The notes under the pieces: generated by a model
The model's input: only the letters and a program-made list of their open reading frames with translations
Databases searched by the model: none
Told to the model about the DNA's origin: nothing
Program-made: the position numbers and the translations under genes
From: Blakeslea trispora
Lineage: Eukaryota > Mucoromycota > Mucoromycetes > Mucorales > Choanephoraceae
Reading direction: 5' to 3'
Length of the DNA: 64,000 nucleotides
NCBI GenBank assembly: GCA_025331445.1
Contig: JAIWNE010000027.1
Coordinates: forward strand, 124,001-188,000
In this document: positions 1 to 64,000 of the stretch, piece by piece
How the letters are laid out: every line of letters begins with the position of its first letter
How positions within the stretch are numbered: position 1 is the first letter of the stretch

Positions 1-39
1 TTCACCTTTTTTTTTTTCTTTATTTTTTTTTCTTACACG

Positions 40-1536
40 ATGGTGTTGACAGAAGAAGAAAGAGAGAAACTAGCACAATATCAAGCAAGTCTTTTCTTAG
101 CAAAAAAAAAAAGCAAATTGCCTTGTTACTCATCATTACTTTAGGCCATTACTCAATTAAGAGATGGAGAAGAAGGTGCAAGACAGTTGGCTGAACATGA
201 CTGGAATATAGAAGTAAAAAAAAGAAGTCTTTGTTGTCATTCTTTTCTTTTTTATTTACTTTTTTTTTTCTTATTAGAGAGCCATTCAACATTTCTTTGA
301 TAATGAAAAGAGACCATCAACACCACCACCACCAGCACCACCACCACCAGTCAGAAGAACTCAACCCACTCGATTCTCTCTTTTCTCACTGTTATTTTGG
401 CCCTTTGGACTAGCCTGGAACATCAGTTGGTCTATCCTGTCCTTTGCCAGACGCTTCTTATCTCGACCCATCCAGGACAGACCAAGACATCCTCGTAGCT
501 TGGCTATTGAATTCAAGCGTCAGTTTGAAGCCAGCTATGGTACAACCCACCTTGACTTTTTTGAAGGTGGTTATTCTCAAGCACTTGAAAAGGCCAAGTC
601 AGAACTCTTGTTTCTCTTGGTGATACTTCACTCCTCAGACCATGAAAAGACAGAACAGTTCTGTCAAGAGACTCTGACTTCACCCGATCTGATCCAGTTT
701 GTTCAAGACCAACGACTTCTTGTCTGGGCAGGTGATGTTGCTCAATCAGAGGCACATAAAGTCAGTGGCACACTTCAGGCTACCACTTTCCCCTTTATGG
801 GCCTGATTGCCCTTCAGGGTCAGATGCCACCCAAGATGACAGTGATTGAACGAATCGAAGGTAGTTGTCATCCACAAGAACTAATCAGTCAGTTAACGCA
901 TGCGATCGAACGTCATGGTGCTGTGCTTCATCGTCTTCAAAACGAACGAGAGCAAAGAGAGAGAGAGCGTCAGTTGAGAGTCGATCAGGATGCAGCTTAT
1001 CATCAGTCCTTGAAGGCCGATCAAGAAAAGGCACGCAAACAACAAGAAGAACAGGAAGCCAAGGCAAGAGAGGAACAGGAGAGAGTGTTGGCTTTGGAGA
1101 AGAGAGAACGAGAGGCACAGAAGAGAAGTCAGTATATTCAATACCTTTATGCCCAGCTACCTCCAGAACCCTCCAGTCAACAAGAAGGTCCATTGGCCAA
1201 AATCAATTTCCGTTTGGCGAATGGAGACCGTGTCGTACGTCAATTTGAAGCCAAGGCCACTGTGAATGTAAGTCGCATATTGAAGATAGAAACAACACAC
1301 TCATTCTCTATTGTTGTTAGACCCTCTATCAATTTGTGGAAGTCTATCCATTATGGAAGCAACATCAACCTCAACAGACAGTAGAGGCACCTACGGACTA
1401 TCAACACCAATACCAATTCACGCTTCACACTACATTTCCCCGTACCGAATTCCCACCCGATACCACTCCTTTGATGGATATTCCTAGTTTATGGCCCAGT
1501 GCTACTTTAGTGGTAGAAGAGAATGAAGATCAATAA
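40..1536 (+). CDS. FAF2/UBXD8-like UBA-UAS-UBX protein (ER-associated degradation)
   Basis: Family role: recruits Cdc48/p97 through its UBX domain to ubiquitinated ER and lipid-droplet proteins. I assemble four exons: 40-84, 145-213, 278-1267 and 1321-1536, giving about 439 aa. An N-terminal UBA-like segment (residues about 3-46, with EHDWNIERAIQHFF) is split by the first two introns. A Pro-rich linker and a hydrophobic hairpin follow (about 70-95, LFSLLFWPFGLAWNISWSI), as in hairpin-anchored UBXD8. A thioredoxin-like UAS domain lies at about 113-250. A highly charged Glu/Arg coiled coil (about 255-330) precedes the UBX domain (about 340-420), interrupted by the last 53-nt intron; TLYQFVEVYPLW resumes the UBX fold. 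The first intron must be GC-AG (CAA|GCAAGT), because only this joins ...LAQYQ to AITQLRDG in frame. The gene converges with the F-box-like gene, with only 13 bp between stops. Confidence 0.88.
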
Positions 1537-1549
1537 AGAAATAAGGATT

Positions 1550-2605
1550 TTATTTTAAGCCATGAGGGGTATCTTTATGGGTTCGAATATGGTCTAATGT
1601 ATCTTCTCTTCCTATCTGTGCTTCAACGATATGCTCTAATGCCATGGGTATATCAAAGGAAGAGACAGGCTGAGCATATTGATAGAGTAGCTTAATTATA
1701 TGATGCATGGTGTAGGCTTGACAATAGCCCCTGGGGTATTTTGTGAAAAAGTGAGCAAAGACCTGACAGAACAAGCGACGATCCTCTCCAGGACCAAGCA
1801 GGGTAGTGGGGTAAGACACTAAGGTACTGACCATCTTGAGTTGATTGGATCGTCTTGCTGTCATCTCACTCGATCGAAAGGATTCTTCAAACAAGATTGA
1901 CAAACAGACTTCCCAGATATCACTACGAGCCAGCGGATCAAATTCACTCATGGGAGCAAAGATGTCAAGCAATTTTGGTTTCTCCAGTATTGACTGGTAA
2001 GGAATAGGTGTCTTTCTGGCTACAAAAGAAGAGAGCAGAAACCATTCAGAAGAGATTATGGTTTCTAGTGTGAGATCATCTCCTTTGACCATAGCAGTGA
2101 TAAATCGATCCAGATCATGATCCTTATGAGCACGATAACCAAGCTGATGACCCTTCTGGATCAAGCTAGCATAACCATCAAAGGGAAGATGTTGGATGGC
2201 CTCTAGAAAAGGTTCTGGTTTATTCTTTTTTGTAGGTTCTTTACCATAGTGTTTTAATAGGGCCTGTAAGAGACAAAAGGGCAGTTGAGCCCCCAGATGG
2301 ATCAAGGTGTTGATAAACTGACCCGTACATTGGGCTGGACAGTACAGAAGAGCATAATAGAGAGCATAACGAGGACCTAGTCGACAGACAATCCAAGCAG
2401 CCCTTGAGTGAGGTTGGATGGCTACTTGCCGAAACAGACGCGATGTGGCAGCAAAGGCTGATGTACAGGAAGGTGTCTCTAACTGTTGATAGATGCAGAC
2501 CAATAGTTCTTTGGGTAGACAAGAGATGAAATCAGGTTTCTTGCTCTTTAGTTTCTTAAATTGAAGTTTTTTAAGCAGGGATTTGGAAGAGACGATCAAT
2601 GTCAT
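1550..2605 (-). CDS. F-box-like protein, ankyrin-like C-terminal part
   Basis: A single-exon 351-aa protein. After a lysine-rich N-terminus (KKLQFKKLKSKKPD) comes an F-box-like motif, residues about 28-65 (ISCLPKELLVCIYQQLETP...FAATSRLFRQVA). In F-box proteins this motif binds Skp1 in an SCF ubiquitin ligase. The remainder is helical, with RYALYYALLYCPAQCTGQFINTLIHLGAQLP resembling the repeat-type helices seen in many F-box proteins of early-diverging fungi. I recognise no specific substrate or ortholog. Its 3' end lies 13 bp from the stop of the convergent FAF2-like gene, so their transcripts probably overlap in the 3' UTRs. Upstream is a GAAA microsatellite-like run near 2612-2634. Confidence 0.7.
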   Translation of the reverse strand: MTLIVSSKSLLKKLQFKKLKSKKPDFISCLPKELLVCIYQQLETPSCTSAFAATSRLFRQVAIQPHSRAAWIVCRLGPRYALYYALLYCPAQCTGQFINTLIHLGAQLPFCLLQALLKHYGKEPTKKNKPEPFLEAIQHLPFDGYASLIQKGHQLGYRAHKDHDLDRFITAMVKGDDLTLETIISSEWFLLSSFVARKTPIPYQSILEKPKLLDIFAPMSEFDPLARSDIWEVCLSILFEESFRSSEMTARRSNQLKMVSTLVSYPTTLLGPGEDRRLFCQVFAHFFTKYPRGYCQAYTMHHIIKLLYQYAQPVSSFDIPMALEHIVEAQIGREDTLDHIRTHKDTPHGLK

Positions 2606-4477
2606 GGATGAAAGAAAAAGAAAGAAAGAAAGAAAGGGCTTGGAATTACAAGCTTATTTGCCCCCTTCAAGCTACTTTTTTTTTTAAACAAACAACCATG
2701 GCCTTATTATCACGTTTGCTGGAAGATCATTTCTGATTGGTTCAAAATGATAGACAATCTTGGTCTTCTCTTACTGTTTCTCATCAGCTGCTTTTTTTCT
2801 TCTTTTTGGAATTCTGTGGCACCTTGGATTTTCATGATTTTCTTTTCATGCAGACAAGAATGGACAGAATAAGATGATTGGTTAGACACGACACTATGAA
2901 ACAACATCTTTTTATGCGCACACACACGAAAAAATGGCCCTTTTGAAATATCGCGATTTATACTAGTTGCTTAAGAGTTTGTTTGATATAAAAGCAAATC
3001 CTCATCAGGTTGGGCTAACAAGCCATTCTGTTGAAGAGTAGCATTTCTCAAGAATATAAACACTTCTTGGATAAAGCAACTACTTTATGTGGTTATCATC
3101 ATGTATTAAAAGAGAGCAAGAATATCATTATCTAATCAGTCAATTGACCCTATCCAAGAAACATGGCTTTATAAACATTTCCAAGGCAACTTGAGAGACT
3201 ACAAGCAAACAACTGGTCAACCTCTTTTTCTAAGGAACATCCTACAAAGCCACGCACAAAAAAAAAGCTATGATTGCCCATACAACATTTAGTTGGTCCA
3301 TGAAAAGATGAGTATCTGCCTCTAGGAAGCATATCAAGATGATCAAGCTAAATCTTTCTGGATGAATATCTTACAAATGCAACATAAGGAAGCTGTGTTT
3401 GCAAAAGAGTACATGCAATTCTCAAGTTAGTGAATATTGTACAATAGTAACGCTTTATTTAATGTTTATCAACACAAGATATGTTACTCTTCTGTTGTAT
3501 ATTAAACTGAATAGCATGTTAGTGCTTGAAGTGATTGTAATTTCAGAGGGGGGGGATTGCTATTCTTATATTCAGGATGACTCTTAAATCAAGTGATTAC
3601 TGTATGGAAAATGCTGTCAAGAAAACACTCACTTATCAAGCTTAATACTGTACAATTAAGAGACCTCTTGTTTGACACTGCAAATATTAGATGATGGGAT
3701 ACTTACAATTGTTATGTTTACAAGATGGACACAAACGCATACTTTTGTAGATTTAAACATGAAGGCTATTCGATGGATCGTTTTTTTTTCTGCTAGAGAG
3801 ATAGGCCATTCAGTTGTTAATTACAATTTACAGTTAAATTACCCATTAAATGATCAGATTTACAGCATTAATAAAAAAAATAAAAGAAAAAGGGCTCCAT
3901 AGCTTGCATCAAAATACCAACACTTTTTGTATTCATTTTCTTGAAGCTTCTTTGTTTGCTTGAGAGGAAAAAATTAAGATAAACCAAGACACTCTATGTG
4001 TGAGATATTACCCTTAAAATTAGTCTAGAAGTCTCAATATAAAGTTGTATTAGTGAATAGCTTATTCACATGTGCTATTAAAATCATGTTAAATTCAATA
4101 TCAATTAAATTAAGCTGTCAAATTTTCATACTCAAAAAAAAAAAGAACAAGCAATGTTTGCTCTCTCTTTTTTTTTTCTTGATGGAGGTTCCATTAGATG
4201 AGAACTATAGCTTGTCTCATATCCTCAGAACAGCCTATGTTAACATGATCACACTATAGATACATACACTTGACTACAAAGGCTGTCTTTCTGCTGTTTG
4301 TATATATAACTGACTATCTAAGGGCGCAAATCTCTATACTCTGCTTACATAATTCATAAACGCTAAGGCTGTGTCTAAAAAAATGCTAAAAGAAGAGGGG
4401 GGGTATGCATTCATGATTTATTACTATTTTTGTACAAACTAAATTTACATCAAAGTAGTGAAAAAACGTGAAAATTG
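2606..4477. other. AT-rich intergenic region, no supported gene
   Basis: No open frame here shows family similarity or a consistent exon pattern. The stretch contains one copy of a short dispersed repeat with inverted ends (2964-3081), an 8-nt G run at 3548-3555 and a 7-nt G run at 4397-4403. The left part is promoter space for the F-box-like gene and the right part is downstream of the CYRI gene. Confidence 0.5.
2964..3081. repeat. Short dispersed repeat, copy A (candidate MITE)
   Basis: This 118-bp segment shares blocks with 26262-26392, including TGATATAAAAGCAAATCC and TTTCTCAAGAATATAAACAC in the same order. Its ends form an imperfect inverted repeat: it begins AGTTGCTT and ends AAAGCAACT. 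No target duplication is clear. It could be a miniature transposon or a remnant of a larger element. Only two copies are visible here. Confidence 0.5.
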
Positions 4478-5768
4478 TCAAGTGGCCAAAACTAAATTTC
4501 TAAGGTTTTTTGGCGTGGTATCATCATTCAAATGCTTGGAATTATAACGCAAGGCTGACAATAGACTGCTTGCATTTAATTCTTTAGAGGCATTCAAGTT
4601 GTTGTTTGTTTGAATTATTTTTACAGAATGTTTAATCTACAAAAGAAAAGTCAGCAAGAAGCTTAAGTTTTTTTCTCATTCAGCTTACATTGATAGGAGA
4701 GTGCTTATAGAAAGCGCCATTTGGGTCAATGTGATCGTACAGAATGATAGAAACTACCATCACTTTCATACAAAATGCCGAGGTAAATGGATTTTGATTT
4801 CTACGGATTGTTTAGTACATGTACTTCTTTTTTCTTGTTCTCCTTATTTTCCTTACTTCTTTTTGCTAACATTAGTGTAACAATTAGACCATAGAGCAGC
4901 TAAGCAGCCACCTACACTCTTTTGCAACTGTTGTTGGCTTACGAAATCAGTGATTGTATCAATCACACATTTGAGCATGGGCGTAGGGTACGCAATAAAT
5001 AATGATATGTTGTTGGCTTGTTCATCTTCTATCATTTCACTTCGAAGATCAGATACACTTTGACGACTGCGCGAATCACTAAAGCGTCCTCTCTGTAACA
5101 TACGCCTATAGTATGAGAAATCGTTTTGCAAAGTTGGACTACGCATCTACAAGAAAAAAAGTATAGAAACTAAGCTGACTTGTTTCTAAACCTGTTCAAT
5201 TTTTGTTTGTTTTTTTACCTTGAGACTATCAAATTCAAAAACGAAATCAAGTAACTCTGCAAACAACTTGGCAAGACCTTGGTTCTTTTCCAAGTTCTTG
5301 TTGACATCACCTTCACAGAGAACACTGAGAAGTTTTGGCAAGTATTGTGCTAATAAAAATCACTCAAGATGAGTCGATAGATGTCTCTATTCTCTGCCAT
5401 ATTGCACATACCAAGGTCTATTGAATAGTCATAAACATCTCGCAAGGCATCTACAGTTGGAGAAACAGCATCCCATGCCTTTGCCTCGTTTTCAGGAGTC
5501 GGCTTCATAATAGCATCTCTGATCAATTCAGAAGCAGGAACATAACTTTCGAGCAAGCTCAACAAAGTAGGACCAGGCTTTATCAAAGCAGAATAAAATT
5601 TGTTGTACAGCTGAAGTTCTTGACTGGAAGGCGTAGCATCTAAAGTAGCTTGTCAGTGGATATGTCTGCCATTTTTTTTTTGTTTTACTCACTTTGAATG
5701 TCAAAACCCAGCTCAGGTACAAACGTATCACCTGAACGGAGATTCAAGCCAGAGATTAATTGACCCAT
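4478..5768 (-). CDS. CYRI/FAM49 family protein (Rac1-binding, DUF1394)
   Basis: Six exons read leftwards: 5768-5693, 5639-5412, 5349-5219, 5146-4857, 4800-4689 and 4636-4478. All phases match and give about 331 aa, against about 324 for animal CYRI. The start MGQLISG keeps the Gly2 of the family's N-myristoylation signal. Diagnostic blocks in order are KAWDAVSPTVDALRDVYDYS, LQNDFSYYRRMLQRGR, VVSIILYDHIDPNGAF and LSALRYNSKHLNDDTT. In animals CYRI binds active Rac1 and restrains the SCAR/WAVE complex. The tandem arginines of the YYRR motif, needed for Rac binding in mammals, are present. Similarity to the family is clear through the whole length; function in a fungus is inferred. Confidence 0.92.
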
Positions 5769-8700
5769 ATTAGATTAGTTACTAGAGTCAGAAACAAGGG
5801 TTATTATTATTCCTTTAACATAAAAAAAAAGTCGACTGGAATACCTTGATGATTGAAAAGGAGTGTGGAGTAAATGATTGTATAATCTCGAAATGTCTCG
5901 AGTAAGAAATTGTTTTTTTGTTGTTTTTTTTTGTAAATGAAAGTATGGGGGATTAAATCTATAAAGATTTAAACAGTAATTAAAAGAGAAAAATTATATA
6001 GTTGAGAAGAAGGGAAAGAAGTTTTTTTTTTTTATTATTCCCTAAACTCATTTATATACTATTTCAAATTTAATTTTGCGTGTCTGACCTTTTTAGGTGT
6101 AACCATTTGAATGTTTAAACATAGAGTTTCCATTTTTGAGCATAGTACACTATTTTGGTACACCACAAATAAATAAACTTTTTTTTTTCTGTACCAGAAA
6201 TCTCCTCTCAGTTTGTCTCTCTCTTTCTCTTTCACATAGGCTATTTCCAAGTAGTTTGATACTCGGTATAACAGGGTCTAAAAAAAAACGAGGCTCTAGA
6301 TTAGAGTTATTTGATTGAATAAATAAGATCAATAGGGTTTCTTTAGCATCTGACTAGTATTTAGTGCAAGACATTGAATTAATTAAGCCATACAACTTGT
6401 TCTTTATAGGAATGAAAGAAGCTTTTTTCTCTCTTTTTTGACTATTATCATCAAGGCTTTTTGTTATAAAAATCCGCTTTTATTTATTTTTTTATTTTTA
6501 CTTGGTTTTCTAGAGACCAAGCAAGTGCTGTTCCGATCTACAATAAACAAATGATTCAGCTGATAAACATAGATATTAAGCAAAACAAAATAGCGTGATT
6601 GTTATTACTCGAAAATGAAAACTATCTGTTAGACAGCATTTCTACTCTTTTATTATCTTTTTCTTTAGATATAATTTGGATTGATGTTCATCCAAGACCA
6701 TGTATTCGCATCTATCACTCTAAAGGATAGTCGCGTTCAGACACCCAAGTTCTTTCCACTAATTAAATATCCATAACCGTGTGACAGCCAAACTGTATCG
6801 CAGGTTTATTAAATATGTTTTGGCGGTACAAAATCATATGCTACATAACTCTCCTGAAGCATGAATGTTCGCAGTGTTACTATCAATAAACTAGTCAGCT
6901 TTACGTAACATCTCTAGGTAGACTCTTGTTTCATGCTGTTCTCTGTAAAAAAAGAAACTGACGGATGCTTTGCTCAAGAGGAAATTACACTACTGAAGCT
7001 GACAGACTGTGTCTTTTTTTCAAAAAAAAAAGAAAGGGCAATTTGAAAGGGGCAATCTTCTGTTTTGATTCAAGCAGTAAGGTTGATCTCATGATATTTT
7101 TTGGCGTATTTTTTTTTCTTCTTTTTTATTTTAATGAAGAGCAAATTACTTCTTTATCAAAGGGAGTAATAATTTGGTCTGATTTGGTTATAGAAATTAT
7201 ACTCTTTTAAGGTGTTTTGTATGACTAGGTTATACAATAGATCAACTTTTTGAATATAGTTACAAGTAAGTATCCTACAAGCTATTGATAAATCAATATA
7301 TAACAGAAAGCTATAGCTGATCAAGATCGACTCTACCAAAATAGATACGGCTTGATAGAAGAGCGCCTTTGAGAAAAGTAAGAAACTTTATTAGCTGAGA
7401 AACGATTCGCTAGACTTTCATTGGCCACAATAGGGAAATGATGTGCATTAATGTGTGAAATGCTTTTAACTTAAATGTCAATATCGATTTTCTTTAGAAT
7501 TGTTCGATATCAAGCTAATTACCGTATATAAGTTAGCACTTGGATTTTTTTTTGTGGCTTAAAGCTCTCTATTTTAATGATAGATCCGGTTACTTTTTTC
7601 ATTATTAGAGTAACTTACTAGAAAAGTTTTGGATTTGCTACTTTGGTCCATCTATCTTTTTGGGAAAAAGGTCAAGTGATACTCTGTAATACAAAATAAA
7701 TCAAATGCTTCTAGTCTAGTATCCTTATAACAAGAACCTACAAAAAAAAAAAACGCGACATAAGAAAGTGGTTTTCTAAAATGGGGTTTCTTGTTTTCTT
7801 TATCAGAGCAATCCTTTCCCTGCCAAGTTTCGTTTTAATAGCATCAAAGCAGATGCATAAATCAAACCAGTAACAGTACAATAGAGATTTATATAGGATT
7901 TTGATGTCGTTTAGGCTTCTCGAGATGTTAATCCAAGGTGCATCATTGGTATCTGTAAATCACTTGTTTTTTCTTAATTGCGCACACTCATTAAGATAAC
8001 AATGGCTTGAAGAACGTTTTTAGCGACAAGATTTGATAGAGTAAGTAATGCTAATAGAGGCAGTACATCAATGCCAGGGTTAGATCTTTTACAGTTCTTG
8101 TTTACCTTTCAAATCTCAATTGATATTGATCTAGAAAACACAGGTATCTGACAATATCAATTCGTTAAAGGAGGGGGGTTCTGGCTTGTTCTCTAATGTG
8201 AAGGCACATACTAGCACATGTATAGCAAAATCATGGTTGTATATCTTTTTTGTAATAAACAAGACTAGACTCAGTCAATTCATGTATTGTCAAAGCATCT
8301 GATGGGCTTCAGATCACAAGAGATCGATTAGAGAGCACAATGCTTTCTTTCGAATTCACAGATCCTATCGGTTTTATAGATCGGAAACCTTTAGTTATCG
8401 TACTATTTAAAATAATAAAAGAGAGAAATAACCAGACTAACAACAAGCATATCATGATGGACTTTTTTTTTTGCTTTTAAAATACTTTCAACGCTATAGC
8501 TTCAAAACGACATTGTGTTTGTAACAAAGACATCAGAAAGGGAGAACGGAATGCTGATCTAGGGCCCTCTCTTCTCCTAGAATGATTCATCCGCAATCTC
8601 CATACAAGACTTTAGTTAACAAAAAAAAAGAATAAAAAGGGCCACAAAACAAAGCTATCAAGCTCTTTTTTTTTTTTGCAAATGAAACAAATGTGTGATA

Positions 8701-8796
8701 TATATTTTCGCAGTACATATAGGAAAACCATGATCATGTTTTCTTTATTTTGTATTCTGTAGATATATATATTGAAACCTCAAGATGAGACACACA
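5769..8796. other. 3 kb AT-rich region without a recognisable gene
   Basis: I see only short, compositionally biased open frames, none with family motifs or consistent splice patterns. Poly-T/poly-A runs are frequent and there is a 6-nt G run at 8173-8178. The left end serves as promoter for the CYRI gene; the right end lies beyond the 3' end of the zinc-cluster gene. A fast-evolving non-coding RNA cannot be excluded. Confidence 0.45.
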
Positions 8797-9744
8797 TCAG
8801 ACAGGTCCTGTGACAGTACCATGAGCACTGTAATATTCTCGATGAACTACAACAGGTGGTGATCCAGCACCACTAGTTATAGTATGGTTGTTGGAAGGAG
8901 TAGGCCTGAAGAAAGCAGAAGGTCTTTTGATAGGAGGTGCAGAATAATCCTCATTGCTTTTTGTATCATTGTTCAACAGTGTCTGTATTGCACTGATCTT
9001 TGGTGAAGAACCAGTAGAGCAGACAGAAGAAGCTGTCGAGGTAGATGATGATTCAGATAATGTAGGCTGATAGTTATGTGGGGGCGGCAGCTTTAAGCTA
9101 TCGTCTTGTGAATAGTAATCTGAATATTTACGCTTGTTATTGTTGGAATAATCACCGTGGTACGGACCGGGAGCGGAATGCTGCTGTTGTTGTTGCTGTT
9201 GATGATAATGATGATGTGGATGATATTGCTGTGAAACAAAGCTTTGTCTGTGATCATTGTTATAGTGGCTATTAGCCAAGAATACTTGCAGAATGTCTTC
9301 AATGACACTTAGACGTTTTTCAATGGCTTGAATCATAGATGTTGTTTTCGCACTTTGTTCGTCATTGATACAAGCAGGCTGGTAAGGGGCTTGAGGTTGA
9401 GGTTGAGGCTGTACTTGCAACGATGTATTTTGAGAAACTAAAGAACGTTGTGGTTGAGGTTGAGACTTTTGGGGTTGTGCCTGTGCTTGCAGTTGGGATT
9501 GAGGTTTTTGTGTTTGCTGCTTTTGTTGTTTGTTTTTAGCTGCGGAATTAGCATATTTGCAATCCATGTTCGTTTTGATACAGCCTGCACAAGGCTTTTC
9601 TCCATTGCACTTTGTCTTCTTTCGACGGCATTCACTACAAGCACTGACAACCTTAAGGCGCTTACGTCTTGTTTTATCTACAGGCATTTGTACATTTGTT
9701 GTTTCTGCTACAGTGGCAGTAATGTTGTCGTTATCGTAAAGCAT
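8797..9744 (-). CDS. Zn2Cys6 (Gal4-type) transcription factor, Gln-rich
   Basis: A 315-aa single-exon protein. A fungal binuclear zinc cluster lies near the N-terminus, with Cys at 36, 39, 46, 52, 55 and 62 (CSECRRKKTKCNGEKPCAGC...DC), preceded by a basic stretch KTRRKRLK. Such proteins bind DNA in the nucleus. A Gln/Pro-rich segment (about 72-122) follows, then a short amphipathic helix (MIQAIEKRLSVIEDILQVFL), a likely dimerisation element, and a His/Gln-rich run. The rest is low-complexity, with Ser-rich and Pro-rich parts that could be activation sequence. The middle-homology domain of larger family members is absent. The target is unknown. Its upstream flank carries an (AG)n tract and it sits between two gene-free blocks of nearly 3 kb. 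Confidence 0.85.
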   Translation of the reverse strand: MLYDNDNITATVAETTNVQMPVDKTRRKRLKVVSACSECRRKKTKCNGEKPCAGCIKTNMDCKYANSAAKNKQQKQQTQKPQSQLQAQAQPQKSQPQPQRSLVSQNTSLQVQPQPQPQAPYQPACINDEQSAKTTSMIQAIEKRLSVIEDILQVFLANSHYNNDHRQSFVSQQYHPHHHYHQQQQQQQHSAPGPYHGDYSNNNKRKYSDYYSQDDSLKLPPPHNYQPTLSESSSTSTASSVCSTGSSPKISAIQTLLNNDTKSNEDYSAPPIKRPSAFFRPTPSNNHTITSGAGSPPVVVHREYYSAHGTVTGPV

Positions 9745-9792
9745 GAAAATTGATATTAAAAAAAAAGGGGAGAGAAATGAGGAGGAAAAGAA

Positions 9793-9832
<40 letters not shown>

Positions 9833-12634
9833 TAGCAGGTGAATGGCTATTAAAAGGAATGAATAAAGGAAAGTATAAAGAGAGAGGAAAAAACAAAAAA
9901 AAAAGAGAGTAAATCGCCAATAGCAAAATTGAAAAAGGGTTTATATTCTAATTTTTTTATTTATTTATTTAAGGGGAGGAACAACGTGGAAGTTGGGAAT
10001 ACGAAAAAACCAAAGGAGGTTAACGAGAACGTTTAAAGGTTGTTTTTAATTGTATATTTTTTGGCATCGTTTCACTATCCATCATGTGTTGGAGAACTTG
10101 TCGTTCTATTGACACTGTCTTTGCTTCATCTATCCTTTCTCTCATTTTTAAAAGCGACCCATCACGTATATCACAAAAAAAAAATAAGCAAGAGACCAAC
10201 TTTCTATATTGTTTTCTTACCAAGGTTCAGATTCAAATTTCGGTATCTCAATTCATTTTTTTTTTTCTACCTTCGGACATACGGCGCGGCTAATCAAAAA
10301 GCAATCGGCGGTTTATCATGATTCTCAAAGCAAGATTACTTATTAAAGCATATTTTGGTGTCCTTTTTCCTTCTTTCTTTGGGAAAGTAACATCGGATCA
10401 ACCGGCAAGGTTCTTTTTTTTTTTTTGAGATTTAGATTAAAACCCTTGATACTCTTGTAAAACATTTATAGCCTGAGAGTACCTAAAGATACGATGAATT
10501 TATCACACATAAAAAATACAAGCTTCATTTGATGAACAGCATTAGTTACAACTAAAGAAAATGTTGAATGAGAGAAAAAAAAAAAGCTTGAGAATCTAAG
10601 CAATAAAGGTAGAGCAAAACGTTGCTTGCTAAAAAAGATCTTGACAGATGTACTCATTTTTTTTTCTATCATCTGTAAGAAATGCTAAAATGCATGCTTA
10701 AATTTAATTAATTGAAGCTGTTTTAAATGACATGATCCATACACATAGTAGATTTCATCCTTTCCGATAGTTTTTTTTTATGTAACTTGAGACGAATGTT
10801 TTGTACACCTTTTGATTGTCATACATCTTTATTCCCTCCTATTCCGTTTGGTCCTAATGTATTTTTAGATGTGCTAAGATCTTTTTTTTTTTTGGGTAAT
10901 TGTAACTCATGTCACGACTCTTTTTCAAACAGTTGAATGACAATATCACCTCTTATTTTTTCATCTTTCAGAAGCCCAAGCAAACCATTTGCTAAGTTGA
11001 ACACGAAAATATATAACATGATTGTTAATTCAGAAAAAAAGAAAGTAAAACATCAAATGAACGAGTGTCCAGTGCGTCAAAGAAAGGTGTCCTAGCTAGA
11101 TTCAATGTCTTTTAAGCACACCAAAGTACCAGCAAGGACCAAAATAACTCTTGCGGATAATGGGTTTGGAAGGCGCTAGAGAATGCTCAGTTGTCCATTG
11201 TCACGATATCTTTTCTTAAAGTATGCCCAATGAGAGAGGCAAAGAAGAGACGATAGACCTCAAAGGAGGGATATGGTTCATCAAAAGAAAGTTGCAATGC
11301 CTTAGTGTTGCAATGAGGAATACAATCGGCCCACGGCTAATTCGCGGATTCAACAAAAAAAGAAACAATGTGCAGTTATTTGGAAAACCAATTTACGAAT
11401 GAGTGCTTGTCGTACCTAGACTAATCCTAGTTGCCTCCGCTCCGACCTCTAATGTGATACTGTTGTCCGTTAAAAGATCGAGCTGTTAATGGTAGTTGTG
11501 GATGATGTTTGCGATGAGGGTTATTAAAAAGTTCTCAAAAGTACTTGTATCGACACTCTGGTTCGCATGTCTTTTAGCTGACTGTATCAAGTAACATTTC
11601 AATCAGCTTTCTTTTGGTTCTCTTGTATGGATTGTTACATTAACACCTTCATTGTTTTCTTTTATATCAACATCTCTATATTGTAATCGACTGATATTCA
11701 AGCGAGGACACCATATGGTTGGCATACATAACAAGAGTATCGGCTTTAATTGTAGCTGTTGCAATCTCAAATGTTTTGTAGGAAATAGGTGGTTTCTTGG
11801 GTAATTCAATAAGATGTTCCAAGTAAATAATTGACATGTTTACAACTGGTCCTGTTTTTGCTGTGAAGAGATCCTGAGTTACCGAGTGTTTAGTAATCGA
11901 CTTTTTTCTCTTTAAGAATGATGTGAAATACTGAAGCTATAGCTGACCTTAGCATGCTCAGAAATGATAAAGCATTGTTTGGATTGTCTTCGCAAGGTTT
12001 TTTTTGCTGTTTTCTACATCAATTCTCCCAATGGTTTCATCCATTATTGCATGTCTTGTTGGTTGAAGAGCGATTCCTTTTTTTGTAGGAAGTCAATTAT
12101 ATATTGTTCGATATTTGTAGTCAAAGAAAATATTCTCAATAAGTGATATCTACTATTATCTCGATTTCTGATTATACTCACGCAATAGATTAGATAATGA
12201 CATCAAAGATATCATTGCTTAATACAAAGAGTATCCACAACATATCCAAGGATAAAAAGAAGATAGAGCGCGGCTATGTATGGCAATTTGAGAGAGAACT
12301 CTTTGGCTTATAGATTTGTTTGTTTTAGTTTGCTCAATCTATTTCGAAGAGGGATGTTAAATTGGACGAAAAATGATGGAGAAACTAGACATACATGAGA
12401 TTTCGTCTTGGCAGACCTTTTCATTCTCACAGCCTGTTTTGTTCGCTCGTTGTAACGATAACTCTTTTAAGATGTCTCAAATTGTAACAACACTGGGCAG
12501 AATTTTAAATGGCAAAAATGCATGTATGTATTTAGATAACAAGATGGAAACGAAGGGGGGGGGGGAGGGAATGAGTGCAATAAACATTTTTCTTCTAACT
12601 GTAAAGGAGTGTATAATAGCTTTGGTATTAAGAT
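9745..12634. other. AT-rich intergenic region upstream of the Zn2Cys6 gene
   Basis: No intact gene is supported. Near the Zn2Cys6 start there is an (AG)n microsatellite at about 9801-9826. Further right lies a probable tyrosine-recombinase relic (about 11595-11890) and an 11-nt G run at 12555-12565. The remainder is AT-rich with no coding signal I trust. Confidence 0.45.
11595..11890 (-). pseudogene. Probable relic of a tyrosine recombinase (Crypton/DIRS-type)
   Basis: Two overlapping minus-strand frames carry what looks like one decayed protein. One frame gives PVVNMSIIYLEHLIELPKKP, the next continues with CPRLNISRLQYRDVDIKE and HTREPKES. The order (helix ending ELP-x-x-P, then W-x-x-x-x-x-I-x-RLQYRDV, then EPKES) resembles tyrosine-recombinase domains carried by mobile elements common in Mucoromycota. 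The change of frame and the stops on both sides mean it is broken. Similarity is from memory of the family, so this is an inference. Confidence 0.35.
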
Positions 12635-15600
12635 TTAGCCAATGGTTCGATGCTGACGATTCATGGACTGTTGGCTTCTGCGTTTACGGTATTGATGTCG
12701 ATGAGTACGATCTTTTTCAAGCGTGGACACATGATGTTTTCCGTTACAACACATACGCACATCTTCTAGAGCTTCATCTTCATAGTCCAAGTCATCTGAA
12801 GCAGTAGTCATGGACTGAGCCGATGTCAACGTGGGTTGGTGATGGTGATGGAATGCGTCGTGAAGACGGAAACTGGCTCTTTGCATAAGAGAACCACCGT
12901 TACTAGAAGAAGACCGGAGGATGCCGCCATTGGTACTAGCTTGTTCACCTGTTTTCTTTTCTGAATTGAGGAAGGTCAATCCAGAGCCAGTGCCGGAACG
13001 AGAGAGGAGATAGGAGATAGCCTAGATCAAATTAAGCCTAGTTAGAACATGACTTCTATTATACACTTGGACATGTGTTACTTACCTCAAACCAGCGATC
13101 ATGCACATTGATATTAGGTGCTGTCAGTTTGATTTGACGATGGCTTGTTTGGATCAAAAGACTGATATTAGGTGTGCCTTCAGGTGATGTATTGGAATCA
13201 GATACAACAGAGATATCTTCAATAACAGCACACTTTGCCTTGCCTTCATTTCCATCACTAATAGGGGCAGATGTAGACCAGAACAATCGACGAGAGTAAG
13301 GATGAAGCCAGAAGTAACGTTGGTGTCTCTTTTCAGAGATACCTCCACCTACCATCTTACGTGTATATTTGTATAACCAGTCACCAACCATAGTTTGAGT
13401 GATCAGTTGGATAACATTAGGATCTGTACCAGAGCGAGGATCATAGTTGGATGAAGTGACAGACTGAAGCTGTTCGTTGGTATTGTTGGTCGATACACTT
13501 GAAATACTAAGAGATTCGAGCTTGTCAGCATGAGACATCTCAGAAGGAGAAAGGCCAGCACGAGATAACAGACTGGCAGGAGTAGGTTGAGTGGATTGAT
13601 TGGACATTTCTTCTTGAGATAAGAGATCATCTCTGCTGCTGGGAGTAGTGATGATAGAAGGCATAAGGCCTTGTTCAAGGTTGGAATGCAATTCAGAAGA
13701 AGGACGCTTTCCAAGTGCCTTTTCAGAAGGAGTATGATGTTCAGTTGATTCAGAAGTATCAAGTTGATCATCATCACCATTATGAGTGCTTTGGGTTGTT
13801 AAGCTATCATCTTGGGACTTGACAACAGAGGCAGTAGCAAGAGCAGATGCAACAGCAGCAGCAATCATAGCATCCATCTCTGATTTGGTGTATAACTTTT
13901 CGTCTTGTGAGGGAGCAACATTAGAGACAGTAGAGTTTTCGTCATTCTTGACTTCGTTGACAGTTGGCTTACTAACAGCCATATCTGTGTCGTTCTTGGA
14001 TTCTTCAACAACAACCTTGTCAGTAACAGACTCGGCGTCCTTGAGTGCACCAGACTTGACTTCAGTAGAGTCATGTCGAACAGGATCGGCTAAAAAGGAA
14101 CGGATAAAAAAAAAGGTAAGTCATGTATGCATACAACTAAACAAGTTAAAGCAAACACTTACATGATTCAATGTCCTTGGAAATAAGAGCATTTTTGTCA
14201 CCTTCAGTAGTAGTGGTGTGATCGACATTGACTTGCTCTTCAGCAGCAGCAGCAGCATTGTCAATCTTCTTGTCTTCAGAGACGTCATTGATCTTCTTGA
14301 TCTCATCCTTCATATCAGCAGGAATATCGGAGCCAGCAATAACGCCAGTAGCAGCGCCGACAGCACCTACCTTGACAGCTTCAGTGATAGTGTCAGACTT
14401 GCCAGTCTTTTCAGTGTCCTTCTTGTCAACAGCAGCGTCAGAGGCAACATTGGTGGTAGTGTCAATTTGTTCAGCAACAGCAATCTTGTCATTATCCTTG
14501 ACAATAACGTCAACCTTGCTAGTATCCTTCTTGTCAACAACAATGCCAACAACTTGGTCAGGCTTGCTGATAGTATTGGCGCTAGTCTCTATTTCTTGAA
14601 TGACTGAGTCCTTTTCGTTACCAACAACAACTGTGACTTTTTCGGCCTTAGGCTCTGCATTGTTGGTGACAACATCATGTACATCTTTGTCAGAGACTAT
14701 TGCCTCATCTTTGTCTTCTTTTTGTTTGTTCATGAGCTTGGAGGCAAGCAAGGCAGGAGCAATTAAAGGTGCTGCGAGAATTGCCTTGAGAGCATTGTTC
14801 TGCTTTGTAGTGTTCTTGCTTGAAGGCTTGGAAGTTGCATCAAAGAATTCATCTTGTTCTTCTTCGATAGGAAGTGCAGCAGCGATAGCTTCTTCTGAGA
14901 TTTCGTATTGAACTTCAGCATCTTTAGTCTCGGGAACAAGAAGGGCTTGTACTCCTATCTCGTTAGAGACGATAGGTTCGTATTGGATGTCAGCATCAAC
15001 AGTGACAGGTGAATCGCTTTGAACACTTGAGTCTGTGGTTTCAAGAGCTACTGACTGAGTGCTGTGATCGATACCCATAGGCAAATCAAAATCGCACTGA
15101 GTCGATTCGTCTATAGTCTCGATGTGTTCAGTAGATGAAGCTGCAGCTACGCCAACATCAGCCAAATCTTTAGACTCTTCATGCTGAATGCTTGCATCCT
15201 TACTCTCGACAGGTACAGGAGCATCAGATTGAACAGAGGCATCCACTGACTGATTGAGCTCACTTTGAATGCCACAATCAACACCTTCGAAAGACTCGGA
15301 TTGTACACCTTGATCTAAAGAAGGAATAGGAACTGATTGTGTTTCATGATCTTGAGTTAATATAGCTTCGCTTTGAGTAGAAACATCGATGGCAGATTCG
15401 ATAGCTGCTTGACGAGCGGCAGCAATAGCAGCGGCAGTGGCAGCAGCGAGAGCAGCTGAAGCAATTTCAGGGTCTTCAGGAGCTATATCAATACCGGCTT
15501 GAGAAGTACTATTGAGGGTAGAACGGATAGGTTCAATCATCAAAGGTTGAATGTGCTTTTGTTCAAGTGGTGCATGAGGTTCTGTTTGTGTGGAAATTTC

Positions 15601-17784
15601 AGAAAAGACAGATAGAGTATCGGTCTGTACAGATATTTCGACAAGCTCCTTACTAGGAGCAGAAGGTTCTATATCAGTTTGAGTTGAAATCTCAATGCCC
15701 TCTGGCTTCTCTTCCTCTTTGAGTACTTCTTCAGTACCAGATCGAGACATGGCAGCACTCAATTCATCGCCTAGAGAACGTGAGCCAGTGTTGGCTAATT
15801 CGTCAGCTAAGGAAGTGCGCTGCATAGAAAGTCCCTCAATTGGATCGGTATTGACTTCAGTACTGATAGCAATTGGTTTCTGGCTTTTGGATAGCTCAGA
15901 TGATAGCGAAGTAAAGCCACCGGTTGTAATATCAGGCGAATTCACCTCACTTTCGTCGTAGCTGTCGGCGTCGCTTTCTTCATTATCCGAAAGATCAGAG
16001 TACTCTTCCTCATCCTCCAAGTTTTGGTCGTCGTCTTCGCCTGCAACACGAGCATTTGCCTTGCTGAGCTTGGCCTTACGCTTGCCTGCATTCGAATCAG
16101 ATGTGTTCTTCTTTCCTCCACGACGCTTGTTGGCCTTTAGAGTACGGCGAGACCCATCTTCGTTACGGCTTGAAGGTCCTGAAGAACTGCCAGTTGCACG
16201 AGCAGAACTTGTATCAACCCAAAGATGAGGATCGTTTTGTAAATGTTCAATTGTTTCTTGAGACTCAGCCAGAAGTTTCTTGAGTTCAAATTTTTCATTC
16301 TTTTCTTTATGCAGACCTGAACGCAAATTGGACACCATACGATGAGCATGAGCTAATGAGCTCTTGAGTGTCTCCACCTCCATGGCTTGATTGCGAGCAG
16401 GCGACTGCTTGGGTGATGAGGGTGGTGAGGATGAGGGGGATGTATCGCTTTTGACAGCCATTGCGCTATGACCTTGATCGCTGAGTGCAGAATTCCCAAT
16501 CACAGTGGGACGGCGGTTATTGGATTCACTCTCCGAAGATGTGTGTTTACCAATGCGAGATTGGGCTTTTGCAATAGCCAATTCTGATGTCAATGCTTCA
16601 ATTTGCTTTGTTTGGTCAGCCTTTTCACGTTGAATAGCTGCAGCATGACGGCGAATAGAAGACATGTCTTGCTCATGGCGTTGCTTCATGGTTTCGATAG
16701 ATTTGTTTAGCTTTTCTTCCCGGTCGCGAAGTTGCTCAATTTCAGATCTTAGCTCGTTTACTTGTTTGGCCAATTTGTTATGTTCAGCGTTGGCTTTGGT
16801 CAAGTTGGATTGCAAATCTGTAACGCTGATGACAAGTTCTTGCTTTGCAAGTTCTAGATTCCAAGTCTCTTCTTTGAGTTTTTCTATGCCACTATTTATC
16901 AATACCAAAGTCGTCATTTAGATTACAAGCTGTGAAATTTACCTTCATTTTCTTCTCTCTGGCGCATCTGTTTGGCCATGGCTTCTGCAGCTCTTTCCAA
17001 GTCTGCTTTTTGGTTCTCTAAGGTTCGAAGTTTTTCTTCCTTCTCTTGCAAAAGAGCTTGCATTTTTCTCACTTCCAGTAGTAAACCCTGACCAATTTCG
17101 GTTGCAAATTCGATATCGGTGTTTCTGCGGTCTGCGTTCGGTACTTTGGATCGACGTTTTGTTGGTGTTGATCCTGTAGGTGGGGGAGGAAGCGGTAGGA
17201 GCGAGGTTGAATCATGACCATGGGCGGGAGGCAAGAGAGTGGATGTGGTTGGACTAGGTAAAGGGTCTAAGCTTGTGGGGGTGGGCGAGCGTGGATTTAA
17301 TAGCTAGGAGTAAATATTACAAAGAAGGTCAGAACAAGGAGCAACGCCGAGAAAGACAAAGCGTCTGTTCATTATTTACACTTACTTTTTCTTTACCACG
17401 TATGGACGAAATACCAGGTGACAAAGGATGAGAACGATAACTAGATAAATCTCGTTCAAGCGATTTTAGTCTGTCAACTGCGGATCCAGCAAGAGATTGT
17501 GATTGAGGAAAATCGTCTGGGCTTTGAGTATCCATTTCTCGAAGTTTGTCTTCGAGTTGGCTTACTTGTCGGGCAAGAACATTTTTCTTAATGCCACTGC
17601 TGGATTCTTGTAACTGTTTCTGCTTCTCTGCTAACTGCTGCTCAAGTTCTTGGCGTTGCTGTTGCTGAGTTCTGTTGTTGGACCGAGAAACAGTTGTTGA
17701 CGACGAAGGCGTAGGTAATACAGGATGTGGGGTATTAGCTGAGGTAGGTGATGATAAGGAATGTTTTGGGGGCGGTGTGCTCAT
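12635..17784 (-). CDS. Num1/Mcp5/ApsA-like cortical dynein and nuclear-migration anchor
   Basis: Five exons (17784-17386, 17303-16943, 16883-14163, 14089-13086, 13021-12635) join in phase to about 1623 aa. Long coiled coils fill residues about 60-120 and 195-340. A Pro/Ser-rich part and an acidic, Lys-rich part follow, then residues about 596-909 with some 16 spaced STQT/VQS-like motifs. The C-terminus holds a Mcp5-type PH domain; its first half has GDWLYKYTRKMVGGGISEKR and RYFWLHPYSRRLFWS, and it ends across the last intron with AISYLLSR. In yeasts this family binds cortical PI(4,5)P2 through the PH domain and captures dynein and mitochondria through the coiled coil. The PH signature makes the family assignment strong. 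The middle repeats are discussed as a finding. The gene diverges from the LACTB2-like gene. Confidence 0.88.
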
Positions 17785-17918
17785 TATTGCTTAGTGTTGT
17801 TTAAAGGTAAAAGGAATGTAAGGAAAGTATTAAGTTGAGGGAATATGAAGCAAGAGAAATATATGTATATAAGCTTGGTATAGGTTTCAAATCTAATGAG
17901 GTTATACTAGTTAAATTG

Positions 17919-18013
17919 TTTTACTGTGCTAATCTTTAAGTCAAAACAATGACTTCATATATTTGAAAATTTTAGAAAAAAAAATGGATTAAGGTTAGAT
18001 TAGCACAGTAAAA
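17919..18013. repeat. Inverted repeat, 17-bp perfect arms
   Basis: TTTTACTGTGCTAATCT at 17919-17935 is exactly reverse-complemented at 17997-18013, with a 61-nt AT-rich loop. The arms continue imperfectly outward and inward. It lies just upstream of the Num1-like gene. It might be a tiny transposon remnant or a hairpin in the transcript leader. Confidence 0.6.
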
Positions 18014-18090
18014 TTGTTTCGTAAATGCTTTCTTAAAGAATAAAAGAGAAAAAAAAAAAGATAAAGAAACAAAAAGAAAAGTACGAAAAT

Positions 18091-18206
18091 TAAACAACTA
18101 TATAGAAAATAAAGGGGAGAACGAATTAGGAACGAGGGATATCAAAAAAAAATAAACAACTATAAAGGGGAGAATGAATTAGGAACGAGGAAAATAAAAA
18201 AAAAAA
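18091..18206. repeat. Two-copy direct repeat (about 62 and 54 bp)
   Basis: Both units start TAAACAACTAT, share GGGGAGAA(C/T)GAATTAGG and AACGAGG, and end in a long A run. The second unit lacks an internal 9-nt piece. This looks like a local tandem duplication. Confidence 0.7.
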
Positions 18207-18872
18207 TAAACAGTTGTTGTTTTTCAATGCTTTTTTAGGTACGGTCAAACCCATATGCCTTAAAGGAGTTTTATTTGTTCAAGAGTAATTTCTATTTGTT
18301 GCACGTAGCTCTGTGTGACAGGGAAAGCTGTGCTCATCAATTAATCAATTGAGGAATCTAAGACTTAAATTAAGATAGACGAGATACTTAATCATTCTCT
18401 AGAACAGTTTCGTCACAATCATGTCTCATAATTGATAGAGCAACATGGGAAACAATCAAGGAATAGAAGGATTAACAAAAGAAACGGCATGGACTCAGTG
18501 AGCTTTCTGTGCTTTAGAAAGGATAACAATCAAAAAGACATTGTTTGGCAAGAGACAACCGAGTCACTAAGAGTTCTGCTCAAGATGCATTTCTGAGGTG
18601 ACAGAATAAAAAAAAAAGTAGAATATGATGCTCAACATGAATTGCGTAGAAGTCCGATTCTATTAGAAAAACATCTTTAAGCAACTTTGTTTTTTATGCA
18701 ATACCAACAGGAAAAAAAAAATTGAATTTGTCACTTGTGCCTTAATTAGATCCCCCCTTTGTTTTTTTTTGCAGCAACTACATGTCACTTTATAGCTACA
18801 TGGATGTGGTTTTGATTGACCTTACCTTTCAGTTTACTCTCTCTTTTTTTTAAAGCGAGTTAGAGTCATTAG

Positions 18873-19287
18873 CTACAATGTTGAGTTTGGTCTGGATATT
18901 CGATTCTTTTTAACACTTTTACGATTGAATCTAGGAAAATAGTATACAGATGCAACTGGTAGATCGTCGAATACAAAAGCAGAAATTGTCATCGTATGCC
19001 CTGTGTTGTCCATTGCTAGGCACTCGTACGCCGATGAAATCGAGAAAGTGTCCAACAAAGATGACCTTACAAAACAAGCACTACCATTTGCTTTGCTAGT
19101 ACTGCCATCCACATTGACTCAAGCAGCTTGTACAAAGCCCAGTAATATTAACGACCTGGGAGCTTATAGTCCATGTTTCAACAAAGAGCAGGAAGTCAGA
19201 TAATTCCTCTGATGCAGTCTCATGTCGATTCAGTTTACTTTGATTTGACGTATCAAATCCCTTTGAGGATTCAATGTAGAATATCAA
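18873..19287 (-). pseudogene. Coding-like debris, unrecognised
   Basis: Two minus-strand frames (19287-19096 and 19112-18873) overlap slightly and read as ordinary-looking protein (for example SNQSKLNRHETASEELSDF and NTGHTMTISAFVFDDLPVAS). No Met-led gene model or splice joint connects them cleanly. I do not recognise the family. It could be a decayed gene or element fragment; weakly supported. Confidence 0.2.
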
Positions 19288-19439
19288 TCAAAAAAAAAGT
19301 AACAAGCTGGAAATGTTCATGCCAATGGAAAAGTCTAGAGTGACTTGCTTTGGTGTGACAAACAGAAAGGGAGCATCAAACCTTCTTTCTTGAGTTTTCC
19401 CATACTCTCTCTCCATCTCTCTTATTTTTTTTTCGGTTT

Positions 19440-20405
19440 ATGACTACAGCATTAATTCAATTACCTAATTTTGCTCAACTCTCTCAACGTGTTTGGCGTG
19501 TCATGGGCTTAAATCCCGGTAAATTTACTCTCCAAGGTATTGATAAAAGAGAGATGATTATATGATTTGTCATTGAGAAAAAAAACAATGTACTAGGCAC
19601 AAACACATACTTATTGGGAACTGGAGCCAAAAAAATCTTGTTGGATTGTGGTGAAGGCAATCCTGATTATATTCCTCTATTGAAGGCCTCACTCGAACAA
19701 ACTCATCCAGATGCTTTTATTTCAGATATCATCATTAGCCATGGTCACGCAGACCACTGGGGCGGCCTTGAGGGTATCCTAAACACTTGGCATCATCCTA
19801 TCAAGATCCATAAGCATATGGGTCCTGGACCCTCAGATCATCTAGCCAAGTTTCCCTCTTATATCTCAGTGCAGCCATTAGTAGACAACCAAGAGTTTTG
19901 GATTGATAAAGAGACAAGCCTGAAAGTGATCTTTACACCTGGACATTGTGGAGATCATTGTACGTTTTGGTTAGAGCAAGAAAACAGTTTATTTACAGCA
20001 GATTGTGTATTAGGACAAGGCACAGCTGTATTTGAAGATCTGTCTGAATATCTAAAGAGTTTAGAGAGATTAGTCAAGCTGAAGCCTGGTTGTCTCTATC
20101 CTGGTCATGGTCCTGTGATTGAAGAAGGTCAGGCCAAGATCAATGAGTATATTCATCACCGATTAGAAAGAGAGAAACAGATTGTTGAGTTGATGAAGAC
20201 CGAGTCATGGACAGCGATGGCGATTGTGAAAATACTGTACAAGGATTATCCTGAATCACTCTATTTACCTGCTGCAAAGGGCATTGTACTTCATTTGAAA
20301 AAGCTTCAGAAGGAAGGTCGAGTGATTGCTTTAAATAAGGACAAAGATGAGATTTACCAGCTTAGATGGGCTTTGGTGGATAAAGAAAGAAAGAATAATT
20401 TGTAA
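19440..20405 (+). CDS. LACTB2-like metallo-beta-lactamase-fold protein
   Basis: Two exons (19440-19536 and 19597-20405) joined across a 60-nt intron give about 301 aa. The start reads MTTALIQLPNFAQLSQRVWR, then LNPGKFTLQGTNTYLLGTG, the usual LACTB2 opening. The Zn-binding signature HGHADH is at residues 81-86 (H81, H83, D85, H86). Later metal ligands lie in TPGHCGDHC, FTADCVLGQGTAVFEDL and YPGHGPVI. The C-terminal winged-helix part ends with LHLKKLQKEGRV. Human LACTB2 is a mitochondrial single-strand RNA endonuclease; this activity is inferred here from overall similarity. No clear mitochondrial targeting peptide is visible. Length and domain order are normal. It converges with the CNH-like gene. 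Confidence 0.92.
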
Positions 20406-20755
20406 AAAGTCAGGCAGTCGACCGTTTTCTCTCCATGTATTTCTTTATACCTATCATATACTATTATTTCAAATAAAAAAAATCCAATTTGGATCTTTTG
20501 GGAGTCAAATCTATTTGCTACAAGAGCCTCCTTGAAACAGACGATGATAGCAGTAAAAGATGAAGAATCCTTTATACACAAGACTATTTTGATCTCTAAT
20601 TGTTATCTCAATAAAAAAAAAATACATGGTTTATTCGTTTCTCTTTTTTTCTTTTTCTTTAAAAAAAAAGAGTCAATTATTTTATCACTGGTAAATACAA
20701 AAAAAAACAACAATAACTTGCTACTCTAATACAACATGCTTTATTTGTTGAAGCA
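20406..20755. other. Convergent 3' intergenic space
   Basis: This AT-rich gap separates the stops of the LACTB2-like and CNH-like genes. It has several AATAAA-like motifs and no coding signal. Confidence 0.5.
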
Positions 20756-22424
20756 TCAATTCTGAATACGTGCAACAAACAAGACTCGCTTAAAGAAAAA
20801 CAAATCCCATCTTCCCAAAAACTTCACAGGCACACCACGCATGACTCGCTGTACTGACCTTGCCGTCTTGATCTCCAATACCTCTACTGTTTCTGATCCA
20901 AATCCAACAACATGCCAATCAGACCCTAACTGGATAAATTCAATGTGATCAGGTGACTCTGACCATCGATAGACTTGAGTAGAAAATAAGGCACCCGTCA
21001 GATCAATGATATAACTCTGTTGACCAAAGGTAGCAAAAAACAACTGAGGCGCCACAGTAGAAGGTAATGCCACTGGATCAGGAGGCTCGCCTGAAGCCAT
21101 GGAGGTGATGACTGTTTGATAGGATGGAGGGATTGAATAATCGGTAGTCAATGTATTGGCAGGAAGTGTGTCGGGATAGAATGGAAGTTGAAGGATGGAG
21201 GTCCATTGGATGGGTGGAGCAGTGAGACTGGCCGGCAGCGTTGGGGGTATATGGATAGGTGATTCTAGCTGATGCTCATATTTATCCCGCACCCATGTTG
21301 TCTGATAGATACGTTCCAATGTACTATCCAAACGAACTGTCTGTACCTTACCATCACGTAATTCGATCGCTGTGGCCTCATGTGAAAACACCACCAAGAG
21401 ATGTCGCAAAGTACTCCGATCGTCTGCAAATGTAATCTGTCTGGCCTCAGTCGGTATCCAAAACTCCTTGAGACGATAGAATGGTCTGAGTGGATAATCT
21501 CGTTTTCGCTGCCACAACACAATCTTGTCTCGATAGAGAACGGCCACAAAGATATAACTGCTGGTCTGATAGGTCTCGATATTGAGGGCATCCTTGGATT
21601 CCGGTAGCTTGAAATAGAAATCCTGAAGAATGATATCGTTACAGACATAAAAGAGTTTGGCAATGCCCGAAAGGATCAAGTGATCTACAGTCGATATCTG
21701 GCGAGAGGGCATCTTTTCTTCCTTTTTCTTGACAAGACGTTCTTTTAGGTTCAAGCAGTAACCTTGAGCATTGGTGGTGGCTGTAGAGATCGATTGTGGC
21801 GAAGCTGTCACACACGCATTGTCTTCATCAGGTTTCTCCTCGGGCGCTTTCCCTGTCAAAGAAGCGACGAGTTCCCATGCTTGATGCGTTGGGATATCAT
21901 GTGCTTTATCAGGTCGTGTATCCCATGCGAGTGATAGAACAGCATACACAAGTCGCAATAAGGCATCATAGGAATAACAACGCACTTGTCTGTATCGACC
22001 TCCCAAGATCAAAACAACACGACATGACTCTATCACCACAATCTGTCGTACTTTTGTCCAGATGATTGTCTTTGGTTGATTGGGTTGCTGTAGATCGAGT
22101 ACCTGAAGACCTTCTGAATGACCCAGCAACAAGAATCGATCTTCAAGTACACAACTGCATTCATAAGGCGTATTTTGACAATGATCTATCATAGAAGCAA
22201 GCGATTTCAATGCAGTGCAAGACAAGTTGGGCTAAATAGAAATAAGCAGGGAGGGGGGTCATGGTTTATGAGAACAGGTTCAATGGAAAAGCACTTTTTT
22301 TCTCTCTTACTTTGTCTGATTTCATTTGACTATCAAATGGTAATTTCTCGGAGAGAATATCATCTTTATTCGAATAGGGTGGTGGTGGATGAGACACTTC
22401 CTGTTGAGTTATATCATTGGGCAT
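20756..22424 (-). CDS. CNH (citron-homology)-like protein
   Basis: Two exons (22424-22311 and 22231-20756, 79-nt intron) give about 529 aa. The short first exon encodes a Pro-rich, disordered start (MPNDITQQEV, PPPPYSNKDD). The body reads as a beta-propeller of the CNH type: CVLEDRFLLLGHSEGLQVLDL, IWTKVRQIVVIESCRVVLIL, then FVAVLYRDKIVLWQR and ending VMRGVPVKFLGRWDLFFFKR. In fungi CNH domains occur in Rho1 GEFs, Vps39/Vps3-type tethers and related regulators. None of the other domains of those proteins is present, so it may be a stand-alone CNH protein. The exact role is unknown. The intron has a C6 run near its end (plus-strand G run 22253-22258). Confidence 0.65.
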
Positions 22425-23325
22425 TTGTCTATGTTGATATACAGCAACAACAGAAAGGAAGTAAAGGGAAAAGAGAGAAAGGGAGGAGATACAAATAAAA
22501 AGAAAAAAGGCGGAGAAAAAAAAAGGGCCAATTAAAAAAAAATAAAAAAAATCTAAAAGTAGTTCTTTGTTAATTGGAAAGAAGCTTCCCACGTCATTGG
22601 CCTCAAGGGTTGATATCTGTTGTATTTTCTAGTGTAGATGAAAGCCTCTTATCTCAATTAAACTGGAGAAAAGCAAATAAGGGTCAACTCTGTCGGATGG
22701 CGCCTATTCATTAAGCGAGGCGAAAAAAAAAGAGAGGGATAAAAGCTAAAGAATACTACTACAATAGGTTGTATACCTGATTACTTGGCAGATAAGCCTA
22801 TTGGCGTTCATCTATTGTTATGTGAACAAGACATCCAATGAAAGTATGTCTAGACACAATAGACTATTAATACGTTGAAAGAACGATGTTTGTCGGTCTA
22901 CTTTAGTGATCGAAACGTCCTTTCTCTTTAAAGTAAAACGTTTGTTTCACAACTTCCAAAAATGGGTGTTTATTTTAAGTTTAGTTTTTGCATTAAAAAG
23001 GACTTTAATCATAAAAGAGCTCTTTTCTTCATCTTTGGCCCCTTCAGGACTACTGTTGTTTACCAAGATTAAGCTCTATCGAGTAATCTCTGCTCCTAGA
23101 CGCTTTCCTGATCTTTTTCTATCTGTTCCTTTTCATAGCCAATGGCTTCTTTCTATGACTAAATTCATATGAGTTTGCTATTTTAACAATAGCTCATTTG
23201 TTGAAATAACATCATTTGAATTCATGTGCTTTAAGGATGATTGTGATTTTGCAAGATTTATTATTGTTACGTGGTCCTGGCTATTTTATAAGAAGCAAGT
23301 CAAAAGAAAAAGAGAGGATAGAATT
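22425..23325. other. Intergenic region, no supported gene
   Basis: AT-rich leader space for the CNH-like gene on the left and 3' flank of the DDX42-like gene on the right. Open frames here are short and biased. A GGATGGCGCC element at about 22694 stands out in composition but I cannot assign it. Confidence 0.4.
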
Positions 23326-25906
23326 TTATTGCCATCGACTTGGCTTGGATGGTCTGGAAGGCTCTGTGCCCAAACCACCTGTGCTTGATCTTTGGAAATT
23401 GATAGGCTCCATATTAGCATTTCCTCTATAATTCATGTTTCCTCGACCTCTTCCTCGACCACGACCACGACCCCGATGACTACGTGCATCTCTAAAACGT
23501 GGATTTTTCATGGCTAATCCTAAAAGTTCAGGTGGTACAATCTGTCCTGAAGTCTCTAAATGTCGCACAAGTTCTCCTGCAAACTTGTCTTCTTTTTGGG
23601 TCATCAAGGTGTAAGCTGTACCCTTCTCACCTGCTCGACCTGTTCTGCCTACACGATGGGTATGTGAATCAATGTCTCGAGCCACATCATAATTAATGAC
23701 TGTCTTGACTGTCTTGATGTCTAGACCACGAGCAGCCACATCAGTAGAGACCAAAATCTTCACCTTGTTGGTTTTGAAATCTCGCAAGACCTTTTCTCGT
23801 TCAAATTGTTGTAGATCACCATGTAATGCAACACCTGAAAATAGTTTGGTGAGTTGTATTGTTTAAGAAAAAAAATTTGTGAGATGATTTACATTCAAAG
23901 TTGGCAGCATTTAGATTACTAGAAAGCATATCTACAGCATCTTTTCTACCGACAAAAATAATGACACTGCCATCTTTTTTTAAAGATAAATTAGCATGTT
24001 TTTCACTTGTATGAAATATCACCAATATTACCAATACAAAAACCAGTTAGATGATGAATAAGCCAATTCCATTTGTAATCGTCTTGTTCAAACAATTGAA
24101 CAATCTGTGTAATATCTTCATTGGCTTGACCTGTAGTGCCTACATTAATTCTTACAGGATCCGAGGTCACATTCCGAGCTAAGGCTTCAATTCGTTTTTG
24201 AAATGTAGCACTGAACAAAAGAGCTTTTTTTAAAAGAAGCACAGATAGGTTTGGGTGGAAATAGGATGTTGTTATTGTTGTGGTGCGTGTGTATGTGAAT
24301 ACTAGCTTATCTCAAAATAGACGAAATATAATATCCTTACTCTGTCTATCAGGTCTAACATTGTCACAAACTGATCTCACCTGTGGTTCTATCCGATCCC
24401 ATCACGCATTAACATGTATTGCACAAGGATAGCAACTAGACTTACCGAAACCAAGATCAAACATTCGATCTGCTTCATCCAGCACAAGGTAACTCACTCG
24501 CTTTAAATTGGTAGCCTTCATTTTGATCATATCAATCAATCTACCGGGTGTAGCCACCAAGATTTCTACTGTGCCACTTCGCAAATCCTTGAATTGCTCC
24601 AATTTAGAGGCACCACCATAAACAGCAGCCACTCTAATATCTGTCTTTTAGCCTCCTCCCCCTACCACTTGAGAAAAAAGTTTTCCAAAAAAAAAAGAAC
24701 TTATCCTTACTTGAGTCCATAAGCTTTTGCAAACTTTCTAGCTTCTTGATAGATCTGAATAGCCAATTCACGTGTGGGTGCCAAAATCAAGCCAATGGGA
24801 CCATCCCCTTTGGTCAGCTCTTGTTGGTCCATGATATGAATCAACATGGGCAACACAAAGGCAGCCGTCTTACCAGAACCTGTCTTGGCAATGCCTATAA
24901 TATCTCTCCCACTCAAGGCTACTGGAATAGCTTGCTTCTGAATAGCTGAAGGCTCAGTATAGCCTGCCTTGATGACGGCATTCATCAGGTCGTCATCAAA
25001 ACCAAAATGACCAAATGAGATGCAAGGCTTGACAATGTCCTGTCCTGTCACATGCAAGCCAAGTTCTTGACGAATGGCTCTTACACGATTGGCATCAAGG
25101 GCAGCAATATCTGGGTGTTCTTCATAAAAGTTCTTTTCAATCTCAATATAGTCCATGGCATCGTGGTTAATACGGGCAAGAGGTTCAATTTCTTTCTTTG
25201 TAGGTTCAAGCGCATCTTCATCGAGTTCATCGAGACGAGCATCGATGGCTGCTGCAGTAGCATATACTTCGTCATCAGAGTTGGCATTCTTATTGACGGA
25301 TCAGTTCAAGAAAAAAAAAAAAGAAAGAAATGACTAACTTGAAGCTTACCTCATCATATTCAGGTATAGGTTGATTGGCATTGCCTACAGTAACACCTTT
25401 TTCCTTCATGTGGCGCATGTAACTTTCAAGATCGTCTTCATCTTCAATATCGTCTCTTCGAATCTTTTTATCTGTAAGTATGCACATGATTTGTATAGGG
25501 TAGGATTACCTTGGGTTCTGCTTTTGAGGTTTTTACTTGTTCACTCATGTCTGCCATAAAAGCATCTAAAGGATCGTCTTCTTCATTGTTGTCTTGCTTT
25601 GGTTCATTGGGTGTTGTCATTTGGGTTGTGGTATCTGCTTTTATTTTTTTTGGAGGGGAGTTGTTCAGATCGTATTCAACCTATCTGTGTGTGTGTGTCT
25701 ATATGCTTATTTTTTTTCTTTTTTACCTATGCCTGCAATAGCTAATAATTCATCTTGGTCATCGTCGATAAAAGCAGGTCTTTGTCTCTTCTTGGGTTCT
25801 TCAGGTGCATCTGTAGCTTTTCGTTTTGAAGGATCTTCTTTATTGGTTTTTTCGATGGGAAGCCAAAATTGAACTTTTTGAGGCCACCTTTTTGCTGTTG
25901 AAACAT
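23326..25906 (-). CDS. DDX42/SF3b125-type DEAD-box RNA helicase
   Basis: A multi-exon gene of about 655 aa. My exons: 25906-25888, 25837-25727, 25637-25510, 25463-25350, 25288-24711, 24633-24446, 24388-24341, 24223-24032, 23973-23893 and 23834-23326. After an acidic N-terminus ([16 protein letters not shown]) comes [13 protein letters not shown], specific for DDX42. The core motifs are all present: AKTGSGKT (about residue 255), [27 protein letters not shown] and HRVGRTGR. The tail is an RG-rich run. DDX42 associates with the U2 snRNP factor SF3B1 during branch-site recognition; a nuclear splicing role is inferred. Several acceptors are unusual A-rich AAAAG sites, chosen because only they keep phase and alignment. 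The first intron (50 nt, GTGGCC donor) is uncertain. Confidence 0.9.
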
Positions 25907-26261
25907 GTTATCTTTCAAAAAGAAAGAAAGAAAGAAAAAGAAAAAGAAAAAAAAAATGCAATGTGCCAATTGGTCAAATTTGCCAGAGCCTACAAGTTCA
26001 TTTGGAAAATTACAGCCTAATGTATTGAATGGATTATTTTGTTCTTGTATACTTCTTGACGCTTAATTGATGGAATAGCTTTATTGATTGTTGGCGATAG
26101 AAAAAAGAAAACCAAAATCACACTGAATATCAGTGTACAGTCAGAAGCCTCTAGAATGTTGCTTATGTTTAGTGGCTAGGGCAAAAGGTGTTCTTGATAT
26201 AACTTTGAATAATGACAGACAGTGATGCTGTTGTTATTTCTTATCTGGACAACATACAAGA

Positions 26262-26392
26262 AGTCGCTTGATTCAAGAATTTGTTTGATATAAAAGCAAA
26301 TCCCCTTTGAACTTATCATCACTTTAAACGTGAATATGCCATTCCGTTGAAGAGTAACATTTCTCAAGAATATAAACACTTCTTAAGCAGTG
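26262..26392. repeat. Short dispersed repeat, copy B (candidate MITE)
   Basis: Shares with 2964-3081 the blocks TGATATAAAAGCAAATCC, GTTGAAGAGTA and TTTCTCAAGAATATAAACAC, in the same order, with a 13-nt longer middle. Its ends are AGTCGCTT and AAGCAGTG, an imperfect inverted pair. Confidence 0.5.
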
Positions 26393-26900
26393 ATGATACA
26401 CACTAAAAGTTTTCGTTTAAAGACTTTAGAGTAATGGCATAAAACACAACAGAAACAAGTTGTCTATATGACTTGGGTGCTAGACAAGATATGTAAATGA
26501 CTGGATAAACTAATTACAATAAATGTCTCCTGTTTCTTTTTCTAAAAAAAAAAAAATTAACTGGTGTTAATGCAGATTGACATCATGTGATTTCCTAAAT
26601 AAATCCTCTCCTATACACGTCTCAGATTCGATTGATTGTCAGCCAAGGAATAATACCTTCTAACTAGCAAGAGGAATGTGAGTAAGAATATTGCTGTCTA
26701 TCTTTGGGACTCTGACTCTAAATTACTATTGCCTTTTTGTCAAGTGATAGCCATCTATTTCTGGAAATGGTGTATACAATATTTAAGGAGTGTGCTTAAA
26801 ATAGAAATCAAATGGCCTCTTTCTTGGCCCTTATTGGTGTAATTTTCAGTTTCCTCTTTGGAAAATAATTTTTATAGAACTTGAAGCAAGAAAGAAAAGC

Positions 26901-26935
26901 CACGTGAGGGAGATGATTGGCTGTTATTTGATTGG
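26901..26935 (+). promoter_or_regulatory. Candidate promoter cluster: CACGTG and two ATTGG (CCAAT) boxes
   Basis: CACGTG lies at 26901-26906, followed by ATTGG at 26916-26920 and 26931-26935, about 90-120 bp before the ATG at 27024. This spacing suits a bHLH plus CCAAT-box promoter. It could serve the 72-aa gene. Based on motifs only. Confidence 0.35.
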
Positions 26936-27023
26936 TCATTGATAACACGCACTGACTATTTAAATTGACTTGACTATTATTTATTTATTATTTTTTTTCT
27001 TTATCTCTCTCTTACAAGTTATT

Positions 27024-27242
27024 ATGGCATTCTTCCAAACTGATATTGATCCTATCTATTTACGTGAACAACACAGACAAGTTGTGGCAAGCGAGAAACA
27101 AGCAACAAAACAAATTCAACAAGAAACAGCCCAACACCAAACTTTTTTTCAGTTTCTCTTTAGTTCAACACCTCTCGAGATCAAACCAAGATCGACCATC
27201 ACAACTGCTTCCATGAACAGGCTTGTCTCTTTCCACCTATAA
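27024..27242 (+). CDS. Small hypothetical protein, 72 aa
   Basis: An intronless frame from an ATG preceded by a long pyrimidine tract, as at other starts in this window. It reads MAFFQTDIDPIYLREQHRQV, then a Gln/Glu/Lys-rich helix (SEKQATKQIQQETAQHQTFF) and a short hydrophobic patch FQFLFSSTPL. I recognise no family. The balanced composition, well-placed CACGTG/CCAAT cluster upstream and T-rich 3' flank make a real small gene plausible. A cytosolic or membrane-peripheral helix is all that can be suggested. Confidence 0.5.
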   Translation: MAFFQTDIDPIYLREQHRQVVASEKQATKQIQQETAQHQTFFQFLFSSTPLEIKPRSTITTASMNRLVSFHL

Positions 27243-27932
27243 AGATACCCCCCTCCTTCTCTTATTGGTGCTCTTCTTGGTGCCCTCCTTTCAATATCCC
27301 ATCTTTATTGTTTTATTTGTTGTAGACTAGCATTAATTTCTTTCTTTTTTGTAAATAATAAATCATTTCTCAGGCACATTGACTTTTGTGTAGCCTAATA
27401 CCCCCTCCTCCTCCTCCCCTTTGCTCTCATGCTTTATCACTTGATGTTATTTGCCTCCTTCTTTTATTACATTTCTCGTAACAATAAAACACTTGTAATA
27501 GTTGGTTTACATGCTAACATCAAGATGGTGTTCTATCAAAATACAGCTATTTAAAATAGCACTACTGACTTTCTAAATAAATGCTTAATATACGTGAATG
27601 ATGAACAGGAACTTATGCAGTTGTGATTACTAAAAAAGGACTAGAGACATGAAGTGGTAAATACTTGACTATAGTAAACACAAACTAATAAGAATAACAA
27701 AAAAAAAGATATTGTTCTATACAAGTCTTGTAGTTAAGAAAAAAAAAAGAACCAAGCTGATGGACTTGTATAGTAGGACGATAAAAATGACTGCATAGAG
27801 TAGCCTTCAAACGTCCTTGAAATTAGATAAATTCAATTTCCGCTCAAATTTTTTCTTTTGCTTCCGTTCAACTCTCACTTTCGAGATCATCTAGATTCTG
27901 TTTATACTATTCTTCTTTAGACGCGTACCATT
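27243..27932. other. Intergenic, with an 11-bp inverted repeat
   Basis: This is 3' flank of the 72-aa gene and promoter of the prefoldin gene. CTATACAAGTC (about 27717) and GACTTGTATAG (about 27763) form a perfect inverted pair around an A-rich loop. A C6 run lies at 27248-27253. No gene is seen. Confidence 0.45.
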
Positions 27933-28476
27933 ATGGCTTCCAAGCGACCTTCCGATGCTGAATTGACTCAAAAGGTACATGCTTAAAAAAAAAGAAAGAG
28001 ACATTTTCGCTCGGGCAAAACAACTCATCCTTTTCTTACAGTACAATCAATACAAGAACGAACTTCAACAATTAGCTCAAAAAGTGGGTGAATTAGAATC
28101 AGAAGTAGAAGAACACAAGTAAATAGAGGGCAAACATAGCCTGAACAAACAAAAAGGAAAGGAGAGAGAAATGCAAAAACTGATGGTTGTTTGTTAGACT
28201 TGTCATTGACAGCATTTCACCACTTGAGCCTGAAAGAAAGTGCTTCCGTATGGTGGGTGGTGTATTGGTTGAGAGAACTGTCAAGGAAGTTTTGCCTGCT
28301 TTAGAAACAAACTACAGTGGTGTAAGTTGTGTTTGAAAATAGGAGAAATGTGTCTCTAAAGCTCTTGATAGATCAAACAAGTCATTGAATCATTATTACA
28401 ATCTTACAAGCGTAAAGAAGAAGAGTTTGTTGAGTTCCAAAAGAAGTACAACATTCAAGTTGTTTCTAAGCAGTAA
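27933..28476 (+). CDS. GIM4: Prefoldin subunit 2 (GIM4)
   Basis: Four exons (27933-27974, 28042-28118, 28198-28321, 28372-28476), all phases consistent, give 115 aa, the usual size. The protein is a beta-prefoldin: an N-terminal helix (YNQYKNELQQLAQKVGELE), the hairpin core (ISPLEPERKCFRMVGGVLVERTV) and a C-terminal helix (IKQVIESLLQSYKRKEEEF). Prefoldin is a cytosolic hexamer that passes unfolded actin and tubulin to the CCT chaperonin. The core sequence is typical for subunit 2. The gene is flanked by AT-rich DNA and has no close neighbour. Confidence 0.94.
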
Positions 28477-30341
28477 AATAAATGGCTTTAAGAGTAAATA
28501 TGTAGAAGAAGATAGTGTTTGTTTAGTTCAGTTATGGTTGGATAAAGTACACCCGGATGAGGGGGAAGGGATTTGAGGATCAACTTGTTTTGGGTTGGTG
28601 GTTTGCCTTTTTTTTCTCTACAGAGTGATATTGTATGTATGCATAGTCGATAGAGCCCATCCAATGTTGCTTAGGTAGGAATGCCAGTATTTGGAAACAA
28701 CAAACACAATAAATCCGCTATACACTTGTTGGTACTGTAGATGTTCAAGAGAGTCTACAGGTGTTATTTGTCTGCAGCAACCACACATCTATTGTTGAAT
28801 AAAGAAAGAGAGAAATACTGTCAATCCATTTATAGAGAAACATATTTTATGAGAGACCTGTTTGTTCTTTTTTTTTTACTCATCACACTTGTACTGCTTT
28901 GGAAAAAGAAAAGCTAGTGCAGACTTTGAGATGGTTGAATTTGATTTGATGAGTCTCTCACAATAACAATAAAAAAAAAAGAGATGAAGGGATGTCTTGT
29001 TTAAGTGTTAATACTTACTGAGTCTCTGTTCATTGTTGTACATCTCATTAGTTGTTTTCCAGAAAAGAAATAGGTACAAGTTAAACAAAAACTGGAATAA
29101 AAGAAGATTCAAATCTTTGATGCTAAAGAATCCTCTTAAACGTGCTGAGATTCGTTTGGTAATCGACTACTCTTTCAATAATGCTATATTTCACATCAAT
29201 TCCAAAGCCAAAAATGCACAAACTAATTGTAAAGCAGCTATTACAAAGGGCTTTGTTGGTGCAAGTAATGAGTTATTTATTAGTAAAACACGACATAAAA
29301 GAAAACAAATGAGCATTTCTTTATATAACAAAAGTAGTTTGAGTCAATCTTGAATAACCAATCTTTGACTGGTCCTTATTCCCCCTTGGAGAGGAATTTT
29401 CTATGACTTGCATTGCAATTGCACCTTTCCTTGCCAGCATCTGTACCACTAGTCAATATATGGGCTATGTGATGAATGTTGTCAAAGAAAGCCTCAGACT
29501 TCTTGAATTTAGTCGTAATTTATGATCTTTTGTCAAAGAAACATGGTGTGACGATAAGAAGTCATTCCAACTTGTCAAGGCAAAATATAGTTTTGTTTAA
29601 CATGTTTATTTCGAAAACAAACTTGTAATTGGATCTTGAAGTTTGTTGTAAATCTTTCTCTTTTACTAAGAAAGTGCAATAAAATCCAATGAATAAAACA
29701 CTATATTTACACAAGTCCCTCACAAAACTCATCCCTTGCCTTTCTTTTCGTTGAAACAATCTCATTACTCAATTGCAAGCTTATTCAATTCCAAAAAAAA
29801 AATCCAAGAAAAATCAAACAATTTAATAGGTCAGTCTATGTCTTTTTACCAAAGTTCTAAATAGTTTTATTGTACGGTATATGATTTGTGAACTGTGCAA
29901 AAAAAAAAATATGTGATCATATTCGATGCAAACTGAATGGCTCTGTTTCAGAAGAATAATAATCATTGAGCTGGACAATAAAAAAATCTGTCATGAAGAA
30001 ATTTTATCCGATTAAAATTTGAAAATGACAATCTCAGCCAGTTATAGGATTTTAAAAAAAAAAGAAGAAAGCAAGGGGGGTTCAAACAATAAGGTACAAG
30101 GCACCAAGATACTTTCTTCATGCCCTATTGTATTCAAATCCCAACCCTGACTTGATGTTATTGATTGTTGACATGACTTTTATTACGAGATGTCATTCTC
30201 GAACGTTCCTGTGTAACGCCAGACTAAAAAGAGTTAATGTACTTTACAGATCTCGATTACAAATCGGCTGCCATAAATTGAAGTATTTTTTTTTTCTGTC
30301 AGACCTTTCATTTCTTTCTTTCTTTCTTTTGAAAATTACAA
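28477..30341. other. Intergenic region, no confident gene
   Basis: Contains a weak coding-like frame at 29033-29353 and a G6 run at 30075-30080. A CTTT-type microsatellite (30309-30330) lies immediately before the oxidoreductase start. Confidence 0.45.
29033..29353 (+). pseudogene. Coding-like fragment, unrecognised (about 106 aa)
   Basis: The frame reads plausibly from about 29110 on (LKRAEIRLVIDYSFNNAIF, KAAITKGFVGASNELFISKT) but lacks a convincing start or promoter and I know no family for it. It may be a remnant of a mobile element or a missed exon. Weak support. Confidence 0.2.
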
Positions 30342-31427
30342 ATGCAACAAGAAACAAAGGCCATTTTATCTCCAATTAAGGTTGGAAATCTCGAGTTACA
30401 ACACAGAGTTGTCATGGCTCCTCTTACAAGATTAAGATCTTCAAAAGAGGGCGTACCTACCGACTTGCAAGTTGAATACTATTCACAAAGAAGCTCGCCA
30501 GGCGGATTGATTCTAACAGAATGCACTGCTGTAAGCTCTACTGCTGTGGGTTATCCCTACGGTCCTGGAGTCTATAGCCAAGAGCAGATCGAGGGCTGGA
30601 AGAAAGTGACAGACGCAGTCCACAAGAAGGGTGGTCATATCTTTTTGCAGCTCTGGCATAGCGGTCGTACAGGTAAAAGCGATCTTCATCCCAACAAGGA
30701 ACAAGTAGTATCTGCCTCCCCTATTGCCATTACTGGTACCGGTATCTTGGGTGAAGGCTTTGAGCTTCCAAGAGCTCTCGAGACCGATGAAATCCCAGGC
30801 ATTGTAAACGATTTTGCACAGGCTGCTCTCAATGCTATTAAAGCCGGGTTTGATGGTGTCGAGATTCACTCTGCCTTTGGCTATCTGTTGGACCAATTCA
30901 TCAATACCTCCAGTAATCATCGAACTGATCAATATGGTGGCTCAGTAGAGAACAGATGCCGTTTTACTCTTGAAGTGGTCAAGGCTGTGACGAATGCTGT
31001 TGGTCCTAAGCGAACTGGTATTCGTGTGTCTCCTGGTGGTGGTGATTTTCACGATGCAACAGAGGAATCTCCTGTAGAGACATGTAGCTATCTATTGTCT
31101 CAGTTACAACAACATTATCCCGACATGGCCTATGTGCATTTTATGGAAAGAAGACAGGGCAAAGACTTGGAAGAAGACTTGGCAAACCCTTATAGACGTA
31201 TTTGGAAAGGACGTGTTATCTCGAGTGGTTTTTCATCATCTGTGGAACATGCTGTTGAATATGCAGACAAGACAGGTGACTTGATTGCATTTGGACGAGC
31301 TTTTATTGCAAACCCTGATCTCCCACGTCGCATCAAACACAACCAACCTCTCAATCCTTTTGACTATGCTACATTCTACACTCATGAAGCAAAGGGATAT
31401 ACGGATTATCCCGAATTTAAAGAGTAG
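30342..31427 (+). CDS. Old-yellow-enzyme family NADPH oxidoreductase (FMN)
   Basis: A 361-aa intronless TIM-barrel flavoprotein of the OYE/12-oxophytodienoate reductase family, which reduces activated C=C bonds of enones using FMN and NADPH. The start VGNLELQHRVVMAPLTRLR gives the FMN-binding MAPLTR. QLWHSGRTG, the FDGVEIHSA block and DQYGGSVENRCRFTLEVV follow, then the C-terminal FMN phosphate site LIAFGRAFIANPDLPRRI. The active-site signature is normally H-x-x-N-x-Y. Here it is H176-S-A-F179-G-Y181, so the substrate-binding Asn is replaced by Phe while His and the catalytic Tyr remain. The physiological substrate is unknown. It ends 84 bp from the convergent Fab1 gene. Confidence 0.92.
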   Translation: MQQETKAILSPIKVGNLELQHRVVMAPLTRLRSSKEGVPTDLQVEYYSQRSSPGGLILTECTAVSSTAVGYPYGPGVYSQEQIEGWKKVTDAVHKKGGHIFLQLWHSGRTGKSDLHPNKEQVVSASPIAITGTGILGEGFELPRALETDEIPGIVNDFAQAALNAIKAGFDGVEIHSAFGYLLDQFINTSSNHRTDQYGGSVENRCRFTLEVVKAVTNAVGPKRTGIRVSPGGGDFHDATEESPVETCSYLLSQLQQHYPDMAYVHFMERRQGKDLEEDLANPYRRIWKGRVISSGFSSSVEHAVEYADKTGDLIAFGRAFIANPDLPRRIKHNQPLNPFDYATFYTHEAKGYTDYPEFKE

Positions 31428-31511
31428 TTTATTTTGTACAGCATCTATCTATTTATATTTACCATAGAATTCTTTATACATTATTATGTACATTAATAAA
31501 AAAAAAGAGAC

Positions 31512-34500
31512 TTATACATCTTTATCTGAATCGTTTCTTTCTGTGATGTAATGATGTAAGACAGAATATGACGTTTTGCTCTGTCTACTTAGTGCCCAAT
31601 AATCAGGCACCATAAGGAAATAGCGTTCCATGGCTTCTCTGAATCTGATACGGTACTGTCGAGGTGACACAATCGTTGGCTCCTTGCCTCCTCCTCCTAA
31701 TATACCTGATTCCTTAACCCAGCTTTCCAGCTTTTTGTCCCAAGTAAAAGTTCGAATGAAATCTAGAGAAAGGTTAATACTATAGCGAAAGTCAATCTTT
31801 TCTTCTTCACTGACCAACAATGCCAACGACTAATTCTTGATTTTCCTCATCAATGCCTACAAGTAAGGAGTAATCCATGACATTTCGATTGGATAGAAAC
31901 AAAGTATCGTTATGGAGTGAACTTCGAAGGATTTCTTTGGAGTGGGCACGAATAAACAATGGTGATTGATATATTACTATATTTGCTACATTAGTGTGTT
32001 GCTCTTTTTGCCTTTATGTTTTTTTATAATTACATTCAACCAAGTTCTCATCCAAAAGCACTTCATCTTGTTTTCCTGTTGATTGAACGTGTCTATTTCT
32101 CATAGATCCTTTAAGATCAAAGATCTATAAAATATTGAGTAAACAAAGAGAGAGAGAGTTGTAGACTTTTTTTTTCTTACCTTTTTTATATTACGTTGAT
32201 AAAACAAGTTTTCCATGATCAATACATCCATTCTCATTGATTTTCCTGTAGTAGAGTTCTTGTAGCCAATACTATAAAACCCGAATATTTTGGCCAAAAC
32301 AGTAGGAAGTTCACTGAAGAAAGCCTCAGACATGTACTGAAAGTAAGCAGGAGCAAAACGAAGAAATGCATCCAATTCGTATTTCGATAATTGTTTCATT
32401 AATAAACGGTCATCTATATAAGACTATATCAGCAAATCTCGATTATGTTTTCAACAAGGAAAGTTATACCTTTTGTCTTTAGAAAAGCAGATCCGGATTT
32501 ACCGCCAGAAGAATCCCACTTGATACAACTTGCCAAAGACATAATATAACTCTCGTCACAGCCACAATTACGTCGAAGTGCATCAAACTGCTCAGAGAAA
32601 AATATTTTGCAAAAGAATTTAGTAGATCCAGTCGAAAAGTCTAATGTAGGTCAAAAATTCAGTCAATGCACTCAAAAGATCGATTGGGTTTCTTACTGTA
32701 TCGCATGTGTGATCCAGATTCTCGCCGTAAAGTCTCTTGAATATCATCCGTCATATGTGTGTGGTGAAGACTTCCTCCATAATCCAAAGTGGTCACTTCG
32801 GATGGTGCTTTGGTACCCAACAAGGACGCGTTTTCATGCTTGACTATACCATCATGTGATCCAGTTTCGGTATCTGCATCTTGAATGTCATGCATCTTAT
32901 CTAAATAGTCCTCAGAGCTCAAAGTATAAGCAATGATTGTGCTTGGTTCATCTTCTTTGACAACCACATAAGAATCTGGAAACAAATGCTCTGTAGGTTG
33001 TCTATTATGTAGATACGTCTGCATGAATGATAACGGACATCAAAACAATATCATGAGTACTTACAAAGGATAATCCAAGGACAATAGGTTTCCTAGTCCA
33101 CTATCAGTCAACAGGTTTGTCAGTGTCTTCATAAATGAGCTCTTTTCGGCAGAATGACGAATCTCTTCCAAGTTCTCAGCAATAGATTTTCCTCCTTCTG
33201 TGGCAACACTGGCTACGCGATTAAGAATAATATCAGGATGGATGTTCTGTAGGTCGTTAAAGTCCAAACTCCCATTATTGGAGGAGGCCTGAATCTTTAG
33301 CAGATCAGTAGCTTTAGGTAGATTGCACAAGTCTGTCTCTTCTTCGGTAGATACACCAGAGGAAAAGTCCATTGGGCAATCACTAAAAGAAAGCCAAGAT
33401 CTCTCAAATGAATAAGGCGACTTGGAAAGTGCTAGGCTTGGGCTTGACGAATGATTCACTAGTCCTTTTCGGTGTCTTTCGTTTAGTTTCAAGGAGGGTC
33501 GTTCCGTCTCAACTACTTCACTTGCAAAAGGTGCCAGAGAGGTAAAATAATCTATTTCTTCATCAGGCTTGGGCGCACCGATTTCTATAGTATCATCCAA
33601 ACCATATGAAAAGCCAATCCCATCTTCGTCCTGATGAGCTCTACTATCATATTGAGGATAAGGAGATAAACCAGACGCAAACGTATTTCGTCTGGCAACA
33701 GTGCTGACTGGGAACTCGTCCCGCTTCTGTGTCTTGTTTGGTGTTCTTTCTTGCTTTGAAGACATGGACAGTGTATCTTCTGCTCCTCCACTAAATTCAT
33801 CATCTATATCCTCAATCACAAGGTCATTTGCTTGAGTATATACCTGGATATATGTCTTTTTTCTTGGTAGACGTGATCTAAAGCACCGATCGCCTTTTGA
33901 TGTCGAGCTCCTTCTTAGAAAACTACCATGACCTTCTTCCTGTCCTTGATCATAGCTGAATTGAGTTTTGAACATGTTTTGTAAATAAGCTTCTTGTCCA
34001 TGACCAATAGAATGATGGCGATGATGTTTTTTCAACAAGCGGCTAGCTATCGGGCCTTTACTTGTGTTCTTAGTCTCCTCAGGCAGACCTGATGCTGTAC
34101 TAGTATGGATTCGTTGGCTTCCATGGGTGTTTTCTGCAACAGAAGACGAGTTGTCTTGTTGTCGAATGATAGGAATGCGAGAAGGTGTGTAAGCTGCAGA
34201 TAATGTGCCTGGACTCTTGATGCGTAAATATTTGTTGGAAGTCATTCGGTTCAAAGAGACTATTCCGGTAAGTCTGTTTCCATCACCTGTTGTCTTGAAT
34301 TTTTCATTGAGCTCATGCATCAACTCCAACGACAGACGTCGTGTTATTTCAGGAGGTAGGCAGGATTTCTTGATATTGTTTTTACCTTCTGAATGCATCT
34401 GCAAGTTTGCAGAGCCCTTTATCTCTAGCTTCTCTTGCTCTTCCTTATCGAAAAGAACAGGGAGACATTCTAACGGCGAAGTGGATAATACGGGCATCAT

Positions 34501-37500
34501 TGTATAGTTTTGACTTGTTTTTGAAGCAGTGTTGTTGAAAGCTGGGTGCCTAAGGTTATGGTCAATGAGAAGATCATCATCATCATCATTCAAGTCGATA
34601 CCAATCAACGGAAGATCTGATGTTTCTGTAGCACGTTTAGTACGCTCATTGTCCATATTCTTGAGATTAGAAGAGTCAGTGATGTCTGTAGGAAACATTT
34701 TCCGTAACTGATTCGTAGTGATCTTTTTCAGCTCGCGCTCAGGCTGCAGATAGTATTGAACAAAATCAGTATAAATAGCTTCCCAATGAGCCACTACTTG
34801 GAATAGGCTTCGACGAACAACATTGATTGTCAGTGTGTCGTGAGGATCTGAAGTGGCATATACGTTCTGAACAAGTTGCAATGCTTCCTTTTTTTCCCCT
34901 TGCGCTTCGAGTGACATATCTTGCAATTCAGCTTTGCATGCTTCTAATTTATGTGGATCTACCAAATCAAAAGGGAAAGCTTTGTTTCGCTCGATGATGG
35001 ATTGATAAAACTTGTTGATCTTTTGTCTCAAAGACCTTAGTTCTGCCTCTTTCATGTCTCTTTGAATTTGACTATGAATAAACAGCCTTGTAGGTGGCAC
35101 TGCAACTTCTAAAAGATTAATGGGTTCGTATTGGAACCGAACAGTAAGATCCATATATCCAAAGTAGCGGACATGATTGCGGGTGATATCGTGAGGACAG
35201 ATATCAGCTCTACATTGTACACCTGTCTGATAGAAAAACACCTCTAGAAATTTACCAAAAGAGTAGTTCCAAGTGTTATCTGACATAGGCATCACAGGAG
35301 TGGGCTTATTACATTCTCTGCAGTAGCTCCACATCAATAGCTTATCTGACATGCCAGGTAACGGACATGGGAATTTTTCAATCATGACATTCACGCGTGC
35401 AGTACCATGAGCATAGGATCTGTAGTGCTGGATCATTGGATGATCGCACATGAAGGAAGAGCAACTTTGCTGAGCATCGTTACATAAATCCATGATATAT
35501 TGACCCAGTGTTTTGTCAGAAGGGTATCGATAAAATCCAAAGATACGTATCTCAGGGCCTTGACAAGGCACAGTAGTCACAGTACAGACACTGGAATATA
35601 GAACAACAATGTTCTGATGATAGAAAGGTGATATAGACTCAGGGTTTTCTCCAATGAATGCATCCCAAGCCCTTGAGATTTGATGATTCTTGGTGATAAG
35701 CTCGAATTCAGTATCCATGAGAGCATCATCGTCCATCTGTTGAAAGCGATAATTTTCCAAAGGTTGTTTTTCGAATGTAGATTTTGTTGGAGAAGTAGTT
35801 GACATGGCTTCTTTAAGGTTGATGACTGTCGAGTTTGTAACGATGGATGATCCAGAAATAGATTTGCGGCGCTTTTGATCTTGTATGAGAGCTAGTTTGT
35901 CTTCTGTATCCTTCAGCACAAGCAACAAGTAAGGTGGAGGAAAGGTAACAAATTGAGAAACTGAAAGGATTGTACTTTGGTAAAGTTTCAATAAGCCATC
36001 TAGGTAGAGCGAGTTTGTATTGTGTTCACTTTCTTCCTCTGGGGAAGCTACGAGAGCCTGATCTGTATTGTCTATAGTAGTTTGTTCACTGCCTTCGATT
36101 GACACTGAAGGTAGACTTTTGCTCTCGGCTTCTGGCTCTAGAGATCCCCGGTTTTTTGCAAAGGAGTCTAACAGTAGGGATGTCTCAAGTTTCAAGTTAT
36201 TAACAACAAACACCATAAAGTCAATCAATCTCTTGATGGCATGCAAGCTTTCCATTCTCTCTCCGCGCAACACCACGGTTCCCCCTAGCTCTGGTGCACA
36301 ATTATCAAAAATGAGAAACGTCTTGCGCCTATTTTCAATCCATTCGTGCATCACTGTCTTTATCTCGAAGGAACCACAACGGCCAAATGAAAGCTCGTGC
36401 TGCAATTTATCCACAGAAGTAACAATACTTGCCTGAGTGCAACGAGCAATAGCTTCAATGACACTGTGCTTTACATTGTGAATGACAGGGATATTTGCTT
36501 CAAGCAGAAACTCCAATGCCAGTCGAGAAACGGTTGACTTCACTATCAGCAGCGAAGGCTTTAGGGCAACGATACGACCAATCAATTTGCGTACATGCTC
36601 TCTTTCTTGAGAGATCACGGGTGCAATCGATAAAAGTTGATTTTCCATCTCAATTCTCGAGTAGTCCAAGGAAAACATCAATATAAGGATTCTAGGATTT
36701 GAGATGTTTTTTACCATACGCTTATGGGCTACATTTTTAGTGCACATGACTCCTTTTACATAGGTACTGTCTGATGGCAATCCACCAGGAACTTTTTTGA
36801 TTTTGACATAATGCCTCACATCCATATCATCGCCTGCTCGAATGTCTGGTCGAACATGATTGGTTACTTTAAGCAAAAGATTCATAATCACCTCTTCCCA
36901 TTCCCCTTTTGATCCTTGAGTCAAATCAATCTCATTCATCAACTGTCGAAGTGTTTTTCGTGCATGATTCCTAGCGCTCAAACTCAATTCAGCATTCTGT
37001 GGAAGTCCTGAAGCACGACGCTGACGGTTGGTAAAGCTAAATCGGTTCGTTGGCATCATCGGACTATTGGGTTCATGAGGTTGCTGATAAAATTTAGTGT
37101 TGGTATCATCTGCAATAAAAGGAGAAACTATAGGGCTTGATGGCCAATTCTCTGGATTCTCATAATAACTGGGTTTATAAAGACTGGCCGTATTCACTCG
37201 AATCATGCTATTCCTGAGTGGTTTCTTGTTTGTATTGATTCGTTGATATGAATTAGATGAGGGACGAGCAGACATCACAGTATTTCTGCGTGTATCATCC
37301 TTGAACTTTCCACGAGTTTGATCATAGATTTCATCATCGCTGCCCATCGCAAATACATCATGAGGTATATTTGGGCTTGAGTTGGAAGCCAATAAAGGTT
37401 GATCTATATGCATAGACTTTGTTGTATGTAATTCAGTCGAAATGGAAGGTATGAGGCCAGAAGATGTGCTTGGGCCAAGTGAAGGCTGTTGATATCGATC

Positions 37501-39189
37501 GTAGTATTGTTGGTGATGGTGCAATTGATCTTGATAAAAGTCAATGGCAGGATTACCATTACCTGGAAAAGGACTTAGCTCAGATTCAGCCAATATAGTA
37601 CCACCTCCTCGATCTGAAATATAAGGAGAAGAAGGATATGCCCATGACATGTGAAGTTGCCGTGCTGTATCTTCCAATGGTGCAGATGAGGATGTATTTG
37701 ATCGGGGCCTTGACGTTGACTTGAGTAAATATGAGCCAGCATCGAACAGCCGTTTAAGTCCTCCCGTACTCGACATACCATCTGTATTGGAAGCAACGGC
37801 AGCACTAGCAAGATTACTGTGACTCATTGTTGGAGAGTCCAAACCCAAGTCTCCATGAGAAGTACCAGATGAATGAGACCTTTCGTTGAGTCCCAAGAAT
37901 TCATGATTTGTTTGAGGCGATGTCCCTACATAATTGTCAGATGCTATTGCTGGTAACTCTAGAGCAAATGTAGTTGTAGTGGCATTATCATTTCCATAGA
38001 TGCTCTTAGCTTGTCTTAATGCTGTTGTTGGTATTTGCATCTGAGGGACCTCAAGAGGAGGCTTTTGTGAGGGAATGATGGCTGAAGAGTAAGACTCTTT
38101 ATGAGGTTGACGAAGGGTTTGGACTGGTTCTTCGTCATCCCGATTATATAGCACATGACTTAGATTGCTGACACTTGCTGTTTTAGATACATTGTCTGAT
38201 TTGCCAGCTGTGTAATCAGCTTGATTGATACTCGAGTTGTTGACAGAAGATCGGTCGTCCAATTGCTGCAGTTGTTCAGCATAACAAAAATTACAGACTC
38301 GAACTTGACCTTTCTGTTTGTATAGCTTCCCAGATATGATATGCGATGCACATTTCGAGCAGAAAATTTGGCCTATTGAGACAGATTAAATGAGAGTTTG
38401 ATCATGGTTTTTTTTTTCTGTCATTTTATCTTGTGGGGGAGGGAGCATACCACATATACGACAATGATGTTTTCTGCGGAGAAGAGTAAATGGCTTTCGG
38501 CATTTGTAGCATTCCTTGCACTGTTCATCTGGCATCCAAAACTCCTTGTCGCTCTTTTGGCCTCGCAAACGAGCCAAGATTCGAGATAATGAATTAGAGT
38601 TAGAGATGGAGAAGTTAGTGATGACTGATTGAGTATCGCTGTCGATCGATCGTCTTTTTGTTAAAGGTACGGCAAGCAAGTAATCGAGGGCTTCTTGCTC
38701 TTGAGGTTGCTTCGTATCGGACACGTTGAATTGAACAGTTGAGTTTGTATGATTCTCACTGAGTGGCAAGGTATCTAGTTTTTGATTTCCTACGGTCACA
38801 GTAGCATTTGTTGTTGCCGTTGTTGAGGCCGGAGAGGGAGGCATGACAGCTGCTTTCGGGATACTAGCAACATCAAACTGTTCTTTATTCATGGAAGTAG
38901 AAGAGGAGGAGCTGGTGGAAGCCAAGTGTTTGCTTAAACTGGAACTGGTACTAGCTGAGGTAGTTAATGCATGTGACTGTACTATGGAAGGTATAGAAGA
39001 TAGTGAGAGATCGCGCTTGAGATCGCTTTCGGAAGAAGTTCCACGATCGGTGTTGTCTTGAGCTGCAGGTCCAGACACAGCATGCAGAACCTTGTCAAAT
39101 ATCTTTGTCAATACACCTTCATCATTGTTGTGTTCTTCAGGCAGTTGAAAATTGAATGTAGTTAAGCTGGACCTGCGTTCTTTGTCCAT
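31512..39189 (-). CDS. FAB1: Fab1/PIKfyve: 1-phosphatidylinositol-3-phosphate 5-kinase
   Basis: Eight exons (39189-38451, 38372-33065, 33001-32697, 32640-32470, 32413-32181, 32124-32034, 31976-31815, 31762-31512) join in phase to about 2419 aa. A Ser-rich N-terminus precedes a FYVE zinc finger (residues about 215-290; [21 protein letters not shown], then [10 protein letters not shown]) that binds PI3P. A CCT-like (TCP-1) domain lies at about 755-900 ([19 protein letters not shown]), followed by the Cys-rich Fab1 region. The C-terminal PIPK domain starts near 2016, with [23 protein letters not shown] and [12 protein letters not shown]. The enzyme makes PI(3,5)P2 on endosomes and vacuoles. One acceptor (ATAATAG before residue Gln of LQPTEH) is 17 nt beyond a better-looking site, chosen because only it keeps frame. 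Confidence 0.95.
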
Positions 39190-40033
39190 TTTGTTATTAC
39201 TGCTGATTGTTAGAACTCATGCTCTTTTTTTCCTGTAAAGAGTAAAGAAGAAGAAGGGAAAATGAAAAAAATCTGAAAAAATACAACAATGACATACAAT
39301 TCAATTTCCAAAAAGAAAAAAATTGGGATTTTGAGACTCCTAAACCTTAATGCAGCATAAGATTAAGAAGTAAAGGGATAGAGTACAGTTTGATGTTTTC
39401 TCAGGCAAAGAATGGCTGTTTTGATATATCGAGTAATTTAAGCGCCATTTGTTTAATACTTTGTCTGATAAACAAGCTGAGGTTTTCTTTTATCTTGGAC
39501 AATGGCTATTTCTACTCTTTACAAGAATGGTTCTGAAATAAAACACGCCTTTTTGTCGTAACCAAAAAGCGATATCATTATTGAAGGAAGTTTAGGCTTA
39601 TTACGAAACGGGTTGTTCATTTGTTTATGAAAGGTTTGCTAAGCTGTCTATTGAATTAAACACTTTTGAAATAATTCACACTTAATATGAGCCCCCCCCC
39701 TTTAAATATTGATGGTTACTAAATCAAACAACAACACAGTATTGACTTTGTACCAAGGTTAAAAGGCTTGAGGTTTAGTTTATCATAGTGAATTTCAGCT
39801 TGAAGGATGAGCCTCTATATCTTCAAACACGATCATGAAACTGCAGCAGGCTTAATATATTCTTGTCGCACAATCTTTGTTCTACTCAAAGGTCTATGGT
39901 GTGCCTTTTTTTTTGCATTAAAAATAAAGAAAAATGTGTGTGCGAGTGTGCGTAACAGCAATGTCCGAAACATAATCTCCCTTATTTTTTTCTCTCTCTC
40001 TCTTTTTCTGTTGTTCTTTTTTTTTGGTATATT
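39190..40033. other. Divergent promoter region between FAB1 and VMA7
   Basis: AT-rich with a C9 run at 39692-39700. A (CT)n plus T tract at about 39985-40025 ends just before the VMA7 start, a pattern seen before other starts here. No gene. Confidence 0.5.
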
Positions 40034-40697
40034 ATGTCTGGAGGTACAGCACTTCAAAAAGATAGAAACTTTATTGCTGTTATTGGTGATGAGGCAAGTC
40101 TTGAAAAGCGATAGACAATGGTTACTAGCTTCTTTTTTTTTTTATTAACATGCCTCTTTTAGGATTCAGTTACTGGCCTCTTATTAGCTGGTATTGGTCA
40201 TGTCAACCAACAACAAAAGCGCAACTTCTTAGTCGTTGATGCTAGTGAGTTCTAACCAATTTCTTCTTTATTGAATCAGTTTGAGAGCTACACTAACGAA
40301 CCCTAATACAACAGAGACTCCTTTATCCACTATTGAAGAAACTTTCTTGGAATACACAAAGCGTAAAGATATTGCTATCATTTTGATCAACCAACACGTA
40401 AGTTAATCGAGCTTATGCGTTTATGCTCTTTTTACTGTTATCATCACTTTACTAAAACAGAAAGACTGAAACGCGTAAACTGTTCAGGTTGCTGAAGATA
40501 TCCGAGAATTAGTGGATGGTCATAGTGCTGCTTTTCCTGCTGTATTAGAAATACCCTCTAAAGACCATCCTTACGGTAAAATTGCGATTATTGATTCTAT
40601 TGAGTACTAGCCTATTAATGCGCACTTGTCTATTTCTTATTTAGATCCTGAGAAGGATAGTGTCTTAAAACGTGTCAGAAGATTGTTTGGCGAGTAA
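40034..40697 (+). CDS. VMA7: V-type ATPase subunit F
   Basis: Five exons (40034-40093, 40163-40244, 40315-40397, 40488-40575, 40645-40697) give 121 aa, close to the 118 aa of yeast Vma7. Key blocks: [57 protein letters not shown] and the C-terminal [11 protein letters not shown]. Subunit F belongs to the V1 central stalk that couples ATP hydrolysis to proton pumping at the vacuole and endosomes. The first intron has a GC donor (GAG|GCAAGT...TTTTAG|GAT); no GT donor fits the frame. It is divergent from FAB1, whose product acts on the same organelle, and convergent with the Sec24 gene. Confidence 0.96.
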
Positions 40698-40909
40698 ACT
40701 GAAAAGAAAGAAATACAAAACGATTGGCTCTAAAAAGAGATAGAGCATAAGAGAAAGAGAGAGAAAAAAAAAGAAAAGGAAGAGAGAACTGGTACTTGTC
40801 TCTTTCTTTCTTTTTATTTTTATTGTTTAATATATCAAATCAACACAATGATCGCATAAGCTATGTGGGTTTATTTTATTTTTTGGTTTATTATTAGTAG
40901 TGAGGAAAC

Positions 40910-43900
40910 TCAATAACGGTGGGCCCAATAGGAAGCAGAAGCGATAGCCGTATCTTGTTTCTCTCTTTCCAACTAAATGAAATTATGAGATTTAATGATA
41001 ATGAAAAAAAAAAAGCTGTTGTTTTTTACCTCGAGTTGGATTTGTTTGTGAATCATGCAAAGATAATCTACATAACTCATCTGTTGAAGCACCTCATCTT
41101 CTATTAAAGTATTTGCCAGCGCAACTTCAAGATCAATACTATGACGAATAATGTGAACAGAAGGCAAATAAGCAAGATGGTTGGTGGAGTGGTGGTATAG
41201 CTCTTTTAGTTTTTGACTAACAGCCTCTTGAAGGAACAAGGCGTGGCCCAGTTGAGGATTGATCTTGTCTCTTTCAGACACGCCAAGCAACTCTTTTGCG
41301 AGGTGATCTGCATATTTGCCTATCCAAATAAAGATATCATGATGGCTTTGAATCCAATAGACACCATGAGGATTCAAACGATTATAGGAGAGACGCTCGA
41401 GATAAGGTTGCTGGCTAAAGTAAGCGTCCAGTGAAATACAGCGGGGGTATAGCCAGCGAATCGTATCAGGAATGCTTAAAGCTTTCATTTTGCGCATATT
41501 GTAAACACGGGTATCCACAGAAATAGAGGCATCTATGATAAGAATTCGAATAAATCTAAGCTTGCTGAAGCAGATCATCAATCACTCAATTTTTTTTTTT
41601 TTTTACCTTTTCTCAAAACAACAGACTTCTTGAAAGAGGAAAGCAAAATAGGTAAAGCTTTGAAAGATTCTGGTAAAATCAATTGTGCTGGAGAAGCATC
41701 ACTAGCACAGTATCTACGGTAGGCAGTCAGGATTTTGACACATAATGTGTCGAGTTCATTAGAGAGATCATTCAATGATTTCTTGGCAGATAGAGTCATG
41801 GTACGCTTAATCAAAAAGTTCATAAAAGTATCAAGGTCAGCATGTTTGAATACCGGATTAGCTGATCCTCCAACAGACAGACTGAGATTATGCACACGCA
41901 CTCGGCGCTGTCCTTCCATCGTTGTATAAAGTAATGCACATTGGAAATAGACAGGCGTACCCTCAGATAGTTTGCTGCCTTCATGCTTTATAGATAGACC
42001 AAGGGAAGTGTCTGCATTTATACCGGCCAATTCGATATCGGTAGCATTACTCATATGGAAATTACCATACTGATCGTCTACCATGAGCCCTATCCATCAA
42101 GAATCTATTAGAGTCATAAAAAGTATAAAGAAAGCGAATATGTTTACCGTTAGAGCAACGAACACGAAGTGCTCCTCTATAGCCTTGCTTTCGTGTGATA
42201 GAATGTAACAAATTATGTTCCAGTTGAGCACCATCCTTTAGAGGATTGAATTGAGGGAAATAGTGAGTGTCTCCACCCGTAATGGAAGACAACACGCCCA
42301 AGGTGGCTGTGTCCATATAGGTGTTGGGAGGAGGAAATAGCCAGACATCAGCTGAGATGCCATGTTGAGCATATTCTGTAGCCAGTTGTGTGTAATATTT
42401 TTCTTGAGGAGCAAACAGTCCCTTTTCTCGCTCGGTACCATATAGCTTAGGATCATCTCGCTCTTTTAATGCACCAGGTCCTACAGTAGGTAGACAAGTT
42501 TGCATCAATGATACTTTGCCTCCAGTTGTTTTCTATAAAAAAAAACCTAATTCAGTCTCTCCTCATACACACTCTTTATTGTTTCTTACCATAGCTTCAA
42601 GCACAGCTTGAGCAGCAGCTCCAAATGCGGCTTGAGGTACAACAGTATGCTGGTGCAAAGATAGTAATTGATCAAGCAATCCTTCAATTGTTTGTCTTTA
42701 AATCAAGTCAGAACATGTAATGTCTGCTGTAAAACTATCCTACCTTGACTCCGTAGGATCGACAAAAAATCCTTCTGACATAGGCACAAAAACGTCTTGA
42801 AGATCAGAAACAACCATCATGGAAGCTTGGCTCTGGCCGGCCTAAACACGAGCTCTTTTAAATCATGATGGCCTTCACTACAGATAAGATAGCAAATCTT
42901 ACCTTTATGTTATAAAAATGAAGACTGGTATCAAATGTCATGATGCCTATTTTGACATAAGCTGGCAAACCAACACTCAACAGGTGCTTGACTGAATTGC
43001 AAACAGCTCTCAGCATGCCTGACTCAATTGCCATTCGAGAGACATCGATAGCCAATAGCCAATGCATTGCTGTAGGCGTAATACCTCCATGATACTCTTC
43101 CGGTACCTCAAACTCTACCGAGCCATACATCAACTCGGGGCGTTGCTCTGTATCCATGCGTCTGCCATTCATATCGCAAGGGCAGAATTGCGATTCATCC
43201 ACTACGTTTTCAAACTCACAAAGATTACAAATAAATCGTCTGCCGCCTGATGTAAACCGACACCAAGGGTTGATATAACCTTTACAACGAGTACATCTTA
43301 CTAAATTGGAGACAGGTACAACTGGTGTTTCCTCTGGTTGGCTTGCCAAAGGTTGAATGATCAATCCTAATGAAAGTCCTGTATCTCGTATCATCTGATG
43401 ATCCTGAGGAACTGTTTGCAAGGTAGATCGAATGAATCGAGGATCAGAGTTACCTTGATCCAGAGCACGGAAAGAAGTACTAGCCAGAGGAAGAGGTTGA
43501 TCTGTGTTACATGTGCCATAATAGTACTCGGGATTAGCATACAGATCCTCATCCTTTTGTTGAACTTGAACGGGAGAAGGGATCTGGTTGGGATCAATTC
43601 GGGGTTTAGCTGTGGATCGAGGAGGTAGGCCCAAAGGTGTATGCTGAGCAACATCTTGATTCAATGGCTGTGGGTGCATTGGCTGCTGTTGCATTGGCTG
43701 CTGTTGCATTGGCTGCTGTTGCATTGGCTGTGGTTGCATTGGCTGTGGTTGCATTGGCTGTGGTTGCATTGGCTGTGGGTGTAAATTCTGAATAGGTTGT
43801 GGTCGCTGCTGCGATGATTGAAGTGCAGGTGAAGACATAGGTGTGCTTTGGCTGGATAAATGATCAGGCAGTGGAGCATAAACTCGTTTGGGTTTAGTTG

Positions 43901-44255
43901 ATTTCTATGAAATAAACAAAGTCAGCACTAAATCATTTTTTTTTTTTGTGCATAATCAACTTACAAAGCTACTACTTGATTGAATCTGCATTTGAGCCAT
44001 CTGCTCAACAGGTGGTCTAGCTATTGAATTTATAAGTTTTGAGCTGCTTTTGTTTCTAAGGACATTCAACTTACTTGCATTAGGTGGTGTGAATGCAGGT
44101 CGAACGAGAGGCGGCCTGAACTGACCTGCAGGACTTGGTTGGCCTGGATGTAATTGAGTTGGCTGTGATGGTGGTCGATGAAGAGGTCTTGCATCAGGCT
44201 GACCCAAGGGCCTAACAGGACGGAATGGGGGTGGTCTAGGCTGCGATGTCGACAT
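40910..44255 (-). CDS. Sec24-family COPII cargo adaptor
   Basis: Eight exons (44255-43965, 43904-42903, 42841-42744, 42695-42590, 42532-42148, 42089-41607, 41532-41030, 40972-40910) give 976 aa. The N-terminal 200 residues are Pro/Gln-rich and include eight units of a 15-nt repeat (MQPQP/MQQQP). The zinc finger has Cys at 301, 304, 323 and 326. The trunk follows (MHWLLAIDVS), then the beta-sandwich and helical parts, and a gelsolin-like end (SHHDIFIWIGKYADHLAKELLG). Sec24 binds cargo in the COPII coat at ER exit sites with Sec23 and Sar1. Within exon 1 a 54-nt stretch has perfect intron signals but no stop and a length divisible by three; if removed, the protein has 958 aa. Which paralog it is cannot be told. 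Confidence 0.93.
43662..43781 (-). repeat. 15-nt coding minisatellite in the Sec24 gene, 8 units
   Basis: Eight head-to-tail 15-nt units of the type CATTGGCTGTGGTTG, three of them with CTGCTG in place of CTGTGG, encode Pro/Gln/Met repeats. All units keep frame. It lies in the disordered N-terminus, so length changes should be tolerated. Confidence 0.9.
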
Positions 44256-44893
44256 GATGACACGCTTTTTCTTTGTTGAACAAGGAAGAAATAAAGAGAG
44301 AGAATGGTTGTTTTCTTTTTTATTTTGTGCAGTTACCACTGTCACTTGGATTTTTTTTTCATGTAGCACACTTTTCTCGAAACAAATTGGTGAAACAGCA
44401 AAACTAGCTTTGTTTGGTTGATTTGCCATCTATTGACATACGGCAACTGCTCATTTGCTTTTTAGCAGATCAAGAGACAATGTGAAACAACCAGTGCTAG
44501 TAACTCAAAAGACTGTGCTTAGTCATGAAAGTTTGACAGGCTGTGAATTGATTTGCATATAAGCTTAAACCTATGTCTTTACGAACTCTCTTTTTTTTTA
44601 GCATGTAGAAAGGATGAAAATTATGACAACGCCTATATGAATGAAGGTTCTTGATTTTTTGGGATATTGTACCTAAACAAGGCAAATATAAATGGCAAGT
44701 AAGCGTATTTCAGGAACCTCTCTAAGTCAATGAAATGGCTCTATTTTCGACAGGTATATCCCATTTTGCTACTTTTTTTTTAAAACAATAAGATTATAAA
44801 CGCATAAATATTTGCTTTTTTTTTATAGGAATTCATTCCCTGATTCAAATGCCTTTTTTTTTTTTCTTTTTTTGGTATCAGCCCTTATTGATT
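44256..44893. other. Intergenic region between Sec24 and Hel2-like genes
   Basis: Promoter space for the Sec24-family gene on the left and 3' flank of the Hel2-like gene on the right. AT-rich with several T8-T11 runs. No gene seen. Confidence 0.5.
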
Positions 44894-47117
44894 TTATAAG
44901 CCTACTCTAAACAAGACTTTGTTTTTGCGTCCCTTTTTCTTTTTGTTATCATTCACATCTTCCTGTTGTTGAGGTGGAGGAGATTCGTTTGTGCTGCTTC
45001 CCCAAGCACTACCATTAGCTTGCTTGTTTTGTCTCATATTCAAAATGGCATTATGTTTTGGTGCTGCAGCAGGTAACGAAGGGAATAATTGTGGTTTCAA
45101 GCTAGGGAAATCACTTTTTGATTGCTTTTCGGGCGATTTTTGACCGCCTACCCAGGATGTATTAGAAAGCAAAGGAGAACTGGGGCGCGAGGTTTGAGGC
45201 GAACTAGGAATGGAGGATCGAGGTGAGCTAGGGACTGAGGATTGAGGTGTTTTAGAAGATGTAGCCACAGAAGCAGCTGTAGCCACTTTATCCCATACAT
45301 TGCTGGCTGATTTTTTCTTCTGGCCTACGACTGTTTTCTTGGGTTGTGGTTTAATGACAAGTACACGAGAGGTAGTTTGCTTTGGTTTCTCTTTTGTCTC
45401 TAATGCAGGGAAATTGGAAAGCTTCAAACAATATAAGAAGTCATTTCATTTTCTTGTACTTTGACAAAATACAACTTACTGCCGTCTGCTTGTTTCTCCA
45501 AACACGCACTAGCTCAGACTTCTTTTCGTCTATGTCCAACAACCCTTCAACGCCCTTGATGATTTTGGCGGTATTTTGTACATGTTGATTCGTCAAAAGA
45601 TAGATCTGGTTCACATAATCTTGACACGATATGTTGCTCTTCCGGTAAGCAGATGTCAGAGATCGAAATTCTTGGACCTTTGCCTTACTCTGTAACATAT
45701 TGCCTACTTTGCCTATGAAATCCGTATGTAATGCAACTGTATCTAAATCGTGTTGGTTCTCGGGTGGTGCAGATGATGAAGCATTTACAAAAGGAGGGGT
45801 AACAGCTGCCTCTGAAAGACTACCAAATCCAGCAGGCTTCTGAATAGCTTTACCCTTACCCTTCTTTGTACTGGCACCAGGCACGGTACGAACTGGCTTG
45901 GCTGATTCCTTTTGTTGCTGGTTATTACTGCTGCTACCAGAGGAGATGGAAGAAGAACTGGCAATGCGAGGGAAAGCATCCAACGAATGAGAAGGAGGGG
46001 TGGCAGGCTGTTCCTCTCTTTTCTTGCCTTTCTTACGTTGATCTCGATAGGATTCGTATTGGAAATTGACTTCTAGTTGCCTTGATTGAGATTGAAGCGA
46101 GCGCTGAAGCCCGCTAATGGATTCACCATGAACTTCCACTTCGTGTGCCTTTAAATCGATTGAAGTCTCAAACACGACAAACTTTTTCTCTAAGCAAGAC
46201 GGGTAAGGGCAAATAGCATGATCTGATTTAAAATGATCCTCTAAACTGGCATAGTTGGCATAATATTCATCACGATTTCCATTTCTGACACAGATGAAAC
46301 ATTGCTCATGCTGGTCCCGACAATGAACAAACAGTTCGTCTCCACCATAGAAACGGGTCTTACAGAATGAACATTCGGGATGGCCCGAAAATCCGGTCTC
46401 ATCTTCCTTGTTGAAATCTTTGTCACCTTCTCGGTAATGTTTTGTCAGTTGAGATGATGTGTACAGGTATTGTTCAGAAGGAAATACTTTTTTGTGTCGA
46501 CAACAAAGGTCACTGAAATAAAGAAAGAGTGAGCTGAGTATACGAGAAAAAAAAAGGATGTTTCCATTGTTACCAAAGATTCAATTCATGAACTTTTCTG
46601 ACATGTAACTTGAGCTCTGTCAAATCACTGGCGGTTTCTCGACATCCTTTTTGATATGGGCAATTATAATCAAGCAAGTGCATTGTTTCATCATACATCG
46701 CCTGTGTTTCAAACTTGATGTTTAACTTTTTATCTACAAAAGGTGTATCGTTCGTTGTGTACTGATCAAATGGCTTGTCGGCATCTTTTGTTAACAGAAT
46801 CCATTTTTGGTCAGCCTATATAGACAAGATATTCGTGCTGGTCAAAGAAAAAGTATAGAAGCACAACTTTTTTTAACTACCTTACAATAAGCACAATTAC
46901 GTGTTTTATATAAAGCTCGAAGTCGAAGTGTACATTTATGACAAGTACGATGATCACATTCGGACACTGCAAAGATCGAAACAGGCTCAGTACAAATAAA
47001 ACAGAGATCGCCTTCTTCTTCTTCGTTTTCTTCAGAAGATCGCGACTGGTCTTGCTGCTTGTTTTGCTTCTGCTCTCTGCGTTTGTTTTTATTGGCTTTG
47101 GATATATCAAGAGCCAT
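44894..47117 (-). CDS. Hel2/ZNF598-type RING E3 ubiquitin ligase (ribosome quality control)
   Basis: Four exons (47117-46881, 46815-46574, 46512-45480, 45421-44894) give about 679 aa. A Lys/Gln/Glu-rich start precedes the RING (residues about 38-79; LCFICTEPVSIFAVSECDHR...CAYCK). An array of C2H2-like fingers follows: YNCPYQKGCRETASDLTELK, FCKTRFYGGDELFVHCRDQH, QCFICVRNGNRDEYYANY and LEDHFKSDHAICPYPSC. A disordered C-terminal half contains Ser-Pro repeats, a helical domain (TDFIGKVGNMLQSKAKVQEF) and a basic end. This order is diagnostic for ZNF598/Hel2, which ubiquitinates small-subunit ribosomal proteins on collided ribosomes. The length fits yeast Hel2 (639 aa). Confidence 0.93.
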
Positions 47118-48609
47118 ACTTTTTTTTAAAAAAGTTTTGTTGAAATAAACAAGTTCTACTTTTGGGTTTTTTTTTATATAGCTGAACAATGTTAAATTTG
47201 GACTCCCTGATTGGACAACATTGAGTTTTCTTTGTCGATCTGTAAAGACAGTCAAAGCCAACGCTTTACTACATTTGGTTTGCTATAGCAATCAACAACC
47301 TAAGCTTTAGTAGGCAGACTTTTCTATGTATCTTGATAGAATAGTAACTCTTGCTGTCGTCATTGGATATTCACCCATTGGAAGGCCACTTGCTCTTGTT
47401 CTTTTGGTTGATTGATAGTCTATATTTGATGCGTTGAGGCAAATAAAGGCACCTCAAAGGAGAAGAACTTGTTAATTCACAAATGGTTTCTTTGATTGTG
47501 TCCCATTCAAGCTGTACAAATTTATCTCAACAACTGTTCTATTGTTAGATTGCGACGCAAGCTATGTTTGTACGTTACCAAGAATAAACCAAATAAAACA
47601 TGTGTGGATCTTTCATCTATAGCTCTTTTTGGTATAAAAACTAGCACAGTCTTCATAATTGAACATCAGTCTTTATTATCAAGTCAAAACACACACACAC
47701 AAGTGCACTACTCAATAAATGCTTATCTAGTACTTTTGTATTGATCGAAATGCAATTAAGCTCTAACAATGACAACAAGACTAATTGAAAGATCAAACAA
47801 GCTACAAAAGAAGCAACACTGTAAATAAGATCATCCTCTAAAAAATTCTTACTACATCAAGCTTTCAAATTAAAGTCAATGAACAGAATTAGATTCAATT
47901 ACTAAATAACATTGTTCACCAAAACAAATTGTATAATGAATAATGAGATCAAAGGAAATGAGTCCATTTGTTTAGTTTAAGATGTAAATAAACGTGACAT
48001 ATAATAATTTATAGAGAAGTATACAAATAACGCTTGAAATGATAGGTAATGAAACTGCGCTTCTCTTCTTTACCCTCCATTTTTCTATACAAAATAGAAT
48101 GTTTACAAGCATTCTCAAAGCACTATTTTTGCCTGTCCCTATTTTCTTTTTATAAATCATTGCAGCATCAAAACAACACGATGATGAATGAATTGTGATC
48201 CTACAAAAAAATATGAGGGCTATGAATGCAATAAGCGAGAGAAGCACAATGAGCATATAAATATCATATGCTTGTAATGCTTAATTGTGAAGTTTATAAT
48301 TTACTAGGGCTACTAATAAAATACCAAGTTAAATTCGAGATACTTTCATCTAATCAATTGCGAATGTTTTTGTAGTTCTAGTTATTAAATCGCTTGTCTC
48401 TTTATAATTGTTAGCTCTCTACTAACATTGTAAACGTATATGTATATGTAGATCAAGCAGAATGTCAAACTGGAAAATGTTATGCTTGACTAACATCGCT
48501 AATTCTTGAAAAATTAAAAAAATATCCCGGTCAATTCCGGTAATTTTCCGGTCCGGACTTGTTAATTTGACAAGTAATATTGTACACAGCGGTTGACAAA
48601 AATAACAGT
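47118..48609. other. Intergenic region up to the retrotransposon array
   Basis: No gene seen. A cluster of CCGG sites (about 48525-48558) stands out by composition just before the first tRNA fragment at 48610. The stretch next to 48609 is probably the original 5' flank of the tRNA-Val gene before the retrotransposons inserted. Confidence 0.5.
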
Positions 48610-48624
48610 GGTTTCTTGGTGTAG
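48610..48624 (+). repeat. Target-site duplication 1 (tRNA-Val nt 1-15)
   Basis: GGTTTCTTGGTGTAG is identical to nucleotides 1-15 of the tRNA-Val gene at 55792. It marks the left junction of the truncated retrotransposon copy and sits where the original tRNA gene began. Confidence 0.9.
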
Positions 48625-50406
48625 GCAAAAGAGTTTATTTAATAATGACTTGTAAGACTGATCCCTATGGGGCAAGTGTCTAATCATAAGGGCAAGCTAA
48701 AATAAGGATTATTCTAACTGGATCAAAAGGAACAAAAAAATAAACTAGCAGAATAGAAAAAAAGGAAAAAGAAACCAAGAGAGACAATAAAAAATAAATA
48801 GAGAGAGAGCAAAAAAGGGAATCAGACTACACTAAGGTAGTTGTAAAGAGTAGAAGTAACAGGAGGAGCAACTTGTTTGTAAAAGACAGGAAGCAACCAT
48901 TCCAAGAGAGTGAGACCACGGATATCCTGAGAACAGGGACTGAACTCGACATCGGGTAGGCAGATCATGTCCATGTCCAGCATAATTGAGCAGATGGTAG
49001 GCCACCAAGTGGACCAACGCAAAAGAGAGACAGAATGACGCTGGTCATTGGGAGAAGGAGCGGAGGGAAGTCGAGGGAGTTGGTTCAGCACAAAATCCAA
49101 AGGATTTGTCTGAGCATCAACAGCAACACCAAGACGAGAAGCAACAGAGAGACAAGAGAGCAAATGGTTCCGTGAGGCATGTGGATGACCACAACGACAG
49201 GGAACAGGACGAGCAGGTAACCAACCCATCTTCCAACGAAGAAGACGACTACGTTCCCAAACGGACATTGGCAGCACCAGGATGGGATCAACACCCAGCA
49301 CAGGACGACAAGCACGCAAGAGAACCAGACCATCAGGTTTGGCCAAAAGGCCAGCCAGGTAAGCACGACGATAACGCCTAATGACAGGCTTGGGATCACC
49401 ACCAGAGGTAGCAATCCACTGCTGCAAGGAAGAGAAGCGAGGCACAGAGGGAGAGACAAAAGAGTGACAGACCAGTTTCCACAGGGAGTTGTTCTTTAAC
49501 AGCTTTGGCCAACGGAAACGAGGAGAAACAGAGGCAGAGGCAATGTGGGCAAGCAAGACAGCGAGCAAAGTATCAGCAGGAAGCTGTTGCATATGCACCA
49601 ACATTTTAAACCCCAGAATGGAGACACGCTCCTTCATGCAAGGCAAGTGGGTCAGGTGTTTAAACACCACTGTTGAAGCCTTAGAGTGTCCACCAAAGGC
49701 AAGACGAAGACACTGATCTTGAGCACGCTCAATAACCCGGAGGTCACGAACCAAGAGAGAAGAGACAGCAAGACCATACTCTAGCTTTGGCCGGATGAAG
49801 GTGGCATACAGCCGAGCAGAGGTCAAACGAGAGAAGCCAGTCGAGTGAACACCCAAAGGTTGAAGACCAGAGCGCATGGCCACCAAGGCAGAACGAGCGT
49901 TGCGTTGAACAAGGAGAGTAGCATCCAGTTGAGCTTTGCTATTGAAGGGCAAGCCCAAATAGTCAAAAGACTCGGCAACAGGAAGAGCAGTACCATACAG
50001 GCGTAAAGGAGTAGTACGACCAGTATACAGCGGCGGGTTCACCACCACACACTTGGCCGGGTTCCACCGATACCCAAGAGACAGAGAGTGTTCTTCAGCT
50101 TTCTTCAACAAGCGGGGCATGGTCTCAGCAGTGCCGATCAAGACAACATCGTCAGCATAGAGTAGTGAGTTGATCCAGAGGCCATCATATAGACGTTGAG
50201 GCATGGATCCAAACACACGAGAGCGAGGCATTGAGATGGATCGTAGAGCAGCAGGGAACGAGTTAATGTACACAGAGTACAAGTAGGGAGACAAGATCGA
50301 ACCTTGCAAGACACCAGTACCAGGCCAGAAAGAAGGAGAACGAGCACCAGAGACCAGTACCTCAACTTGCACATCGTCAAAAAGACAACGCAGCAAGCCA
50401 AGAAGA
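48625..50406 (-). mobile_element. 5'-truncated copy of the tRNA-Val-targeted non-LTR retrotransposon
   Basis: This 1782-bp copy matches the 3' third of the full-length element at 50422-55791. It starts within the reverse transcriptase and runs through the complete 3' UTR. The truncation shares two bases (GG) with the adjoining target duplication, typical of microhomology-joined 5' ends in target-primed reverse transcription. Its first 1114 bp (48625-49738) show no difference from the full-length copy, while 49739-50406 has 22 substitutions. It lies between two tRNA-derived duplications. Confidence 0.93.
48822..50406 (-). pseudogene. ORF2 fragment (reverse transcriptase C-terminal half) of copy 1
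   Basis: An open frame from the truncation to the normal ORF2 stop, about 528 residues. It retains the LLYADDVVLIG catalytic box and the C-terminal Cys-His motif but lacks the endonuclease and the first RT blocks, so it cannot move on its own. It differs from copy 2 by four residues visible in the first 150 or so. An internal Met near the left end of RT could start translation by chance. Confidence 0.9.
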
Positions 50407-50421
50407 GGTTTCTTGGTGTAG
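50407..50421 (+). repeat. Target-site duplication 2 (tRNA-Val nt 1-15)
   Basis: A second GGTTTCTTGGTGTAG, lying exactly between the truncated and full-length copies. It is the right duplication of the first insertion and the left duplication of the second. Confidence 0.9.
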
Positions 50422-50618
50422 GCAAAAGAGTTTATTTAATAATGACTTGTAAGACTGATCCCTATGGGGCAAGTGTCTAATCATAAGGGCAAGCTAAAAT
50501 AAGGATTATTCTAACTGGATCAAAAGGAACAAAAAAATAAACTAGCAGAATAGAAAAAAAGGAAAAAGAAACCAAGAGAGACAATAAAAAATAAATAGAG
50601 AGAGAGCAAAAAAGGGAA

Positions 50619-53600
50619 TCAGACTACACTAAGGTAGTTGTAAAGAGTAGAAGTAACAGGAGGAGCAACTTGTTTGTAAAAGACAGGAAGCAACCATTCC
50701 AAGAGAGTGAGACCACGGATATCCTGAGAACAGGGACTGAACTCGACATCGGGTAGGCAGATCATGTCCATGTCCAGCATAATTGAGCAGATGGTAGGCC
50801 ACCAAGTGGACCAACGCAAAAGAGAGACAGAATGACGCTGGTCATTGGGAGAAGGAGCGGAGGGAAGTCGAGGGAGTTGGTTCAGCACAAAATCCAAAGG
50901 ATTTGTCTGAGCATCAACAGCAACACCAAGACGAGAAGCAACAGAGAGACAAGAGAGCAAATGGTTCCGTGAGGCATGTGGATGACCACAACGACAGGGA
51001 ACAGGACGAGCAGGTAACCAACCCATCTTCCAACGAAGAAGACGACTACGTTCCCAAACGGACATTGGCAGCACCAGGATGGGATCAACACCCAGCACAG
51101 GACGACAAGCACGCAAGAGAACCAGACCATCAGGTTTGGCCAAAAGGCCAGCCAGGTAAGCACGACGATAACGCCTAATGACAGGCTTGGGATCACCACC
51201 AGAGGTAGCAATCCACTGCTGCAAGGAAGAGAAGCGAGGCACAGAGGGAGAGACAAAAGAGTGACAGACCAGTTTCCACAGGGAGTTGTTCTTTAACAGC
51301 TTTGGCCAACGGAAACGAGGAGAAACAGAGGCAGAGGCAATGTGGGCAAGCAAGACAGCGAGCAAAGTATCAGCAGGAAGCTGTTGCATATGCACCAACA
51401 TTTTAAACCCCAGAATGGAGACACGCTCCTTCATGCAAGGCAAGTGGGTCAGGTGTTTAAACACCACTGTTGAAGCCTTAGAGTGTCCACCAAAGGCAAG
51501 ACGAAGACACTGATCTTGAGCACGCTCAATAACCCGAAGGTCACGAACTAAGAGAGAAGAGATAGCAAGACCATATTCTAGCTTGGGCCGGATGAAGGTG
51601 GCATACAGCCGAGCAGAGGTCAGACGAGAGAAGCCAGTCGAGTGAACACCCAAAGGTTGAAGACCAGAGCGCATGGCCACCAAGGCAGAACGAGCGTTGC
51701 GCTGGACAAGGAGAGTAGCATCCAGTTGAGCTTTGCTATTAAAGGGCAAGCCCAAATAGTCAAAAGACTCGGCAACAGGAAGAGCAGTACCATACAGGCG
51801 TAAAGGAGTAGTACGACCAGTATACAGCGGTGGGTTTACCACCACACACTTGGCCGGGTTCCACCGATACCCAAGAGACAGAGAGTGTTCTTCAGCTTTC
51901 TTCAACAAGCGGGGCATGGTCTCAGCAGTACCGATCAAGACAACATCGTCAGCATAGAGCAGTGAGTTGATCCAGAGGCCATCATACAGACGTTGAGGCA
52001 TGGATCCAAACACACGAGAGCGAGGCATTGAGATGGACCGCAGGACGGCAGGGAACGAGTTAATGTACACAGAGTACAAGTAGGGAGACAAGATCGAACC
52101 TTGCAAGACACCAGTACCAGGCCAGAGAGAAGGAGAACGAGCACCAGAGACCAGTACCTCAACTTGCACATTGTCAAAAAGACAACGCAGCAGGCCAAGA
52201 AGAGGATCAGAGACATAAGTCTCAAGAGCACGCCAGACAATGTTACGATCAACACTATCGTATGCTTGCTTAATGTCCAAGAAACAAAGGACAGGAGGTT
52301 CACCAAAGTGATCATCAGCGTGCTGACGACACAACTCATGCAAAGACAGAGCCTGGTCAAGAGTACTACGATGAGCGCGAAAGCCACCTTGAACGATATC
52401 CAGAGGAGGACCAGATTCCAAGAGCTCAGGATACACGCACAACTCCAGCAACTTACGCATGACCGAAGTCAAGCTAATGGGCCGGTAGTTGGCTGCACTC
52501 AGAGGATCACCCTTCTTGTAAATGGGCACGACCTGGGCAGTACACCAATCGCGAGGGATTCGAGACCAGAACCAGCAAAGAGAGAAGAGCAAGACCAAGA
52601 GAGGAGACAAGTCATCGACAATGGGCAATAGCATCTCGGTTCTCAGATGATCAACACCCGGAGCTTTACGACGAGAGAGCTTCTTTAAGAGAGTGTCAGA
52701 CACTAACTCGACCGTAAAGGGACAGTCCTTATCAGCAGCAGTAGTAGCACCAACAGGAAGGGAGAAAGACAAGTCAAGACCAAACTGGTTCTGAAGATAC
52801 CTAGCGGTATCAACCGAGACACAAGGACCAGAAGGCAAAGGGGGAGCAGTAGGCCGGAGAGCAGGCAGGTGATCACCAGCAAAGACAGACCGAAGATGAC
52901 TTGACATCACCGTAGCAGCAACAGCAGGACCTTCAGGATGCGAGAACCCAGGAGAGGTAGTACGACCACGCCGTAACCGCTTGATGGTGGCAGTAGTGTC
53001 AGAGAAAGGACCAGAAGAGAGCTTGTCACAGAACTGCTTCCATGTTTCACGCCTACGACGCTTGAGCTCAGCATTGAACCGGTCACAAGAAGAGAGATAC
53101 GCACGCCACAGAACAGCCTTACCAACGCCGTCAGAAGCTCGTCGCCAAGCTCTTCGGGCGTCCTCACGAGCATCCACAAGAGACTGCAGAGAGCAAGTCC
53201 AGAACCAGGTGTTACCAGGAGGTCGTGGCTGTTTGCGACCAACAGACTCATCGAGGCAACGGTGGATGGTATCAGTGAGGCTACTAGCAATAGAATCAAC
53301 ATCAGGGATAACCCTTTCAGTTGGGAGAGTTGCGTGAGTAGAGGTACGACTGCTATGTTGCCCGAAGGCTTGACAAATAGAATACTTAACTTCTGCCAAG
53401 AGTGTATTTTTGATAGGTGCGCTATGCAACCTGAAAAGAGACTGATACAGCTCTACACTCTTGTGATCATCCAGACAAGACAGTTTCCATAAAAGACGCG
53501 GATGAGCAACTGGAGCAGGAGGTAGAGAAGACAGAGAACAAGACAGAGAGACAGGAACATGGTCAGAACCAAGGCCGGCATCACGGACAACAAGAGAAGG

Positions 53601-54293
53601 AGCAACCAGATCATCAAAGCTGATAAAGAGATCAATTACGCTACTCCAACTGGAGTGACCAGGCTGAGAGTTAGCCATGCGACTTTGAGAGAACAGAGTT
53701 GGAACACCTTTTGCCAAGAGAGAGTTCCAACAGAAAAGACCAGCTTCCTCAACCCATTCGGCCAGACGAGTACCACGAGTGTTACTTCGAGAGTCACCAA
53801 GAAGAGGAACACTACGCGCATTCAAATCGCCACAGATGAATGCGTTGGTCTGAGAGGCATGAGTACGAGAAGGGAGAGACATAATGAGAGACATAAACTC
53901 ATCATCGGACAGAGAAGGAGGGGCATAGACACAATGAATGAGAAAGGTAGAGACTTGACAAGAAAAGACATAAGGAGAGGAAGAAAGGAGAGGAGTAACT
54001 GGGTAAGGACAAGTAGGATTGACCAAAAGAGAGATACCCATCTTGCCACGGAAAGAGTCAGCAACAGGTTGACCATAGGTATGATACTGTTGCCAAGAGG
54101 TGGGAAAACGAAGAGGAGAGAGTAGCCAAGTCTCGGTGATGAAGATGAGGGAAGAGTCATATAAGTAGTCAGTAACAGTACTAATGGCTTGACGAGCAAT
54201 ACCATTAGCATTCCATATAGTCATAGTAAAGTCATAGGTAGAAGGAGAGGAAGGGGGCATAGGTTCATAAGAAGGCATAGGATTGGTACTCAT
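50619..54293 (-). CDS. Retrotransposon ORF2: AP endonuclease plus reverse transcriptase
   Basis: A 1224-aa protein. Residues about 20-250 form an APE-type endonuclease (MTIWNANGIAR, FITETWLL, FICGDLNARS, GLGSDHVPVSL), which would nick the target. Residues about 540-830 form the reverse transcriptase: VVPIYKKGDPLSAANYRPIS, GFRAHRSTLDQAL, FLDIKQAYDSVDR, GVLQGSILSPYLYS and LLYADDVVLIG (active site near 780). A Cys-His motif near residue 1100 (CRCGHPHASRNHLLSC) is typical of the C-terminus of L1-like ORF2. I see no RNase H domain. The start ATG overlaps the ORF1 stop as TAATG, suggesting translation by termination-reinitiation. The endonuclease could account for the site preference in tRNA-Val. 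Confidence 0.95.
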   Translation of the reverse strand: MSTNPMPSYEPMPPSSPSTYDFTMTIWNANGIARQAISTVTDYLYDSSLIFITETWLLSPLRFPTSWQQYHTYGQPVADSFRGKMGISLLVNPTCPYPVTPLLSSSPYVFSCQVSTFLIHCVYAPPSLSDDEFMSLIMSLPSRTHASQTNAFICGDLNARSVPLLGDSRSNTRGTRLAEWVEEAGLFCWNSLLAKGVPTLFSQSRMANSQPGHSSWSSVIDLFISFDDLVAPSLVVRDAGLGSDHVPVSLSCSLSSLPPAPVAHPRLLWKLSCLDDHKSVELYQSLFRLHSAPIKNTLLAEVKYSICQAFGQHSSRTSTHATLPTERVIPDVDSIASSLTDTIHRCLDESVGRKQPRPPGNTWFWTCSLQSLVDAREDARRAWRRASDGVGKAVLWRAYLSSCDRFNAELKRRRRETWKQFCDKLSSGPFSDTTATIKRLRRGRTTSPGFSHPEGPAVAATVMSSHLRSVFAGDHLPALRPTAPPLPSGPCVSVDTARYLQNQFGLDLSFSLPVGATTAADKDCPFTVELVSDTLLKKLSRRKAPGVDHLRTEMLLPIVDDLSPLLVLLFSLCWFWSRIPRDWCTAQVVPIYKKGDPLSAANYRPISLTSVMRKLLELCVYPELLESGPPLDIVQGGFRAHRSTLDQALSLHELCRQHADDHFGEPPVLCFLDIKQAYDSVDRNIVWRALETYVSDPLLGLLRCLFDNVQVEVLVSGARSPSLWPGTGVLQGSILSPYLYSVYINSFPAVLRSISMPRSRVFGSMPQRLYDGLWINSLLYADDVVLIGTAETMPRLLKKAEEHSLSLGYRWNPAKCVVVNPPLYTGRTTPLRLYGTALPVAESFDYLGLPFNSKAQLDATLLVQRNARSALVAMRSGLQPLGVHSTGFSRLTSARLYATFIRPKLEYGLAISSLLVRDLRVIERAQDQCLRLAFGGHSKASTVVFKHLTHLPCMKERVSILGFKMLVHMQQLPADTLLAVLLAHIASASVSPRFRWPKLLKNNSLWKLVCHSFVSPSVPRFSSLQQWIATSGGDPKPVIRRYRRAYLAGLLAKPDGLVLLRACRPVLGVDPILVLPMSVWERSRLLRWKMGWLPARPVPCRCGHPHASRNHLLSCLSVASRLGVAVDAQTNPLDFVLNQLPRLPSAPSPNDQRHSVSLLRWSTWWPTICSIMLDMDMICLPDVEFSPCSQDIRGLTLLEWLLPVFYKQVAPPVTSTLYNYLSVV

Positions 54294-55708
54294 TAAGAGG
54301 ATGAGACCGGTTCACCGTCACCGGCCAAGGCAATTTCCATATCAGTAGAGGGAGCAGAGTCAACACCAACTACAGAAGAGAGAGGACCAACTACAGTACC
54401 AGCCTGTTCCTTTGACAACCAACCTTGACGGACAAAGTCGTAGGCCACCAGTCTACGCGTTTGTTCACGAACATAGCCAAGAGCACGAAGAAGACGAGCT
54501 TGTTGCAGTTCACGAGCCTTGGCAGTGAGAGCATCGGCATCCAGAGAGGCAAAAGCAGGATCAAAGACATTGGATCCAGAGAAAGGATCAAAGTCTGTCA
54601 AGACCGGGAGAGAATACTTGTCCATGACCTTAAGAAGATCAGCCTTGTAAGCAGTGTGAATGAGCAAAGCTACAACGTTACGAGCTGGGTAGTGCACATC
54701 AAGGACACGGCTGTTATCCAATCCGATAAGTCGCAGCTTATGACGGAAAGCAGAGAGACGGTCCCGATACTTGTTTGGCAAGTAAACATACTCAAAGAGA
54801 GGTGAGTCTACTGAAGAGCCAGCCGGAGAAGAAACAAGAAAGATACGAGCAGCGGCCTTACGTTGGCGAGGCGTGATCTTTTTCTTGGGCTTGGCCTGAA
54901 CAGCCAAAGAGGAAACCGACTTGTTGGACTTACCATAGGCCTCAGCAGGTGTAGGAGCAGCAGCAGCAACATGAGCCCATTTAGACACGGCGGCCGAAGG
55001 AGAGACAGAAGGAGCAGGCAAGGAAGAAGGAAGCAAGTCATCATCCATTGCTACATCAACAGACGGGGACAAAGAGAGAGAAGGACCAGACTTGTTCTCA
55101 AGTTCCAAGATCTTGGCACGAGCAGCGGCAAGCTCTTTCTTGAGTGCCGAGTTCTCAGCAACAAGAGACTCCAACTGAGAGAGACGCTCTTCATACTTTT
55201 CAAACTTGGCCTGAAAAGCAGCAAACCAAGCAGGAGGAGCAGAGGAAGAGGGAGAGGCCGACGAGAGCAAAGAAACATTACTTACCTCTGGCAAAGAATC
55301 AGCACCAGAGAGAGAAGGAGCAACAGAGAGACCAAAGTCAAAGACAACGTCTTTGTTCAGCTCAAGTGGAGCAGATGTCGAAGAGATGCTGACGTCATCA
55401 ACTCGAGATCTCGGCAAGGTACGCGTCATGTCGGCAGGGATCAAAGGCGGCGAAAGTGAACTATGCAAGCGCTTACCGGAGAGACTTGAAACTTTAATAG
55501 GTGATGTTTCTAATACAGAGATAGATTCTGACAAAGTTTCAGCTGGTTCTGATGCTAGGTTCTTTGTAGATGAGGCTTCGAAGTCGAGATCTTTAGTTGA
55601 AGATGTCGAAATGTCGTGAATCGCGTTGGTGAATGTGCTAGAGTTGTCGGATTGGGACACTTTGGGTACCAAAATGTGCGGACGAGATTGGGGAATGATA
55701 ATTGACAA
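54293..55708 (-). CDS. Retrotransposon ORF1: coiled-coil RNA-binding-type protein
   Basis: A 471-aa protein preceding ORF2. A Ser-rich disordered N-terminus leads to a coiled coil at residues about 165-210 (FEKYEERLSQLESLVAENSA and following), expected to drive trimer or multimer assembly. A basic patch (AKPKKKITPRQRKAAARIF) is followed by a folded part with VYLPNKYRDRLSAFRHKLRL and VVALLIHTAYKADLL that may form an RRM-like RNA-binding fold. No Cys-His zinc knuckle is present, unlike ORF1 of many fungal LINEs. Its role would be to package element RNA as a ribonucleoprotein. The assignment rests on position and coiled coil rather than sequence identity. Confidence 0.8.
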   Translation of the reverse strand: MSIIIPQSRPHILVPKVSQSDNSSTFTNAIHDISTSSTKDLDFEASSTKNLASEPAETLSESISVLETSPIKVSSLSGKRLHSSLSPPLIPADMTRTLPRSRVDDVSISSTSAPLELNKDVVFDFGLSVAPSLSGADSLPEVSNVSLLSSASPSSSAPPAWFAAFQAKFEKYEERLSQLESLVAENSALKKELAAARAKILELENKSGPSLSLSPSVDVAMDDDLLPSSLPAPSVSPSAAVSKWAHVAAAAPTPAEAYGKSNKSVSSLAVQAKPKKKITPRQRKAAARIFLVSSPAGSSVDSPLFEYVYLPNKYRDRLSAFRHKLRLIGLDNSRVLDVHYPARNVVALLIHTAYKADLLKVMDKYSLPVLTDFDPFSGSNVFDPAFASLDADALTAKARELQQARLLRALGYVREQTRRLVAYDFVRQGWLSKEQAGTVVGPLSSVVGVDSAPSTDMEIALAGDGEPVSSS

Positions 55709-55791
55709 AGAAATACGCTGGTTAATAAGGAGAAAGTCGAGCTTTTTTCGAAAACGGAGTTTGAATTAAAAAAAGGTGATCAAAAGGAGAA

Positions 55792-55857
55792 GGTTTCTTG
55801 GTGTAGTTGGTTATCACGTCTGCTTAACACGCAGACGGTCGCCAGTTCGAGTCTGGC

Positions 55858-55865
<8 letters not shown>
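55792..55865 (+). tRNA. tRNA-Val (anticodon AAC)
   Basis: The cloverleaf is complete. The acceptor stem pairs GGTTTCT with AGAAATC (one G-U), with discriminator A. The anticodon stem TCTGC/GCAGA encloses TTAACAC, giving AAC at 55826-55828. The T arm pairs GCCAG with CTGGC around TTCGAGT. No intron is present. Box A overlaps the retrotransposon cut site after nt 15, and box B is intact. A 49-nt T run follows, far longer than a Pol III terminator needs. The gene survives because each insertion duplicated its first 15 nt. Confidence 0.95.

Positions 55866-55914
<49 letters not shown>
55866..55914 (+). terminator. T49 run, Pol III terminator of the tRNA (expanded)
   Basis: Forty-nine consecutive T residues directly follow the tRNA discriminator base. 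Four or five would be enough to stop RNA polymerase III. Read on the other strand it is an A49 tail on the adjacent tandem repeat, so it may instead be the poly(A) end of an inserted retro-sequence. Confidence 0.7.
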
Positions 55915-56187
55915 CATTTCTATGTTTTCGTGAGACGTTTCTATTTCATTAGCCTTTTGGTTCACTTACATTCAGTACTTCGCTTCTTCTTTTTTTTTTT
56001 TTTTTTTCATTTCTATGTTTTCGTGAGACGTTTCTATTTCATTAGCCTTTTGGCTCACTTACATTCAGTACTTCGCTTCTTCTTTTCTTTTTCATTTCTA
56101 TGTTTTCGTGAGACGTTTCTATTTCATTAGCCTTTTGGTTCACTTACATTCAGTACTTCGCTTCTTCTTTTCTTTTTCATTTCTACC
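55915..56187. repeat. Tandem repeat, three units of 85-93 bp
   Basis: Units start at 55915, 56008 and 56093, each beginning CATTTCTATGTTTTCGTGAG and containing CATTAGCCTTTTGG and CAGTACTTCGCTTCTTCTTT. The length difference comes from the T tract at the end of unit 1. Only one base (GGT/GGC) varies in the body. A 10-nt partial fourth unit follows. On the minus strand each unit ends in an A-rich tail. Confidence 0.9.
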
Positions 56188-57411
56188 AGTGTTACAGGAC
56201 AAAGGATAATTTTTGCAGTAACTTGAGAAAGAGAACAAATAGATTTAACAGAGCAATCAGTCAGCAAGGTCATAAGTAATGAGCACCAGGTTTTAAGTCG
56301 TCCGACTAGAGATATAAGTAAAGTAAAGAGAATAAAGTAATATAAAAGAAGAGATGTAATATATGAATACAATGATCTGTAATAAGTATCAAGGGAACTA
56401 ACAACAATATGTGGATTTAGGTAGTGAATATGTCAAACTACAACCAAGCGTAAAGTAAATAAGAGAAATGTAAGTTGAGTTTATTAATAAGAGAAGATTA
56501 AAGAGTTTATATACTATTCTAAAAGAAGTCATGTTGGACTTGCAGACTAATAATTTAAACAGTCAAGTTAATGAGTCATCATGTATGGATTATTAATACA
56601 TGTCTAATAGTTCTATTCATTATGATATGGAAAGTCAGAGAAGGATTCTAATAAGGTTGTTGTGTAATAAGAGATCAAGAGGAGCTGTCAAATGAGTAAA
56701 ATACCAAATAGGAAATACAGAGATGGATTCAAAGAAGTCGAAAGATAATTGTGTACTAGTAAAACTCCTGTGCGCAACAATAATATAAAGAAATCAAACT
56801 GAAGAGGACCAATTGCCTGCAATAAGCACTAGGCTATAAGTTGTCTAACTACAGCAAATAAGATAAGACAAATAGAATTCAGAGACAAGTCAATTAATTG
56901 TAGAGTTACAACTATTTCAAAGCAGGCTTCAATAATCCAAACACAAAGACATCAAAGTTGCAAGATATATTGAAGCTAGTTAGATTCAAAAGAATGGGCT
57001 ATCTCAAAGATATACCAAATGTTTCAACTACTTGTATTTATGTCACTCATCATTGCTCTTTGACAAAAGCAGATACATTAATGTACTGTATTTGACAGCA
57101 AACACAACATACAACCAGCTTTTCAGGTCATAATGTCTCTAGCTTACTTATTTCTGGAAACCAAGCAAGTAAACGAAGAGTGATAACAAAGTTCAATTCA
57201 AAGTCCTGATCTTCACTGATTGATATTTAAAATATGATTAAACTGTTTTATTTAGAAAGGAATTAGTTATGTTTGGAAGGACTGTGTGTAAAGAGTGTTA
57301 TTAAGCGAAATCGTATTATTGCTTCTCTCTTTCTTTCCTAATGCAGAAAGGAGAAAGTAAGGTACATAAAGGGTAATCAATTATACAGTGTAGAAATCAT
57401 GCTCTTGTGTT
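56188..57411. other. Intergenic region, no supported gene
   Basis: AT-rich with many short purine-rich stretches (AATAAG, AAGAGA) but no open frame with protein-like composition. It could contain old element debris; I recognise none. Confidence 0.45.
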
Positions 57412-58101
57412 TTATGGGTTGCTGGAATATTGGCAGTACCAGACTGGACCATGGTGACTTATTTTATGTTGCCTTTTCTGAGTTTCTTGACTTTTTTGCT
57501 TTGTAAACAGTCTTAATAATCGCTTCAATAGTCTTGGTTTTCTTGAGATTGATTTGGTCAGACATGATACACCTTTATCGCGTATATTGCTACATGAAGT
57601 TGAAATAGACGTAATAGAAGACCTGATGGACGAGCGCCTCTGGTTGCCAGCTGCAAATGTGACCATGGCTTCATATTGAGATGTAAGTGACCTTCTCTCC
57701 CATTGCTGGTGTTTCTTGTAAGAAGAATTGGTAGTCATACTACAGCTGTCACGGGGAATAGGCATTGATTTAGGTCTTCTTTTGCTAACATTAGAATCCA
57801 TAAAGGAAGAAGAGATCTTGCTTGATTGAGAAGCATCTGTGCCGCAACGGTGCTGCTTGTATTGTATGTGCTCAGCTGTCGGAAGGAACATAGAATCATT
57901 GTGATACGGGAATGGTAGTACTTTGGGCGACGCAACAACCACATCAGCTTTATCTGGGTTAGGCTCGACCTTCGGATGATGGTTCTTTATCAGCTCCTGA
58001 TAGAAACGGCTGAATATTTCATCCTTATGACACTCAATAAGACTCTCATCCTGTAGCTTGTTAAGATTTGATTTTGTTAATGGTAGTGATGGTTTATCCA
58101 T
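57412..58101 (-). CDS. Hypothetical basic protein, 229 aa
   Basis: An intronless frame opening MDKPSLPLTKSNLNKLQDES. The first 70 residues are mixed charged, with DEIFSRFYQELIKNHHPKVE as a probable helix. The remainder is rich in Ser, Lys and Arg (KRRPKSMPIPRDSCS, NQRRSSIRSSITSISTSCS), with a strongly basic helix near the end (SRKPRLLKRLLRLFTKQKS) and a terminal HGPVWYCQYSSNP. I recognise no family. Many RRxS sites suggest phosphorylation by basophilic kinases. The basic helix could bind membrane or nucleic acid. The composition is clearly coding-like and a normal AT-rich leader precedes it. Function unknown. Confidence 0.6.
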   Translation of the reverse strand: MDKPSLPLTKSNLNKLQDESLIECHKDEIFSRFYQELIKNHHPKVEPNPDKADVVVASPKVLPFPYHNDSMFLPTAEHIQYKQHRCGTDASQSSKISSSFMDSNVSKRRPKSMPIPRDSCSMTTNSSYKKHQQWERRSLTSQYEAMVTFAAGNQRRSSIRSSITSISTSCSNIRDKGVSCLTKSISRKPRLLKRLLRLFTKQKSQETQKRQHKISHHGPVWYCQYSSNP

Positions 58102-59469
58102 TGAGCAATAACAAAAAAAAATGTAGACACCTAATTTGGAACAGAAGTTGGTAGAAAAAAAGAAGAAAAAAAGGGATGAGTTAAAGAAAGAGAAAGAAAA
58201 AGAAGGAAATCAAAACAAGGTTACTTTTTATAATTCTAGATTTCAAACAAATCTTTGTTTTTGGCAATGTTACTGTTGACATCGACATTTGTTGATTGCA
58301 AATGTTGCTAGAGCTCCTATCGCAAAGAAGAAAACCTTATTCTCACTTTTTTGGTATTTAGCGATGAGTGTTCTGTTACAGCTACTGGTACCGAGTTCGA
58401 CAAATAGGGGGTAAAATAAAGGAGAATGTGTAACACCCATTTAAAGTAATTCTACATAAAAAAACCTTTGAAAAGGAAACACTTTGTTTCTGCCTATATC
58501 GTCTTTGGTCTTGCTGTTTTGATCGAGAAACAAGTTCGAAGTATGTTTCATCTCAAGCAAAGGTGATCGTCAAAAAAAGAATCTTCTTATCTACGATTCT
58601 GAAAGCTTGTTTCGTGTTCTACCATGCATTTGAGAGCTTAAGTGGTACTAAAAAAGGTATACTTATATTGTCTGAGGGCGTTATGCTAGGACAAACTTGA
58701 ACGCAAACGAAAACTTCAAATGCCATATGACAATAGCAAGTAGTAAAGTTCATTGCTTGGTAAAGAGATTTATCCAGTGTATAATTCTTCCTTCATGAAT
58801 TAACTAAAGTCCTCTGTATAAAGAATCTCATTCACTCTTGAGTTGTCTTGTTCTACCTGACTGGAATTGTTTTCTTTTAAAGTCATGCTTACATCGCGTT
58901 TTTACACACAAAAAAAAGATGCCTATTTTGTAAATTTTAATTTTACAAAGTTTTTTTTTTTCTGCATAAATCGATGCTGTCCCTTTGTGTTACACTTGAG
59001 GCAAAAAGGTCCTCTGCCATGTTGAACGTACTCATTTATGTTAAATATGTGGCGTCGCATGGTCCAACCGAATCTGCCAAACCCAATGTTTCTATGCAAA
59101 TGACGGTATTCTATTAAGATAATAGGCTTTTTCCTGATCTATAGTAGGAAGGACCTATTTTTGGGTAAGCTATACCATCCATCTCTATATCAAGGAGGAC
59201 AATAGATATGGCTGTTAGACTGTTGATCCTGTTGATCATGTCAGCTTTATCTAATAGACCAATAGCTTATCTCCTTTGGTGATTTTGCCATCATTTCTAT
59301 TTGTGGCTTTCTCCCTTTTGTCATGCTTCCTTATTCTAGTCTAATGCCTAATTGCCTTACAAAGAAAAGAGAAATACATACAGGAGAAAAGATAGAAAGG
59401 GAATCAAATCTCGACTCGAAAAGAAAAGTATATTTTTAGGTGTGGATTGAAGCTCTCTTTATTCATTTT
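58102..59469. other. Intergenic region, no supported gene
   Basis: Promoter space for the basic hypothetical protein on the left; 3' flank of TMA16 on the right. AT-rich, with no coding signal or RNA gene recognised. Confidence 0.45.
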
Positions 59470-60199
59470 CTATAGTTCCATCATATCTGCCTTGGGCTTT
59501 TGTTTTTTAGGTGTATCTACTGACATTGATGTATTGGCTGTTGGTTCAGTCGGCTTATGCAATCGAATGGTATTAATACGTTTCATACTGTTCTTATCGC
59601 CATCCCATTCTCTCAGTAATTCTAGCACCTTGCCATTGGTCATATCGGGCAAGTCTAACATCATGCTTATATGAGTCATTGAACAAATAACAAAAAAAAA
59701 ATAGAACTTACCCATGCCAGAGATGTATTCATTCAATTCACTTTGCTTAATAGACTCTAATAATTCTTGTCGAGGTGTCTTGGGACGACGGTGTGCTTTG
59801 TTTCTATCGTTTTCTAGAGTCTCGATCTCTTCATCATGACGAGAAAGGTATGTCTCAATCAATTCATGCATTTCAGCTTTAGTGGCAATCGTTTTATCTT
59901 CATCAAAAGCATATCTAAACCAAATCCATCGTTCACCTTTTATTATACTTTCAGTATCATATGAAACATATCCTTCTTATGACTTACCAGTTGGGTTGTT
60001 TTGCTTTTTCTTTTCTTGTACAGCTAACTTTTCTTTGCGCTGATGAACTCGGGATAGTTGATGAGCCTTTCGGGAATAGGGATGAATGCCATCTCGATTC
60101 TTGATTGTCTTTAGTGTGATCTTTCTGTTACCCTAATGCAATCTGGTTAGTTGACTGTTGTACCGAAAAGATAGAGATCCAAGTAGATCAACTTGCCAT
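59470..60199 (-). CDS. TMA16: TMA16-like translation/ribosome-associated protein
   Basis: Four exons (60199-60197, 60132-59988, 59936-59712, 59654-59470) give 185 aa, matching yeast Tma16 (178 aa). The first exon contains only the start codon and is followed by a GC-AG intron (ATG|GCAAGT...ATTAG|GGT), the only joint that opens the frame MGNRKITLKTIKNRDGIHPY. Family blocks are HPYSRKAHQLSRVHQRKEK, the helical ERWIWFRYAFDED, and LIETYLSRHDEEIETLENDR followed by RRPKTPRQELL. It ends DLPDMTNGKVLELLREWDG. Tma16 binds pre-60S particles in the nucleus. The start is inferred from the frame, so the exon 1 call is less sure than the rest. Confidence 0.88.
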
Positions 60200-60819
60200 G
60201 TTTTGTCGATTCAAGATTATAAAACAGAAAAGTTATGCAGCTTTCTTTTTTTTTTCCCCTTTTTTCTATATTTTTTTTTCTTACTTCTCATCACAAAGCC
60301 ACGACACAATCAAAGTGGAACAGTCACTTTTCAGGCAGAAACAGCCATTTCTGTCCGAAAAGTTAATTTATGCAGCAGACATGATCTTTTCACTTGTAGC
60401 AAAATGAACCCTTTCTTAAGCGCCGTGTGTTAGACTCCTTTCATGCCTCTCATATCTGGTTTGCTAGCAATGTTATAGCATTGAAAGCATACTTTTTATG
60501 ATTGCCGAATTTGATTGGATTTAAGAAGCTAAAGTTATTTGTTTCTGAAGCACAAATAGTTTGTAGATCAAATTGCCATCTTTTTCTTCGCTCTCTCTCT
60601 CTTTTTTTTTTGTTTGCACTAATTTATGTCTTATACTCTATTCTAACTGTGTATCGACTGTGGTTTTTGTTCTGTGTTTAAACCCCTTTTTTTTTTTCGA
60701 TCTCACAAACAAAATGTACAATAATAAACTATTTTTTTTTTCGTTAGAAAATATGACTTTTAAATTTTTTTTTCTATTCCCTTTTTTTTCCCTTTATTTA
60801 TCTTTTTTGTTTTGTTACA
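60200..60819. other. Divergent promoter between TMA16 and RTT106
   Basis: The two genes are divergent. The right half is extremely T-rich (several T8-T11 runs), ending just before the RTT106 ATG. A CT tract (CGCTCTCTCTCT) lies near 60591. No gene. Confidence 0.5.
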
Positions 60820-62046
60820 ATGTCAAACTGGTTAGAGGAAAATATTCACGATAGCAGCTTAAAGAAATCAGTAAAAGAGCTCATTGATTCTTATCCAGCA
60901 AGCAGCCTAGTCATTGAGCGTCTTGTCAGTTATTTAAGCAATGAACATCATAGACACATTAATGATAATCAGATCAACAAAAAGCGTAAAATAGACATGG
61001 ATGCGGCTAGCGATTTGCCTTGTTTGAAGATCAAAGACGTGTCCTTTCAGTCACCTGCTAGAAAGAAATACAACATCCTCATTGGCGATGGTTATCTACA
61101 CTTACAGAACTCAAAGACAGAAGAAATTGAATATCGATACAGTTTGGATCAATTCTCGTCGATTGGTGGTGTCTGTGTGCCTACACCTGATAAGGCCACT
61201 AAATGCTTTACATTTGTCTTGTTCTTAAAAGAAGAAGATTGTATCATGTTCACTACACAAGAAAAGGGAGCTATTGTCTATACGGAACCATCTTCCGGCC
61301 CATCGGATTATACTCTAGATACACCAGACAAGCATATAGCTTTGGCTAGCTTATTGACTAAATACATCCGCCTTCCCATCACACAACCCTCTGAAGAATA
61401 CTTTCACTCAAAGGGTGTTTCTCAAAGCACAGGCAGACAAGAAGATCGAACTCATGTGGTTGCCTATCTTAAGGCTAAAGATGGATATTTGTTCTTTTTG
61501 CCTACAGGTATTCTCTTTGGCTTCAAGAAACCCACTCTGTTCTTTCCCAAAGAAAGCTTAGCGTCGAATGTGATTACCGGCATCACACAGCGTACCTTTG
61601 ATCTGACACTCACATTAAAGCCTGATGGACAAATCTTGGGTACTGGCATCAAAACGACAAGAGAAGACGATTTAGAGACAGTTCAGTTTTCAATGATTGA
61701 GCAATCAGAATATGGCCGTATAGATGCTTATACCAAGAGACTTGGTCTCAATGACCAAAGTATGGACGAAAAACTTAAGGCACCTGTGAAACCCAAAAAA
61801 GAAGAAGACGATGAAGAAGAAGGTGATCAACAAACTAAAGACAAAGGAAAAGGAAAGCAAGTGAATCACGATGAAGACTCTGATGAAAACGATGATGATT
61901 TTGAGCCAAGTGATGATGATAGCGATCCTTTAGAATACGATTCAGAAGTAGAACAAGAGGAAGCCAATGATGGAATGGAAGGTGTAGAAGAAGAAGAAGG
62001 GGAGGATGAAGAAGAAAGAGATTTGTTAGACGAAGAGAGCGACTGA
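60820..62046 (+). CDS. RTT106: Rtt106-like histone chaperone
   Basis: A 408-aa intronless protein. A helical N-terminus (LKKSVKELIDSYPASSLVIE) is followed by a nuclear-localisation-like KKRKID. The tandem PH-type core then reads SFQSPARKKYNILIGDGYLH and VAYLKAKDGYLFFLPTGILF, followed by GFKKPTLFFPKESL. A long acidic tail (residues about 315-408, mostly Asp/Glu) ends the protein. Rtt106 binds H3-H4 acetylated on H3K56 and helps nucleosome assembly and heterochromatin silencing. The acidic C-terminus and PH order fit fungal Rtt106 rather than SSRP1/Pob3, which lack the N-terminal helix shown here. It is divergent from TMA16. Confidence 0.9.
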   Translation: MSNWLEENIHDSSLKKSVKELIDSYPASSLVIERLVSYLSNEHHRHINDNQINKKRKIDMDAASDLPCLKIKDVSFQSPARKKYNILIGDGYLHLQNSKTEEIEYRYSLDQFSSIGGVCVPTPDKATKCFTFVLFLKEEDCIMFTTQEKGAIVYTEPSSGPSDYTLDTPDKHIALASLLTKYIRLPITQPSEEYFHSKGVSQSTGRQEDRTHVVAYLKAKDGYLFFLPTGILFGFKKPTLFFPKESLASNVITGITQRTFDLTLTLKPDGQILGTGIKTTREDDLETVQFSMIEQSEYGRIDAYTKRLGLNDQSMDEKLKAPVKPKKEEDDEEEGDQQTKDKGKGKQVNHDEDSDENDDDFEPSDDDSDPLEYDSEVEQEEANDGMEGVEEEEGEDEEERDLLDEESD

Positions 62047-62942
62047 GCTTATTCGTCTTTATTGTTCATCAGATAATAAATGTTGAGCCAAAGTAGCACT
62101 TATAAGCACTGTGATTACTATGACAATTAACATTGTTTGTTTAGTTATCTGTCAATAACCGTAGCATGAACATTCATTGCTTCCAAGGAAAAATGCAAAT
62201 GATTAAAGAGTTGCTTAGCAATAGTGAGCAAGTCAAGTCATGCATTAATAGCAGTAATACACAGTATAGAACTGGCCATTTTAAACTATCCTATGCTCGA
62301 AGTTGTCTCTTATAGGAGGGCCAATGGACCTTGTTTTGTTTGGCTGGTCTCAGTCTTTATCCCGAGTGGTTGCGTCTACAAAAGTAACTTGATCTATAGA
62401 CCTCTTTGCTTTCCTTCAACAAAACGTTGCATCTCTCTCTCTCTTCTTTGGCTTTCCAATGTGTTTTCTTCCTTCCCAGCTTGGCTCTCTATTCCATACG
62501 TTGATCTGGAAGAAAAGAAAGAAAACTCAAATGTTCAAAGTGGTTATCAAAAGAAGCGCTTTTTTTGTGTTCTGATCAGGCTGTTCTACTGTATCTATTT
62601 AACAAACAACTTTCCACACTTGAAAGTGATATCGTTGTTCGAGATTCTGAATTACAGAACAAAGAAACTTGAAAGTGCTTATAGTCCAAGTCCCAAGCTA
62701 TAAAAGAGAGAACAAAATGTGAAATTATAGAGTCGACGTCATTTTTTTTGTCTCTCACTCTCACTCTCAGTTTTGAGTATTTTTTTTTCTTGTTTTATTC
62801 CACACTATAAACTAGAGTGATTTTTCTCTCTCTTAACCCTTTCCTCTCTTTTCCTCTCTTCTCTTTAGCATATATATACATATATATACATACATACACA
62901 TACACTATTTTTCTCGCATATACACTTCTCTCTCTATCCCGC
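62047..62942. other. Intergenic region, no supported gene
   Basis: The right part is promoter space with CTCTCTC and a TATATATACATATATATACATACATACA run (62871-62898) close to the next gene. A 159-codon open frame at 62224-62703 lacks protein-like composition and was not called. Confidence 0.45.
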
Positions 62943-63884
62943 ATGGCAAAAATAGAGGAGAGCACCAAACGTCGCTCTAGTGATTTAGAAGAACAAAGTG
63001 TTACTCCAAGACCACCACCCAAGAAACGGTTTTTATCAAGAGCCTCTTCGCCAGAAGACTCTGAAGATGAAAATGCAAGTGATGCTTTTGACGTAAGTCT
63101 TTTTTGTAAAACTGTTTTCCTTGTTGTATTTAAAGAAATGTGTTGTAGGAACCTTTGGAAAGTTTCCGCAAAGACGCCATTACGAGACAATGGAAAGAGT
63201 ATACAGTAAGTCGTTTGTTCTACGTGTTTGCTCCAACTAACTCTACGTAAACTTAGCGACTCTTGGAAAGGTGTAAAAAGAATGTTGAGCAAATGGAAAC
63301 TATCAAGACAAATAGTGAAGAATACTTGCGTCTTTGGGAAGATTCCTTTCGACAGGTAAATGGTATAATTGTATGATGTCAACATCACTAACACACGCAA
63401 ATTAGCTGCAGACTTTTCTTTTACATACCATTCAGTCTGGATTATCTACGTTTGGGCATGCTGAAAGCGCAGTAGGTAAGCTTACATCTTTAGGCAATAC
63501 AACCGTCACTTGAAGACTGATGCACAAACAAAAGGTTCTGATCAAAAATCATTCGAGCACCTTTTAAATCAAGAGTGGACATCCGATATAGCAAAACAGA
63601 TGGTTGAAGTATTCTTAAAAAAGAAGTCTTATGATATGACCTTGACAAAGTTCAATAAACTTGTGGATGTCTGGATTCGAAGAAGAGAGAACATTATTCA
63701 TGGATTTGAGCCTGCTTTTGGTAACCATAGCAATTTGTTTCCATAGCAACATACTAACATAGTATTAGAACAAGGTGCCTTGAGAGATCTTCGGAAAGAT
63801 CAAGAACGGATTCTTCATGCCTGGTCTGATAGTCAACGATTGCTACAAGATATGAAAAATCGATACAAATCAGCCAACATTATG
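62943..63884 (+). CDS. Coiled-coil protein, possibly Bre1-like (partial, runs off the window)
   Basis: Six exons are visible (62943-63092, 63149-63205, 63257-63355, 63406-63475, 63535-63720, 63769-63884), all in phase, for about 226 residues. The last donor (ATTATG|GTATTG) leads to an intron or exon beyond view. The N-terminus is charged and disordered with PPPKKRFLSRASSPEDSEDE, then SFRKDAITRQWKEYTRLLER and NSEEYLRLWEDSFRQLQTFL, then HAWSDSQRLLQDMKNRYKSA. The PPxKKRFLSR start and an A-I-x-R-Q-x-K-E-Y coiled coil resemble fungal Bre1, the H2B ubiquitin ligase. The RING that would prove it is not in the window. Other coiled-coil nuclear proteins are possible. Confidence 0.5.
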
Positions 63885-64000
63885 GTATTGTCTTTCTTTC
63901 TCCGTTTTCTTAAAATATTTATTTTATAATGATAGAAATGAAAAAAAAAAAAGACTCACTCATGGCTGATAGTATTTGCTGCTTTCTGAAGAATTGAGAA

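Follow-up and report, generated by a model that had tools for sequence, protein, structure and literature searches.

Non-LTR retrotransposons inserted at box A of tRNA genes in the fungus Blakeslea trispora, with apparent rebuilding of the target gene

The window analysed here is a stretch of 64,000 nucleotides of Blakeslea trispora (contig JAIWNE010000027.1, positions 124,001 to 188,000); C-numbers (C190, C73 and so on) designate loci in the genome searched (37.2 Mb, 285 contigs), the window locus being C190. An exact-match search located GGTTTCTTGGTGTAG, nucleotides (nt) 1-15 of tRNA-Val, at 48610, 50407 and 55792 of the window (contig positions 172610, 174407 and 179792), and these starts bracket a truncated and a full-length copy of one LINE, as an earlier note on this DNA had reported. 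A complete tRNA-Val(AAC) gene adjoins only the third of them. The features are as follows:

48610..48624, plus strand: distal duplicated tRNA-Val nt 1-15 (nt 1-14 plus G), the 3' junction of the truncated LINE
48625..50406 (5' end at 50406/50408), minus strand: 5'-truncated LINE copy, the element's 3' third
48822..50396, minus strand: the part of ORF2 still open in the truncated copy
50407..50421, plus strand: second duplicated tRNA-Val nt 1-15, between the LINE copies
50422..55791, minus strand: full-length LINE copy, 5,370 nt
50619..54293, minus strand: ORF2, 1224 aa
54293..55708, minus strand: ORF1, up to 471 aa
55792..55865, plus strand: intact tRNA-Val(AAC) gene, bordered on its 5' side by the LINE 5' end

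Both copies represent the same element, antisense to the tRNA, and their alignment (98.8% identity, i.e. 1.2% divergence) bears out the claim that they share one 3' end to the base. The 5' junction of the truncated copy is ambiguous by 2 nt because GG is common to copy and tRNA, and the full-length copy is 8 nt shorter at its 5' end, several other full-length copies having AGAAAGGC before the tRNA. Throughout, nt 14 is the A preceding R15; ARAGORN begins some genes (e.g. Asp, Phe, Met) one base earlier.

The element is a non-LTR retrotransposon of the APE type: one ORF encodes both reverse transcriptase and APE-like endonuclease, and 5'-truncated copies and target duplication, the marks of a LINE, are both present. 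Pfam searches of ORF2 returned the reverse transcriptase (PF00078, E=6.6e-21; YADD at residue 780) and the endonuclease (PF14529, E=1.5e-11; PF03372, E=5.5e-5, just under the cut-off). ORF2 also contains WNANG, ITETW, GDLNA and SDH, which together with YADD we take to be APE-like endonuclease and reverse transcriptase motifs, and a C-terminal Cys/His motif at residue 1100. Against PDB sequences, the endonuclease part gave no match up to E=10, and the reverse transcriptase part matched R2 and L1 proteins, a result too general for clade placement. ORF1, counted from a TTG as a provisional start, overlaps ORF2 as TAATG and has no Pfam match; a single-sequence structure model (mean pLDDT 43.7) was used only for one predicted long helix at residues 160-206. 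A search for a 5' ribozyme as in R2 gave no Rfam match to E=1 in 48500-56300 except the tRNA and a SNORD100 below gathering score.

Copies of this element, hereafter family 1, were collected from the genome by element sequence alone, which yielded at least 22 3' regions, a lower bound. The element 3' end, AATAAACTCTTTTGC, has 16 exact sites, 15 of them element ends and one (C11) unrelated; the junction count leaves out C11, a second 60-nt hit in C104, and C149, whose 3' end is lost. The 3' junction could be read in 21 of 22 copies, and separate loci share the target position: in 15/21 the element is preceded by an exact copy of nt 1-14 from one of the tRNA genes retrieved, and in one more by a one-mismatch version (Val 11, Asp 4, Gln 1). 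By way of background, none of the 56,715 14-mers on one strand of the window outside the element lies within one mismatch and 6 lie within two. The Val, Asp and Gln reference genes were all taken from beside element copies, so what a junction match establishes is that a complete tRNA gene has its beginning repeated in the 3' flank. Tabulating what follows the 3' end, the check the earlier note had proposed, thus reveals an element specific for tRNA genes, but not one that always abuts tRNA-Val: a target of tRNA-Val, mostly AAC genes, was too narrow a description, the Asp and Gln junctions being equally exact. Unrelated flanks elsewhere, which that note would have counted against specificity, are not general, although five of the 21 junctions (C73, C213, C27, C278 and C239) lack an exact or one-mismatch copy of a retrieved tRNA start. 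The C73 junction is tRNA-like with 4 mismatches.

On the other side of the element, 18 family-1 5' ends were read, 12 of which adjoin an intact tRNA at nt 1 and two a duplicated nt 1-15, i.e. a tandem. The remainder comprise C73 (tRNA-like, uncalled by ARAGORN), C213 (tRNA-His just downstream of the nick), and C270 and C278 (other DNA, that at C270 without a tRNA). Both ends were read in 15 copies; the same target stands on the two sides in 11 (including C73), about 12 nt are common to the two ends of C213, and the ends of C27, C270 and C278 disagree. These junctions support the proposal that the duplication restores an intact tRNA and leaves the site reusable.

Could the tRNA piece instead belong to the element, so that the LINE would transport a mobile tRNA rather than hit one as its target? 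The recurrence of Val, in 11 of the 21 3' flanks, would fit such a cargo. Near-identical elements, however, bear Val, Asp or Gln pieces, and most loci have their own DNA upstream of the piece and on the downstream side of the tRNA (C69 and C188 are alike), which contradicts this explanation and makes it extremely improbable. C69 and C188 have common flanks and are possibly one locus.

A second alternative denies the two insertions and attributes the window repeats to unequal recombination or an assembly error. Both are hazards wherever near-identical copies lie in tandem, and the discordant ends of C27 and an inverted pair of copies at C256 point in that direction. Against this, the 5' end of the truncated copy is its own and its sequence has diverged by 1.2%; elsewhere, C112 is a second tandem stack and C104 (a 60-nt fragment) probably a third, and single copies have the same junction. 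We therefore regard recombination or error as very unlikely at this locus, and the truncated copy's 5' end, its divergence and the C112 tandem support the history first suggested, an insertion followed by another into the regenerated gene. The 5'-truncated copies (C190, C60, C73 and C213) fit target-primed reverse transcription.

The cut had been placed after tRNA position 15, inside box A; box A stands, but nt 14 is the better position. Both tRNA-Gln (C277, at its own locus) and every one of the 9 Lys(CTT) genes inspected have A as the native nt 15, whereas the junction carries G in 1/1 Gln and 4/4 Lys(CTT) cases (5/5 together; the locus's own tRNA was read for one of the four Lys copies). 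A cut after nt 15 was accordingly rejected and the nick placed after A14, an invariant base of tRNA; the G at nt 15 of the duplicated piece is probably the element's own.

The Lys junctions belong to a second family. The same genome harbours related families, about 50% identical in reverse transcriptase, with the same type of junction in other tRNAs. A pattern search retrieved 16 exact 3' ends of family 2 (a reversed control pattern gave 2); GCTCAG precedes 15 of them, and 11/16 match the start of a retrieved tRNA, 10 exactly and one with a single mismatch. Its targets are Lys, Phe, Tyr, Thr, Cys and others having a GCTCA box A. Six of the seven copies whose 5' side was fetched adjoin a tRNA, of the same isotype as the 3' flank in 5/6, the sixth (C279) agreeing if an indel is allowed. 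Family 3 shows a tRNA junction at 2/2 3' ends (Phe, Met). Family 4 is inserted in tRNA-Gly, at C36, from a protein search, and at C21, C29 and C79, from a pattern containing target letters, so that no rate can be given for it. The duplication at C29 spans about 23 nt; the second cut is thus not invariably at nt 1. As native nt 15 is G at family-3 and family-4 targets, nicks after 14 or 15 are indistinguishable there.

The box A sequences differ between families: T-R-R-T-R-T-A^R for family 1 (Val, Asp, Gln), T-R-G-C-T-C-A^R for family 2 (Lys, Phe, Tyr, Thr, Cys), the same class for family 3 (Phe, Met) and TGGTTAA for family 4 (Gly-GCC). When 30 tRNA loci were picked on tRNA score, inspection by eye recognized a LINE 5' end abutting nt 1 in 6 of them, that is 6/17 with a GCTCA box A versus 0/13 others (Fisher one-sided p = 0.021, for a split chosen after the junctions were seen). 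These sequences suggest that specificity is drawn at least partly from box A. The box A of tRNA-His has TAGTATAG like that of Asp, and no insertion within it was found among the copies examined.

Alternatively, the element might dock on TFIIIB/TFIIIC, as is thought for TRE5-A, the box A motif being secondary. An interaction of TRE5 ORF1 with TFIIIB is described (in part of PMC5911963), other repeats here stand at fixed spacings from tRNA genes (the end of GGTGTAGTG falls at -55 to -58 in 6/30 loci, a second repeat beginning 38-139 bp downstream in 18/30), and the odd copy C213 has its nick 3 nt upstream of tRNA-His, outside box A, with a duplication of about 12 nt. Pure docking, however, would predict all tRNAs and looser spacing, whereas families 1 and 2 are each seen at one kind of box A with single-base precision, and C27, C213 and C239 retain TGTA at or beside the junction even though they lie outside box A. 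We thus hold docking to be rather unlikely as the primary determinant.

The preferred reading is that this is very probably a site-specific APE-type LINE for which box A of tRNA genes is the landing site and target-primed reverse transcription the means of copying. As the junctions show, the element is antisense and joins tRNA nt 14 (plus G) by its 3' end and nt 1 by its 5' end; a duplication of nt 1-14 is present, and the tRNA adjoining the 5' end is complete. The ORF2 endonuclease would nick the tRNA sense strand after A14; the 3'-OH would serve as primer for copying an element transcript whose last bases are ...CC; the opposite strand would be cut where the mature tRNA begins, some 14 bp upstream; and repair would duplicate nt 1-14. 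Because the duplication includes everything 5' of the nick, the gene would be rebuilt as a reusable target, allowing tandem stacks as in the window.

More tentatively, at least four related LINE families in this one fungal genome may divide the tRNA genes by box A, all nicking after A14 and rebuilding the gene, so that tRNA genes would serve as reusable landing sites; element 5' ends may have been adapted to give the rebuilt tRNA a functional Pol III leader, and a further relative may have moved to the 5S rRNA gene. We give this multi-family reading a probability of about 0.4 (down from 0.45), family 4 having been searched by target and the A14 nick being resolved in families 1 and 2 only.

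Restoration of a tRNA gene by insertion is familiar from tyrosine-recombinase islands of bacteria, which usually occupy the tRNA 3' end; the present LINE resembles them in that outcome and differs in enzyme, in the tRNA end used and in host. LINEs of the R1 and Tx1 clades are, like the present one, APE-type and site-specific into multicopy sequences, but their targets are rRNA, snRNA, 5S and telomeric repeats. Their APE type is stated in passages of PMC4640811. The same passages report LINEs specific to tRNA genes, NeSL-1_TV (tRNA-Pro), LIN15_SM (tRNA-Arg) and LIN25_SM (tRNA-Glu), which share this specificity with the present LINEs; those elements are NeSL-related, grouped with restriction-like endonucleases and reported for one tRNA each (PMC4640811), whereas the present families are APE-type and use several isotypes per family. 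Assignment to the NeSL or restriction-like-endonuclease group was rejected, as ORF2 carries an APE domain (restriction-like endonuclease sought by Pfam alone). Utopia is likewise site-specific with occasional tandem insertion in its target gene, but it targets the U2 snRNA gene and has a restriction-like endonuclease (passages of PMC4640811).

Dictyostelid TRE5, TRE3 and NLTR-A/B are also linked to tRNA genes in compact genomes, and TRE5-A has an APE domain; according to parts of PMC5006619 and PMC5911963, their insertions flank the gene (at about 50 bp upstream, 40-150 bp downstream or 2-6 bp upstream) and do not lie inside it. A TRE-like element was thus rejected, insertion being inside the tRNA after nt 14 rather than outside at a set distance. 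Dada elements, as described in part of PMC8869645, resemble the present LINEs in occupying box A (nt 8-13, e.g. TAGCTC then AG) in numerous tRNA genes, their lineages being divided by tRNA, but are DNA transposons duplicating nt 8-13; their insertion presumably leaves the tRNA split. A Dada transposon was rejected, as this is a reverse-transcribing element duplicating nt 1-14 rather than the short nt 8-13.

The novelty first claimed for tRNA insertion with tandem stacking was therefore too wide, since tRNA-gene-specific (NeSL-related) LINEs and tandem stacking of a site-specific LINE are already in print (passages of PMC4640811). The multi-family, box-A-sorted pattern exceeds that single-locus observation, and searches of the open-access literature other than preprints turned up no set of APE-type LINEs that is sorted by box A and rebuilds the tRNA gene. 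Transfer RNA genes are essential and numerous, and the best-known retroelements at them lie beside the gene; the present LINEs cut within promoter and coding part, yet a whole gene remains, which would explain both their persistence and their tandem stacking. Families differing in box A preference on a shared scaffold would form a natural series for how an APE endonuclease reads DNA, useful to targeted insertion by target-primed reverse transcription.

Apart from the LINE locus, features in keeping with a fungus, perhaps one of the Mucoromycota, are a Zn2Cys6 domain of fungal type and an Mcp5 PH domain in the window and 13 CotH matches in the genome.

The window element is a LINE lying antisense to the tRNA; its ORF2 encodes both an APE endonuclease and a reverse transcriptase, and its ORF1 and ORF2 overlap in the sequence TAATG. 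The three copies of tRNA-Val nt 1-15, the two element copies and the common 3' end described in the earlier note were all confirmed in the window sequence.

Features of the window locus
48625-50406, reverse strand: 5'-truncated LINE copy (family 1), distal to the tRNA
50422-55791, reverse strand: full-length LINE copy (family 1), adjoining the tRNA
55792-55865: intact tRNA-Val(AAC) gene
55866-56182: directly past the tRNA, a T-run and a unit repeated three times in tandem, at spacings of 93 and 85 bp

The truncated copy is probably the earlier of the two insertions, because the whole tRNA stands on the element's 5' side. Family-1 copies with 5' truncation were found.

A DNA search with the element's 3' 479 nt retrieved at least 22 regions and one 60-nt fragment. 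The earlier note had predicted that tRNA-Val would always follow; specificity for tRNA genes held, exclusivity for Val did not. Of 21 family-1 3' flanks, 15 repeat without mismatch the start (nt 1-14) of a tRNA gene in hand: 10 of Val, 4 of Asp and 1 of Gln. Every Val, Asp and Gln gene in hand was taken from beside element copies. A further flank (Val, on contig C282) carries one mismatch. C69 and C188 have flanks in common and may not count as independent copies. As background, 56,715 window 14-mers (one strand, element excluded) were compared with the tRNAs in hand: none matched with at most one mismatch, 6 matched with at most two and 75 with at most three. The remaining 5 of 21 junctions are exceptions: C73 lies in tRNA-like sequence uncalled by ARAGORN, with 4 mismatches to the closest tRNA in hand; C213 is inserted 3 nt ahead of tRNA-His; C27 joins tRNA-Val at its 5' end but ACAACAAATGTAG at its 3' end; the 5' neighbour of C278 is a CACTACAC repeat; and C239 sits in a different repeat. 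C149, whose 5' end adjoins tRNA-Val, has lost its 3' end and is thus outside the 21.

Two variant copies on C97 (loci L070 and L071), absent from the ORF2 protein search list, have the 3' end GCGAAAGATTTTTTATT, likewise after tRNA-Val nt 1-15. At locus L069 (C24:350947) the sequence after tRNA-Val nt 1-15 is a different one, GGTCAACAAAGC, which may belong to another element.

An intact tRNA adjoins, at nt 1, 12 of the 18 family-1 5' ends read, the position being ambiguous by 1-2 nt at several junctions where element and tRNA have these nucleotides in common.

Family-1 5' ends at an intact tRNA, by contig
tRNA-Val (n=8): C190 (the contig of the window), C69, C112, C25, C26, C27, C149, C256
tRNA-Asp (n=3): C19, C60, C7
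tRNA-Gln (n=1): C277

Two more, from the tandem copies of C190 and C112, adjoin duplicated nt 1-15; the others adjoin tRNA-like sequence (C73), lie near tRNA-His (C213) or adjoin other DNA (C270, C278). Among the 15 copies with both ends read, both sides are the same target in 11, about 12 nt are common to both sides at C213, and the sides disagree at C27, C270 and C278. At C256:133567-138918, the 5' part of the LINE forms an inverted pair, possibly an assembly artefact.

A protein search of the same genome yielded older family-1 copies and ORF2 relatives of 37-49% identity. Family 2 has 16 exact 3' ends genome-wide (reversed control pattern: 2), 15 of them preceded by GCTCAG. Ten of the 16 match a tRNA exactly (Lys-CTT 4, Phe 2, Tyr 1, Thr-AGT 1, Thr-TGT 1, Cys 1) and C62 does so with one mismatch; C140 and C279 resemble Phe and Tyr, respectively, with an indel, two GCTCGTT targets have no corresponding gene among the tRNAs in hand, and the C139 target is interrupted by a repeat. 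C231, which has Tyr on both sides, is not counted among the 16, its 3' end being one base shorter. On the 5' side, a tRNA adjoins six of seven copies fetched (C124, C13, C9, C231, C279 and C239; the exception is C280). A family-2- or family-3-like 5'-end sequence, AAAAGCGAAAGAAAAGT, occurs upstream of a duplicated tRNA-Phe start at L074 (C280) and L096 (C140), which suggests that family 2, too, forms tandem stacks.

The cut had been placed after tRNA position 15. Native nt 15 is A in the tRNA-Gln of C277 and in all nine tRNA-Lys(CTT) genes seen, yet the junctions read TGTA-G in the former and CTCA-G in 4/4 exact Lys(CTT) cases (the same-locus tRNA being read for one of the four); these junctions argue for a nick after A14, the G being supplied by the element.

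The junction positions, the duplication, the antisense orientation and the whole tRNA on the 5' side are directly visible, as is stacking (C190, C112, and probably C104 with the 60-nt fragment). ORF2 would nick the target, element copying would be primed from the nick, a second cut would fall at tRNA nt 1, and the rebuilt tRNA gene could serve again as a target.

Both family-3 3' ends lie in tRNA, Phe (C280) and Met (C271), the latter having Met on its 5' side also. In family 4, nt 1-14 of tRNA-Gly(GCC) precede C36 and three further copies, the latter three retrieved with a target-based pattern; of the 8 places at which the native start of this gene occurs, 2 were read, and both were called tRNA-Gly(GCC). 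Native nt 15 is G in both families, so that nicks after 14 and 15 are indistinguishable there. C29 has tRNA-Gly on its 5' side and a duplication of about 23 nt; for C21, tRNA-Gly lies 4.9 kb off, with non-matching upstream sequence; no tRNA was found on the C36 5' side within 44,900-46,000 and 43,900-44,950. A relative on C144 (L076, C144:7800-8720; 657-771) ends within a 5S rRNA gene (RF00001, E=2.9e-5), its 5' side reading N, and the target sequence of the C2 relative was not recognised on reading. In an unrooted RT tree of 11 sequences, families 2 and 3 join (support 99), C36 joins them (94), and family 1, C2 and C144 are separate (C144 node 60). Therefore, tRNA targeting in the group is either old or of more than one origin.

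The novelty claimed for tRNA-gene LINEs and for tandem stacking was too wide: tRNA-gene-specific LINEs are known among NeSL-related elements and Utopia forms tandem stacks in U2 genes (PMC4640811). TRE elements lie beside tRNA genes (PMC5006619, PMC5911963), and Dada DNA transposons target box A (PMC8869645). The present set belongs with the site-specific LINEs; searches of open-access literature (preprints excluded) yielded no match for APE type, box-A sorting and tRNA rebuilding combined.

At least 57 tRNA genes were reported in the genome, and the best-scoring 30 of them, which include zero Val, Asp or Gln genes, were read. A LINE 5' end, judged by eye, stands at nt 1 in six (L033, L035, L036, L038, L043, L046), that is, in 6/17 loci with a GCTCA box A and 0/13 others (p = 0.021, for a split picked after the junctions had been seen). 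Six of the 30 loci (L026, L032, L039, L044, L045, L052) have, 55-58 bp ahead of tRNA nt 1, a repeat that ends in GGTGTAGTG and may be a further mobile element linked to tRNA genes. Downstream of the tRNA, 18 of the 30 loci (L023-L052) have a repeat that contains GGACAAAGGATAGT (≤2 mismatches) and begins at a distance of 38-139 bp. Commonly starting with TGTTA and LTR-like, this repeat is also present in the window from about 56185, and one of its 22-mers occurs 70 times in the genome without mismatch.
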